In this document: positions 1 through 64,000 of the stretch, in pieces
Numbering within the stretch: the stretch's first letter is position 1
How the letters are laid out: the number at the start of each line of letters is the position of its first letter
Origin: Closterium sp. NIES-65
Lineage: Eukaryota > Streptophyta > Zygnematophyceae > Desmidiales > Closteriaceae
NCBI GenBank assembly: GCA_948144175.1
Contig: CANXME010002528.1
Location: 1,370,501 to 1,434,500, forward strand
Direction of reading: 5' to 3'
Length of the DNA: 64,000 nt
Notes under the pieces: model-generated
What the model saw: the letters and a program-made list of their open reading frames with translations, nothing else
Told to the model about the DNA's origin: nothing
The model's database searches: none
Position numbers and translations under genes: made by a program

Positions 1-32
1 AGCCTTCCGACATTATTCAAATACCTGAGAAG

Positions 33-1952
33 TTGGGCAAACCACTCCGGAACGTTGAAAAGGGTCGTGCGTTCCAAGGAGTTAATATTCTCTCCCCGCA
101 GCACAGTCTTAAGGCTCCCTATTGCCCACAGATGAAGCCTACACAGCTGCAAAGGCTTAGGGGAAGGTCCCAGGCCAAGATGAAGCTGAATCGGCCTTGG
201 ATAAATCCTTCTAACCCTACTCTGTTGGAAACTGATATTGAGACAGCAGCTTCGAGCGCAGGACCTAAGGGAGATATATTCGACGTACCCTATGATCCTA
301 TAAGCGAGACCATCTACGGTTACTCGGAGCAGCAACAACCACTACTACTCGAGGTGATCTGCAACGGGCGACGCCTCCAGGCACTAGTGGACAGCGGTGC
401 ATCTCACTCGGTGTGCGACCGCGGGACGTTGGAGAAAATTGGAGAATCCTCAGAAGAAACCCAGTTTACAGCAACGATGCTGGACGGAACGAAGCTTCCC
501 ATCCACGGCAAGTCAACACTGCAGCTGCAGATAGGGGCGTTGAGGTGGAAGCCGACGTTGCCGACCACGAACATCAAGGGATTATATTTCATCTTGGGGC
601 GAGATTTTCTGAAGCAATTCGACCCCGAGATCGACTGGGTCAACCGGAAAACGTGCATCTACAACAATGGGAAACGAGTGGAGCTGCGAAGCTGGACGGA
701 TACAGGGAGCGTTCCTGAAAAGACACCAGCACGGTTTGAACGGACAGCGAACGAGAGTAACACGGGTTACTTAGCACTGGTTATGGCAGCAGCAGAGGAG
801 GAGGTCTTGGAGCAGTACAAGGATATAATGCCCGATGTCCTACCCGCAGGCGTACCTCCAACACGCACCCATGAGCACGAGATCGTGGAGGAACCAGGTG
901 CAAAACCCGTCTCACGTGCACCATACCGACTGAGTCCGACCAAACTGACAGACATGAAGAAGCAGATCGAGTATCTACTGGACACACAACTGATCCGCCC
1001 TTCCACCTCTCTCTACGGTGCACCCGTTCTCTTCACTCCAAAACCAGACGGCAGTTTACGGATGTGCATCGACTACCGCGCACTGAACAAACAGACAGTC
1101 AAAAACAAATATCCCGTACCGCGCATAGACGATCTTCTAGATCAACTGCGTGGTGCAACAGTCTTTTCGAAGCTGGACCTACGGTCGGGTTACTGGCAGA
1201 TCAAGATGGCGGACAACTCGATCCACAAGACGGCGTTCTGTACCAGATACGGCTCCTACGAATACTTGGTGATGCCGTTCGGACTCTGCAATGCACCACC
1301 AACGTTTCAGGCGGAGATGAATCACATCTTACGACACCTGGTGGACGAGTGCGTAGTGGTGTACCTGGACGACATGCTCATCTACTCCAAGAACATGAAG
1401 GAGCACGTGGAGCATATGCGGAAGGTGTTTGAGATCATGCGGAAGAACAAGTTCTACGTGAAGTTGTCGAAGAGCGACTTCACCATGAAGAAGGTGCAGT
1501 TTCTCGAGCACATGGTGAGTGCCGAGGGCGTACACTTGGACCCGCGGAAGATCGAAGCCGTCAAGAAGTGGAAAGTACCGGAGAACATGAAGGAGTTGCA
1601 GCAGTTCCTAGGCTTCGCTAACTACTACAACAAGTTCGTGTCGCAGTACTCTAAGATAGCAGCGCCACGGACCGACCTACTGAAAAAGGATACGCCCTAC
1701 AAATGGGATACTCCTCATCAGCAAGCCATGGAGCAGCTACAGACAGCACTGACCACAGCCCCAGTACTCATCTTACCGGATCCAGACAAGGACTACGTGG
1801 TGGAAGCAGATGCTAGTGACCAAGCAGTCGGAGCAGTATTGATGCACGATCACGGACGCGGTTTGCAACCCATCGCCCACCTCAGTAAGAAGCTACACGG
1901 AGCAGAACTGAACTACCCCATTCAGGACAAGGAAGCCTTAGCCCATTCATGA
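33..1952 (+). pseudogene. Gypsy pol, first part: protease and reverse transcriptase copy 1
   Basis: The 639-codon frame opens at a TTG, so the true start is probably upstream. A retropepsin motif VDSGASHSVCD lies near residue 119. RT follows from about residue 300 with the YLDD catalytic box near residue 446 (VVVYLDDMLIYS), then the first strand of RNase H ([12 protein letters not shown]). The frame stops just after the [12 protein letters not shown] stretch, where RNase H should continue, because a second RT copy is joined there out of frame (the stop overlaps the ATG at 1949). RT normally copies element RNA into cDNA in cytoplasmic particles. This copy cannot give a full polyprotein. Confidence 0.9.
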
Positions 1953-3130
1953 AGAAACAGATAGAATATCTACTGGACAGGCAACTGATCCGCCCATCCA
2001 CCTCTCCCTACGGTGCACTAGTCCTCTTCACTCCAAAACCAGACGGCAGTCTAAGGATGTGCATCGACTACCGCGCACTGAACAAACAGACAGTAAAAAA
2101 CAAATATCCCATACCGCGCATAGACGACCTACTGGATCAACTGCGTGGAGCAACAGTATTCTCGAAGCTGGACCTACGATCGGGTTACTGGCAGATCAAG
2201 ATGGCAGACAACTCGGTCCACAAGACGGCGTTCCGTACCAGATACGGCTCCTACGAATACTTGGTGATGCCGTTCGGACTCTGCAACGCACCAGCAACGT
2301 TTCAGGCGGAGATGAATCACATCTTACGACCCTTGCTGGATGAGTGCGTAGTGGTGTACCTGGACGACATTCTTATCTACTCCAAAAACATGAAGGAGCA
2401 CGTGGAGCATCTATGGAAGGTGTTCGAGATCCTGCGGAACAACAAGTTCTACGTGAAGCTGTCGAAGAGCGACTTCGCCCTGAAGAAGGTGCAGTTTCTC
2501 GGGCACATGGTGAGTGCCGAGGGCGTACACGTGGACCCGCGGAAGATCGAAGCCGTAAAAAAATGGAAAGTACCGGAGAACATGAAGGAGTTGCAGCAGT
2601 TCCTAGCCTTCGCCAACTACTACAACAGGTTCGTTCTGCAGTACGCTAAGATAGCAGCGCCACTGACCGACCTACTGAAAAAGGATACGCCCTACAAATG
2701 GGATACGCCTCATCAGCAAGGCATGGAGCAGCTACAGTCAGCACTGATTACAGCGCCAGTACTCATCCTACCAGATCCAGACAAGGACTACGTGGTGGAA
2801 GCAGACGCTAGTGACCAAGCAGTCGGAGCAGTACTGATGCAGGATCACGGACGCGGTTTGCAGCCCATCGCCTACCTCAGTAAGAAGCTACACGGAGCAG
2901 AACTGAACTACCCCATTCACGACAAGGAAGCCTTAGCTACAGTCGTAGCCTTCAAGGCGTGGAGGTGTTACCTAGAGGGAGCCAAGACTACAGTCTATAC
3001 TGACCAGTGCAGTCTCAAATATCTGAAGTCACAGCCAACGCTCTCACGACGACAGGTGCGGTGGGTGGACTTCCTGGAAACTCACTTCCACTACGACATC
3101 GTCTACAAGTGGGCTACACAACAAAGCTGA
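1949..3130 (+). pseudogene. Gypsy pol: duplicated RT (copy 2) and RNase H
   Basis: This 393-codon frame repeats the RT segment that starts at 954, displaced by 995 bp, with scattered substitutions between the copies. It carries YLDDILIYS, then [19 protein letters not shown], and runs on into RNase H with [10 protein letters not shown] and the [10 protein letters not shown] motif. The frame is lost in the tether after HFHYDIVYK. The copies differ at many positions (for example HMRKVFEIM versus HLWKVFEIL), so this is either an old duplication or a chimera formed by recombination between two family members. Confidence 0.9.
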
Positions 3131-3590
3131 CGCGTTGAGCCGCCACGGTCATGTAGCAGGCATCCAGCTCGATGGGATGAATCCTCTGCTCAAGGGTCTA
3201 TTCCAACATGGGTACTCCGTGGACGCAGAGATATCAACGGCAGAGAAACAGAAGCTGTTACAGTGGGAGAAAGACTTTCAGGAAAGATTTGGGTACCGAA
3301 TTACGCTCTGCTACGGCAGATCCTATTGGAGGAGTTTCACGACGTACCTTACGCGAATAGCAAAGTATTACTACTGGCTCGGGATGGCAGCAGACGTGCA
3401 GTAGTTCGTCACCTCATGCGACACGTGCCAGCGGATGAAGAGTAGCAAGCGGAAAAAAGCAGGGTTACTTCAGCCTCTACCAGTACCGGAGCAGCCATGG
3501 CAGGTCGTTAGCCTCGACTTCATCACAGGACTTCTTCCGACCTCATGGGGACATGATTCCATCCTCGTGGTGATCGATAGGTTCTCTTAA
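3131..3590 (+). pseudogene. Gypsy pol: integrase zinc-binding region, frame-broken
   Basis: Fragments in two frames match the end of the RNase H tether ([16 protein letters not shown]), then the integrase N-terminal H2C2 region (LLEEFHDVPY, a degraded counterpart of the usual HD..GGHxG motif). The start of the catalytic core carries the first catalytic Asp ([12 protein letters not shown] near 3505-3540). An in-frame TAA just before 3591 (after VVIDRFS) separates it from the rest of the core. At least one frameshift near 3290-3400 is needed to align the pieces. Confidence 0.8.
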
Positions 3591-4574
3591 ATGGGGCACT
3601 TCATCCCGACCAACGCCACGGCTACAGCTGAAGCAACTGCTCGCCTCTTCTTCGACCGTGTAATCACCATCCACGGTATCCCCGCTACACTCATCTCAGA
3701 CAGAGACCCCAAATTCACGAGTAAGTTCTGGAAGGAGCTCATGGGATTATTGAGGACCAAACTGGCAATGTCCTCAGCATACCACCCACACACTGACGGA
3801 CACACAGAGCGACTCAATCAGGTGGTTGAACAGTTACTGCGCACAGCTTGCAAAGATGACGTCAGCCACTGGGACACACAGTTACCAACCCTAGAGTTTG
3901 CTTACAACAACGCCTCACATGCGTCCACAGGGAAAACTCCTTTCTTCCTGTGTTACGGACGGGAACCACTCACACCTCAGCAGCCAACCACACCAGCACA
4001 TGTCCAAGCCGCACATGATTTCGTCACCACCATGCAGCAGTTATGGGAGAAAGCTCAGCGGCGTCTCACCAGGATGCAGAACTCCCAGAAGGAGTATGCC
4101 GATTGCCAGCGACGTGATCACTCAGTAGCAGTCGGAGATCAGGTGCTTCTTGACATGCGCAACTTGAACCTGTCTCACCTCCCATCCAAACTCCGGCCTC
4201 GCTTCTGTGGTCCTTTTCTCGTTGAGGCACAGGTGACACCGGTAATATTCCGCTTGTGCTTACCAGATATGTGGAAGCTTCACAATGCTTTCCTTGTTCA
4301 GCTACTAAAGCCCTACAAGGACCCCAACCAGCAGTTCCAGGGATGGCAGCTACCGCCACCACCACCTGTTCTCATACAGGATGAATCCGAGTATGAAGTG
4401 GAGCGCATTCTCACTCATCGGCGCCACGGTAAGACCCTCGAGTTCCTGATCCGCTGGAAGGGATACGACCCCACTGAGGACAGTTGGGTTGCAGAAGCTG
4501 ATATGGGCAACGCACGCCGTGCTCTCAAGGACTATCTTGTCAACCAGGGTGCTTCTCACGCCACCCAGCTTTGA
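3591..4574 (+). pseudogene. Gypsy pol: integrase core and C-terminal chromodomain
   Basis: The 327-codon frame holds the second catalytic Asp in LISDRDPKFTSKFW (about residues 33-46) and the Glu region in HPHTDGHTERLNQ (about 65-77). A GPY/F-like module follows (LRPRFCGPFLV, about 204), then a chromodomain near residues 262-312 (YEVERILTHR..., LIRWKGYDPTEDSWV). Chromodomains of this class steer integration towards marked chromatin. The reading frame is clean to its TGA, so most decay is upstream. Confidence 0.9.
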
Positions 4575-4583
4575 GGGGGGGAC
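4573..4583 (+). other. Polypurine tract of the gypsy element
   Basis: The purine run GAGGGGGGGAC lies directly before the LTR and overlaps the end of the integrase frame, the expected place for the plus-strand DNA primer. Confidence 0.8.
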
Positions 4584-4584
4584 G

Positions 4585-4954
4585 TGTGAGAGTATGACGG
4601 CTTATGCTGGCTTTGCTAGCTTGCCTGGACTTTATTATGCTATATCTGGCTTTGGTTTATTTTATCATGCATAGATATGCTTGATTTCCTGGGTTAGGTG
4701 CATTCCTATAGTTTATTATGGTTATAGCACCGAACCGGGTTACGTGTGCCGAACTCAAGCCTATTCGGTTTCCACCGAATTGCTTTCTACTGAGTTCGGG
4801 AAGGTTCTGTTTGGGACGCTTCGCAACCCTCAGAACATTCGCGTAACACTTGTGTAACTGGCCTTTTGTCGAGACTATATATAGCCTCGTGTTGTACCCA
4901 GGTGAATCATTTGATTCAAACCCTCTTTTCTGAGCTCGATCCTAGATCCTCACA
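4585..4954 (+). repeat. 3' LTR of the gypsy element (370 bp)
   Basis: It begins TGTGAG and ends CTCACA, a perfect 6-bp inverted terminus with TG...CA ends. A TATATATA promoter motif lies near 4876. The next base starts interrupted copia sequence, and AGTGG (4955-4959) is the expected 5-bp target-site duplication, testable only with sequence left of the window. Confidence 0.85.
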
Positions 4955-5293
4955 AGTGGCCAGGAGACGCGTGACAGTAGGAGTGGCAGCACGAACCGGG
5001 TCAAACTCCAGGTCAGCAAGGACACGAAGAGAGGACGCAGGAGAAGACGGCAGAGGGACAAGCAGTGGAGCAGTGGAAGGACGCAGAGTCATATGGTGTG
5101 TGCAAGGGACATGTGGAGGACGCTCACGCAGAGCACGCTGACTAGAGCGAGCAGCACGAACAGGTGACACAGGATGAGACTCAGGCAACACTGGACGAGA
5201 CTCATGCTCACGACGCTCTGTAAGACCTCCTGTCGGACCAGTGTAGGGAGAAGGACCAGGAAGTGGCGAGGCAGGCGGTAGCTGTGACTGCGA

Positions 5294-6307
5294 CTAGACA
5301 GGCGGAGGACACTCTAAGGAGGGAGCAGGACAAGGAGGAGGCGGCTGACCAAGAACCTGCTGGAGGAGTCGAACGAAGTACGGTCGCGGCCGTGCAGTCC
5401 CCCCAGAACTAGTAGAGACAGCACCAGAACTTCCAGTAGCAGCTCCAACTCCTGCAGCACCACCAGCAGCTCCAGTACCTCCAGTAGCACCAGCAGCTCT
5501 AGTACCTCCAGCAGCACCAGCAGCACCTCTAGCAGCACCCCCAGTCCTAGAAGCTCTAGTACCGCCAGTACAAGCACCTCCAGGATTAGTGGCTCCAGCA
5601 CCTCCAGTGTCGACCCCAGGGTCATCAGCAACACCACCTCCAGTAGGCACAGCGCCCTCAGCTCCAGCTCTAGTAGCACCACGGAGGCGGCGACAGTACC
5701 GAGAAGAGAGAGCACCCCCAGGCGCAGTACCCCCAGGCTCAGGACCTCCAGACTCAGCACCCCCAGGGACAACACCCCCAGGCTCAGCACCCGCAGTCTC
5801 CGCACCCCCAGGCTCAGCACCGCCAGACTCCGCACCCCCAGGCTCAGCACCCCCACTCTCCACACCCCCAAGCTCAGCACCCCCAGTCCCAGTAACCCTA
5901 GACCCAGCACCACCAGGCTCAGCACGCTCAGGCTCAGCACGCTCAGTACCTCGCGGAGGACCAGAGTCGACAGCTACCTTGACAGGCTCGACCGGGTCTA
6001 CCTGGGAAACACCTGAGGGAGCAGGACCCTGGGGAGGAAGGGGATCTACCAAAGCAGCACCTGGCGTGAGGAAGAGCGGCGGGGGGGGGAGCGGGGCAGT
6101 GCGGTAGGGGAAGAGACGGTAGAAGGGGACCGACTCGTCAAACGTGACATCCTGAGAGGCGAAGACCCTGCACGAGGTGGGGTGGTAAAACTGCCAGCCA
6201 GGCGCGTCAGGGACAAAGCCAAGGAAGACACAGGGAGTAGCGCGGGCGGAGAGCTTGTCCGCGGACGTATCGCCGACAAAGGCACGAGATCCCCAGACCC
6301 GGAACAC
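5294..6307 (-). pseudogene. Copia-A integrase C-terminus and low-complexity linker
   Basis: The 337-codon frame starts in the integrase C-terminal region (VWGSRAFVGDTSADKLS, FLGFVPDAPGWQFYHP, DVTFDESVPFYRLFPY), typical of copia integrases. It is followed by about 200 residues of Gly-Gly-Ala-Glu/Ser-Pro-Gly pentad-like repeats. This linker joins integrase to RT in this family, and Copia-B has the same layout. It ends in ARPRPYFVRLLQQVLG, also conserved in Copia-B. Confidence 0.85.
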
Positions 6308-6552
6308 AGACGCATCGCCAACCTCTCCCGTTCAACGCATAGTCGGCGAGGTCTCCGGAACGGAGACACGGGGCCAGAGGTTGAGCTGATGCGCGGCGTA
6401 GCAGACCGCAAACGGCCACAGAAAATGGGGGGCAGCCACATGGACCAAGGAGGTACGAGCGACATCCATGACCAAGCCAATGCGGCGCTCAGCAACCCAA
6501 TTCTGCTGAGGAAGGCCGGAAGCGTGAACGTCTGGCGAATGCCCTCCCCCTG

Positions 6553-7119
6553 TCAGAAGGTCTCCAAGAGACCGGAGGAAAACTCACCACCTCTGTCAGA
6601 GTGAAGTCGCAGGACGGGAAGGTCCGTGTAAAAGCGCCTCTCCAACTGGAGACGGGTAGCGCGGATCCAAGGGATCAAAACAGCAGGGACCTCTCCCTTG
6701 GTGCGCAAGGGAAAGACCGTGGTGTAACGCGTGTAGTCGTCAACTACCAGCAGGAAGTAGCGCTCTCCTCCCTGTCCACGGACGCGGGCTGGGCCCCATG
6801 CGTCCATGTGCAGGGTCTGCAGAGGGGCCTCGGTCGGGGGAAACTCAGAGGAGTGAGGGGTGGCACACTGCCGCCCCTCGACACAGGGAAGGCAGGGAGG
6901 GGCAAGGGACGGTGGCAGGTGAGGCAGTGACCTGGGGAGACCAGAGACAAGGTAACGGGAGTGCATGCCACGAAGGCGCTGCATCGAAGGGTGCCCAAGG
7001 CGGTGGTGCCAGAGGACCGTCCGGTGCAACAGGGTGCGACACGAGCAGGGGGCAGACAACAGACCTGATGCAGACGCAGACGCCGCTACCTGAGGGGACT
7101 CAGTGGTCAATGTGTACAA
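6553..7119 (-). pseudogene. Copia-A GAG-pre-integrase and integrase N-terminal half
   Basis: The 188-codon frame has the zinc-binding HHRLGHPS...CLPCVEG module (about residues 38-83), the first catalytic Asp in LHMDAWGPA (about 103) and the second in LRLHSDRGGEF (about 175). The frame then shifts. The third-residue region (VAERRIG) is still encoded just downstream (6480-6500) but out of frame. Confidence 0.88.
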
Positions 7120-7131
7120 GTCCGACCCCGG

Positions 7132-8323
7132 CTACCGAGTGAAGGTAGCCAGGTGTTGACCCGTGTGGGCAGACGTGCAGTGTGTCACACGCTCGTAGGC
7201 AGGGGTGAACTGGTGAACACCCGCATCCTGGAGCGCGGAATCAGCCACCAACTTCGTAGAGAACGAGGGGAGGTAAAGGCCCGACAGGGTGCCGGATGGG
7301 ACAGCAGGACAAGGGAGGGCAGTGGTGGAGGTCGCAAGGACCGGACCCCCGGAGGGGTCAGCCAGGGAGACAGCAACCGGCCTAGGGAGCTGCTCTAGGG
7401 CAGTGCGGTCGCGAAAGAAACAGCGAGAAGCACCAGAGTCCAGTGTGAAGGTGTGCAGTGCGGCAGTAGACGCAGTACCTGAAAGTGCAGACTCACAAGT
7501 ACCTGAAGCAGCAGACACACCTGCACCTAGAGCAGCAGCATCACTAGGACCTGGGGCAGCAGACACACTTGCACCTAGAGCGGCAGCCTCACTGGTCGCA
7601 ATGCCTGGGTCTGGTGGCACACACAAGTAACAGTCACCCTCAACACTAATAGTCAATGCATACATGGCTCCTAGGATAACATCAAAGTCAAGTGCAAAGA
7701 CATCAATGTTCTTTTTTAAGCAGATCAGCCCAGCGGGGCAGCTCAGAGGCCTCAGGGAATTGTGCACTCCAGGCGTCGTCGAGACGGAAGAAGCAGCGCT
7801 GCGGCGTGTGGAACCTCCCACACGTCTGACCAGCGCGGTCACCTGTGCGGATGACATACGTGCAGGTACCCCCTCCCCCAGACCCCCCATGCTGAGAGTA
7901 CCACTCACGAAGCTGCTGGGGCGACGGGGTCCCTCCGAGACGCTGCTGTTGGCGCTGGACACCACCCGAACCTCCACGCTGCGCTGGTCCACCCCGACCA
8001 CCACCCGTGCTGCTGCCACCACGCCCACCGCCGCCTCCACCACCGCCTCCACCCAGGCCTCCTCCACCACCACTACCGCCACCACCCCCGCCGTTGCCAC
8101 CGACCCCCCCAGCCCCGCCACCACCCCCACCACCGCCACCACTGCCACCAGTGCCACCACCCCCACCGCCCCCACCTCCACCCCCACCTCCCCCGCTTGC
8201 ACCACCACCACCCTTGCCCCCCTTGCCCTTGCCGCCCTTGCGCCTCCAGCTAGGAGCAGACGCAGCCCCGACTTCCTCTGCACCAAGGAAGTCGACAGCG
8301 GCAGCAGAGGCAACCGAGGGGAG
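7132..8323 (-). pseudogene. Copia-A gag C-terminus and protease
   Basis: The left part encodes the protease with FTLDSGASRCFFRDRTAL (DSGA active site near 7420), preceded by ALDFDVILGAMYALTISVEGD as in Copia-B. The right part, in other frames, encodes the Gly-rich gag tail (GGN codons around 7950-8220). That stretch can be read as Pro-rich or Val-rich ORFs on either strand, but only the Gly-rich frame is the element's own. At least two frameshifts separate gag from protease. Confidence 0.82.
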
Positions 8324-8983
8324 CTAGGGGGGAGGGGAACACCCGTCAAAGAGGGGCGTGCGGGGGTCGCCACGAGAGGCACCTACAGCATTGATGCTAG
8401 ACTCAGCTGCAAGCAGATGCTTCTCGAGGAGGTCAATGGTGAGCTCGATGGGGCAGAGGGCGAGAAAGTGGTCCCAGAGGGAGTCAGGGAGGCGGGCGAC
8501 TAGGTGGTAGAGAACGAGGTACATCAGGGGGGGGTTCTTGGCGAAGAACTCAGCAGGAAGGGCGGCGTGGAAGCGAGTGTCACTGGTGCGGAGGTGGGTA
8601 ATGAGGTCAGCGACTGTGGGAGAGGCGGCGAGATAGAGCAGCGAGAGACGGCCTATCGTAGCAGAGGCAGGCGAGGAGTAGCGAGTGACGACTGCAGTGT
8701 ACAGTGCCTTAGAAGTTTTGTGCTGGCCGAAGTGTGCACGCTCATCTAACGGCAGGTGGCTGCGAATGGCTAGGCGAGCGTGGGCGTCACGAGTCTGCCA
8801 CTGGGAGCGAGCTGTACTGTCAGCAGTGTCAGCAGGTGCTAGAGCGGTTCCGGACGCGTGGTCATACAGTGAGACATCATCCTTAGCAGTGATCTGGAGG
8901 AAGAGGTGGAGATCGTCAAGCCAAGCATCAAACTGGAGCGGACGGCCCTCCGCATCGAAAGAGAGAGCAGTGGGTGTAGCCAT
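8324..8983 (-). pseudogene. Copia-A gag, N-terminal capsid part
   Basis: The 219-codon frame starts at an ATG (MATPTALSFDAEGRPLQFDAW) that matches the Copia-B gag start position for position. It contains the copia gag core (LITHLRTSDTRFHAALPAEFF, LVARLPDSLWDHFLAL, LLEKHLLAAE). It stops at a frameshift after FDGCSPPP, where Copia-B continues into the Gly-rich tail. Confidence 0.88.
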
Positions 8984-10363
8984 AGTGGCAGCAGCAGCAG
9001 TAGCAGTAGCAGCAGTAGCAGTAAGAGCAGTAGCAGTAGTGGCAGTAGGGAAACGAATAGTAGGAACAGGAACAGCAGGTGCTGTAGGTGGGGCAGCGCG
9101 GTTCGGTCAGGACGGCGCGGCTCGGGCGGCGCGGCTCGGGCGGCGCGACTCGGGCGGCGCGGCTCGGGCACGTAGGGCGGCGCGGCGGCGGGCCTAGCAC
9201 GGTGAGTGGCGGCGCCTAAGCTGCAGATGCGCACAGGCCGCGGCTGGGTTCGTGCTGCAGTGAAACTTGAGCTGCAGGAGCCTACTCACGATCGTAACTG
9301 TGGGCGGGCTGTGACCTGCGGGCGGGCAGCGGTGGGTCGTGCGCCGTCCTAGGGGCGAGCGGTCGGGCTCGGGCTGCAGTCGCGCGCGGGAGGCGGCCTA
9401 CGAAAGCAGGGGCGGCGACCTACGGGCGGGCGACGCGACTGCCTACGGGCGGGGCTACGTCGCGCTGGAAAGCCAGCCGGGTGGGTCGACGGGCGGCTGG
9501 CGGCCTACTCGTGGGTGGTGCTAGCCACGCGGGCAACCTACGGCCTACTCATGGGTGGTGCTACCCTCGCGGCCCTGTCGCGCCGCCCTCGCGGCCCTTT
9601 TGTGCCGCCCTCGCGGCCTCTTCAAGCCGCCCTCGCGGCCCCTTCTAGCCGCCCTAGCGGCCTCGTCGCCTACCTCTGCGGCCCCGGCGCCGCCCTTCCC
9701 GGCCCCGGCGCCGCCTCTGCTGGCCCCGTCGCCTACCCCTGCGGCCCCGGCGCCGCCCTTCTCGGCCTCGGCGCTGCCTTTCCCGGCCCTGACGCCGCCT
9801 CTGCTGGCCCTGTCGTCGCTCCACCCGGCCCCGCCGCCGCTCCACCCGGCCCCGCCACTCCACCTGGCCCCGTCGCCGCTCCACCCAGCCCCGCCGCAGC
9901 TCCACCCGGCCCCGCCGCTCCACCCGGCCCCGCCGCTCCACCCGGCCCCGCCGCTCCACCTGGCCCCGTCGCCGCTCCACCCGGCCCCGCCGCTGTCCCC
10001 ACGCGGCCCCGCCGTCACCACCGAGCCCCCGGCGCCGCCGAGCTGCTGCCGAGCCGCCAGAGCCACCCGAGGCGCCCGAGCCGCCGCGCCACCTGAGCCG
10101 CCCGAGCCGCCGGGTCGCCGAGCTGCCGAGCCGCTGTACCGCCGAGCCGCCCGAGCCGCCAGTGCCGCCGAGTCGCCGAGCCGCCGTACCGCCCGGGCCG
10201 CCCGAGCCGCCCGCATCGACGAGCCGCAGTTGCTGCCGAACCGCCGTACCGCCCGAGCCGCGTGAGCCGCCCGCACCGCCGAGCCGCCCTGTCCGGTAAG
10301 AGCAGCGCCTCTATCACTGCACTGCACTTACCCTACTGTTCGCACTGCTAGTCTACTGCTGTC
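8984..10363. other. GC-rich leader region between head-to-head Copia-A and Copia-B
   Basis: No gene is supported here. Both ends hold gag leaders of the diverging copias, each with CCGAGCC(GC)-type repeats, so the ends are imperfectly inverted relative to each other. 9830-10000 is a tandem array of a 15-18 bp unit (CCGCCGCTCCACCCGGCC). CGG/GCC codons give long spurious ORFs in all frames. I see no LTR, TATA box or tRNA-primer site between the two elements, so both 5' LTRs appear lost or unrecognisable. Confidence 0.7.
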
Positions 10364-10824
10364 ATGGCTACCCCTAGTGTCCTCGCTTTTGACGCTGAGG
10401 GTCGGGCCATTGACTTTGACGTCTGGGTAGATGACCTGCAGCTTTTCCTACAATGCGATAGGGCAGACGGTCTCTCTCTCTTTGACCTCACTTCTTGCGC
10501 CTCTCCTGCCCCTGCTGCTGATGTTGACGCCACTGTTCGCTCACAGTGGGCCACACGCAATGCTGTTGCACGTCTTGCTGTGCTTCGCCACCTTCCTACC
10601 TCTGAGCGTGCGCACTTTAGCCAGTACAAGAGTGCTCAGACCTTGTACAACGCTGTAGCTGCACCCTACTCCTCCCCTGCTACTACTGCACTGAGCCGCC
10701 TCATGCTATCGTACCTCTTTCCTGACCTTGCTGCCTTTCCCACAGTCACTAACCTCATTACGCACCTCCGCACTAGTGACACTCGCTACCGCGCTGCGCT
10801 TCATGCTGAGTTTTGCGCCAAGAA

Positions 10825-10845
10825 CCCCCCCCCCCCCCCCCCCCC
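10825..10845 (+). repeat. Poly-C tract causing the gag frameshift
   Basis: There are 21 consecutive C residues where the sibling element suggests a short Pro-Pro-Pro stretch. The length change is not a multiple of three and puts the gag halves in different frames. Confidence 0.9.
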
Positions 10846-11189
10846 ATGTACATCACCCTCTACTACATAGTCGCCCGGCTCCCTGACTCTCTCCGCGTAG
10901 TCAGGGACCACTTCCTCTCAGTTTGCCCCACCACTCTCATCGTTGACCTACTCGAGAAGGCCCTCCTAGCAGCACAGAAGAGCATAGTCGCTGTAAGAGC
11001 CTCTCGTGGTGACCCTCGCACCCCCGTCTTTGAGGGGTGTTCCCCCTTCCCCATTTTGCCCTCTGTTGCCTCTGCTGCTGCGGCCGACCTCGTTGGTTTC
11101 GAGTCGGTCGGTGCTGCGTCTGCCCCGAGCGCGAAGCGCCACACCAGCAAGGGCAAGGGGGGCAAGGGCGCAAGAGGGGTTGGCGAGGG

Positions 11190-11409
11190 TGGCGGAGGTG
11201 GCGGTGGAGGCAGAGGAGGGGGTGGGGGTGGTGGTGGGAGTGGTGGCGGGGGTGGAGGTGTCTCTGGCGGCAGTGGAGGCGGAGGCGGAGGCGGCGGTGG
11301 CGGTGGGAGCGGAGGTGGCGGAGGTGGCGGCGGAGGAGGAGGCGGCAGGGGAGGAGGCGGAGCTGGTCGGGGTGGCGCTGCGCAGAGGGTCGGCTCCGGT
11401 GGTGGTCAG

Positions 11410-11447
<38 letters not shown>
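11190..11447 (+). repeat. GGN (Gly) low-complexity run and CAG run in Copia-B gag
   Basis: An uninterrupted stretch of GGN codons encodes the gag Gly-rich tail. It ends in a CAG trinucleotide run (about 11415-11447) coding poly-Gln. The shadow frames read as poly-Arg/Trp, Val/Glu or Ser. Confidence 0.85.
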
Positions 11448-11450
<3 letters not shown>

Positions 11451-11625
11451 GTGCACTCGTGACATCCCCCCACCTCAGCAGCTCCGTGAGTGGTACGCTG
11501 CACGCCAGCGGGGTGGGGGTACTGGTCCGTGCACCTACGTCCTACGCACCGGCGACCGCGCGGGTGAGCAGTGCGGGGTTGCCCACTCCACCCAGCACTG
11601 CTTTGGCCACCTTACAGACGCTTAA

Positions 11626-12330
11626 CGTCACCAGTTCCCTGAGGCCACTGAGATCCCTCGCTGGGGCGAGCTGTCTAGGGCGGGAGAAGCTATCTTTGAC
11701 CTTGACTTTGATGCTATTCTTGCAACCATGTATGCTGTGACTACTAGTGATGAGGGTGACTGTTACGGGTGTTTTCCGCCCGACCCGGGCATTGAGACTG
11801 CTGCTCTAGGTACTGGTGAGGCTGCTGCTCTAGGTTCTAGCGAGGCTACTGCTCTAGGTGCTAGTCACTTTGCTTCCTCAAGTGCTGGTGAGTCTGCTCT
11901 CTCAGGTACTGCGTCGGCTTTGGCCTCCCTCACCTTCACCCTTGACTCGGGGGCTTCTCGCTCCTTCTTTCGAGACCGCACCACACTCATGCCGTTTGGT
12001 CGGCCAGTTGCAGTCTCTCTGGCAGACCCCTCTAGGGGTCCTGTCCTTGCTCACTTTTCCACTATCCTCCCGTGTCCGGCGGCTCCCTGTGGCACCCTTT
12101 CTGGTCATTACCCCCCCTCGTTCTCTAAGAACTTGGTGAGTTGTGCTGACCTAAAGGATGGGGGAGTTCACCAGTTCACTCCTGCGAGCCAGCGGGTGAC
12201 CCACTGCACGGACGCTCGGACGAGCCAACACTTGGCCACGTTTACACGTCTACCGGGGTCGAGCCTGTACACACTGACCACAGAGTCTCCTCCAGTCACT
12301 GCGTGTGGTCGGGTAACTGCGTCGGGTTAG
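11626..12330 (+). pseudogene. Copia-B protease region
   Basis: It contains FDLDFDAILATMYAVTTSDEGD, then LTFTLDSGASRSFFRDRTTL with the DSGA retropepsin site near 11943, then the conserved LSGHYPPSFSKNLV and ASQHLATFTR-like stretches. It ends at TLTTESPP, where the GAG-pre-integrase module should begin. About 85 residues present in Copia-A are missing after this point. Confidence 0.88.
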
Positions 12331-13286
12331 GTGTTTGCTGCATCGTTCAGGGTCATGAGCGCTACTTCCTACTGGTGGTTGACGACTATTCGCGTTACAC
12401 CACAGTCTTCCCCTTGCGCAGCAAGGGTGATGTCACTTTGGTGTTGATCGACTGGATCCGCGCAGCTCGTCTCCAGCTCAGGCAGAGCTTCGGCTCGGAC
12501 TTTCCTGTTCTGCGTCTGCACTCTAACAGAGGCGGAGAATTCTCCTCTGGCCTTCTGCGAGCCTACTGTCGTGCACGAGGCATTCGCCAGACCTTCACGC
12601 GTCTGGACTCTCCACAGCAAAATGGGATTGCTGACCGCCGCATCGGCATGGTCATGGACGTCGCCTGTACGTCCATGATGCATGCGGCTACCCCCAATTT
12701 TCTGTGGCCATTTGCGGTTTGGTACGCGGCGAATCAGATCAACCTTCAGCCCAGGGTCTCCATGCCGGAGACCTCCCCAGCTTTGCTGTGGACCGGGAAG
12801 GTTGGCGATGCGTCTGCATTCTGGGTCTGGGGATCTCGGGCGTTTATCCGCGACTTGTCTGCGGACAAGCTGTCCCCTCGTGCTGCTCCTTGCGTCTTCC
12901 TTGGCTTCCCCCCTGACGCGCCATGGTGGCAGTTCTACCACCCCACCTCTCGCCGTGTTCTGTCCTCCCAGGACGTCACGTTTGACGAGTCGGTCCCCTA
13001 CTACCGCCTCTTCCCCTACCGCACTACGTCCCTCCCCCCGCCACCGCTCTTCCTTGTGCCAGGTCCCCCCCCGGTAGACCCCCTCCCCCCTCAGGGTCCT
13101 GCCCCTTCAGGTGTGTCCCGGGTAGACGTAGTCGAGCCTGTCGTGGTTACCGGTGACTCTGGTGCTGCTGAGGGTGCTGAGCCTGGGGGTGCTGACTCTG
13201 GGGGTGCTGAGCGTGTGGGTACTACGACTGGGGGTACTGAGCCTGAGGGTACTACTATTGGGGGTGCTGGGCGTGGGGATGCTTAG
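12331..13286 (+). pseudogene. Copia-B integrase, catalytically dead
   Basis: The frame resumes at GHERYFLLVVDDYSRYTTVF, so the HHCC zinc module and the first catalytic Asp (HMDxWGP) are deleted. The second Asp is Asn (LRLHSNRGGEFSSG, near 12525). The Glu of the GIAERR motif is Asp (GIADRRIG, near 12640). The C-terminal region (VWGSRAFIRDLSADKLS, DVTFDESVPYYRLFPY) is preserved. Integrase would insert cDNA into chromosomes; this copy could not. Confidence 0.9.
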
Positions 13287-14437
13287 CCTGGGGGTGCTAC
13301 GCCTGGGGGTGCTGAGCCTGGGGGTGCTACGCCTGCGAGTGCGGAGCCTGGAGGTGCTACGACTGGGGGTGCTGAGCCTGGGGGTGCTATGCCTGGGGGT
13401 GCGGAGCCTGAGGGAGCTGGGCCTGCTTGTGTCTCGTCTGGCGGTTTTGTGCCTAGGGGTTCTCCGGGTGCTTCATCTCGGCGGGAGCCCCTCTCTCCAC
13501 AGGAGCTGCGTGAGTGGTTTGCCCAGCGCTGGAGGCATGCTGCTGGAGCTGGAGGTTCTTCGGCTACTGAGGGTGCTGGTGTCGCGGGTCCCCGAGGTGC
13601 TCGTACTAGGAGTACTAGAGCTGCTTGGCCTGCGGGTACGACTAGAGCTGGAGCTGCTGAGGGTGTTCGCGCTGAGGCTACTGCTGTCGGTCCTCGAGGC
13701 GGTCCTGCTGGGGGTGCTACTGGAGCTACTGGAGCTGCTGGGGGTACTGGAGCTGGAGGTGCTGCTGGCGCTGGTGCTACCACTGGGGGTACTGGTGCTG
13801 TCCGTGCTGTGTCTAGAGTCGCCGCGCGGCCTCGACTGTACTTCGTTCCGCTCCTTCAGCAGGTTCTTGGTCTTCCGTCTTCTACTGGTCCTCCTCCTCC
13901 CTTAGACTGTCCATAGCCTGTCCCGTCACAGTTACTGTTACAGCCGGACTCCCCTCTGCCTGCTCCTTCTCCCTACACTGGTCCTACTGGAGGTCTTGCT
14001 GAGCGTCGTGAGCCTGCGTCTCGCCCTACGTCGCCTGTCCGTCCTGCTCGCGCTAGTGGTCGTGGTTCGCGTCAGCGTCCTCCTCCTGTCCCTGGCATGC
14101 ACCGGATGTCTCTGCGTCCGTCTAGTGCTCCTCTGCGTGCCCCTTTGCCTTCTCCTCCTGAGTCCTCTCTTCGTGCTCTTCCCAACCCGGAGTCGGACTC
14201 TCTTTGTGCTGCCAGTCCTACTGTCACGCGTCTCCTTGCTACTGTTGTCACTGACCCTTCCTTTGAGTCCACTGCTGCGTCTGCCCTAGTTGCTGAGCTT
14301 GTCGACTTTCCTCCCCGTTGTCGTCTAGACTACGCTGCTAGACTTGTCGCTGAGTCTGAGTCTGTCTGTCCTCCGTCCGTCGGGGGTGAGTGTGCCCTTG
14401 GCACGGACGTCCTTAAGGACAGGCAGGAGGAGTTCCA
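13287..14437 (+). pseudogene. Copia-B integrase-RT linker
   Basis: Gly-Ala/Glu-Pro-Gly repeats continue from the integrase frame after a TAG at 13284. They run through SPQELREWFAQRW and ARPRLYFVPLLQQVLG (conserved in Copia-A), then a Ser/Pro/Arg-rich stretch that reads into RT. A 15-bp unit (GGGGGTGCTGAGCCT-like) is repeated at about 13180-13420. Frameshifts occur between blocks. Confidence 0.8.
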
Positions 14438-15628
14438 GTGATTGGTTGCTGCTTCACCTCATCTCGTGTCCGTATGTTTACCCCTGAGGGAGACCTGGAT
14501 GCACTTGACATCCCGACTCCGCGCTCTTATGCGGAGGCGATAGAGGGTCCCTACTCCTCTCAGTGGCAGGCAGCTATGGACACAGAGATGGCTTCCTGGA
14601 AGTCCACAGGCACCTGCGTTGACGAGGTTCCCCCGCCTGGGGCGAACATCGTCAGTGGCATGTGGATTTTCAGGGTGAAGCAGCCGCCAGGTTCTCCGCC
14701 TGTATTCAAGGCGCGTTACGTGGCTCGTGGCTTCAGTCAGCGGCAGGGAGTTGACTACTTTCAGACCTTCTCTCCCACCCCGAAGATGACCACTCTTGGG
14801 GTTCTGCAACACATAGCTGCTCACTGTGACTACGAGCTGCACTCTCTTGACTTCAGCACTGCTTTCTTGCAGGGCAGCCTGCACGAGGAGATCTGGCTGC
14901 GTCGCCCACCTGGCTTCACTGGGTCTTTTCCTCCTGGCACCTAGTGGAGCCTCCAGCGGCCAGTCCACGGTCTCCGCCAGGCACCGCGTGAGTGGCACGA
15001 CACACTGAGGACTACGCTTGTGGCTCTTGGGTTTGCTCCCTCTACTGCCGACCCGTCGCTGTTTCTGCGCACCGACACTTCTTTGCCGCCGTTCAACATC
15101 CTCGTGTACGTCGACGACTTGGTCTTTGCCACAGCTGACACTGCTGGACTCTCCCACGTGAAGTCCAAGCTGTAGAAGAGACACGCGTGCACAGACCTGG
15201 GTGAACTGCGCAGCTACCTTGGCTTGCAGATCACCCGGGACAGAGCACACCGCACCATTACCCTGACTCAGTCACACATGGTGCAGCAGGTCCTTCAGCG
15301 CTTCGGCTTCACGTACTCCTCGCCTCAGGCCACTCCTCTGCCTACTCGCCACTCGCTCTAAGCTCTGCCTTTGGATGAGTCCGTAGAGTCGAGTGGCCTG
15401 TACCCAGAGCTTGTTGGCTGCTTCATGTACCTGATGACCTGCACACGACCTGACCTTGCATACCCTCTTAGCATTCTCGCACGCTATGTTGCTCCTGGGA
15501 GACACAGACCAGAGCACATGGCTGCAGCGAAGAGGGTGTTGCGCTACTTGTGCAGTACGTCGGGCATGGGGCTTGTGCTTGGAGGGCAGAGTCCAATGGT
15601 CCTCACTGGGCACGCAGACACTTGTCTT
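14438..15628 (+). pseudogene. Copia-B reverse transcriptase
   Basis: RT motifs in order: WIFRVKQPPGSPPVFKARYV, DFSTAFLQGSLHEEIWLRRP, QAPREWHD and the catalytic box ILVYVDDLVFAT (near 15105). LGLQITRDRA and the C-terminal LVGCFMYLMTCTRPDLAYP follow. In-frame stops occur at 14942 (TAG), 15173 (TAG) and 15359 (TAA) without changing the frame. The block ends at LTGHAD, where the first catalytic residues of RNase H are deleted. Confidence 0.9.
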
Positions 15629-15998
15629 CTCTTCTCGGCTCCAGTTGTGAGGCTGAGATCTACGCAGGAGCCATGGCTGCACAGGAGCTTCGCTGGCTCA
15701 CTTACCTGCTGACTGACCACAGAGAGCCGCCTCTTTCTCCTCCAGTACAGTACATAGACAATAAGGCCATGCTGGCCTTGTGTCGAGAGCAGAGACTGGA
15801 GCACATAACAAAGCACATTGCTCTCCGCTATTACCTTGCTCGTGAGCTACAGCAGCGTGGTTAGCTGCGCCTTGCGTACGTGGCCTCTGAGGCCAACACT
15901 GCTGATATCTTCACCAAGGCACTTGCGCCTTGTGATCATCAGCGCTTCTGTACTCAGCTGGGTCTTGTGCCTACCTTGCCTCACTTGCTCACCCCTTG
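15629..15998 (+). pseudogene. Copia-B RNase H, truncated at its start
   Basis: It resumes in another frame at SSCEAEIYAGAMAAQELRW (catalytic Glu region), then YIDNKAMLAL with the Asp, HITKHIALRYYLA, and the terminal NTADIFTKALAP motif. The first Asp block (DASWADD) is deleted near 15620. One in-frame TAG occurs at 15862. Confidence 0.87.
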
Positions 15999-17787
15999 AC
16001 CTTGTTTGTACTGTTACATATATATATACACCTGCTCTTGCTTGTCTAGCCTTATATATATATATATATATAATCCTGCATGTGAACTGGCCTTGTGGCC
16101 TTGATCTTGTGCTCGGAATGTGTGGTGACTTTGTGATCCACCCTGAGCTTGCTTTACTTTGCTTTGCTTGACTGGTCTTGTGACCCCTTGTTCTCCCCCA
16201 CTTTGCCTATTGGGGTGTGTCAGATTTATATGACATAGCTACTGTAGGCTATACTGGGGTAGCACATATGGGGTACAGATTTCTAGGGTTTGTACTTGTA
16301 CCCAACTTTCACTTAGTCATTTTCATTCCTCGTTCATTTTCTCAGAAAATTGCTGAAAAATCAGCCCTGGTTCTAAACAATATCCGAAATCTCAGCATTT
16401 TTTACATAGATCAGCCTTTTTTCGCTGACTTCTGAGGCCCTGAAGCACATCAATGTAATGCTATTGCCTGGGTTTCAATTGTACTAAACTCATTTGAAAT
16501 GAGACGATGCCAATTGCTACATGCAAGAAAGCAAGCTTTCTAAATGGAAGATTCACAACAGGGTACACGGTTTTTTGCGAATTCATGTTCATGAATCTTG
16601 AACTTGAAAATAGCCATGTGGTACTCGGGCTTTAAAAAACAAAGACGAGAGTAACAGAGGATAAGTGACAGTGGCCTGCTTGTGGACAGTCTGAGGGCAT
16701 TTTGTTTTGTTAAATTTTTGTGGATGGCGAAGTAGGAAAGTGGGACAAGAGCAGATGTGACGCACGCTGCTGCGCACTTGGACTGGACCTCTGCTTGCGT
16801 TGTCCCACAGGAATTTGCCACTTTTTGACTTCACCCTTTGCTCTCCACCTCCTTCCCAAGCAAGGAGGCAACTCATTGAGAGGAGCTGAATCTGTGGACT
16901 GGAGCTGGAAAGGACGTTGCGTCCATGCATCTTGCAATATCTGCTTCAGTGATCCGAACTGATCTTTCTCTATTGCCACGGCTCGTTCAACACAATTAAT
17001 TGCAAATGGCTACTTATCGTAATTTTATAATGCAATGCCTGCACAGATAGAGTGAAGCAGCAGGATGAGGAGGTGTGGGTGGGGGGTGAGTGGAAGGAAG
17101 GATCCTTGACGAATGAGTGGAGCGGCACCTCTCTGCTGCCACCACCAACCAACCATCAAGTGAGGGGGACACGGGGGTGGGGTGGGGGGTGGGGAGGAAG
17201 GAAAGGAGAGAGATGTGAGCTGGAAAGAGGAGGGAGTGGGGGATGGAGGGGGAGTTGGTTGCTAACAAGAGGCAGTGATGCAGAAGTTGGAGAAAGAAGG
17301 TTCTGCTGTAATGCTGAAAACGGAAGGTCAATACAAGGGTGGAAGGGAACCAGGATCAAAGATAGGGAGGAATGCTTGGTTCGTGTATGAGGTGAAGTAT
17401 AACAAGCAGCACAGAAAGAAGAGCTAAAGGGTATGGGATAAAGATTGTAAGAAAGAATAAGGAATTAGGGAGGGAAGGAAGGAAAGAGGGGGAAGACAAA
17501 GGCGATGGCAGGAGGGAGTGGAAGAAAAAGATGCCAGATGGGAGGGACGCAAAGGGATACAGGAGGGAGGGTGGGAAGGGGAGGGGCGTTGGGTGGTGGG
17601 GGCTGGTTCGGGGTGGTTTGGGGTGGGTACCTTGCCTCACCTGTGATAATGCCTTATGCCACCCACGAAGGGGTGGGTGGATAGCTCCTGCCTCCCTCCA
17701 CTTGATGCTGACCGCCCTAACCGCCACCACTGCTGCTGCACCATCTTTCGTGGAGGGAGGGATGAGCTGCCATGCCGACCGGCTGGT
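15999..17787. other. Non-coding stretch, no supported gene
   Basis: It follows the Copia-B RNase H end. There are AT dinucleotide runs at about 16016-16032 and 16053-16072. 17050-17610 is strongly purine-rich on the plus strand (GGAAGG/GGGAGG runs), which could favour triplex DNA. No LTR of Copia-B could be delimited and no ORF resembles a protein. Confidence 0.6.
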
Positions 17788-17903
17788 GTGTTGCAATAAT
17801 GAGAAATGGTACAAACTTAAAGGCAAACAAGTGGTTTACCACCAACAGTTCATAATAGCTACACTAAACTACAACTACACGCAGTTACATATATATTCCA
17901 ACA
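17788..17903 (-). repeat. Left (3') LTR remnant of the TRIM-like element
   Basis: It matches the central and end parts of the right LTR (AATGAGAAATGGTACAAA, CACCAACAGTTCATAATAG, TATATTCCAACA). It is followed on the plus strand by CTCCCC, the complement of a polypurine tract. The portion homologous to the outer LTR half is missing. Confidence 0.7.
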
Positions 17904-18757
17904 CTCCCCAATAACTGCCTGCAGCAGGAGTTCGTACAGCAACACATCCTGGATGGGTACACCATGAACAGAGAAAACAGCAACAGTAGGCAAGAGTAGT
18001 GGCAACCGGTGCAGTGGTGGCAGATTCAGCTGCACCAAGGTAGAAGCAACAGACAAAGGTGCATGTGGCGGTAGGTCGCCTGGAGAGCGGGTGCGTGCGG
18101 CGGCACAGCAGGGCTCAACGGCAGCACCTGCCACTCAACAGCAGAAGACAGCAGAAGAAATAGCAGGTGGAGGAAGGGGCGGCTGCAGGAGGTGCCACGG
18201 TAGCAGCAGGCGGCAACTGCAGATGCCTAGCTGACTTCCGCCACCATCTCACCCTCCCCCCCACGGCGGCACGCGCGGCAGTGAGAGAGAGAGGAGGAGG
18301 GGCGGCTGCTGGCTCGGCATAATCTCTCTCTCCACTCCCTCACACTCTCCCCCTTTCCCCTCACCCTCCCACCGCAACCTCTCCCCCCCGTCACGGCGGA
18401 CCCCGCCTGGCGTCCGCGCTGGCGCCGGGCGCTTGCGTCGGCGCTGGCGTCCATGCTGGCGCCTAGCGCTGGCGTCCGCGCTGGCGTCCGCGCTGGCGCC
18501 TGGCGCTGGCGTTCGCGCTGGCGCCTGGCGCTGGCGTCTGCGTTCGGCGCTGGGTGCTGGCGTCGGTGCGCGCGTTCGCGGCGAGCGGCGGGGCGACGGG
18601 AAGGCAGGCGACGGGGTATTGCGATGGGGCCGAGCCCAACTCGTCGTCGCACTCTTAGTTGAGGCCGCCGTCGAAACTAAGGGCGCGCCGAAGGGCGTGA
18701 CGAAGGGCGTGACGAGCGCCATAAGCGGAGAAATTGGTGGTCCCATTAGGAACGAAA

Positions 18758-18771
18758 CCACTCTAATACCA
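18758..18771 (-). other. tRNA-iMet-type primer binding site of the TRIM-like element
   Basis: Read on the minus strand this is TGGTATTAGAGTGG, a close match to the copia consensus TGGTATCAGAGC, placed immediately inside the LTR end TTTTGACA. Confidence 0.75.
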
Positions 18772-19450
18772 TGTCAAAACTAGGGTTAAGACTAGGGTTT
18801 GGGGTAGGAGGAGACTTGAGAGAGGAACATGTCGAGAGAGTTAGCCAAAGAGATTCAATAATGAGAAATTGTACAAAGTTATAGGCAAGAAACAAGTGGT
18901 GCACCACCAACAGTTCATAATATCGTATTCTCCCGGAGATAAGACCCGGGGGACTTTTGTTAAATAGAGGCAAAATGACTAGGGTGAACATTTAATCGGA
19001 ACGAGTTGTAAGAGTCCCGGTTACACTTGATAATAATGTACACTTATGTTATTTAGGGGTGTACACTTGAATTTGAAGAGGGAGGGGAGGGGGGGGGGGG
19101 TGACTTTTTGAACCGAAAAAATCTTGCGTGCGCGAAACTCGCGCGAGCGGCGCGTCAGAAGCGTCAGATTTCGCATCTGACATGATTGGTGTGTCAGAAC
19201 CCGAATCTGACACAAATATTGTGCTTCTAAAAGCTGACGCGCAAATTCAATTTAACTGCTGTATACAGAAAAAGCGGGTCTCAAAATGTTTTATGGCAAA
19301 CCGGGAGTCGTCTCACATTTCATACATATTAAGAGTCCCAGACCCGAATTTAAGTCCCGGGGGTCCTTTTTTCGGGAGGGTCATATATCCGGGAGAATAC
19401 GGTAGCTACACTAAACCACAGCTACAGGCAGTTACAGATATATTCCAACA
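18772..19450 (-). repeat. Right (5') LTR of the TRIM-like element, split by a MITE
   Basis: On the plus strand it starts TGTCAAAAC and ends TTCCAACA. Removing the 480-bp MITE and one TA leaves about 197 bp that align with the left LTR across the insertion point (CAGTTCATAATA / GCTACACTAAA). Confidence 0.72.
18923..19402. mobile_element. TA-flanked MITE 1 (480 bp)
   Basis: Termini are inverted: left TCGTATTCTCCCGGA, right complement CCGTATTCTCCCGGA, with TA on both sides. The empty site is visible in the left LTR of the host element (CATAATAGCTACAC), which proves insertion and a TA duplication. No coding capacity. The TA duplication suggests mobilisation by a Tc1/mariner-type transposase. Confidence 0.85.
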
Positions 19451-19679
19451 AGGCGGGGACAAGTCGTGGCCCATGCCAGGCCATGGATGCGGGCGAATGT
19501 TCCAGTTGCTACGCCCAGTAAAGCTGCTGAGGCCAAACACGCGCGGATGCTCCTAACGCCCAATCTTCAACGTCGGTCGCCTGATCCCTGGGTCCTTCTG
19601 TCGGAAACCCTACGAGGCGTGTCATGACACGTTACAACTTACAAGCACCCTCTATGTGCTGCTGTAAACATTCACACTA

Positions 19680-20200
19680 CTGTATGGCCCCGGATATAGG
19701 CGCCGTCTGATTAAAGGCGCCAGCGCCTCTATCTGGAGCATGGCGCTTATGGCCGTTCCTCGATTATAAGCGCCCCCCCCCCCCCTAGAAAACCTTAACA
19801 TATTATAAGCGCACGTGTAATTTTAATCTAATTTCTTCCTTAAAACGGTAACGAGATACATTTTTGCAGCGAGTCAGATTTCAATTTCGCTTCGTTTGAC
19901 TCGCGAAGACCTGACTGGCTTCGCGTCCAGTCAGGATGTGCTGGCATGACGTGTCTTCGCCTTTGTGTGAACCCAGAATATCGCTTGCGCGAGATTCTGC
20001 TTTGCGACGCTATAACATTTCGACTCGGTTGAAATGGCAAGAAGAAAATGAACAAACTGGTGCTCTAAATGTATAAGTTCTTATCTTTCATTATATAAGC
20101 GCCGGCACTTATTGCCGTTACTCAATTACAAGCGCCCCCCCTAAAAAAAATGATTTTTTTTTTTATAAGCGCATATGCGCAACTATCCGGGGCCATACGG
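19680..20200. mobile_element. TA-flanked MITE 2 (521 bp)
   Basis: The inverted termini are CTGTATGGCCCCGGATA and (complement of right end) CCGTATGGCCCCGGATA, flanked by TA. They share the CCGTAT...CCCGGATA frame with MITE 1, so the families are related. Internal sequence has TATAAGCGC repeats on both arms and two homopolymer stretches. It sits between the TRIM-like element and the 3' end of host gene 1. Confidence 0.85.
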
Positions 20201-20202
20201 TA

Positions 20203-20415
20203 ATAGATATGTGAAGGACCCCACATTTCCTCATTGAATCACCACACGGATTTCTAAGTACATCTGAGGATGATGTCGTCTGAAAACAGATACGGTACCG
20301 TACAAGGTGTACCTTTCAGAATGGTGAATCAGATAAAGAATTCACGGCAGGCACTACTACGGAATACAAACCAAACGCCTAATGGTTTAGAGGCTGCAAA
20401 AAGGAGGTTGCTGGT
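20203..20415 (-). other. Presumed 3' untranslated region of host gene 1
   Basis: It lies directly after the stop codon on the minus strand and before MITE 2. No ORF and no defined poly(A) signal could be assigned. Confidence 0.5.
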
Positions 20416-21033
20416 TCAGGTGGTTACTTGGCTGGCCATCTGTTTAGTAAGGAGGTCCTTCAATGTTGTGACAAGCGCATGCACATCATAATGCACTCCA
20501 GTACTGCTTTCACAGGTAAGTGAGGGCACCATAGTCTGGCGCAGGGGACAGGGCGGCACATCAGAATAATGCGATGGGATGGGATATGAATGCTGTGGAT
20601 CATGCGTACCAACCGGCATAGCATGGAAGGCAGACCACAGGCATGCGGGGCTAACACCTTGTAGCAGTGGGTAAGTGGCAGGACTTACCACAGAGGTGAC
20701 TCCCAAGTATGTGAGGCGTTCATGGTCAAGGGGAATGGCTCCTCCCTCTGGTGCGATGAGATGTGTCACATAGTGCATCGACTGCAGGAGATTGGAGGTG
20801 AGTGGCCACAGCAGAGAGGAACACGAGTGCAATGGACGAAGGGTAAGTGGGAGTTGAAAGCATGCAGGAATACACAGGTGTGAGCGGTGTTGTGTGCATC
20901 TGACCGAGTGGGTGAGGCGGTGGCTGGAGTCGTCTCCGAAGGTGCGGTTGAGGCAGTTGCAGATGGCGAGCACGAAGTCTGACGCCGCCATGCCCGCTGT
21001 TTCACGGTCCAGTGACCCGTTCAGCACTAGCAC
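20416..21033 (-). CDS. Host gene 1, exons 11-13
   Basis: Exon 11 (21033-20905) encodes VLVLNGSLDRETAGMAASDF and continues the CPK|VLVLNGS junction across the 11-kb intron. Exon 12 (20781-20689) encodes HLIAPEGGAIPLDHERLTYL and ends at a strong GTAAGT donor. Exon 13 (20535-20416) encodes STGVHYDVHALVTTLKDLL and the stop TGA. The acceptor of exon 13 (CGCCAG|ACTATG) is the least certain boundary, chosen because it keeps the frame and follows a pyrimidine-rich stretch. Confidence 0.82.
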   Translation of the reverse strand: MLVLNGSLDRETAGMAASDFVLAICNCLNRTFGDDSSHRLTHSVRCTQHRSHLCIPACFQLPLTLRPLHSCSSLLWPLTSNLLQSMHYVTHLIAPEGGAIPLDHERLTYLGVTSVVSPATYPLLQGVSPACLWSAFHAMPVGTHDPQHSYPIPSHYSDVPPCPLRQTMVPSLTCESSTGVHYDVHALVTTLKDLLTKQMASQVTT

Positions 21034-24000
21034 CTGCCATGCCATGCGCGTGTGGGGCGGATGAGGAAAACATGCCCCACAACATGTGATGCCACTGCGA
21101 GCTTTTTTCTCGGAACTCACGCCCTCCCGCACAAAAATGAACCGGTGAAAGGGAGGATGGCAACGGAAGAACAAAGAGAGTTGATGGGGTGTGCAGCAGA
21201 GCCGAGCATTCCTGCTTGGGATGTTCTGGTGCACTCGGCCATATCTTGGGATGTTCTGGTGCACTCGGCCATACCTTGGGGTGTTCTTGTGCACTCGGCC
21301 ATACCTTGGGGTGTTCTTGTGCACTCGGCCATACCTTGGGGTGTTCTTGTGCACTCGGCCATACCTTGGGATGTTCTGGTGCACTCGGCCATACCTTGGG
21401 GTGTTCTTGTGCACTCGGCCATACCTTGGGGTGTTCTTGTGCACTCGGCCATACCTTGGGGTGTTCTTGTGCACTCGGCCATACCTTGGGGTGTTCTTGT
21501 GCACTCGGCCATACCTTGGGGTGTTCTTGTGCACTCGGCCATACCTTGGGGTGTTCTTGTGCACTCGGCCATACCTTGGGGTGTTCTTGTGCACTCGGCC
21601 ATACCTTGGGGTGTTCTTGTGCACTCGGCCATACCTTGGGGTGTTCTGGTGCACTCGGCCATACCTTGGGGTGTTCTTGTGCACTCGGCCATACCTTGGG
21701 GTGTTCTTGTGCACTCGGCCATACCTTGGGGTGTTCTTGTGCTAAGTGGCAAAATACGCGTATTCCGTATATACGCGTGTCGTATATACGCACGCGTTTA
21801 TACGCTATACGCAAAGGTCCCGAGACCCTAGATACGCTATTTTGGGCAGGTTAAAAAAACATCGGGCAGCTAAAAAAAGACCCCCCTGCAATACTACTGG
21901 GGTAAGTTTCCACGGGGGTTGGATTTCCCGGTTTTTTTTCCCGATTTTTTTTTTTCACCAACATTACAATGACAACTACTCATCCCATACTACTACTATT
22001 ACACATACTACTACTCACGCTAGTCCAGATCAATTAACCCACCTACGCATACTCATCCTCCAAAATGTCGTCTTCCCCCTCCTCCTCCTCCTCCTCGTCC
22101 CCCTCCATCACATTGTAGCCCTCGGGCACGGGAGGCTCCGGGATGTTCCCGAGCACCACACCCGGCATGACATCTGCACGGGAATGCCAGTTGCGCACAA
22201 CGCTCCAGTTGTGCGCAACAAAAACCAAATCCCGGCACTTGGCAGAGCCAAGCCGGTTCCGGCGGGCCGTGTGCACCCCATCCCACGTTGACCATCCCCT
22301 CTCACATGGTGAAGCCGACACGGGCTGAGAGAGAGTCGTGATGGCTAGGGCCGCCAGCTTTGGTGCGTCAGTGCCGTGCCACTGCCACCACTTTACCATG
22401 TCATACTTGCCTTGCTTGACCAAGTTCCTCTGAGCAATTGCATCCCCCATCCCGAAGCTTCCCTTCATATCCAGAAATGCCCTCACCCCGTCCTGCAGTT
22501 CCATCAAAACCTCGCCAATGTCATCCCCATCATCCCCCTCCTTCCCGTAATTGCACAGGTGCTCGGCGTGCTGAGTGATGTACGTTTTGAATACCTTAGT
22601 GCACTCCGCGTCTGAGCCGAAGATGTCTTCATCCTGGTTCGCCGGGTTGAGAATTCTGCCCGCAATGTGCATGGGGCAGGCCAGGCTGTCGTCCCACCTG
22701 TTCTTCAGCAGGCGGCGGATGTTCACTTTGTCGGAGTAGCTCAGCTGCTCCTCATCCTCCTCCACCACTGTCCCCACATCCTCGGTCAACTGCAGCATCA
22801 CATCATACATCCGGCCCATCATCCCCTTGGCATCCCCATCGGTCTTACGCATTGCCATGAACGGGAGCTTCATCAGCTTGGAGAAAAACTCCGCCGTCCG
22901 CCACCACGCGTCATCAAGAACTTGTGACGCAAACTTATCCGCAGACTTCTTCCTATCCCCAACTACCCAACCCTTCAACACATCAGACACCACCATCTGT
23001 GCAAGCGACTGCCGCAACTCACAGAGACGGGACACAACAATGTACTGTGTCCCGAATCTGGTTCCAGCCGGTTTCAGCGCCTGCAGCATCTTAGCACCCA
23101 CCAGTCCGGGGGTCCTCATGTATCCCCTTGTCCAGTGGTGGTTGCGGACGAAGGAGCTGATCTCGCCCACAGTGTCCACCACCTTCTTGGCCCACGTCAT
23201 CTTGCCGACGTCCTCCATGAAGAGGTCCAACACGTGGGTGGCGCATGGCACGTGTTGAATGTGCGGCCATTCCGCGATCAGCTCGTTGCACGCCACCGCG
23301 TAGTTGGACCCACCGTCCGTGCAGAACGCCACCACGTTATCGGGACCGACCTCCTCCACCACGGGCCTGAGGATGCTGGCGACATCTTAGTGGGAATATA
23401 CGCTCCAACCCTTAAGCGTATAGCGTATACACGCTAGCGTGTGTACGCAAAACGCAATACGCTGGCTAATACGCTATACGCTATCAGAAAAATTTTCGGG
23501 CTGCCCAGGGAAAAAAAATCGCTTGTGTACAGAAAGATGCGGAATCTTCTGCTGAGCATTTCGCCTAAGTCGAAATGCAATTTGACGGTCTAGGGAAGCG
23601 GGAGTGGGCCTTCGAAGTTGCAGGCAGTTCAAATTTGAACATTAGATTGGTACCGCATTGGAACCCATATTATCTACCAATTCCAACCTGTCAAAAACGT
23701 GCCCCACCAGACCCCACTCACGCTACTTACCAGAGAGCAAAATTCCAGTCATCATTTCTAGTTGGCATTCCCACTTTCTAACAGCAGAGCTCCTTCCGAT
23801 TCCTACCTACTTCTCCTTTTAGTGTCTACTGTCAGAACTTGAGCTTAGAATCGATACTATAGTAGTGAGCTCAAAGCTCTCTAAGTACATCCGGAATGAG
23901 CAAGGTAGGGATGAGGAGGGAATCAGGAGGCAATCCTAAGGAATCAAGGGTAATCCCAAGGCAATCTCCAATTGGTGGGTTGGAGATTGCTTGGAGATTA

Positions 24001-27000
24001 CATTTGGGTTTGGTTGGGATGTGGGTGTACACCCAACCAAACACAAAGTGCAAACTACAATAAACTAGGATATAAAAGTACAAGTACAAAATGTGAGATT
24101 GGGGCCTAACACCAACACCCCCCCCTGAGGCGTCAATCGAACTCATGGCGGAGAAGGAGGAGCGCAGAGCCCCATGGCGCCAAGGAGACGATGGTGGGGA
24201 ACCTTCCCAAGGGGCTTGGTGAACAGGTCAGCCAGGTTGCAGTCAGATGCCACGTATTCCACCTTCAGCTGCTCTTGTTGCACAAGGTGACGAATGAAGA
24301 AGTGTCGAAGTTCAATATGCTTGGTGCGGGTGTGATACACAGGGTCTTGAGAGATGTGGATGGTACTCTGGTTGTCACACCAGAGGGTGGGGGCTGACTG
24401 AGGGAAGCCAAGCTCCTGGAGTAGGAAGGTGAGCCAACGGGCCTCCTGAGCAGCCATGGTGCCTGCGTAGAGCTCCGCCTCACAGGAGGAGAGGGAGACT
24501 GCAGACGACCTGGTGGAGCGCCAACTGACAGTTCCGCTCCCGAGGGTGAAGCAGTACCCCTGAGAGGAGCGTCGGTCGGTCTGGTCATCAGCCCAGGAGG
24601 AGTCTGTGTAACCTTCCAGGCGAGGAGGGGAGAGCCCACCGAGTGTGAGAACGTGGGACTTTGTGCCCTTAAGATAGCGCAGCACCCGCTTTGCTGCCTT
24701 CCAATGAAGATTAGTGAAGCGACCCGGGGCCACGTAACGAGAGAGAACACTGACTGGGTAGGCCAAGTCCGGTCGGGTGCACATCATGGCGTACATGAGG
24801 GACCCAACAAGTTCCGGGTATGGCTCAGAGCAGGCCTCTGGTGTGGGTACAGCAGGAGCTGTAAGGAGGTGTTGCAGCGGCAGCGGGGTGGCAACAGGTG
24901 TGCACAGCTCCATCTCAAACCGCTTGAGCACATTGTCGATGTAGAACTCCTGGGAGAGTGAGATGGTGCGAGCCTTGCGATCACGAGTGATCTCCATTCC
25001 CAGGTAGTGCTTGAGGTCACCGAGGTCTTTCATCAGGAGGGCCTTGCTCAGGGCTGCCTGGACTGAGGTCATTTGGGCCGAGTCCTTGGCAACGAGGATA
25101 AAATCATCCACGTAGACTAGGATGTAGAATGGCTCAGAATGACGACGGATGAAGAGAGTCGGGTCAGCAGCTGAGGGGTGGAAGTCCAGGGAGAGGAGGA
25201 CTTCTTTCACCTTGTTGTGCCATTCGCGAGGGGCCTGTTTAAGGCCGTAGACGGGGCGATTCAGCTTCCAGACAGTGTTGGGAGGGAATTCTCCTGGGAA
25301 GCCTTCTGGTCTGTCCATGAACACTGTCTCCTTGAGACGTCCTTGTAGGAAGGCGGAAGAGGCATCCATGGATTTGATCTCAAAGTCTTCTCGAGCTGCA
25401 ACATCCATGAGCGTTCGAATGGTGGGAGGTTTGGATGTGGGGGAGAAGATTAGGTCGAAGTCGCGGTACCGCTGCTGGGTGAAGCCCTTGGCTACGTAAC
25501 GCGCTTTGAACACCGGTGCCTCGTCTGGGAGCTGTTTTACACGGAATAACCACTTGCCCCCGACGATGTTGACTCCTGGAGGTGGAGTCTCGTCGTCGAA
25601 GGAGTGGTTGCGAGTGAATGCTGCAATCTCCGCGTCCATGGCAGCACGCCATTCGGCAGCATGAGGGCCTGAGAGAGCCTCTTGGATGGTGAGAGGGATA
25701 GGGATGGTCGGGTTCTCCGCGAGGTTGAGGGAGGGTGAGCCAGTGATATCGGGGAAGATGTGTGAGAGCTGAGGAATGACTGCATGGAGATCACACAGCT
25801 CCTCATGCCTGTCTTCTAGAAGGGTAGAGGGCACATCCCCCCTAGCAGGAGGAGGCGGTGTGATCGTTGTGTATCGAAGAACCATTGCGAGTGGAAGAGC
25901 AGCGCGATGGGAGCGGGTGCCATGAGCCACCGGTGAGGAGGGTGGGGCAGGCGGTGTCGGAGAGGGTGACTTAGGAGGCTTGGGTGGGGGAATGGGCCGC
26001 CGGCGGTACGTGATCAGCTCGGGCGACTGTGGGAGAGCGGGTTCCTCTGTGGTGGGGGGAACTGGGGGAGGAGGTGGGGCCGGAGGGTGGGACCGCCGAT
26101 GGTAGGTGATAGGTGCGCTCGGAGGGGGCGGTGCAGCGGGAAGTGAGGAAGGTGAGGGGGGGGGCGGAGCAGCTGCCGAAGACACCGGTGAGGCCGGGTC
26201 AGAGACCTCAGAGGGAGATGGTGGGATGGCAGGAGAGAGAGGAGGTGAGGGGGCAGGAGCAGGCGGGAGGTCGGGAGGCGCGTCAAAGTCTGCCCACACG
26301 AGGGAGGGTGGATCAGGGAGAGGGTCCCGTCCTGAAGGGGAGTAGAATGGGCGGGTCTCATCAAAGACAACGTCGCGGCTCCTGACCAACTGTTGAGTGG
26401 AGGGATTGAGGAAGAGGTAGTCAGGTGAGTCGGCGTTGTGCCCAAGGTAGATGCACGTTTGAGTCTTGGGACCGAGCTTGCCACCGTTCTGGCGTCGAGC
26501 CTGAGGGTTGAGGAGGACATAGGCGGTGCATCCCCAAACGCGAAGAGAGCGAGCAGTGGGCGTTTTCCCGAGCCAGAGTGTGGTTGGAGTGGTGTCGGGA
26601 AGGTGCGGATGGGGGTAAAGGTTGTAGAGGAGGGCGGCGTGGTAGAGAGCGTATCCCCAGAGAGAGTGTGGAGCGTTGGAGTGGCTGAGGAGGCACCGAG
26701 TGATCTTCACTAGGGTGTGGTTGCGGCTCTCAGCTATGCCGTTCTGTTGAGGGCTGTCAGGGAGGGTGAAGTTTTGCTGGATGCCTTCGGAGGAGCAGAA
26801 GGCTTTGAGCTTGTCGTTGCAAAATTCACCCCCCCCATCCGAGTGAAGGCGCTTGACCTTGCGGTCAAAGGTGGTCTGTGCCTGCTTGACCCACGCCATG
26901 ATGACCTCTGGAGCCTCAGCCTTAGTGTGGAGGAGGTGAACAGAGACGTATCGTGAGTGGTCATCCACGATAACTAGGAAGTAGCGATATCCACCTCGTG

Positions 27001-30000
27001 CAAGAACAGGGGCAGGGCCCCAGACGTCCATGTGCACTAGGTCCAGTGGTGTCGCTGCGATTGTGGGTGAGGCAGTGTGGGGCTGTTGGCGCAGTTTGCT
27101 CTTGGTGCAATCAAGGCACGTGGGAGCGGGTGAGTCAGGTGGTGGAGGAAGTGTGGCTGGCAGGCCGAGAAGAAGTTTCTTGGAGGCCATGTCAGCAAGC
27201 GTGCGAAAGTTTGGGTGCCCTAACCGATGATGATAGAGGATGGTCGGGTTGGAGAGGCTGCGACATGTGCATGGTGTGATGGGAGCCTGTGCTTGGGTGG
27301 TTGAAACCTGTGGGAGAGGAACGCGTAGCGTGTAGAGGCCGCTGCTATTGAGGGTGAAGCGGGCCAAGACCTTGTTGGTGAGTGGGTCAATGATGTCGCA
27401 GTGGTCCTCATTCTCCGAGAAGATGGTGCGTAGCCCTGCTTTCTGAATTTCTGTTTGAGCCACTAGATTGTGGCGTAGTGAAGGCGCGCACATGCCAGTG
27501 ACGGTGCCGGAAGGGAAGGCTGGGCATGGGACTGTGGAGGTGCCCTTGGCTAGGGTGGTGAAGCTGGAGTCAGCTCCCAAGAGAGGGATAGGTGCTGGAT
27601 AGGGTTTGAAGGAGAGTGTCTCCTTGAGCACAGTGTGAGTGGCCCCGCTGTCGAGTGTGAACTCTATGTACTGTGGTGCCTGTGATGAGTCGATGTACTG
27701 GGAAGTGGCTTCATTAATCATGGCAGTGCCAGGAAACAACAGGTTGATACGCACATCAACAGGAGCACTATCACTAGCACTAGCCGAAGAGGGGTCCTGG
27801 ACCTCAACGAGATTGGCCTTACGAGCGCGCATCCAGTTTGGCGGCTTCTTGTCAACCCCGTGGATGGCATACCACTCGTCGTCTTTCTTCTTGAAGCACG
27901 TGGCAAGGGGGTGGTTAGTGCCACCACACACTTGTCCCTTGCGGTTGCCATACTTGACGACGTAGGTGCACGGAGGAAAGCGGTTGCGCTGGAAAGACGC
28001 CGAGGCAAGGGCCGCTGCAACACTTGCTAGGGGCATGGGAGCACGGATGGCGTATGCCTTGGCCTGAGCCGTGGAGTCTTTCTCGGCAGAGAGGAGTGCG
28101 GTGGAGACCTTAGCAAAGGTGAGGTCTTCCGCTGAGAGCGTGAGGAGCATCTTCCTCGTGACTTCATATGCCGAGGAGAGACCAACAAGAAGGGCGGCTG
28201 CAGGGGCTTGTTCGGGGAAGACTATACCCAGCTCCTTGAGTTCACCATGAATGGTCTGCACCTTGGCGATGTAGTCAGCCATTCCTGAGCAGTCCTCAAG
28301 ACGGACTTGAAACATGCTGGGGATGAGAATCGCCACTCCGACCGCCGTCTTGTTCATGAACCGATCCTGGAGATACTTCCAGATGGCGTTGGAGGTAGGG
28401 TAGTTGTGGAACGTGTTGACAAGTTCGGGAGGGGTGGAGGCAATGAAGACGCTGATGATGGCAGCATCGGCCTTCTCCCACTTCCGGTACTTCTCAACAG
28501 CTTCTTCGTACGTCATCACGTCAGCATCACTTGAAGATTCGGTCGGTTCACGGGGAAGAGTGGGCTGTTTCCCCTTGCCACGGTTGAGGAGGACGTCCTT
28601 GAGGTCAAGGCCCTGCACGTCACGGCTCAGGAGGTGCTTGTCAACTCCGTAGCTCCACGCCTTGAAGTTGGAGCTAGAGCCATCGGCTTCAAGGCGGAGC
28701 GGGGTGATGGGGTTCGCCATGGTGGAAGACGAGAAAGCCATGGTGGAGACCCCTTAACTTCTCGCGCGGAGCGCCGCTCTTAAGTCACCGATAGGAACTT
28801 GAGGTTTGGGGTTTCCAAAGGAGATTTTGAAGAACCGGAGGTTTAGGGTTTACGAAAGAGAATATTGAGGTTTAGGGTTTCTGAAGGAGAATTTGACTGA
28901 GACGCCAATTTAGTGTCAACTACCTACTAGTCCTATTCCCACACACCCCCCCACACACCACCCTCAGCTTCGCGGCTACGCTGCTGCTCGGCTTCGCGGC
29001 TACACGGCTGCTCGGCTTCGCGGCTACGCTGCTGCTCGGCTGCGTTGCTGCACCTGTTCAGCTGCGGGAAAGAGGGGGGATGGGGGTAGGAGTGCAGATG
29101 CGGGGCGACGGGCGGCAGCCCGAAGATGACGCTGCGGGGCGACGGGCGGCGGCCCGACGAGAAGTTGCAGGGCGACGGGCGGCAGCCCGAAGAGAAGCTG
29201 CAGGGCGACGAGCGGCGGCCCGACGAGAAGCTGCAGGGCGACGGGCGGCGGCCCGACGAGGAGAAGAAGTGACGAGAGTGACGAATTGATGAAAACGAGT
29301 GTTAGGTTAGAGCGTCGACGATGCGCTTACCAGAGAAGTTTCCGTCGATGGTGACGGGAAGATGTGGCGGGAGAAATTCCGCCGATGAATGTCGCGAATC
29401 AACGGCGACGAGATTGGCGATGGCTTCCCCGAGGTTTGCGGGACAAGTATCCGCAGAGATGAGAGGATCACGATCCGCGTATGCGGTTGAGCTGCTCTGA
29501 TACCATGTCAGAACTTGAGCTTAGAATCGATACTATAGTAGTGAGCTCAAAGCTCTCTAAGTACATCCGGAATGAGCAAGGTAGGGATGAGGAGGGAATC
29601 AGGAGGCAATCCTAAGGAATCAAGGGTAATCCCAAGGCAATCTCCAATTGGTGGGTTGGAGATTGCTTGGAGATTACATTTGGGTTTGGTTGGGATGTGG
29701 GTGTACACCCAACCAAACACAAAGTGCAAACTACAATAAACTAGGATATAAAAGTACAAGTACAAAATGTGAGATTGGGGCCTAACACCAACATCTACTC
29801 CACGTCCCACCCCAATCGCCGTTCAGACTTAGGGAAATGCTACGAAAGTCTTAATGAGAATAGGGATCACCTTCTTGATCTTGAGCACGACGTCTTTTTC
29901 ACCCTGCCCGAGATAGTTTTTTACCTGCCCAAAAAAGCGTATTACCAAATCGACCCTTAAGCGTTTAGCGTATATACGTTAGCGTATATACGATACGCGT

Positions 30001-33000
30001 ATATACGCTATAAGCGTATATTCCCACTAAGGGCGACATAACCGCCGGTTTTGGTCTCCATGCGACAGTCCACGCTGTCCTTGAACACCGCACCGCTCTC
30101 GTTGACGAGAAACACGTTCGCCTGGGGGCGACCGTTCTTATCAGTCATCATATCAGAAGAAATTGTCACGCCGGTCCGCTTCCAGCTCGCCTTCACTCCA
30201 GAAAGCCCTCTGTCGATGTTCTCGCAACAGAGTCGCAAGCCCGCCCCGTCGATGAACGTCCTCGTCGGGGGGACGTATCCTGTGCCGGAGTCCCTAATGG
30301 CACAAACGGCGTTGATGAAGAGAGGGTGCGCCGCCACGCGCTCCGGGATTCGACACGCCGCGAACATCAGCGCCAACGCCTCGTGTGCATCGCGCTTCGC
30401 AGCTGCCGCATCTGTCTCCAAGTAGTCAGTAATGCGGCTCCTCTTTCCGCCGCTGGTGACCGACGCAATGGCATCCGATGTCGCCTGGCGGCGCTGATCC
30501 GCCGCTGCAGCCTTAGCCTCATACTTCTTTCGGATGGCAGCCCGTACTTCAGAGGGGGCTTCCTTGCATAGCGCCACTTCGCGGCGCCTCATCTTCCTCC
30601 AATTCGCCAAGTGCTGCGCGCAGCGGGTGGCGGCGCCAGAAAAGACATTGCAGCAGTACCTGCATTCGTATTGCTGCGATTTCCCCTCGTCCACCTTTAT
30701 GCGGCGGAAATGCTTGAACACCTCGTGGTCGACATCGGGAAGGTAAACTCGCGCCGACTGAACAGGACTGTCCGAGCTGGTATTACGAGGGGGAGTGGAC
30801 GGGGTCGGGCTAACATCTGCAGAAGACATTCTAAAAAGGTCTGTGAAGGTACATGGGAGGATGCATTGACGAGAGAGAACAATACCTGATTGTGAAGTAG
30901 CGTGGGATGGAGTGGTGGGGAGAAGTTGAATTGGAGGGAGTTTGTAGGTCGAGAGCGGTACAAATTGGTGGAACTCCAATGTGGAATGTCAAGGACATCG
31001 CGACTCCAAACATTGGAGCCACGTAACCCAACTCACAGTCGCGGGGCCGCGAATTGAAAGCACGGAAACCAACTCACCTCCATACATTGAAGCCACGTCC
31101 AGGCCAGGGTAGATCTCGGACGTGCATTTCGAGCACGGCCTCTTCTTCGCCGTGAGAAGACGAAACTTTTCAGATATACATTTTTTTTTTTTCGATTTTG
31201 GGCTGCCCTGAAAAAAACCCCCGAGCGTATTGCGTATTCGTTAGCGTATAGCGTTTTGCGTGTATACGCAAGCGGATAAACGCTAAACGCTTAAAGGCAA
31301 AAGCGTATTTTGCCACTTAGTTCTTGTGCACTCGGCCATACCTTGGGGTGTTCTTGTGCACTCGGCCATACCTTGGGGTGTTCTTGTGCACTCGGCCATA
31401 CCTTGGGGTGTTCTGGTGCACTCGGCCATACCTTGGGGTGTTCTTGTGCACTCGGCCATACCTTGGGGTGTTCTTGTGCACTCGGCCATACCTTGGGGTG
31501 TTCTGGTGCACTCGGCCATACCTTGGGGTGTTCTTGTGCACTCGGCCATACCTTGGGGTGTTCTGGTGCACTCGGCCATACCTTGGGGTGTTCTGGTGCA
31601 CTCGGCCATACCTTGGGGTGTTCTGGTGCACTCGGCCATACCTTGGGGTGTTCTGGTGCACTCGGCCATACCTTGGGGTGTTCTGGTGCACTCGGCCATA
31701 CCTTGGGGTGTTCTTGTGCACTCGGCCATACCTTGGGGTGTTCTGGTGCACTCGGCCATACCTTGGGGTGTTCTGGTGCACTCGGCCATACCTTGGGGTG
31801 TTCTGGTGCACTCGGCCATACCTTGGGGTGTTCTGGTGCACTCGGCCATACCTTGGGGTGTTCTGGTGCACTCGGCCATACCTTGGGGTGTTCTGGTGCA
31901 CTCGGCCATACCTTGGGGTGTTCTGGTGCACTCGGCCATACCTTGGGGTGTTCTGGTGCACTCGGCCATACCTTGGGGTGTTCTGGTGCACTCGGCCATA
32001 CCTTGGGGTGTTCTGGTGCACTCGGCCATACCTTGGGGCGTTCTGGTGCACTCGGCCATACCTTGGGGTGTTCTGGTGCACTCGGCCATACCTTGGGGTG
32101 TTCTGGTGCACTCGGCCATACCTTGGGGTGTTCTGGTGCACTCGGCCATACCTTGGGGTGTTCTGGTGCACTCGGCCATACCTTGGGACATGCGCGTGCA
32201 GCGATTGCTTCTCCCACCCCACGCAAGATCTAAGGTTCGGGAGAAAGGGATTGCGGACAGGACAGTGGCGAGGGCAACGAAAACGGGAGACATGAATTGA
32301 AAACTCTCTGCATATAGCAGTGATAGCGAGAGCATGACAGGAGCAAGACGTGAGGGAGATGAACACAAATGGTGAGAACGAGAAGATGGTAAGAAAGAGG
32401 GGTGTAGGTACCAGGGAGGGGCAGATGGAGGTGAAGAGGGAGCCAATGCCATAGATGATGGCATCCACTGATGCGATCTGCTCCAGCACTCGCGGATTCA
32501 CACGCGGGAACACCTGCCACACACCACACACCAACGATCCTCACACACGGTGATGAAAGATGGCAGCAATGGGCCTTAGAATCACACATGGCAAATGCAA
32601 GATGCAGCAGTTCCAGCAGTTGGCAGCTTGAAGCATCCCAGAGGTGGCGCACATGGCGGCACTGAGGTGAGCCCATGGCAGGCGGCACACACCTCATGTA
32701 GCAGGTTGGTGCCTTCACTCGACATGTAGAACACCCGGCGGATGGGCGCGGGCAGAGGAGGCGACGCGTCAGACGACTGCAGCGAGAATGGGGGTAGGAA
32801 AAGGGAGAGGAAGACAGGCAGCAGGAGCACACGTGAGGGAGAGGAAGACAGGCAGCAGGAGCACACGTGAGGGAGAGGAAGACAGGCAGCAGGAGCACAC
32901 GTGAGGGAGAGGAAGACAGGCAGCAGGAGCACACGTGAGGGAGAGGAAGACAGGCAGCAGGAGCACACGTGAGGGAGAGGAAGACAGGCAGCAGGAGCAC

Positions 33001-36000
33001 ACGTGAGGCACACTCCATCAACCTGGCTGGTGGACGTGTGTGGGTGCGAGGGGGGGGCGTGAAGGCATGCAGAGGCGGCATTGCAGCAGCAGGGTGGTGG
33101 GAGCAGTGCGACCTTGTCGACGGAGAGCAGCAGGTGGCGAGGGCTGTCCACGACAGCGGGGTGTGAGATTTCGTTCTGGCCGCGGATGATGCTGCCGTCC
33201 TGATGCCCACACCACACCACACCACACCACGTGGTGCGCCAACACGCATGCGGGAAGGGGAGGTCGCACGCTCAAAGACATAGGGGAGGGATATTGGGAT
33301 TAGATGAGAACTGGGACAAGTCACTGGAGGGAGTGGAAGGAGAAATGGGCCTTATGGTAATGACTGAAAAGGGATGGCCATGCAATGTTAATGCAGGGTC
33401 AAAGTGGGTGACAGTGCACTGAGAGGCAATGGAGGCGAGGAAGAGCCAGGCGGGGGCTTTTGTCAGACACAGGGCAGCACGAGGTGGTGTACGAGAGGGG
33501 GCTTTTGTCAGTATGGGAGGCATGGCTAAAGGGGGGAAGTGGTGTATGGAGGCGGTGTGTGGTTACGTAGAGCTCGGCGCCGAGAGTGAAGCGGTCGTTG
33601 GTGCAGACACAGGGCAGCACGAGGCTGCGCTGTGGGATGTTGGAGACGCGGGAGAAGAGGAAGATGGCAGCGTCCAGCGAGCGGAAGAAGGCGCGCGCGC
33701 CTGAGAAGAAGAAGTTGCCCACACTGGCAGGCATGCACGGGCACACACAGGTGGTTCGCATGGCATGATGGTGGCAGGTCAGAAGGACAAGTGGAGAGCG
33801 TAAGGTGGTAGTCATCGTAAGGGGTGTGGCGTGCAAGTGTCATGTCAGTACATCATGGCAAAAGGATGGGTGTGCGAGGAGGAAAGAGATACACACCTCC
33901 CATGCTGGAAGCAGAAGCGATGGCTTGCATTGCGGAGGATCTGGCATGGAGGGCAAGGCAGACAGGATGGAAGCAGACAAGGATGGGCACATGAGGACGA
34001 GGGAGAAGGTCCTGATGGGCTGTTGGTGACATGAGAGATGTTGCAAGCGGAGCAGAACAGAGGTGTCGAGGCGAGGAGAACCTGGTAGTGGAAGTGCAGG
34101 AGGAGAACCTGGTAGTGGAAGTGCAGGAGGAGAACCTGGAAGTGGAAGTGCAGGAGGAGAACCTGGTAGTGGAAGTGCAGGAGGAGAACCTGGAAGTGGA
34201 AGTGCAGGAGGAGAACCTGGTAGTGGAAGTGCAGGAGGAGAACCTGGTAGTGGAAGTGCACGAGGAGAACCTGGTAGTGGAAGTGCACGAGGAGAACCTG
34301 GTAGTGGAAGTGCACGAGGAGAACCTGGTAGTGGAAGTGCAGGAGGAGAACCTGGTAGTGGAAGTGCACGAGGAGAACCTGGTAGTGGAAGTGCACGAGG
34401 AGAACCTGGTAGTGGAAGTGCACGAGGAGAACCTGGTAGTGGAAGTGCAGGAGGAGAACCTGGTAGTGGAAGTGCACGAGGAGAACCTGGTAGTGGAAGT
34501 GCACGAGGAGAACCTGGTAGTGGAAGTGCACGAGGAGAACCTGGTAGTGGAAGTGCACGAGGAGAACCTGGTAGTGGAAGTGCACGAGGAGAACCTGGTA
34601 GTGGAAGTGCACGAGGAGAACCTGGTAGTGGAAGTGCACGAGGAGAACCTGGTAGTGGAAGTGCACGAGGAGAACCTGGTAGTGGAAGTGCACGAGGAGA
34701 ACCTGGTAGTGGAAGTGCACGAGGAGAACCTGGTAGTGGAAGTGCACGAGGAGAACCTGGTAGTGGAAGTGCACGAGGAGAACGTGGTAGTGGAAGTGCA
34801 CGAGGAGAACCTGGTAGTGGAAGTGCACGAGGAGAACGTGGTAGTGGAAGTGCACGAGGAGAACGTGGTAGTGGAAGTGCACGAGGAGAACCTGGTAGTG
34901 GAAGTGCACGAGGAGAACCTGGTAGTGGAAGTGCACGAGGCGAACCTGGTAGTGGAAGTGCACGAGGAGAACCTGGTAATGGAAGTGTACGAGGAGAACC
35001 TGGCAGTGGAAGTGCAGGAGGAGAACCTGGTAGTGGAAGTGCAGGAGGAAGGCGCGGATGATCTCCTTGTACGGATCCGACACGCCCCCCCACAGCTCAT
35101 GCTCGCCCTCCACTATGCTCAGCCTGCACACCCACCGCACACACACACACACCACATGCCCATGGCACGCCACACTGTGAGCCGTGCGCACCAGCCCACA
35201 GAGAACGGTGGGCAGGTGATGGATGTAGTAAGTGGTTGTGATGGGTGTGGTGCGGGCACGAGGTCACCATTCTGCCTTGGCGTGCGCGGGGTGCAGTGGC
35301 AGGCGGTGTCCCAGCAGTCGCCGCACTGCTCTGGCCTCATGGCTCGACCCGTCGGACAGGCGCAGGCAGCGCGAGCGAATGTCACCGATGGCAGGTCCAC
35401 CTGGGGTGGGGGCACAGAGGGTGGTGCGGGATGAGGGGGTCAAACAGGGTGTTGAGTGGGAGAGGTGGGCGCTGGAGGGAGCATGAGAAGCGTGATGTTG
35501 CAGCGTGATGCAGCAACAGTAGAACCACCTTGCGGGGGGGCGGTGAGGCAGAGAGCAGCAGGGTGTGAGTGAGTGGCTGACCTATGACGCGCACGATCTC
35601 TGCGGTGCTGCCGCCATCATCAGAGACGGGCAGCACGTGCGCCACGGCGGTGGTCCATTCGTGCAGCTCCTCCGCCACCGCGTTGAACGCCGTGCCTCCT
35701 GCCGCACCACGCACGGAGGGGGCACAAGGCCGGCACCACAGAGAGAGGTGCACGTCAGCATGTAGAGCTGCAGGGGTGGCGGGCAGGCGACAAGGGCAGG
35801 CGAGGCAGCAGGAGCAGCGGAAGGGTACCTGAGAAGACGAGCAGAGATGGCTCCTTGCACAGGTGGCCCTCCATTGATGCGCATGCATCCGCATGGGCGC
35901 TCCTGTGACTGTCCACACTAAAGGGCGCGTGTGACCAGGGGTGTGCTGCCCCTAGGGTGGGGGCTGACCCTGGCGTCACGGCGCCCAGCGCAGGCAGGTC

Positions 36001-36393
36001 AGCACACGTGGGTGCGGGCTGTGCGTGCGCGTGTGAGTGCGGGCCTGTTGTGCCCCGCTCCTCTGCTGCCGCACTGTCTCCTCGCCCTGCTGCTGCCCTC
36101 GCTCCCACCCCTGCAGCACAGCCTCGTTCCACGTGCTCGCCCTCACGCACGGTCATGTGTGACGCGCCTGCCAGCCCTCCCTCCTCCACGCCGCTGCCCC
36201 GCACCACCTCCCCCACGCGCACTCCCCTTGCAGCTGTGCTCGCCCGCTTCTCCTCCACCGCTTCTTGCCGCGGAACGATGTTCACGCGTCCCCCACGCAT
36301 TCTTCCCTCTCCCATCTCCCACTCCCGACTGTCCCCGCTTCCCCCGCTCTCCACCACCCTTGATCCCCCCGCTCCGCCTGTCCCCGCCGTCAT
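20416..36393 (-). CDS. Host gene 1: YvcK/CofD-like (UPF0052) protein, 13 exons
   Basis: Exons on the minus strand: 36393-35829, 35698-35582, 35400-35268, 35123-35027, 33940-33897, 33723-33567, 33199-33113, 32776-32693, 32513-32412, 32229-32182, 21033-20905, 20781-20689, 20535-20416. All introns are GT-AG and all phases agree, giving about 591 aa. Motifs of the CofD/YvcK fold are in order: VFSGGTAFN (nucleotide/phosphate loop), VSDDGGSTAEIV, GDIRSRCLRLSD, SVGNFFFSGAR, CTNDRFTLGAEL, GSIIRGQNEISHP, RRVFYMSSEG, IYGIGSLFTSICPSL and LVLNGSLDRET. Bacterial relatives bind UDP-sugars or transfer phospho-lactate; the plant function is unknown. The 188 residues of exon 1 before VFSGG are low-complexity and the start (ATG 36393) is uncertain. 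Introns 4 and 10 begin inside minisatellites, and intron 10 (11,148 bp) holds the hAT-1 nest. Confidence 0.9.
21215..21741. repeat. 30-bp minisatellite, distal part (left of hAT-1)
   Basis: There are about 18 copies of a 30-bp unit (ATACCTTGGGGTGTTCTTGT + GCACTCGGCC), with variants G/A after CTTGGG and G/T in TTCTGGT/TTCTTGT. It is the continuation of the array at 31321, cut off by hAT-1. On the minus strand each unit contains CCAAG|GTATGG. It ends about 180 bp before the exon 11 acceptor. Confidence 0.95.
22043..23385 (-). pseudogene. hAT-1 transposase, C-terminal part
   Basis: It continues SILRPVVEEVGPDNVVAFC, then FCTDGGSNYAVACNEL (second acidic motif), PCATHVLDLFMEDVG, and the hAT C-terminal dimerisation motif (PVSASPCERGWSTWDGVHTA, RNRLGSAKCRDLVF) before the stop. 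The tail is acidic (DEEEEEEGEDD). No other frameshift or stop is present, so the gene was intact when the MITE arrived. The shadow ORFs on the opposite strand have no support. Confidence 0.92.
23830..24117 (-). repeat. Copia-C 3' LTR
   Basis: In element orientation it runs TGTTGGTGTTAGG...AAGTTCTGACA, with a TATATCC promoter-like motif and a GGTTGGGTGTACACCCA palindrome. It matches the other LTR base for base as far as I could read. Confidence 0.95.
24118..24126 (-). other. Copia-C polypurine tract
   Basis: In element orientation this is AGGGGGGGG, directly upstream of the 3' LTR and 17 bp after the gag-pol stop codon. Confidence 0.85.
24143..28741 (-). CDS. Copia-C gag-pol polyprotein (1532 aa)
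   Basis: A single ATG-initiated frame. Gag capsid occupies about residues 1-250, then a Cys/His stretch (CTYVVKYGNRKGQVCGG...CF, 258-282). Retropepsin DSGA is at 364. GAG-pre-integrase (HHRLGHPN...CLDC) precedes integrase with acidic residues at about 572 (HMDVWGP), 634 (HSDGGGEF) and 670 (NGIAESRN). A Pro/Ser-rich linker (about 790-950) leads to RT with YVDD near 1209 and RNase H with Asp near 1378 (YTDSSWADD), Glu near 1422 (CEAELYAG) and Asp near 1455 (CDNQST). The C-terminal NLADLFTKPLG is intact. No stop or frameshift is present. Like other copias, it would be cleaved by its own protease and assemble particles in the cytoplasm before nuclear integration. Confidence 0.97.
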   Translation of the reverse strand: MAFSSSTMANPITPLRLEADGSSSNFKAWSYGVDKHLLSRDVQGLDLKDVLLNRGKGKQPTLPREPTESSSDADVMTYEEAVEKYRKWEKADAAIISVFIASTPPELVNTFHNYPTSNAIWKYLQDRFMNKTAVGVAILIPSMFQVRLEDCSGMADYIAKVQTIHGELKELGIVFPEQAPAAALLVGLSSAYEVTRKMLLTLSAEDLTFAKVSTALLSAEKDSTAQAKAYAIRAPMPLASVAAALASASFQRNRFPPCTYVVKYGNRKGQVCGGTNHPLATCFKKKDDEWYAIHGVDKKPPNWMRARKANLVEVQDPSSASASDSAPVDVRINLLFPGTAMINEATSQYIDSSQAPQYIEFTLDSGATHTVLKETLSFKPYPAPIPLLGADSSFTTLAKGTSTVPCPAFPSGTVTGMCAPSLRHNLVAQTEIQKAGLRTIFSENEDHCDIIDPLTNKVLARFTLNSSGLYTLRVPLPQVSTTQAQAPITPCTCRSLSNPTILYHHRLGHPNFRTLADMASKKLLLGLPATLPPPPDSPAPTCLDCTKSKLRQQPHTASPTIAATPLDLVHMDVWGPAPVLARGGYRYFLVIVDDHSRYVSVHLLHTKAEAPEVIMAWVKQAQTTFDRKVKRLHSDGGGEFCNDKLKAFCSSEGIQQNFTLPDSPQQNGIAESRNHTLVKITRCLLSHSNAPHSLWGYALYHAALLYNLYPHPHLPDTTPTTLWLGKTPTARSLRVWGCTAYVLLNPQARRQNGGKLGPKTQTCIYLGHNADSPDYLFLNPSTQQLVRSRDVVFDETRPFYSPSGRDPLPDPPSLVWADFDAPPDLPPAPAPSPPLSPAIPPSPSEVSDPASPVSSAAAPPPPSPSSLPAAPPPPSAPITYHRRSHPPAPPPPPVPPTTEEPALPQSPELITYRRRPIPPPKPPKSPSPTPPAPPSSPVAHGTRSHRAALPLAMVLRYTTITPPPPARGDVPSTLLEDRHEELCDLHAVIPQLSHIFPDITGSPSLNLAENPTIPIPLTIQEALSGPHAAEWRAAMDAEIAAFTRNHSFDDETPPPGVNIVGGKWLFRVKQLPDEAPVFKARYVAKGFTQQRYRDFDLIFSPTSKPPTIRTLMDVAAREDFEIKSMDASSAFLQGRLKETVFMDRPEGFPGEFPPNTVWKLNRPVYGLKQAPREWHNKVKEVLLSLDFHPSAADPTLFIRRHSEPFYILVYVDDFILVAKDSAQMTSVQAALSKALLMKDLGDLKHYLGMEITRDRKARTISLSQEFYIDNVLKRFEMELCTPVATPLPLQHLLTAPAVPTPEACSEPYPELVGSLMYAMMCTRPDLAYPVSVLSRYVAPGRFTNLHWKAAKRVLRYLKGTKSHVLTLGGLSPPRLEGYTDSSWADDQTDRRSSQGYCFTLGSGTVSWRSTRSSAVSLSSCEAELYAGTMAAQEARWLTFLLQELGFPQSAPTLWCDNQSTIHISQDPVYHTRTKHIELRHFFIRHLVQQEQLKVEYVASDCNLADLFTKPLGKVPHHRLLGAMGLCAPPSPP
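28742..29490 (-). repeat. Copia-C leader with tandem repeats
   Basis: It lies between the primer site and the gag ATG. It holds about five copies of a 33-bp unit (CGACGGGCGGCGGCCCGACG core) at 29100-29265, three copies of a CTTCGCGGCTACGCTGCTG unit at 28965-29045, and three AGGTTTAGGGTTT-like telomere-style motifs at about 28799-28882. No ORF is supported. Confidence 0.8.
29491..29505 (-). other. Copia-C primer binding site (tRNA-iMet type)
   Basis: In element orientation TGGTATCAGAGCAGC begins directly after the 5' LTR end CTGACA and matches the copia consensus for priming by initiator methionine tRNA. Confidence 0.95.
29506..29793 (-). repeat. Copia-C 5' LTR
   Basis: Same length and, by eye, same sequence as the LTR at 23830, followed by the second copy of the TCTAC target duplication. 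Confidence 0.95.
30032..30829 (-). pseudogene. hAT-1 transposase, N-terminal part (split by MITE)
   Basis: It starts at ATG 30829 (MSSADVSPTPSTPP). A BED-type zinc finger spans about residues 34-76 (HEVFKHFRRI, CRYC, CAQHLANW). The N-terminal catalytic-domain motif ISSDMMTDKNGRPQANVFL lies near residues 230-250. The frame breaks at GGYVA, inside the 8-bp duplication made by the MITE. The second part is at 22043-23385, and the two halves are in the same frame once the MITE and one TSD copy are ignored. Confidence 0.92.
31321..32189. repeat. 30-bp minisatellite, proximal part (starts at exon 10 donor)
   Basis: There are about 29 copies. On the minus strand the first unit begins at the donor of exon 10 and each copy repeats the last six exon bases and the first 24 intron bases. 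Units next to exon 10 are nearly uniform (TTCTGG), while the distal ones mix TTCTGG and TTCTTG. The frame continuing from exon 10 is open throughout, coding VWPSAPEHPK or VWPSAQEHPK per unit. Confidence 0.95.
32182..33199 (-). CDS. Host gene 1, exons 7-10
   Basis: Four phase-0 exons: 33199-33113 (DGSIIRGQNEISHP), 32776-32693 (PIRRVFYMSSEGTNLLHE), 32513-32412 (VFPRVNPRVLEQIASVDA, GSLFTSICPSL) and 32229-32182 (ILRGVGEAIAARACPK). Exon 10 ends CCCAAG|GTATGG, and CCAAG|GTATGG recurs every 30 bp in the following intron. All joins are exact multiples of three. Confidence 0.88.
32806..33006. repeat. 34-bp minisatellite in intron 7 of host gene 1
   Basis: There are about six copies of a 34-bp unit (AGGCAGCAGGAGCACACGTG core). 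In the gene's orientation the unit is pyrimidine-rich (CTGCCTGTCTTCCTCTCCCT) and the array ends close to the exon 8 acceptor, like a duplicated polypyrimidine tract. Confidence 0.9.
33567..33940 (-). CDS. Host gene 1, exons 5-6
   Basis: Exon 5 (33940-33897, 44 bp) encodes ILRNASHRFCFQHG plus two bases. Exon 6 (33723-33567) completes the Ser and encodes VGNFFFSGARAFFRSLDAA and NDRFTLGAELY. The join restores the family's HFxxxILxxxxxxFxFxxGSxGNFFF pattern. The donor of exon 6 is TAC|GTAACC. Confidence 0.87.
34071..35050. repeat. 27-bp minisatellite at the exon 4 donor of host gene 1
   Basis: There are about 36 copies of a 27-bp unit. On the minus strand it is GTGCACTTCCACTACCAG followed by GTTCTCCTC. 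The first copy overlaps the last ~20 bases of exon 4. Variants are mainly GTG/CTG at the Val/Leu codon and a few CCACGTT for CCAGGTT. The frame from exon 4 is open across the whole array and codes VLLVHFHYQ per unit. Confidence 0.95.
35027..35400 (-). CDS. Host gene 1, exons 3-4
   Basis: Exon 3 (35400-35268) encodes GPAIGDIRSRCLRLSDGSS and RRLLGHRLPLHP and ends in phase 2 at GAATG|GTGACC. Exon 4 (35123-35027) encodes LSIVEGEHELWGGVSDPYKE and IRAFLLHFHYQ. The first possible donor is CAG|GTTCTC at 35026, and the same CAG|GTTCTC recurs every 27 bp downstream, so the end of exon 4 is the minimal choice. Confidence 0.85.
35582..36393 (-). CDS. Host gene 1, exons 1-2
   Basis: Exon 1 ends CTTCTCAG|GTACCC at 35829 (phase 1) and exon 2 spans 35698-35582, so the join gives LLVFSG|GTAFNAVAEEL. 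Exon 2 encodes HVLPVSDDGGSTAEIVRVI and ends at ATAG|GTCAGC. The Gly-rich loop and DDGGS motif form the ligand-binding start of the family fold. The sequence before residue 175 is Ala/Gly/Arg-rich and could be a poorly conserved targeting region or partly mis-assigned 5' sequence. Confidence 0.85.
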
Positions 36394-38770
36394 TGCGGAC
36401 AACTGCGCTGCTGCGACAGCAACACGGCTGCGCTCGCCGCCGGATCGCCAAGGGTAACGGCAGGTGCGCGCGCGAGACGTCACTGGTGTGCGTGAGCCAG
36501 AATGGAACAAGAAGAACAGCACACAATCTGCCTTCGGATCATCATACGGTAACCTTACTACCTAATCCTATAGGTTTCCGAGCTATGCGTTAGGGAGTCG
36601 AGTAATTGTAAGGTGAACACGAACGGCGCTGTGGACTAAATCCGCGCAGCATTTGAACGGCTAAACCGTGCGAGTGGAATCAGCTCAAATACCTGTTGGG
36701 AGCAGCGCCTGGGCAGAGCGCCGCGTGGCAGCGACGTCGCTGAAGGTTAGTTTCTCACGAACGCGGCGCTGCGAGGCGAGGTGTAATGGGAGGACCTGGA
36801 AGCTGCGCGGGTCACGGTGACTTTGGCCAGCGTCAGCATTGCGGTGCCACTGGCTGGAAATGGGGAAGGGTGGGAAAGATGTAACGTTGCGTGGAATGAC
36901 GAATAGAGGTGGATTCCGCATTTCGCGCAGTTTGTCTAGCCGGTCGTCGAATGGACTGACTGCGATGCTCTATCCAAACGTTGTCATGTCGTTTGGATTT
37001 AGTCATGAATGCAGATGGCCGTTAGAGATCGACACCAAGGAGGTGTTTCTTCAAGGTTGAAGTGACACAGGATTACAAATCTGGTTTGCTCAATGTGTTC
37101 GACAAGCGCAAACGTTCGTGAAAGGAAAATATCCACTTCGACATTGAGCGAATTGAACTGGATATTCGCGATAACAGCGAAAAGTGGGGGAGGGCAATTG
37201 TGAATTCTGTTACAGTCGCAACAGCGAGGCTCAGTTACCTGCTAGTCACTTCACATGTTGCAACCTCTGTCATTATCGAGAAACAGGGTCGTGCCGATCT
37301 GTGACACAAGTCACAATTTCGGACCCCTTCTAATACCCGAATTACCCGCCTTTTGCCAAGCACGCGACGTGACAGACGCCATAGTATTGCCCCATCATTA
37401 GACGAGGTGATACGAAGTATCGCAGCCGTACAACGGCCGCGTCACTCGTTGCCGCTCGTATCCTGTCTTCTCGGCGCTTCCCAGTCACTCCGAGAGCCGC
37501 GGAAACGCCATAGTCCGGGAAACCCTAGATAAAGGTACGATTTTTCTTTCGGCTCCTGAGTCTCGCTTTTCTGTTCCTGGACTCGGTCTTCCGCATTGTA
37601 AGCATCACAACGAACCGTGGTGCTTGTAGTTGTGTCAGAGCCCGATGTGACACGTCAAGTTACGTATCGTCTCGCTTGCATCGATTTTGAGTATAATCAC
37701 ACCAGGCGTCATTTCGTGCTAATTCCCTTCGGCCTGGTTCTGGCGGTCACGCTGTCGCGTGACTGACCCAACCTCTAAGGCGTGCGTGACCTAGCTTGTG
37801 ACTGACCTAACCTCTGTTTGGACTTAACTTGTACGACTGGCCTATTTTGTGCGATCCCTAGCTTGTAACCAACCTGGCCTCTCATTATCATTGGCTGACC
37901 TAGCTTGTGGGGGGGCTAGTCTCTGATTGGCTTTTTTTATGAGGGACTTTGCCTCTGACTCACCTGTTTTATGAGGGAATCTGCCTCTGTCTGACCTATT
38001 GTTACGAGCGAATTCGCCTCTGATCGACCTGTCTCTCGAGGGACTACTCCTTTGACTGACCTATCTTATGAGGACTGTTGATGAATATACAGGTGACCTC
38101 CTGACCCCCTAACTATACTCTTCCTCTCTTCTTCCTTTGACAGGAATATAGTTAGTCTACGTGCAGCAGATTTGTGCGGACAAAATTCGTTGAGCAGGTA
38201 GATGCAGTAAGGTGTGCTTGAGGGTGGTAAATGAAATGGGGGAAAGTTACCGATCTGAATATAGAGTGTTCTGTTTTTCCGCGACTCTTCCTGAGAAAAC
38301 GGCGATTCGCAAAATATTGGGGGAAGAAATTAGTTGTTCCTCAGCCAGCCAGTTGACCTAGCTTGTGTGACTGACCTAGCTTTGTGACTGAACTAGCTTG
38401 TGTGACTTACCCCTGAATGTACAATGCTTTAACTTACCTAGTCCATGTGTGACCTAGATTTTTTATGGGCATACCATGTGGCTTACCTAGCTCTTGACTG
38501 ATCTAACCTGTGGCCTATAGCTTTCCTGGACTGTGACTGGCATATCCTGTGCATGACCTTGCCTGTGACCTAGGGCGTGTGGGTGACGAAGCCTATATGT
38601 CAACTAGCCTGTGACTGTCCTAGCTTCTGGTGGGATGACCTGTGTGGCTAGCCTCATATTGACGTAGCCTATTTGTGACCCGGCCAACAATTCTCTTGCC
38701 TGTGTGAGACTTGACATACATAGCATAGCATGTGATGTGGTCCATACCATAATACACTGGTGTGGTGTGG
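36394..38770. promoter_or_regulatory. Divergent intergenic region between host genes 1 and 2
   Basis: It would contain the host gene 1 promoter (minus). 37440-37534 looks like a plus-strand 5' untranslated exon: a telobox AAACCCTAG (37520-37528), followed by AAAG|GTACGA (37534) resembling a splice donor. This could be the first exon of host gene 2, but nothing proves it. 37740-38700 is a degenerate array of TGACTGACCTAGCTTGTG-like motifs. No ORF resembles a known protein. Confidence 0.4.
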
Positions 38771-39102
38771 TAGGGATGAGCAAGGTGGCGAACACCTGTT
38801 CGGTTCGCCTCGAACGTGTTCGAGGCGAACCGAACAGGTTTTGTTTTTCAGCTTAAATCGTTCGCCCGAACGTGTTCGATGTTCGCCCGAACACGTTCGT
38901 GTTCGTGGCGCTGCTGCAGAACGCCCCGTGGCGAACATGAACGTGTTCGAGGTTCGCCCGAACACGCCTCCACAGGCGAACAGCGAACACCTGTTTTTTC
39001 CTAACCTGTTCGCCGAACCGAACAGTGTTCGGTTCGGCAAAAGAGGGTGTTCGACAAGGGGCGAAGACGAACATGTTCGTGTTCGCCCTTTGCTCATCCC
39101 TA
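38771..39102. mobile_element. hAT-type MITE of the hAT-2 family (332 bp)
   Basis: Inverted termini TAGGGATGAGCAA and an 8-bp duplication TGGTGTGG on both sides. The interior is almost entirely GTTCG/CGAAC words in both orientations, able to fold back on itself. Termini and words match the ends of hAT-2 at 46137 and 55312, so hAT-2 is its likely source of transposase. Confidence 0.92.
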
Positions 39103-39899
39103 TGGTGTGGTGTGGTCTATGCGTGAGCAATGGCTGACCGGGTCGAATAAGGCTCGTTGTTACCCGCTTGAGCTCGCTTTTTGTAACTTAGGGCCTGGAT
39201 CGACTTTGGTTCTATGCGTGAGTACTGCCGAGCTGAGCCTGACTCGCTGCGAGCCAAACTGTGTGTGTGTCCGACATGTGGCTTGAATATAATGCGCAAG
39301 CCGAGCAGGCTCTCAGAAAGCTGCCAGGCTCGCCACGAGCCTTGCGACTTGCGACCCACCCTGTGTGGACCTCCTCCTGGTATAATCCACCGGGTGGAGG
39401 GATTCGGCATGTCTCGCGCTCTCCTCCAGCCCCAGCCAGCCGAGGAGCCTTGAAGAACGGGTGCCTTGAGTGCGTCAGACCTGACTTGGAAAGTGTAAAC
39501 TAGAAGTGTAAACTGGTTTCCGATCAGCCCCATCGTCTCGAGCCGATTAACTCACTGAAAGCCGAGTTGAATGTCAAGCCATGCTGCTAGTCGGCTTCAC
39601 GATTCGTCCGTCTCGGCGCAAAGAGCACCTCAAACGGCCAATGCACCGCTCGGGACTTTTCTCACTCGTAATATGGTATTCACTACCATTTCTGCTATCC
39701 CTCGCCCTCTACAATCAGATCCCCTGGTTGTGTGCTCGCTCCGGCTTCTCTCGCCTACCTGACTGTGGTAAGGAGAAGAGCTGGCAGAGCCAAAATTGCA
39801 CTTTCCATGACATGCAGGCTGGGCTGAGCTTTTCACCTTGTGCAGCATGCCATATTTCTGTTGTAATTTCATATTTCATACAACATACATAGGCTAGAA
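39103..39899. other. Non-coding stretch, nothing recognised
   Basis: It is rich in GAGCC/GGCTCG motifs at about 39140-39560. No ORF longer than about 140 codons and none resembling a protein. It may be an old repeat. Confidence 0.5.
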
Positions 39900-40154
39900 G
39901 TGTAGCACATTTATAAATTGGGGGGTTGCTTAGTGTACCCTCCAACCACATTTTGTGGTTGGTTGGGATTGGTCCTTAGCTCAACCAATCCCAACCAACA
40001 CACATTTGTGGTTGCTTGGGTCACAAGCAAGCTCACCCATTGGCCAACTTATTGGCCAATAGGGTAAGCTTCCCTCGTCTCTCTCTTGCTCATTGTTTGT
40101 ACTAACGAGCCTCTTGGCTCATTATTCAATGTATCAATTCTCTCTCTTCTAACA
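39900..40154 (+). repeat. Probable 5' LTR of Copia-D
   Basis: It ends TCTTCTAACA immediately before the primer site. It contains a GGTTGGGATTGG / CCAATCCCAACC inverted repeat (39959-39998) reminiscent of the Copia-C LTR. Its left boundary is not certain because no second LTR exists to compare with. Confidence 0.55.
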
Positions 40155-40167
40155 TGGTATCATGAGC
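40155..40167 (+). other. Copia-D primer binding site
   Basis: TGGTATCATGAGC, the initiator-Met primer consensus TGGTATCAGAGC with one extra base. Confidence 0.75.
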
Positions 40168-40323
40168 TAATGGCTCACGCCTACCTCCCTCGGTCCTTAG
40201 GCCACCCTCTCCTCCCCGTTCCTCAGATCTAGCCCCACCCACGGAGCTGCCCTCCCTTCACGCGCCCTTTAGGCACTGTCCTCCCTCCCCGTGCGCCCCC
40301 TAAGGCGCTGCCCTCCAAGGCAC

Positions 40324-40945
40324 GTCCAGATCTGCAACTCCAGCGCCCAGATCTGCACTCCCCGCGCTCAGATCTGCAACTCCAGCGCCCAGATCTCACT
40401 CCCCGCGCTCAGATCTGCAACTCCAGCGCCCAGATCTGCACTCCCCGCGCTCAGATCTGCAACTCCAGCGCCCAGATCTGCACTCCCCGCGCTCAGATCT
40501 GCAACTCCAGCGCCCAGATCTGCACTCCCCGCGCTCAGATCTGCAACTCCAGCGCCCAGATCTGCACTCCCCGCGCTCAGATCTGCAACTCCAGCGCCCA
40601 GATCTGCACTCCCCACGCTCAGATTTGCAACTCCAGCGCCCAGATCTGCACTCCCTGCGACCAGATCTACTCCTCCCGCGCCTAGATCTGATCATTCCGC
40701 GCCCAGATCTGGATTCCGCGCCACCAGATCTCCTCCCGCGCCCAGATCTGAACATTTCGCACCCAGATCTGCACTCCGCGCGCCCAGATCTGCACTCCGC
40801 CCGCCCAGATCCGCCCTCCGCGCGCTCAGATCTGCCCTTCGCGCAACCAGATCTGCACTCCGCGCGACCAGATCTGCCCTCCGCGCGACCAGATCTGCCC
40901 TCCGCGCGACCAGATCTGCCCTCCGCGCGACCAGATCTGCATCTC
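40324..40945 (+). repeat. AGATCT-periodic tandem repeat in the Copia-D leader
   Basis: A 42-bp unit made of two 21-bp halves, each starting AGATCTG (AGATCTGCACTCCCCGCGCT and AGATCTGCAACTCCAGCGCC), is regular to about 40640. It then degenerates while keeping AGATCT roughly every 21-30 bp. The ORFs across it (both strands) are products of the repeat. Confidence 0.92.
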
Positions 40946-41094
40946 CCGCACTGAAATCTGACCATTTCGCGCCCATCTCTGCACGTCCCGCTCGTTTGCC
41001 GCGGGCTGTCCCGCGTGCATTCGCCACGGGCTTCCCAGTCGCGCGGATCTGCCGCACGGCTGCCCTCTTCGTCCCCTCCCCCCCCCCTCTCTCC

Positions 41095-41560
41095 CTTCCT
41101 CCTCCCATTGTACCCGCAGCAGCATCATCAGCGGCACCTCAACGGCACCACCAGCAGCACCCTCCCCCCTTTCCTCCCCCATAGCATCGCCCTCCTCCTC
41201 CTCCTCCACCCAACCCACCCTCCGCTCCTCCCTTCCTCCTCCCATCCTACCTGCAGCAGCACCAGCAGCAGCACCAGCAGCGGCACCACCAGCAGCACCC
41301 TTCCCCCTTGCCTCCCCCATAGCATCGCCCTCCTCCTCCACCGTCCTCCTCCTCCCATCCTACCTGCAGCAGCACCAGCAGCAGCACCTGCAGCGGCACC
41401 ACCAGTAGCACCCTTCCCCCTTGCATCCCTCATAGCATCGCCCTCCTCCTCCTCCACCTTCCCCACCCTCCGCTCCTCCCTTCCTCCTCCCATCCTACCC
41501 GCAGCAGCATCCGCAGCGGCACCAGCTGCAGAACCAGCAGCGGCATGGGCAGCAGGGCCA
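41095..41560 (+). repeat. 110-130 bp leader repeat upstream of Copia-D gag
   Basis: There are about four imperfect copies beginning CCTTCCTCCTCCCATCCTAC and containing CAGCAGCACCAGCAG runs, ending just before the gag ATG at 41631. ORFs on both strands here are repeat artefacts. Confidence 0.8.
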
Positions 41561-41630
41561 GCAGCAGCATTGGCAAGGGTACCCTCGCACCATCCTCCTC
41601 CTGCCCTAGCCTCTACCCATCCTCATCTCT

Positions 41631-42988
41631 ATGGCATCGTCGTCCGATTCTTCCGTCGACCTTGCCACTGTTGACGCACTCGAGTTGCTGCCTGACAACT
41701 CTGCTGCTAATTGGCACTCTTATGCTCATTCCGTTGAGGTGCTCCTCTCCTCTGTTGTGGTCAGCGGCTACAACCTTCGCTCGGTTGTCTTTCAGGAAGG
41801 CGGTGGACTTCAGCCCGTGGCCCCCACCGCTCCTACTGGACCTGCCCCCGCCCACCCTGGCGCCGAGCCCTCTCCCCCCGGTGATCCTCCCACCTTCGCG
41901 CCGAATGTCAACGACCCGCAGAGCTCGGAAACCGCCATTCGCACCTACCGCACCAATCTCCAAGAGCACCTGCGCCTGCAATTGCGTTACGAGGACGACA
42001 GGCGCATCTATGACGACGCCGCTGCCCGCTACAACAAGTACCAAGAAGACCTGGACACCTACACTGCAGAACTTGGAGACTACACCACGAAAATTAATGC
42101 CTGGCGGGTTGCTGATCGGCGTGCGCTTGCCATTCTTCTCGCCACCATCCCCTCCTCCCTCAAACGCGAGCTCTCACCTACCTTCTCCTCCCACCTGTGG
42201 CGACTTCTAGTTGACCTTTTCGATCGGCAGGACGTTGCCACTCTTTACGCCCTTATCAAGGAGTTTGGAACTCTCTCCATGGATTCCACTTCTGGTGCAG
42301 CTGCTTTCACTCGCCGTGTCTTAGACCTTGCTCGGCGCCTTGCAACACTCGATGTGGTGTACCCGGACACCGTCATCTGCTGCCACCTCCTCGAGGGCCT
42401 CACACCTGCCTTCGACGCTCACAAGCTTGCTTACATGCAGCTTATCTCCAAGCACCACACCCCTGCCGAAGTCGCTCAGTGGATTATCACCACCGAAGCT
42501 GAGATCCTTCGCCACTCTTCCTCCACTGCCGCAGCAGCCCAGTCGCGCAGCAGCCGGGGTGGACGTGGCGGTGGGCGTGGGGGTGGGCGTGGTGGTGGGC
42601 GTGGGGGTGGACGAGGGGGATCAGCAGGTCGCGGTGGTGCTGGCAGCAGTGGTGCGGGTCGTGGTACGGCAGCTGTCTTTCCTCCCTGTCAGTACCTGCC
42701 TCGCTACGGTCCCACTCAGGGACAGCGCTGCGGCCAAACCACCCATGCCACTGAGACGTGCTTCAAGGCACTCAGTGATGAGTGGTTTGCCCGTGGCAAC
42801 ACCGGCACCCCTCCTCGCTGGTCCGCCCTCAACCCTCGCCCCACTCCTCTTGAGGTCCGTTCCTCTCCCCTTTATGAACCTCCCTCCTCCACCCACGCCC
42901 ACCAGGCCCTCGCCCCTCCCCAGCAGCAGCACCAGCAGCAGCAACAGCAGCAGCAGCTTGGAAATCAGCAGCAGGGGTCACAGCAGTA
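41631..42988 (+). pseudogene. Copia-D gag, first part
   Basis: ATG start (MASSSDSSVDLATVDALELL). The capsid core includes LLATIPSSLKRELSPTFSS and VICCHLLEGLTPAFDAHKLAY, then a Gly-Arg-rich region (GGRGGGRGG) and a Cys/His stretch (CQYLPRYGPTQGQRCGQ...CF), then Gln-rich sequence. It is split at GSQQY by the MITE inserted at 42989. Beyond the MITE the same frame continues at 43872. Confidence 0.9.
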
Positions 42989-43863
42989 CTATGTTGCGAA
43001 AGACGCGTCCTGCGTCCTGGACGCATGCGTCCAGACGCATGCGTCCAGACGCAGGACGCAGCACCAGGACCAGAAAGTCGCACCAAAAGACGCAAGCCCG
43101 GGCAGGGCAAAAAAACCCCACGGGTAAGCAAAAAAATTGTTATAGTCCCTGGATGAGCACGGGGGCGGGTCGGGCTGTTCTGGCCCGCCTCTTTCCCCTG
43201 CGACAATTTGCTTCGTCAGCTGTACATATATGCTAGTCGAGAAAAACCCCCTAGTTTATTACGCTGTCGACTATATCTCAGGCCAACAAATGCGGCCAGA
43301 TCTGGTCGACCTGGGATGGGAATTGATAGACTGGTTGGAAATTCTAGATTCAGTGCGATGAAATGCGGTTTTTGTTCTAATTTGAGTCAATTTTGTCAGA
43401 TCTCATTCTTGCGGGGATTTGACCCCCCCGACAAATGTCGTGCCAGTCAAATTTGAGCTGCGCGACATTTTGTGCAAGCTCTAGCGCAAGCTCAGCTCAC
43501 CCCTAGCTTCTCATCATGCCATCTCTCACCTAGCTCGTTCCCAAACTTAGGTTCTAGTGTTAGTTAACCGTTTTGAAGTAACGGTTATCTCAAAGGGTGA
43601 CGAAATGGCGTTTGTGCTAAGGGGGGGGGTCGAAATTTCGCGATTTCGACAGTCGCGTCGAAATCGCGAATCTAAATTTCGCGATTTCGACAGTCGCGTC
43701 GAAATCGCGAATCTAAATTTCGCGATCGGGATTTTTTTTTCGGGGCAGCCCGAAAAAAATTCGATGTTCGTCCTGCGTTTGGACGCGCGTCCTGCGTCCG
43801 AGCGTCCAGACACTGCGTCCAGACGCAGGACGCAGCGTCCTCCGTGCGTCTTTCGCATCATAG
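42989..43863. mobile_element. hAT-type MITE inserted in Copia-D gag (875 bp)
   Basis: The inverted termini are CTATGTTGCGAAAGACGC and (complement of the right end) CTATGATGCGAAAGACGC, with a perfect 8-bp duplication CAGCAGTA (42981-42988 and 43864-43871). Both arms are dense in GCGTCC/GGACGC words. Its centre (about 43630-43730) holds two copies of a TTTCGCGATTTCGACAGTCG block, itself palindromic. No transposase is encoded. Confidence 0.93.
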
Positions 43864-44619
43864 CAGCAGTATGGGCAACAGCTTCTCCTCTCTCAACTCC
43901 TGCAGCAGCTCCAGCATCTCCAACAGCAGCTCGACCTCCAGCCGCAACTGCCCCTCCTCCCTCCTCCTCCGGTTTCCCAGCAGCAGCCCTTTCCTACCTG
44001 GACTACTGGGAGTGCTGCCTCTGCAACCCATCTCTCGGGTGCGTCCCCGGCGCCGTCTGCAGGTGGCAGTGTGACCGCTTTCCCTTCCTCTGGTTTTGTT
44101 GGTTTATTAGGTCAACCTGAATCTGTTGCATCTCCCATGTACCCTTCTTCTGCTAATGAAACTTCGTTCCAGTACTCTGCCTCACCTTCCTCCACCATTG
44201 ACTTCGTTCTGGACAGTGGAGCCACTGACACTGTCCTTCGCGACGCTGGTACACTGTGCCCTCTCCCCACACCAACCTCCTTCCTCGGCGCTGATAGCAG
44301 TTTTTCCATCCCTTGTCACAACACCTCCACCCTTCCCTGTCCTCTCTTTCCCTCAGGTACTGTCACCGGTCTCCACATTCCCTCCCTTCGTACTAACCTC
44401 CTCTCCCAAAGGTCCCTCCAACAAGCCATGATCACCACTCTCATCCCAGGTGGTGCTAACCATTGTGACCTATACCAAACCTCCACAGGTCGTTTTCTCG
44501 CCCGTATTCCCTATTGTCCTCGCTCCCGTCTGTACACCCTTCGGGTTCCCCGCCCCCTCACCTTCCAAGTTGCCTCCCCCCCCCCTCCTTCCCCCCCCCC
44601 CCTCCCTCCCTCTCACTAA
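43864..44619 (+). pseudogene. Copia-D gag C-terminus and protease
   Basis: After the MITE the frame continues Gln/Leu/Pro-rich, then SVTAFPSSGFVGLLGQPESV and the retropepsin motif FVLDSGATDTVLRDAG (near 44205). LPCPLFPSGTVTGLHIPSLR and LYTLRVPRP follow. A C-rich tract (44575-44610) then shifts the frame before GAG-pre-integrase. The first codons at 43864 repeat the TSD. Confidence 0.88.
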
Positions 44620-45594
44620 CCCACCCCTCCCACCCCACCCTCCTGACTCTGACTGTTCCTGTCGCTCCCTCTCCCACCCCACCATCCTCCTCCATCACAG
44701 GCTCGGCCACCCCAACTTCGCTACTCTGCGCTCCTCTGTCTCCTCCGGTCTCCTCCACAGTCTCCCTTCCTTCCTCCCTCCCCTCCCCAAATCCCCTGCC
44801 CCCCCCTGCACCGTCTGCGTTCAGAGCAAGCTCAAGCAGCAGCCGCACCGGAGCTCCCCCTCCGCTGCTGCGGAGCCACTTGATCTTGTTCACATGGACC
44901 TATGGGGCCCTAATCCCTCTCCCACTCGCCAGGGCCATCGCTACCTTCTCGTGCTTGTTGATGATCACAGTCGGTACTCGTCCGTCTCTCTCCTTCGGAC
45001 GAAGGCGGATGCCCCGGCTGCGATCATCGCCTGGCTCGAGCGGGCAAACACCCATTTTGGGCGCCCTGTTCGCCGCCTTCACTCTGATGGAGGTGGTGAG
45101 TTCCTTAACAACCAAGTCTCCTCCTATTGTCAGTCTCGTGGCATCCTTCAGACTTACACCCTCCCTCACTCCCCACAGCAGAACGGCGTGGCTGAGAGTC
45201 GTGTTCGAGAGATCACCAAAACAGCCCGGTGTTTGCTTGTCCACGCCTCCTGCCCCCCTTCTTTTTGGGGCTATGCCCTCCTTCATGCCGCCCTCCTTAC
45301 TAACCTTTACCCTCACCCCCTTCTCCCCTCCATCACCCCCACTGAGCTGTGGACGAAGGACAAGCCTGATGCCTCATCACTTCGTGTCTGGGGCTCTAAG
45401 GCACATGTCCTCATTCACCCCTCTGACCGCTCCCGTTCCATGGGAAAGCTTGCCCCTCGTACCCTTCCCTGCATCTTCCTTGGTCATAATCCCTCCTCCC
45501 CTGACTACCTTTTCCTCCACCCACCATCCGGTCGTCTAATCCGCAGCCGGGATGTGGTCTTTGACGAGTCCACTCCCTACTACTCCTCTCTTCT
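44620..45594 (+). pseudogene. Copia-D GAG-pre-integrase and integrase
   Basis: The frame entered after the C tract runs through the zinc module (HHRLGHPNFATL...CTVCVQSK). The integrase core has all three acidic sites: VHMDLWGPN (about 44895), RLHSDGGGEFLNN (about 45080) and QQNGVAESRVRE (about 45195). The C-terminal FLGHNPSSPDYLF block ends at YYSSLL, where copia similarity stops. RT should follow about 200 codons later but is absent. Confidence 0.9.
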
Positions 45595-46136
45595 AACAAT
45601 TTCCCCTCATATTCTTGCATTCGTTTCTGTTCTGGCCTGTTCCTGTTGGTTCTGCTGCCAGTTTTGCAAGCCTTACCTTACCTACTTATAATGATGTGAA
45701 GGTGTTGAGGGAGTGTCATTATGTCTGTGAAAAAAATCGAAATTAATAAGGCCTCCCTGCCTATGGTTTTCGAATCCTTTCTTTTCCCTCCTTTCTCTTG
45801 CACTGCAAGTGCCTATTCAAAAGCAGTGTCTTTGCTCGTTCAGCTCAGTTCATTTGCTCTCCACCACCTGCCTACCAGCCCCACCTATATCCTTTATATC
45901 TCTCCAATGAGCTTATCTTCTCCCTTCTTTATCTTCGCTTGTTGGTGTGCTTCCATTTCACTCTTTCAGAACATCTCTACTGTCACTAACTTTCTCCTCC
46001 CACTATTCGAGTCCTTCCTGGCTCATGAGTACGAGTGAATCACTTCACATCACCACCCGTTTCCCCCTCATGAACCTAAGTTTGCATGTCTTGTTCACCC
46101 CCGTCACATTCATGTCTGCCTGGCCTTGCTGCAACT
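45595..46136. other. Flank between truncated Copia-D and hAT-2
   Basis: CT-rich, no recognisable coding sequence. It may be intron of host gene 2. Its last 8 bp (GCTGCAAC) are the left copy of the hAT-2 target duplication, and the sequence continues at 55313. Confidence 0.5.
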
Positions 46137-47670
46137 AGGGATGAGCAAAATTCCGAACGCCTGTTCGGTTCGCCTCGAACATGTTCGAGGCGAACCGAAC
46201 AGGCATTTTTTTTTGCCTAAATTGTTCGGGCCGAACATGTTCGGTGTTCGGCCGAACATGTTCGATGTTCGCCCCAAAATTTCGGGCCTCCAAGCCGAAC
46301 ACGAACATGTTCGTGTTCGACTTGGGGGCCACGCGAACACCAAAAATGTTCGCGTCAAAATAGGCCGCGACCAGATTTAGGTCGCGACCAATTTTTGTTT
46401 GAGCTCATTTCGTGAGCTCAAACTCAGAATGCGTTTTTGCCTTAGCGCTCCCTCACACAGCCGCCCTAGCCTTCTTGTTCTAGGTGCAAGCAAGTGCACG
46501 CCGATACTTACTTGCAATATACACGGACATTAGATGTATTATGCATAGGGTTTAGCGTAGTGTAGGGTGTTTAGGGTTGCTATTAATTAAGGTTCAGCCA
46601 GCATCTCCCCAAAGGGCTCAAGTAGGGCGTATTTCAGATACCTTACCGTGCGGGATAACTATTAGGAACGTGCGGCACCATCCAACTCTACCGTTGCACG
46701 AAGGGTGTTTTAGGGTTTAGGGTAGAGGGCTGAGTTATGGCTTCCAGGGCTGGTGGATCCATAGGGAGAGGTGCAGGCAGGGCTCAAGGCAGCGCACCGG
46801 GTTCTCCACCACGACCTATGCAAGGGCGGGTAGGGGATGGACCAGGAGGAGCCGGCGCGATCTTCGTTGGGGTGTTGCTTACCGTACCGGCGCCGACCTC
46901 CCGTCGCTCTTTCCGTTACGACGGCCCTCGACCCCCTCCTTCGGGGCAGACGCAGCCGGAGAGCGGCAGTGCGGAGGAGGATGAGGAGGAGGATGGTGAG
47001 GGCGAGAAGGAGGAGGACAGTGAGGGGAGCGGGTATGACAGCGAGGCGGCGTGGGACCCAGAGACGCATGGCGGTGGGGAGGGGGGAGATGATGATGATG
47101 AAGACCACGAGATGGATGGGTTGGAGCCAGAGGGGCGGGAGGAGGAGGTGGGAGAGGGTGGCGGAAGGGGGGCGACAGAGGCGGGATCACAGCATGTGCG
47201 TGAAGGGGGAGGGAGCGTGGGGGTTAAGGTGGGGGGGAAAAAGGCCGTGACCATTAGGGAGCCGAGGCAGCGGAAGAAGGCCAACAAGTTGAGGGAGCGG
47301 GCGTATCCCTGCACGTTCACTGGGGAGCCCTTGGGCGAGGGTGTAATCGCTCTCGAGTTCCTAGACGAGGACGGAGGGTCCGAGAGTAGTAAGGGGACTG
47401 GCAAGGGTAATAGGAAGCCGGGGTGGCAGGTAATGATGTTCGGACCGTTAGGGGCAGACGAGAAGCGTCAGTGCAAGATTTGCACAGACAGGATTTCTTG
47501 GAAGCAATCCACAACAACCCCCGGCGAGAGGCACTTTGCGAGCTTCCACACTGCGCACATGCATGTGTGGCATCACCGTTACCACACCCCGTCCGTTCAC
47601 TTGCCAGGGGAGACGTTTCCCCGTGGGGGCTACAAGGGAGTGCCGGATGGGTACGTCTAGGGATGATCAT

Positions 47671-47850
47671 TAGGCCCGACCCGACCCGACCCGACCCGAC
47701 TTGGGCGGGCCAGCCGGGTTTCGGGTCGGGTCGGGTCGGGTCGGAACTTCTAGGAATCCTGGCCCGACCCGGGTATCGGGTGCCGGGTCAGGCTTGACCC
47801 GCCCCCGGGTCGGGTCGGGTAGGGGCCGGGTCGGGTCGGGTCGGGCCAGA
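47671..47850. repeat. GACCC/GGGTC subterminal array, left end of hAT-3
   Basis: Dense CCCGACCCGACC and GGGTCGGGTCGG runs occur in both orientations, able to form hairpins. The mirror block lies at 52120-52345. These are candidate transposase-binding repeats. Confidence 0.85.
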
Positions 47851-48128
47851 ACCCCATATGCAGTGTGTAGGGGTTTCCTCGCTACTGTCCAGTGTTGCAA
47901 AGACTGAATGTTTGTGTAATATATTATTATATGAACGTCCTCCCTTCTGTAAATTAACTATTCAAAGTTGCGTAAACTGTTACACGTGTTTGGAAAAAAC
48001 CTACAAAGGCCTAAAAGCTAACGGAGTCAACTAGTAGTTCGACGCACAGGAATAAGAACCAATCAAGTTTTGGTCCGATCATGTTATCTGATGAAGTTAA
48101 GGGCAAGAGCATCAATTACGAACAAATA

Positions 48129-51100
48129 TCACAACCCCATCGATTCATCCTCCACTCCAAGGGTGGGATTGGCCGTTGAGGTGCCCTTGGGAGCGAGAGT
48201 CCCCGAAGGGTGGTGGTCCTGCCACGTCTTAATCAGCATGGAAGCACGCACTTGGCCAGCTGCCAGTCGGTGTCGCTGCCAAGTAATGATGTTCCTGCTC
48301 TGTGAGAATGCGCGCTCACTCGCTGCTGACGAAGCCGGTACCCCCAGATAATCTTTAGCCATCGCCCTCAAGCCCTTCAGTGTCTCCCTGCTGCGCCAAT
48401 ACTCCAATGCGCTTCCACCCCTCTGCCTCCCCTCTGCCAGGTACTGATCCACCTCATCCTGTAGATCCTCCCCCTCTTCGGCCTCCATGGCGTCCCACGC
48501 AGCGAACAACTGAGACTAGATGCTGACATTTGCCGATGCATCCACAGCCCCACCCCCTGCCGACGCATGCACCCCTGCACCCCTCGCACTAGTCACCTCC
48601 CCACCATCTCGCAGCGCCGTGGTGCTGGCTGCCTGGTACTCTGGAAGGCGCGCTCGTACCAGGGCCTTCACCCTATCAGGTCCTAGCTCCAGTGTTGTCC
48701 CTCTCGAATTCCCCTCTGCTGCCCTGGCTCGGTGCTTGAAGGGCGCGAGCTTCTGGCGCGGGTCCAAGAAAGTGGCTATCGCTGCCTCCTCGCTCACACC
48801 CCCCATGTGTCGCTCCAGCTTGCTCAGAGCAGCAGTGATCAGCGATGAGCGCAGAGGGGAGATGCCAGGAGTGCGCTGTGCCTTCTCCTGCAGGTCAATC
48901 AGCGCGTTGTACTGCGGTACAACGGCTGAGAGGGTAGGGTACAGGGAACCCTCGGCGAAGAGGGTGACTTGCTCGAATGGGGTGAGGAAGTCTCGGAGCT
49001 CGGCGAGGTCGTCCCAGTGCGCATCCGTCAACCTGATGGCGTCCCACGCCTTCTTAGTCTCCTTGCTGATGGATGACTGGTATGGGTCACATGGGTTGTA
49101 AAGATGGAGGCACAGCATGGGATTGTGGCACATGCATGGGATGGTGGCACATGCATGGGATGGTGGGACATGCATGCATGGGATGGTGGGACATGCATGC
49201 ATGGGATGGTGGCACATGCATGGGATTGTGGCACATGCATGGGATGGTGGCACATGCACGCATGGGATGGTGGCACATGCATGGGATTGTGGCACATGCA
49301 TGGGATGGTGGGACATGCATGCATGGGATGGTGGGACATGCATGCATGGGATGGTGGCACATGCATGGGATTGTGGCATATGCATGGGATGGTGGCACAT
49401 GCACGCATGGGATGGTGGCACATGCATGGGATTGTGGCACATGCATGCATGGGATGGTGGCACATGCATGGGATGGTGGCACTATTCAAGCCATGCCCAC
49501 GTACCCCCATTCGCCATAGTCACAAGCGAATGTGAATCCAACCATACGTACATCTGAATCGTCGAAAAACATGGCAATGGGCATGCGCAGCTCGAAGCCC
49601 CTGTTCACCATGTGGAGTGTAGAACCCCATCTCGTCACGCAGTCCACGATCAAACGCAACGGACCCGATGGTCGCCGAGAACCGGGAGGACCCTGGGGCC
49701 GGGTCGCCGCGTATCCCTTTTGGAGCTCGAAGAAACGATCTGTGCGCAGTGTGGACCAGCCGATGTAGTTCGCCACGTCTCGCAGCCTCTTGAGTGGCTC
49801 GGCCACCTCGTCAACCTTCAGTGCAGCTTGCACTGCAAGGTTGACGACGTGCGCCATGCACCTGTTGGGGCAATGCATTGTGCACAACCTTAATGTCACT
49901 GTACCACATGAGCACTTCCATAACAAACATGGTGGACTACGCCAACAGTTTATAGCATACCCTTACGGAGACAGCCCCATAGTACCTGAAGTGCCTCCAG
50001 CGACTGAGCAGTGGTGGGTGCCTGGGCCGTGAGCCCGGCCTGGCGTCAGGTACACCGGCCAGCAGACGCATTGCCCTGCTGTTGTTCTCGGCGTTGTCAC
50101 ACGTCACGGCGAACAGCATCTTCTCCAAGCCCCACTCCCTCAACACCTCCTCCAGCTCATCGGCTATCAAGTCCCCCGTATGAGAGCCCTTAAGCTCCCT
50201 GAAGTCTATAACAGCCTGTTTTAGCTGGAAATCGCTGGTGACATAGTGGGCAGTCACCCCCATGAAGGCCACGTTGTTCTCACCGGTCCAGATGTCAAAG
50301 GTGAGGGACATCCTTCCCGCCAGGCCATCACCCACCAGTAGCTGCCGCATGTCCTCCCGAGCAGCCTCCCCGTATGCCTGCATGTCCCGTGCCAAGCGAT
50401 GGCGTGAGCTGAGCAGTAGCGCAGCTCCCGGGTTCAGCATCTGGACAAATGCTTTGAACTGTAACGCAGGAGTCAAAGGATGTCGGTAAAAGGATTATGA
50501 AGATGCTTCGGGATTAGCCAACAGAATGCAGTGCGGCTGCCCTGTACGAATATGACCACCTCAATACGAAGATGAACATGACCAACGGCAAGAGAACGGT
50601 GTCACTCACCTCGCGACACTCAACAAGTCGAAACGGAAGGTCAGCTGCCGCAAATAGCAGCACCAATCCCTCGCGCAGCTGCTGGCCATGAACACGCGGC
50701 GTGACGAATGCGGCCATGCTCATCTGCCTACTCCCACCAGCCTCGGATCCGCCAGTCACAGCGCTGTCTGGTGTCTGTACAATCCTGGGCCACGTGGCTG
50801 CATGCTCCCAAGGCCACGCTGTCTGGTCGGGGACATCCGGACCCCATCCCCCTTCGGGAAACGTCAGGTTGTCTGGCTTGTTTGGATCCTTGAAACGCCG
50901 ACACCAGATCTGCAGGCTGGGGTAGTGGCTCCTCTTAAGGTGTCTCTTCCCCGTGCTCGTGCAACTACCTTTCCAGCTAATCTTCTTCTTGCAAATCTTG
51001 CAATTCCTAGCCTCGTTCACATCCTTCTCACTGAACATGCCACGAACCAGGCCGGGTTCTGCATTCCTAAGCACCTCCTCAGTCCATGGGTCCAGCTCCT

Positions 51101-51689
51101 CGTCGGTAGGGGTCCTGCCCGCCCTGTCGGACCTCTGGCTTGCAATCACAGCAGCAGCTCCAGCCCCCGTAGACCCACCCAAAGGTGCACCACCTGCCGC
51201 AGCGGCGGAGGTACCTGCCCCTGCTGCGCCCGACCCCTCAGAACCACCCGCGGCTGCCCCCTGCGGCTGCGAATTCGACGCCGGCCCGGCCCCTCCAGCT
51301 CCCGACCCCACAGGCCCACTCGGGCGTGGCCTCTTTGCTGCTGCACCGCTGCCATGCGCGCCACTGCCACCAGCCTGGCCCGCTCCTCTCCCTCCCCAAC
51401 CCTCATCACCCGATCCTCCACTCGTGCCGGCCGCCTCCCCCGGAGCCGGCCTCCAATCCGGGTCCTTCTCCTTTCCCCGTGTTCCTTGCTCCTCCGTCAC
51501 CGGGCCAGGTCCTAGAGACTCCCATTCCCGCACCTCTTCACGCCTCCTCGTCACGATTGCATCGTCCCACCCAATTTCCTGCCCATTGAAGACGCTCCCC
51601 AAGCGAAAACTGGCCCTGGAGGCCGGTGTCGGGAGGCCTCCAAGTGAAGCCCCAGGAATAGCCCGTGAGCTGTCTTCTTCCCCCTCCAT
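48129..51689 (-). pseudogene. hAT-3 transposase gene, four exons, one nonsense codon
   Basis: Exons: 51689-50610, 50458-49986, 49861-49552, 49076-48129, all GT-AG and phase-consistent (936 codons). Exon 1 starts at ATG 51689 and has a Gly/Ala/Ser-rich region, then a BED finger (CKICKKKISWK...RHLKRSH). Exon 2 has TFDIWTGENNVAFMG and VTCDNAENNSRA. Exon 3 has RCMAHVVNLAV and DCVTRWGSTLHM. Exon 4 has ATFLDPRQKL, ALEYWR and the dimerisation motif PASSAASERAFSQSRNI. A TAG at 48518-48516 breaks exon 4 in frame. It is the only lesion seen, so it may be recent, or that stretch may be removed by an intron I did not recognise. Confidence 0.88.
49077..49551 (-). repeat. Intron 3 of the hAT-3 transposase with CATGCA minisatellite
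   Basis: 49110-49485 is an array of about 17 short units built from CATGCATGGGATGGTGGCA with variants (ATTGTGG, CACGCATGGG, an added CATG). It lies wholly inside an intron that begins GTACGT and ends ACCAG on the minus strand. Six long ORFs cross it only because of the repeat. Confidence 0.87.
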
Positions 51690-52119
51690 TCGCGTGCAAG
51701 CGGCGTCGATTACGTTTCGGACCTTGGAGTCGCGACGTTTTTGTAATGGCGCAGGCCTAGACAATTGGGGGTCGCGTCCCTAAAGATGCGGGCGTGGTAG
51801 GCGCGAAGTGGGCGATTTGAACGCGGGGCCAGAGTTTAGTCGTGTGTGAGAGCTTGGAATAAGTAAGTCTATAAAATCGAAAATCTGTGGTTGGTCACGC
51901 TAGGCTAAGAACTCCATTCCGCCAACATTGAACCACATGAAATAGGGTTCCTAAACATGGGCGCTGGTTTAGAGAGTTATAGAGGTTAAGAACGAGCTAG
52001 GTTAGAGAGTGCTAGCTGCCTAGGTATAGCAGATCGAAGTCAATGTCGAGGGAAAAAAAAAACCCTAGACATTGACTTGGCGATCTGCTTTACTTCGAAT
52101 TGTCGAGGGAGGGAAACTC

Positions 52120-52345
52120 GGGTCGGGCCAAATGCCCGACCCGACTTAGGGCGCGGTACCCGATTTCGAGTCGGGTCAAATTTCAGGTCAAAAACTGACC
52201 CGACCCGACCCGACCCGGTTTCGGGTGTCAGGTCGGCCCGACCCGGCCGGGTAAACCCGACCCGACCCGCCCGGGTCAACGCTTCAAAATGTCTGGCCCG
52301 ACCCGGGTCAAAACCCGGGTCGGGTCGGGTCGGCCCGACCCGCCG
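52120..52345. repeat. GACCC/GGGTC subterminal array, right end of hAT-3
   Basis: Same pentamer word as the left block, with interspersed GGTTTCGGGTGTCAGG. The short ORFs here have no coding support. Confidence 0.85.
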
Positions 52346-52565
52346 GGGCAGGATGATCATGCCTAGGTACGTCTATGAGTGGCCACATGCCAAAACTTGG
52401 CCGCAACTCGTCAAGGGGAAAGGGAAGGCGACTGATGGAGGTGATGGGTCAGGCGGGATCGAGCGGTGGATGACAACCAAACTGACCTCGGTGCAGCTAC
52501 GGCAGGCGATCACGAAGCTGGTGGTCACCTGCGACCTCCCCTTCCGCATCGTCGAGGCCGAGGCT

Positions 52566-52868
52566 GTAAGTGCCCCATCCCATCCCATGCATTCTTGGGC
52601 AAGTATGTGGTTAGTGGATGGGTCTGTCCGCTTGTGTTGCACCCGCCATGCATGTGTTGCACCCGCCATGCATGTTGCACCCGCCATGCATGTTGCACCC
52701 GCCATGCATGTTGCACCCGCCATGCATGTGTTGCACCCGCCATGCATGTGTTGCACCCGCCATGCATGTGTTGCACCCGCTTGTGTTTTGACTGTTTGCT
52801 TGTGGCCCCGGGTTTTCGTTTAGTCCCCTCTCCCCCCCCTTGTGTCTACCCCTCTCCATTTTCGTGAG
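52566..52868 (+). repeat. Intron 1 of the hAT-2 transposase with TGCATG minisatellite
   Basis: The intron starts GTAAGT. It holds about eight copies of an 18-20 bp unit (TGTTGCACCCGCCATGCA) at 52636-52775, and the exon resumes after GTGAG at 52869. ORFs through the repeat are artefacts. Confidence 0.85.
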
Positions 52869-54970
52869 CTACTCATCCTGCTAAACCGCAACTGCGCGCA
52901 GAAGAACTTCATCCCCTCGCGCTGGACGGTTTCCCGCGACACAGTGGTCTATGCGGCTGCCGCTCTTCAGTCATCCGTTGCGGAGATGCCGGCGAAGGAG
53001 GGGGAGGTGGGGTGCAGGGTGTCGTTCACCATCGACATGTGGACGGCACCCAACAACACGGCGTGGCTAGTGGTAACGGGTCACTGGATCGACGAGAATT
53101 TCCAGCTGCGCACAATGGTGTTTGAATTCCGCGAGATTCACGGGCGTCACACGGGCAAGCAGTTGGCGAGGGTGGTTGAGGAGACGGTGGTGCACTGGGG
53201 GTTGGAGAAGCGTTGTCTTGGGTTCACCTCAGACAACGCCTCCAGCAACACTGCCGCTTTCAGGTGGATGTCGGAGGAGGGTGGTGGCCAGTGCTTCTTC
53301 AACTCGCGCATGCACTTCCGGTACGGAAGGGAGTGTGCGTGGGATGTGCGATGAGAGTGGGTGGGCCTATGCGGCTTGAGATTGGAAGTGTTTCTCGGGT
53401 CTATGCCAATGTGTACTCACACTTCCCTTTCTCTCCGCCGTTAATGTCTGGTGATGTGCGCAGATGCCTGGCACACGTGATCAACCTTGCAGTGAAGGCA
53501 GCTCTCGCAGTGGCTGCCATCCGCAAGTTGTTGCGGATCCTGAGAGAGATGGCGTCGTGGATAGGCTTCTCGCCACAGCGCTCAGGGAAGTTCTTGAGCC
53601 TTCAGCGGACCCTGAACGCGCAGGCCAACCCCGCCAAACCGAAGCCGGCGTTGAAGTTGGTGCAGGACAGTCCCACACGCTGGGGGTCGACCCACGACAT
53701 GGTCGAGCAAGCTGGGGTTCTGCAGGAACCCATCACTGTCTTCTTTGCCCAGACACAGGTGTGTGTGTGTGCCAAGTGTTGTGTGTGCGGTTTAATCTGT
53801 GGATATGTTGGGGTGTTTTGCTTTGGATCCTTGGACCACTGTTGGCCATGCTTGACTTGACTAAACACCCGCCCACCCATACGTTTTAACCCACACCACA
53901 GGGCGTGTCGAAGACTGACAAGGCGAAGCTGGACACCTTGCGCCTGACGGACGCAGACTGGGAGACTCTGCATTCTGTCTAGACCTTCCTCAGCCCATTC
54001 GCCAAAGTCTCAAAGGCAGCGGAGGGTGCGGCGTACCCTACAGTGGCGATGGTCCTGCCGTACTACAACGGCCTGATCGACGCTATGGAGTCGCGCCTTG
54101 CCAAGGGGCCATCGGCTACGCTAAAGCCGATGATTGAGGCGGCGCTGGGTCTCTTGAAGAAGTATGAACTGATGTCCAGCAACGAGCTGTGGATCGCGAC
54201 CTTCCTGGACCCTTCCATGAAGGCGGCGTGGTTCGACGACGCGCACTGGGAGACGCTGCATCCCGATACCGACCGGAGGGCGAGGCCTCGCCCCTCGTCA
54301 GGCGAGGTGATCCAGCTGGTTCGCGAACGCGTGGCCGAGTACCAGGCCCGGGCTGCAGCGATTGCCCCTCGGCCGACCCCACTTGCCACAGTGACGGAGG
54401 AGGAGGAGGGAGACGCGGCGGATGACGACGAAGACGCCGAGTTTCTCCCTAGTCGCCGACGCCTTGCGGCGCGTCTGTCGGCGAGCCAGGAGGCGGGGAG
54501 GGGTGGGATGGTGCAGGATGACGAGGTTGGCAGGTACTTATCTGAGAGGGTGCGGTGCGACGTGTCAGCGTTGGAGTATTGGCGCAGCGCCACCAACATG
54601 CAGACGCTGAGGCGCATGGCCCGGGATTATCTTGCCATCCCTGCCACGTCCGCGTCGAGCGAGCGCGTGTTCTCCCTCGGCCGCAACCTCATTTTCTTGG
54701 AAGCGGCACCGCCTAGCCTCTCAGAGGACGCGAGCGTCCATGATTCTCAGATCATGGTACAGCTCACACCCAGGACAGAGGATAGGCGAGGGCCGCCGTG
54801 CAAAAGGCGAGGCACCACCAGAGTTCGCCATTGAAGGCGAGGGGGAGGAGGAGGACGACGAGTGGGAGGAGGAGGAGGGGGAGGAGGAGCAGGATGGGGT
54901 GGGTGTTGGCGACACCACTGACGCGGAGGAGCATGGTGTTGTTGGTAGTAGCAGTGGTGTGCAGGCGTAG

Positions 54971-55312
54971 GATTTAATTTGACAGTGACTTTTATATAGG
55001 CAAAACATGATGGTGTCGTATGCTAGTGTGCGTTGCATGAACACATATACACCCTCCATCCCCCTATCTATCTTCCCAACCCTCCAGATTCCCTGTTTGA
55101 CAAATGTGACTTTAACGAAATTGCTCACAGGCGAACTCGAACATGTTCGAGTTCGCCCACATATACCAAATGTTCGCCCCCATGGGCGAACGGCGAACAC
55201 CTCCTGCAGCCCAAATTGTTCGCCGAACCGAACCTTGTTCGGTTCGGGAAATGGTGATGTTCGAGCGAACTCGAACACGAACGTGTTCGAGTTCGCCCTT
55301 TGCTCATCCCTA
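54971..55312. other. 3' end of hAT-2 with GTTCG subterminal words
   Basis: Non-coding. 55130-55300 carries CGAACTCGAACATGTTCGAG and similar palindromic words, ending in the terminal repeat. Confidence 0.8.
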
Positions 55313-55518
55313 GCTGCAACCATGTGCGCCGGTGTCATGTTCTGGCAGTCTCTGCTCGCCTTTGCTTTTGAGTCGACTCAAAAGCATGTTCTGGCAGTCT
55401 CTGCTCACCTTTGTTGCCCTTCCGACTTCTACTCCTTTCTGGCCGCTCCTCCTCTTGGCCTCCCCTTTTACACCTTTTTGCCGTTTCTCTTACGGCGCGT
55501 GGCCCTCTTCTAACGCAG

Positions 55519-56901
55519 GCTTTTACTGGATGCATTAAAAGAGGCGGTTGAACGCAAGAATCAGTCGTTGGATTGGGGGTCGTTGGAATACATGGCTGAG
55601 AGAGTGATGGGTACACTGATTGACGTGGTCAAAGAGGCAGTGCTGGCAGCAGTGAGAGACAAGATGGCTGCACATAAGGAGGAGATGGATGAGTTGCGGC
55701 ACAAGTTGGCCGTTATGGGAGGGAGGAATCTAAGTGGCGAAATACGCGTATAGCGTATATACGTGTGTCGTATATACGCATGCGCTTATACGCTATACGC
55801 TAAGGTCCCGAATCCAGGAATACGTTTTTTTCGGGCAGGGTAAAAAAACCTGGGCAGGGTGAAAAAAACACCCTAGGTATAGTTCACAGGGGCGATTCAC
55901 GGAGGTTGTGTCTCAGGTTCATTTTTTCCCCTATGACGCGAAATGCTTAAAGACTTCGTGCTCAACATCGGGAAGTTACTCCCTAGTCTCACAAAGAGGA
56001 CATGCCCTATCGTTATCTTGCGTGGGATCGGGTGGCGGGTTGAGGAACTGCAGTAGACATTGATTGCGTTTTGGACTTGGAGTGAGTGACTAGGTGAGTA
56101 CGACGAAGTAGATATGACGAGAAACGATGTGTTGGAGGGGACGTAGTGGAAAGGTTGGAGTTCGTAGATTGGGTTCGGTTCCAAGAGGTGGAACCCTGAA
56201 ATTCGAAATTGCAACTCCAACCTGAATCCAAACATTGAAGTGACATTCCCGCTACCATAGATCTCCGATGCGCATTTCGACCACCGCGAAATGATCGCTG
56301 TGAAAAACGGCAGATTTCTATATATTCCCGAATTTTTTCACCTTGGGCTGCCCAGAAAAAACTCCCGAGCGTATTGCGTATTTGCTAGCGTATTGCGTTT
56401 TGCGTGTATACGCAAGCGGATAAACGCTATACGCTTAAGGGCAAAAGCGTATTTCGCCACTTAGGGAGGAATGAGGCGACTGCTGTGGTGAAGGAGAGGG
56501 AGACAGAGTTGACAGCAGTGAGAGGAGAGTTGGCTGCACACAAGGTGGAGGTGGATGAGTTGCACCGTATGTTGACTGTTTTGGAGGAGAAGAACAAGGC
56601 GACTGCTGCTGTAGTGGAGGAGAGGGAGAGAGATTTGGAAGCAGTGAAGAGGGAGTTGGTAACAGTGAACGGGGAGTTGGCAATGGTAAAAGGGGAGTTG
56701 GCAGTGGTGAGGGGGGGGTTGGCGGAATGCAAGGTTGCTATGACAGAGCAATGGGTTGAGAGTAGTAGGGCATCGGCTGTAAACGGGCTGGGAGAGAAAA
56801 GTTCAAAGAGGAGGAGAGTAGTGACAGTGGAGAAGGATCTGGAGTTGAATATTGAGCTGGAAATCAGGCGGTGCACGGGCGATCGGAAGAAAGCATTGGA
56901 G
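55519..56901 (+). pseudogene. Host gene 2: coiled-coil exon, interrupted by a transposon
   Basis: The acceptor TAACGCAG| is at 55518 and the donor GAG|GTAAGT at 56902. Without the insertion (55730-56464) and one TSD copy it is a 640-bp exon coding a Glu/Lys/Val-rich helical segment (KEEMDELRHKLAVMGG / NEATAVVKERETELTAVR) with heptad-like repeats such as ELAAHKVEVDELHRML and ELVTVNGELAMVKGELAVV, then a basic patch KSSKRRR. The frame reads through the empty site. Upstream exons should lie left of the hAT-2 insertion and were not identified. Function unknown. As it stands this allele cannot make the normal protein unless the transposon is spliced out. Confidence 0.75.
55730..56464. mobile_element. 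Internally deleted hAT-1 derivative (735 bp) in host gene 2
   Basis: Termini CTAAGTGGCGAAATACGC at both ends (one base from hAT-1) and a perfect 8-bp duplication GGAGGAAT (55722-55729 and 56465-56472). The interior retains decayed hAT-1 sequence, for example the region matching the BED-finger start (AAATGCTTAAAGACTTCGTG versus 30709 onward) and the 5' flank (AAACATTGAAGTGACATTCC versus 31011). TATACGC words are present at both ends. hAT-1 transposase probably moved it. Confidence 0.93.
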
Positions 56902-57087
56902 GTAAGTGTGTCGTGAATAAGTGCTTAGTGAGCATGCATGCTCGATGTTTCTTCTCTATGTGGTTATTCCTGGCGTAGTAAAGACGAATGGCAAGTTATG
57001 ATCGAGCCATGCATTGTTTGGCATTCCCTTGTCACAATGGTCCTTCCTTTTCTTGTCAATCATTCCCTCATCATCCATCACCTACAG

Positions 57088-57578
57088 CGAATCAAGGCAC
57101 AATCACGAAGAGCCGATCTGTACCTGGCGAATCTAAGCGGCCTCTCAGACGCCATCCTCGGTCATGTTTCCACAATGACCCACCTGAAGAGCGTTCTCTT
57201 GTTCAAGAGTTCAGGCTTCAGTGCAGAGGGCATCAGGCACCTCTACAGGCTGCCACAGCTGGAGATTCTAAATCTTAACGATACGGACGTCTCAGACAGT
57301 GCCTTGGAAGGCATTGGGACCTTGACCAGTCTCAAGGAGCTCTGTCTTTATCGTACCAAGCTGACTAATGCTGGTCTGCTGCAATTGACAGCTCTGTCCT
57401 CTCTCAAAGACCTGGGGCTTACTGGATGCATGGGGGTGACAGATGCTGGCATGGTGCATGTGGGGAGACTGACAGGTCTAACAGGGCTTGATCTGGGTGG
57501 CACAGCAGTCACGGATGATGGGCTGCAGGAGGTGAATGGCCTGACCCAGCTGAAACTTTTCCGACTGCCAAATGGCAG
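57088..57578 (+). CDS. Host gene 2: leucine-rich-repeat exon
   Basis: The acceptor CACCTACAG| precedes 57088 and joins the coiled-coil exon in phase 0 (KKALE|RIKAQSR). It encodes about six LRRs of the DxGLxxLxxLTxLxxLxL type (LYLANLSGLSDAILGHVSTM, LEILNLNDTDVSDSALEGI, LKELCLYRTKLTNAGLLQL, LKDLGLTGCMGVTDAGMVHV, LTGLDLGGTAVTDDGLQEV). The donor is GGCAG|GTACTC in phase 2. Such LRRs form protein-binding solenoids; the partner is unknown. The next exon was not established. 57883 onward (after CTTGCAG) is one weak candidate. Confidence 0.82.
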
Positions 57579-60166
57579 GTACTCTTGTGCGCATGCGGAT
57601 AAGTAGGTAGGGTTGTGAGTGACGGAGGGGACGGAGACACATGAGGGCAAAGTTGACTGTGACTTCTTGGAGGAGAGGTGTGGAGGTAATGGGTGTGACG
57701 AATGGGGAGAGTACATGCAGGAGTGTGCAAGGAGTGGGAGTAGTTGGGGTGTATATTATCAGCTGTTGTAGGGGCTATGCATGAGGATGCAGCGGCTTGC
57801 TGGAGGGCATTGTCTATGCTTGGCTGGGTGGCATGCTGCAGCATCGACCTTTGCCCAAAAACCTCTACTAACATCTTGCAGGGCCCCTCTGGCGGGATGG
57901 AACAACTATGTAAGGGCAGGAATTCCTGGATAATTCTGGGTGCAATATGTATGTGATAGCTATTATTTATTAGATGTCTTGTCTCTTGAACAATGGAGGG
58001 ATTTTTTTTTCTTTTACGGGTTGTCTCATATAAGATTATTATGTGCTGCCCGGGAGGCAGGGCATGATGTGATGCCTGCGACGGAGGGCAGAAGTGAATC
58101 AGAAGGAATGTCAGCATCAATGAGGGGGCAGAGATCATGGATGTTGCTTCATCGCCCACCGTATTGTCCACTGCCTTTCTCTTCTTGTCCATTGCCCATT
58201 AAGTGGCATGCTTGAATCGTACTCTCATGCTCCCATCGCTGTTATTGGACACATCGTTCAGTCGGTGACAGCAGATGCAATGGTTGCGAACGGCTTCTCA
58301 GGTGATGTCAGGCAAGGGCCGTGCCAACATGCACACGAGAAAAGCGGAGTATAAAATCTGTATAATCTCCTCACCCTTAATCTCTTCTTTCATCCAATGC
58401 TGCTACTCAAACCGTTTTCCTTTTGTGCCTTGCTCCATACGCGACCAGCATGGTGCTTTTGGTGTTCGTTCACCCGTGAAATATGAATCTGATCACCGCT
58501 TTCTGCGTGCAGTGCCATCAGCTAGCTTCCACTCTCCCTTCCTTGTTGTATGCCTCGGCCCTCTTCGCCCTCTCCCTGACCCCCACCCACTCCTTTCCAC
58601 TTCCCCACCATCGGTGAGCATGGCTGCAGCATGCCCCCCTTCATGGCAGCACACTGCTGGACACCAATGGCGGTGAAGCAGCATCCCACCATGGCGGAGC
58701 TGCAGTGGTGGCGGTGAAGTGGGTTAGCAGGGATTGGGGTGGAGGCGGGCGTAAGGGAGGCATGGGAAGCTAACTCCCTCCCACCATGGGAGGAAGGGCT
58801 GTTTTGAGCCACGAATGTGAGATTGTGGATGTTTTTTCATGTGACGGCAGGCAGGGCGACGTGCCAATGCAGAGGTGAGAGAAGCCAAGTAGGCGGAGGA
58901 ATCAAATTCAATAGCTCTCCCTATCCCTCTTCTTCCATCCATTGCTATTGATCACGCTTGAGTATGTCATCCCTGCCTCACGCTGCATCTCGCGTCCCTT
59001 CTACCACTCCTTCCCTGCGAAATCCCCGTTGCTCCTTCATCTCTCCTTTCCCTATTTTAAGGTCTCCATTCAACCCACTTCAGACATCACACCTGCAATT
59101 TCTTCTCTGCCCGCTACCACCTCCCATCTTCTCCCCCACCAACCCAACCAAGCAGCATCATCATAGCCATTGAACCTTCAGTCCCTCCTCGCTCCCGCAT
59201 CCGCTGCACTTGGCCACCTACTCTACCTCAGATTCCCCCTTTATGCCCCAATCCCCAGGTCTCCCTCCCTCTCCCTCTCCCAGCCCCTTGCCCCCCATCT
59301 CCCCCTTTCCCCTCTCCCCCTTCCCAATTGTGGTTGGATGTTGGTGACAGAACAGGGGAGCCACTTCGTCTTTCCTTGCGGTCACAACTCCACCATCTCT
59401 TCCCCTGGCCTCCCTCTATCTCCCCTTGCTTGCATCTGGCAGTCACCTCGCCATAAGGTGATGCGTGGGGCGTGGTCAGAACCAAGATGGCTAGATGCAA
59501 TCCCTACTTTTAAAAAAATCATCATTTTGTGACGAGAATAACATAGATTTAAGTTACTGAGCAGCCATGTTTATTTGTCCTATCAGGAACTCTAGTGATG
59601 CTTCATCCCATAACTTATCCCATGCCTCATCCCTTGACTTATCCTACACTTTATCCCATATGCCATCTCTTACCTCATCACATATCATGCATCCCACTCC
59701 AGTGTCGTTTCTGTACCACTTTCACTTTCCTCAGTCCCTTTCCTCTCTTGCATGTCCCTCACTCATGCCTGCCCTTCACCCAGTCAAGCATAACGCCCTC
59801 GAGCTCAGAGGGATACAGATGGGTTCCACACCGAAGCAGGACCTGAGTTGACAGTAACCAACCATGGGGAGGGCATGGAGCTAGTGGAGTGTGGCTGTAG
59901 TGAGGAGGTGCAGTCGTGCGGATACTGTCATGTAGATCAAAGCTTCAGATGGAGTATATCAGCCATGTTTTCTGAAGCCAATCAATGCGAGAGTTGGCAG
60001 CACACAGAAGAGAGAGCTGGTTGCAACCCAATGGTGAAAACCAGATCAACTGAAAGGGAATATTCCCATCTCCTACTTTCCTTCTCCTTGTCGGTGAATG
60101 GGCCATGTGGGAGGGTGATGCAGCAGCAGCACGGTGACTCCTACCTTTTCTCATCCAGGTCAGGTA
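57579..60166. other. Non-coding or unresolved 3' region of host gene 2
   Basis: No ORF here resembles a known protein. A possible splice acceptor lies at 57882 (CATCTTGCAG). 58970-59330 is strongly CT-rich on the plus strand. 59560-59700 contains short TCCCAT-type repeats. Some of this may be intron or untranslated sequence. Confidence 0.45.
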
Positions 60167-60604
60167 TGTTGGGCTGAATGCCCCTTAGGATCTTTGGTAG
60201 GGTTAAACTCTGGGTAGAGTGGTGTAGTAGCGGAAGCGTCAACCACCTTGCGCTAGTATGTGAGGGCAAAGTAAGTTGATTAAAACAAAGAGATACAAGA
60301 TTTTATATAAGATTACAAGGAATACGAAGAGATACGAATGATACGGTAGCTGTTTTACTGTTGGTTGTTGCGGTTCGATACAGTGCGACTCGGGCAACTG
60401 CTTCAATATCAAGTCAGTTGTGTGTCCTTGCTGTCGCGCTGCATTTGTCAAGTCAAAGGTCGCTGACCTTTGACCTTCGCGTAACCTCCAGCTGTTGCTT
60501 CAACCTCCGAGGGTTGACTCGCTGGTGCCTCGATATGCGTTGCTTCACTTGTGTTTTTAGTGTTTCGACACGACAGAGGTGCTTATGACCGATTGTTTCC
60601 AACA
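60167..60604 (-). repeat. Copia-E 3' LTR (about 438 bp)
   Basis: In element orientation it starts TGTTGGAAACAATCGG, right after the purine-rich AGCGAAGGGGAG. The proposed far end CCCAACA gives TGTTGG/CCAACA inverted termini. A TATATAAAA promoter motif lies near 60300-60310. The far boundary is inferred from the termini alone. Confidence 0.7.
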
Positions 60605-61793
60605 CTCCCCTTCGCTTCTGGAGTGTCGCTGACGTGGCTCTGTCCAGTCAGCAGCATGCAATATTCGAACTTCTGCTTTCCGAGCTTCTTGGTCAGGTAG
60701 TCAGCTGCCATCTCGGACGTGGGACAGTATGACAGCTCGAGCCTTCCCTTCTCGATCTCGTCCTTCACGAAGAAGTATCGCAGGGCGATGTGTTTCGTCC
60801 TGTTCGCAAAACCGCTCTTTTTGGCGATGCGAATTGCCGACTGGTTGTCGAAGAACAGGGTAAAGTTGGATAACTCGGCTAACTTCGCTTCTTCTAGCAG
60901 CTCGCGAAGATAAAGTCCTTCCTTGGTGGCTGAGCAGAGTGCAATATATTCTGCTTCAGTTGACGAGAGAGCAATTAGTTCCTGCTTGCTCGATTGCCAG
61001 GAGATAGGCCCGATAGGCTCGAAGCGATAGATATAGCCGGTGCGCGATCGTCTGTTGTCGGAGTCGCCCGCGTGATCTGCGTCGACGTAACCGATTAGCT
61101 TAGGCGGCGTGGTCGCGTTCTTGTAATATGTTAAGCCGATCGTTGGCGTACTGACGAGATAGTGTAGAGCACGGTCGAGTTCGGCCATGTGTTTTGCTTC
61201 AGGCCTCTTGAGATGAGTGGCGAGCTGGCTTGCGGAGTATGAGAGGTCGGGGCGGCAGGTAACAGCGGCGAAGAGAAGGCATCCTAGCTTTCTCTGGTAG
61301 TCGCGTATCCTCGCGAATTTGAGTAGAGTAGATCCTTCCTCGTGGTTTCCTGTTGCGTAGCGGTAGGGCGTAGAAATGGTGGTAGGCGTGAGCACGAAGC
61401 GTTTAGCGATGGTGTCGATGTACTTAGCGGCATTGAGGTGAATCGCGCCTTCTTCCTCTCGAATGTTCAACCCGAGGTACTGCGTGACGGTAGAGGAGAC
61501 TGTGAGTGTGAGGTCCTTCTGTAACTCCCCTTCAAACCACGTGGTGATGCTGTCGGTGGAGCAGACGTAGAGTAAGTCGTCTACGTAGACGATCAATAGG
61601 ATATAGTCGTCGTTTTTGTAAGCCGGTACATGCCTTGATCGTGAGGTAGTTGACGGAACCCGATGCGAATGAGGCGAGCGTGTAGGTGCTGTTGCCATAG
61701 CCGCGGGGCTTGTTTGATTCCGTAGAGCGACTTCAGCAGCTGGCAAACCTGGTTGGGCTCTCCGTTATTACCGTGCGGTAGTTCCACGAAGAT
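60605..61793 (-). pseudogene. Copia-E RT C-terminal half and RNase H
   Basis: After an in-frame TAG (61793-61791, following APVDA) the frame continues IFVELPHGN, QVCQLLKSLYGIKQAPRLWQ. It is shifted near 61610 and then carries the RT catalytic box LLIVYVDDLLYVCST (near 61570). RNase H has IGYVDADHAGDSDNRRS, LSSTEAEYIALCSAT, FFDNQSAIRIAKK and the C-terminal AADYLTKKLGK. RNase H catalytic residues are intact. Confidence 0.9.
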
Positions 61794-62783
61794 CTATGCG
61801 TCGACAGGTGCGTAGAGGAACGCGTTCGCGACGTCAATTTGCCGCAGCTTCTTCTTCTTCATGGCGGCAATTGCGAAGAGAATGCGTAGTGAGGTGTGGC
61901 GGCTAACAGGCGCGAAAGTTTCGGTAAAATCCCGTCCGTGTTCTTCGTCGAAGCCGCGCACGACCCATCGTGCCTTGAATTTGTCAATTGTGCCGTCGGC
62001 TTTCGTCTTCACACGGAAGACCCACTTCCCGGTGAGTATTGTTTTGTTCCGTGCCACGCCGATAGGAACCACTTTCCACGTGTTGCGTTCCTCTAGTGCC
62101 TTCAGCTCCTTGTCCATGGCTTCGCGCCATTTTTCTTTATGTTCCCCCCCCAAAGCCTGCTGAACTGTCGCAGGCTCTTTAGGAGTGGCGGTGCCGTGGA
62201 CTGCGGTGACGAGTCCGAGAATCTGCAGTCCGGTCTGTGAGTAGCGGGGAAGAGTTGCATCCTCGTGATAAGCTGCTTCATCTCCCGCTTCTGGATCGGG
62301 TAAGAAATTTGGTCCTACTCGTTCGGCTTCGTTGGTGTTGACTGTTGCAGGTGTTACGTAACCGTTGTCGGCAAAGTGGTAGAAAGTTTCGGCGTTGGCA
62401 CTTTTGCGAGGGTTGTCTTCGTCCATGAGAACGTCGACGGAGCAGAACGGAAGAGGTCCGGCTTCTTCTGACGCGTTGTCCACATCCTGCTCGTCCCAGT
62501 CAGCTTCGTCTGCTGCCGAGGCGAAGGCTCGGTCACCACGAAAACCACCTGTGGGATCTTCGTCTTCTTGCAGGTTGGCAAGGTATGTCTGGAGCGTGAG
62601 TCGTTCGTAGAAAATTACATCACGTGCTGCTACTGTTTCCTTGGAGTGGACGTCGAATATTTTCCACGCGTTGTAGTTCTTTTTTATGCCGAGGTGTAGT
62701 CCCCACTGTGCTCGTTGTGAAAATCGGCCAGCTCGTGCTTCTGGAGGTCGGTACTGTACCACGCATCCGAACACTCGTAACAT
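61794..62783 (-). pseudogene. Copia-E integrase C-terminus and RT N-terminal half
   Basis: The 329-codon frame begins LRVFGCVVQYRPPEARAGRF (integrase C-terminal), then HLGIKKNYNAWKIFDVHSKE and an acidic linker. RT motifs are KWREAMDKELKALEERNTW, ILTGKWVFRVKTKADGTIDK, FKARWVVRGFDEEHGRDFTE and LRQIDVANAFLYAPVDA, where a TAG ends it. Confidence 0.9.
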
Positions 62784-62807
62784 TTTTGTGCTGCCCTGTT
62801 TCCCTGT

Positions 62808-63776
62808 CTACGGCAGATGCGGTGATGCGTTGTTCGGAAGCGATGATGACGACAGCAAGTTGTGCAGCATGACGGCGCGGTCCATTGCTGCAGGCCACTG
62901 GTGGTTGGGTAGCCGCATGCCACGTAACAGTTTGCGCATGCTGTTCTGCAGAGTCCTGTTCATTCTTCCCGCTACACCTTGCTGCTGATGGGCGTAGGGA
63001 AGGGAGATGAGCTGCTTGATTCCCCTTTCCGCCAGGTACTGCTTGAATCGCTGAGAGGTGTAGTCTCCTCCTCCGTCTCCTCCTCGTCCGTTAGTCAGCA
63101 GAAGTGAGTCCTTGTCGAGTACTCCTGCTCTTATCGTATTGTTTAAGACTGTGTTGCTTGGGTGTCCCATCCTTGCGTGCCAGGTGCTTTCGTCGGCGCG
63201 ATGTCCGGGTGATCGTCGGTACATATCGGAGTTGGAGTAGAAGCTGGCGGTGAAGTTTGCGCTACGATGAACTTCTCGTGGTGCTGGATGGAGCTGTTGT
63301 GCTGGTGTTGGTGGTGTGTCGTCGATGAGGAGCGGTGTCGTTGAAGTACCAGCAATTGGTGTTGACGTTTCTGTTGCTGCCGTTGATGATTCTGCTGCTG
63401 CCGATGTTGTCTCTGCTGCTGCCGGTGTTGTTTCTGCCGATGTTGTCTCTGCTGCTGCCGATGTTGTCTCTGTTGCTGTTGAATGTTGTATTGTTACTAA
63501 CGCGCGTGTTCGTTCTGCTTCAGGAATGGTGTGTGAATACCAAAAGCCTTCCGGACTGAAGTCTGGATCAAGGTATGGAGGGTGTGTCCAGCCGGTGAAG
63601 TTAACGATGGCGTCGCTGTCGGCGGTGCCAAGGTCAGGGACAAAATCGAGGACGAAGACGTTGTTCTTGAGGACCGTCTTGCCGATGTGGAGACCTCCTC
63701 TCCCGTGATACAACTTGAATTCTTGGGCGGTGCTGTCTGCTTCGAGGTGTATGTCTTTCGCCATCAACTGACTCAT
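62808..63776 (-). pseudogene. Copia-E GAG-pre-integrase and deleted integrase
   Basis: The frame starts LMAKDIHLEADSTAQEFKLY, runs through a Thr/Ala/Glu-rich repeat (AAAETTSAETTPAAAETTS) and reaches TWHARMGHPSNTVLN. It then jumps from LLLTNGRG directly to DGGGDYTSQRFKQYL, so the CxxC half of the zinc module and the first catalytic Asp are deleted. The final catalytic Glu is Gly (GVAGRMNRTLQ). It cannot be an active integrase. Confidence 0.88.
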
Positions 63777-64000
63777 GCTCAGTAAGTTGTAGCCAAGTCC
63801 TTCTGCTATTAGGACTTAGGATATTTGCAGTATGACATTCGTCTCTCGTGACTGAAGTTGCACAATCCCTTGTCGTTGTGTGCGCATGTTCTGGTTATTG
63901 GCGACTGTGATGACGACCTCTCGTTGGATTCGGTGCTCGCGTTGAACGAAGCGTCCCGAGGAGCTCATGTGCTGTCCGCAGCAACTGTCCAAGAACCATG
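63777..64000 (-). pseudogene. Copia-E protease region, partial
   Basis: The minus strand from the window edge reads WFLDSCCGQHMSSSG, the copia protease motif with Cys for Gly after DS. It continues VVITVANNQNMRTQRQG to an in-frame TAA near 63820 and on to GLGYNLLSMSQL, joining the next frame. Confidence 0.8.

What the first reader, a model, noticed from the sequence alone, without database searches (positions are those of the whole stretch)
31321..32229. 30-bp minisatellite in which every unit is a copy of a 5' splice site
On the minus strand exon 10 of host gene 1 ends CCCAAG|GTATGG. The 30-bp unit is those last exon bases plus the first intron bases, repeated about 29 times here and about 18 more beyond hAT-1. 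Each unit carries a usable-looking CCAAG|GTATGG donor in phase 0, and 30 is divisible by three. No stop occurs in the exon frame across the array, so splicing from any unit would add n copies of a 10-residue module (VWPSAPEHPK) without a frameshift.
Basis: partly seen in the sequence, partly recalled or inferred. Interest (0 to 1): 0.92.

Follow-up and report, generated by a model that had tools for sequence, protein, structure and literature searches.

The report
Minisatellite that repeats a splice donor
In a green alga, a 30-base repeat has grown exactly across the end of an exon, so one splicing signal now exists in dozens of in-frame copies; similar repeats are known in human genes, and whether the extra copies are used is untested.

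Summary
On the minus strand, exon 10 of a 13-exon CofD/MEE18-like gene (Closterium, by nearest proteins) ends at 32182 in CCCAAG|GTATGG. A 30-bp array starts there (28.9 copies, plus 17.6 beyond a hAT-like element); 45 of 46 donor positions keep GT. Frame and absence of stops are as described but say little: all six frames are open.

A homeolog (C180) has 6 units and no hAT. An older partial copy (C2293) has one unit between CCCAAG and CCCACG, so the array probably arose by duplication between short repeats. The excess over chance is modest.

The constrained protein (dN/dS 0.11) lacks the module: a relative's predicted protein joins ACPK to VLVLNG, and none of 34 aligned sequences has an insertion there. 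I favour a near-neutral, boundary-spanning minisatellite spliced mainly from the first donors, with possible minor in-frame isoforms. Donor-providing minisatellites are known (human 6-16; CBS 31-bp VNTR). No RNA could be examined.

The parts
32182..32229 (-). exon 10 (J), 48 nt, ILRGVGEAIAARACPK, ending CCCAAG|GTATGG
   Evidence: gene model; same junction in P0001
31321..32187 (-). proximal segment of the 30-bp array; 29 donors CCCAAG|GTATGG including the native one
21215..21741 (-). distal segment of the 30-bp array; 16 units with GT, one with AT
21742..31320 (.). hAT-like element inserted in the array; ends CTAAGTGGCAAAATACGC; target duplication TTCTTGTG (21734-21741 and 31321-31328)
   Evidence: class name recalled from ends and duplication length, no family search
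23830..29793 (-). Copia-like element nested in the hAT-like one; identical 288-bp end repeats 23830-24117 and 29506-29793; long minus-strand ORF 24143-28753
   Evidence: class recalled from the ORF by eye
20905..21033 (-). exon 11 (K), VLVLNGSLDRETAG..., acceptor GGCAG|GTG
20416..36393 (-). host gene, 13 exons A-M, 591 aa, CofD (PF01933) / MEE18-like
35027..35123 (-). exon 4 (D), ending ...IRAFLLHFHYQ|GTTCTC, phase 0
34072..35049 (-). second donor-spanning array, 27 bp x 36.2, unit GTTCTCCTCGTGCACTTCCACTACCAG, starting inside exon 4; would encode VLL(V/L)HFHYQ
32802..33008 (-). 34-bp x 6.1 array in intron 7, near but not across the acceptor of exon 8

Best explanation
This is a minisatellite born by tandem duplication across an exon/intron border of a working gene. 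Two near-identical hexamers, CCCAAG at the exon end and CCCA(A/C)G 30 bases later, probably let slippage or unequal exchange duplicate the stretch between them; because that stretch begins with the intron start, each copy inherited the splice donor. It persists because it is silent as long as a donor at or near the exon end is used; use of a later proximal donor adds a 10-residue in-frame module instead of truncating the protein. Shown: anatomy, single-copy form in an older partial copy, large copy-number difference between homeologs, constraint on the protein without the module. Inferred: the duplication mechanism, that most transcripts use the first donor(s), and that a minority may use later ones.
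For: The C2293 copy has one unit bounded by CCCAAG and CCCACG. Window and C180 copies differ 46 to 6 in units, and 36.2 to 88.2 at the 27-bp array. Both copies are constrained: 14 synonymous and 5 nonsynonymous changes in exons D-M, dN/dS 0.11. P0001 has the ACPK|VLVLNG junction. None of 34 aligned sequences (P0001 and 33 others, of 120 listed) has an insertion at either junction. In a model of P0001 residue K478 starts a strand and Q304 lies in a helix (mean pLDDT 61.6). The module was not found in Closterium proteins. The gene family carries several other arrays that do not span a donor (13, 14, 20, 21, 26 and 34 bp), so array birth is common there.
Against: No transcript was examined, so first-donor use is inferred; P0001 may be a prediction without RNA support, and whether its gene carries the array is unknown. 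P0001 stands for a cluster of 7 sequences that I could not list. A predicted paralog, P0006, reads introns 9 and 10 through as protein, with about one and a half units in another frame. Nearly all donors are intact, but the array is so homogeneous (45 full units, 5 sequence types) that this neither supports nor excludes selection on them.
Confidence: 0.72

Rival explanations
1. A working splicing ladder: donors across the proximal array are used at appreciable rates, and the gene makes a graded family of proteins with n copies of VWPSA(P/Q)EHPK, and perhaps m copies of VLL(V/L)HFHYQ at exon 4.
For: 29 proximal donors with the same 12-base core, in phase 0, no stop until 31291; two arrays of this sort in one gene, both in phase; the donor scores second of the gene's 12 with a generic matrix from memory (8.8); exon 10 has only 48 nt, so longer versions may be recognised at least as well (inference); the human 6-16 minisatellite is titled as providing multiple splice donor sites (reference seen).
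Against: No such protein found; no insertion at the junction in 34 aligned sequences; relative's predicted protein uses the first-donor junction; all six frames are open, so openness is no sign of use.
Confidence: 0.18
2. The donor array is kept because many U1 binding sites in a row help recognition or transcription of a weak or very long intron; the extra donors act as a platform and not as cut sites.
For: 45 of 46 donors intact; the intron has grown to 11,148 nt in the window against 361 nt in C180.
Against: The array existed before the intron was long: C180 has 6 units in a 361-nt intron, and the older partial copy has one. Units are too alike for a selection test.
Confidence: 0.05
3. Artefact or dead gene: the array is mis-assembled, or the gene no longer works.
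For: Long tandem arrays are prone to misassembly; a hAT-like element with a nested recent Copia-like one now sits in the intron; other copies in this genome are broken or partial.
Against: The array sits at the same exon border on a second contig with other copy number and flanks; the window gene is intact and constrained; the DEAD-box arrays agree between two contigs. Exact copy number remains unverified.
Confidence: 0.05

Closest known systems
Minisatellite of a human interferon-induced transcript (6-16/G1P3/IFI6; Turri, Cuin and Porter 1995, NAR 23:1854)
   Same: A minisatellite whose units provide multiple splice donor sites (title, seen in reference lists). PMC3618361 cites it for 'interfering with gene splicing'.
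   Different: Human gene; the paper was not held, so unit, copy number and splicing data could not be compared. That it is the 6-16 gene is recalled, supported by its citation in G1P3/IFI6 papers.
Human CBS 31-bp VNTR, c.1444_1467+7(16_21)
   Same: By its name the unit covers 24 last exon bases and 7 intron bases, so each unit carries the donor; 16 to 21 copies (passages of PMC2630376; reading of the name is mine).
   Different: 31 bp is not a multiple of three, so a later donor could shift the frame; one array per gene, allelic variation shown in people. Here two arrays, 30 and 27 bp, and variation between homeologs only.
CBS 68-bp duplication (c.844_845ins68)
   Same: Local duplication of an intron/exon junction that is functionally neutral because one of the two sites is strongly preferred (passages of PMC2630376).
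   Different: A single duplication, at an intron 7/exon 8 junction.
Intron gain by tandem genomic duplication (potato RdRp, PMC4974935)
   Same: Tandem duplication that copies splice signals (listing and start of abstract only).
   Different: There a new intron is gained; here an existing intron start is multiplied and no new intron is evident.

Membership tests
Splice-donor minisatellite (6-16 / CBS type) | Tandem array overlaps the exon end and the 5' splice site | tested here: met
   Array starts 6 bases inside exon 10, and inside exon 4 for the 27-bp array
Splice-donor minisatellite (6-16 / CBS type) | Units carry a GT donor equal to the native one | tested here: met
   45 of 46 donor positions in the window, 6 of 6 in C180; 27-bp array: 33 CAG|GTT and 3 CAC|GTT in the window
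Splice-donor minisatellite (6-16 / CBS type) | Copy number varies between alleles | tested here: inconclusive
   Varies between homeologs, 46 to 6 and 36.2 to 88.2; alleles not available
Splice-donor minisatellite (6-16 / CBS type) | More than one unit is used as donor in transcripts | not testable with these tools
   No RNA data
CofD / MEE18-like gene | CofD domain over the gathering score | tested here: met
   PF01933, 128.1 bits against 30; Klebsormidium MEE18 at 66% identity
hAT element | Inverted ends and 8-bp target duplication | tested here: met
   CTAAGTGGCAAAATACGC ends, TTCTTGTG duplication
hAT element | hAT transposase domain | not tested
   ORFs 22043-23386 and 30008-30988 look hAT-like by eye; no family search run

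The most novel reading that the evidence does not exclude
In Closterium, introns repeatedly grow by serial local duplication of exon/intron borders, leaving long rows of working splice donors and extra exon ends that the spliceosome samples, so some genes make graded families of in-frame protein variants whose range differs between homeologs.
Probability: 0.15. Interest if true: 0.75.

Novelty: new member of a known kind. Interest (0 to 1): 0.45.

Why it matters
It is a natural test of how a spliceosome chooses among dozens of nearly identical donors spaced 27 or 30 nt apart, in one gene, with unit numbers 46/6 and about 36/88 in two homeologs of one genome. With the extra exon ends seen in 3 of 5 sampled DEAD-box gene pieces, it suggests that border duplication may be a recurrent way for introns to grow in this alga, which belongs to the group closest to land plants (recalled). 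If no ladder is seen, that itself would show strong positional choice of the first donor.

Tried and rejected
Rejected: 'no stop in the exon frame' as evidence for coding use (all six frames are open). Rejected as a general rule: 'donor-spanning units are multiples of three' (27 and 30 in the intact gene, but 37 in the broken copies and 22-24 and 35 in a DEAD-box gene). Led nowhere: donor-motif test on 101 arrays in 20 random 10-kb pieces (mean rank 0.60; 12% at p <= 0.1), where many arrays look like transposon coding repeats and the gene's own donors score low, so power is poor. By-eye look at arrays in seven random pieces with host-like ORFs: no clear donor-spanning array of three or more copies; two-copy candidates at L017 3668 and L019 5910 (oriented) were not followed; exon borders there were mostly not defined. 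'plasmids' search with the array: no match. Strain: Closterium by nearest proteins, but the window's protein is not identical to P0001 or P0002, and no paper in the library names Naga37s-1 or Yama58-4. Literature on donor-spanning repeats in algae: no case recognised in the listings; one search found no paper. A genome-wide count of triple CCCAAGGT was planned and never answered.

Left out of the placement test (nine arrays of 13-37 bp with at least 3 copies in some copy of the gene): a C run, a CT run, a 19-bp row of 2.3 copies, a 27-bp row of 2.2 copies in exon A, the 181-bp and 6-bp arrays downstream in L036-L038, and the 31-bp satellite of L010.

Full report
What was claimed.

Observation. 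Tandem Repeats Finder reports 28.9 copies at 31320-32187 and 17.6 at 21215-21742, both 98% matched. I built a gene model on the minus strand by joining exons at AG/GT borders: 13 exons, 1776 nt with stop, 591 aa. The protein has a CofD domain (PF01933, 128.1 bits); the best-scoring of 1036 proteins found are Closterium proteins, then Klebsormidium and land-plant proteins named MEE18 or YNL011C-like (best 120 listed). The first hit, P0001 of Closterium sp. Yama58-4, also has 591 aa and the same two junctions, ACPK|VLVLNG and HYQ|ILRN; how it was predicted is unknown. Exon 10 ends at 32182. CCCAAGGTATGG occurs 29 times in the proximal segment and 16 times in the distal one, and one distal unit reads AT for GT. 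In a search of the whole genome with 180 bases of the array, matches lay on C2230 (the window, 11), C180 (1) and C2293 (1) (a capped search).

Qualifications. Both array segments are open in all six frames, so the open exon frame is no argument for coding use. The segments are separated by a hAT-like element (21742-31320) with inverted ends and a perfect 8-bp target duplication TTCTTGTG. A Copia-like element with identical 288-bp end repeats lies inside it. In the exon frame a stop follows at 31291, so distal donors cannot simply extend the exon. The intron has 11,148 nt here and 361 nt in the C180 copy (coordinates).

History. The same genome holds at least five places with exon F of this gene: the window, C180, two on C1616 and one on C1892. 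The C180 copy (L009) matches the window at 94-97% over the main aligned stretches. Exons D-M show 14 synonymous and 5 nonsynonymous changes, dN/dS 0.11, dS 0.06. Many rows of a DEAD-box search come in pairs of equal or near-equal score on different contigs, so I take the two copies for homeologs. L009 has 6 units of the 30-bp array and no hAT, and 88.2 copies of the 27-bp array. A partial copy on C2293 (L010; exons J-M found in the 10 kb fetched, exon J twice) has a single unit between CCCAAG and CCCACG. The copies on C1616 and C1892 look broken: exon H does not read through in one frame, and exons E and I-M were not found in the 9 kb fetched from each. The array therefore most likely arose by duplication between the two hexamers and grew most in the window copy.

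The event recurs. In the broken copies the same 27-bp array has 3.8 copies, and a 37-bp array spans the donor of exon H (3.1, 3.1 and 5.1 copies). In L009 a 26-bp array x 16.2 starts just after that donor without copying it. Of nine array families that I counted in this gene family, three span a donor and none an acceptor. Random placement gives P = 0.017 for three or more, and P = 0.087 for two or more of eight if the finding's own array is left out. That is a modest excess.

Other genes. I could fetch only five pieces of other DEAD-box genes, chosen among the 48 rows because two rows lay close together. One (C995, and its pair C1732 where fetched) has an exon tail three times, followed by further CCCAAG|GT donors including a 22-bp x 9 array, and in C995 a 35-bp x 2.8 array over the next donor. 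Three of the five pieces (C995, C2093, C228) carry extra partial exon copies in the neighbouring intron, at either end of exons (C995 repeats an acceptor with the first 8 codons too); C389 and C1718 do not, nor do three tested exons each of an RPL13a-like (L015) and a PTEN-like (L012) gene (gene names by eye). Among 101 arrays of 20 random 10-kb pieces there is no donor-motif excess, and a by-eye look at seven of those pieces gave no clear further case.

Does the ladder exist? Nothing here shows it. A search with VWPSA(P/Q)EHPK modules found two weak unrelated proteins among 5620 candidates; one with VLL(V/L)HFHYQ modules found none among 1917. Both see only proteins of about 0.55 to 1.75 times the query length, and P0001 stands for a cluster of 7 sequences that I could not list. 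P0006, a predicted paralog of strain Naga37s-1, reads introns 9 and 10 through, with about one and a half units in another frame; I take it for a gene-model fault. None of 34 aligned sequences (P0001 and 33 of the 119 other listed hits) has an insertion at either junction. In a predicted model of P0001 (mean pLDDT 61.6) residue 478 starts a strand and residue 304 lies in a helix. Against this, the donors are alike and close together, the native one scores second of the gene's 12 with a generic matrix, and exon 10 has only 48 nt, so some use of later donors would not surprise. I put detectable minor ladder products near even odds; appreciable use, as the rival states it, at 0.18.

Known precedents. 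Human CBS has a 31-bp VNTR named c.1444_1467+7(16_21), which I read as 24 exon and 7 intron bases; the same paper describes a neutral 68-bp duplication of an intron/exon junction (passages of PMC2630376). [quoted passage not shown] PMC3618361 cites it for 'interfering with gene splicing'; the paper was not held). Intron gain by tandem duplication is described too (listing only). A Closterium genome paper reports extensive gene copy variation and mean intron lengths of 485-554 bp (passages of PMC10407611). The kind is therefore known. Two such arrays in one gene, both in frame, and repeated exon borders elsewhere in this alga are what is new here, as far as my searches show.

Noticed in passing
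34072-35049: Second donor-spanning minisatellite (27 bp x 36.2) in the same gene, at the end of exon 4; 88.2 copies in the C180 copy.
   Followed up: yes
21742-31320: hAT-like element inserted into the array, with a Copia-like element (identical 288-bp end repeats) nested inside it.
   Followed up: partly
L039 + L044 (C995:735000-737400, minus) and L045 (C1732): DEAD-box gene with an exon tail present three times and several donor-spanning repeats (22-24 bp; 35 bp in C995).
   Followed up: partly
L041 (C2093) and L043 (C228): Extra partial copies of exons in the introns next to them, in two further DEAD-box genes.
   Followed up: partly
L036, L037, L038: Broken copies of the gene with many locus-specific arrays (21, 20, 26, 37 bp), followed by a 181-bp satellite.
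   Followed up: partly
L010 1-3558: 31-bp satellite, about 114 copies, upstream of a partial gene copy that has only exons J-M in the fetched 10 kb.
   Followed up: no
own genome: Many DEAD-box matches occur as pairs of equal or near-equal score on different contigs, as in a hybrid, duplicated or two-haplotype assembly.
   Followed up: no
L017 3668 and L019 5910 (oriented as): Two-copy repeats of 11 and 21 bp at what look like exon ends.
   Followed up: no
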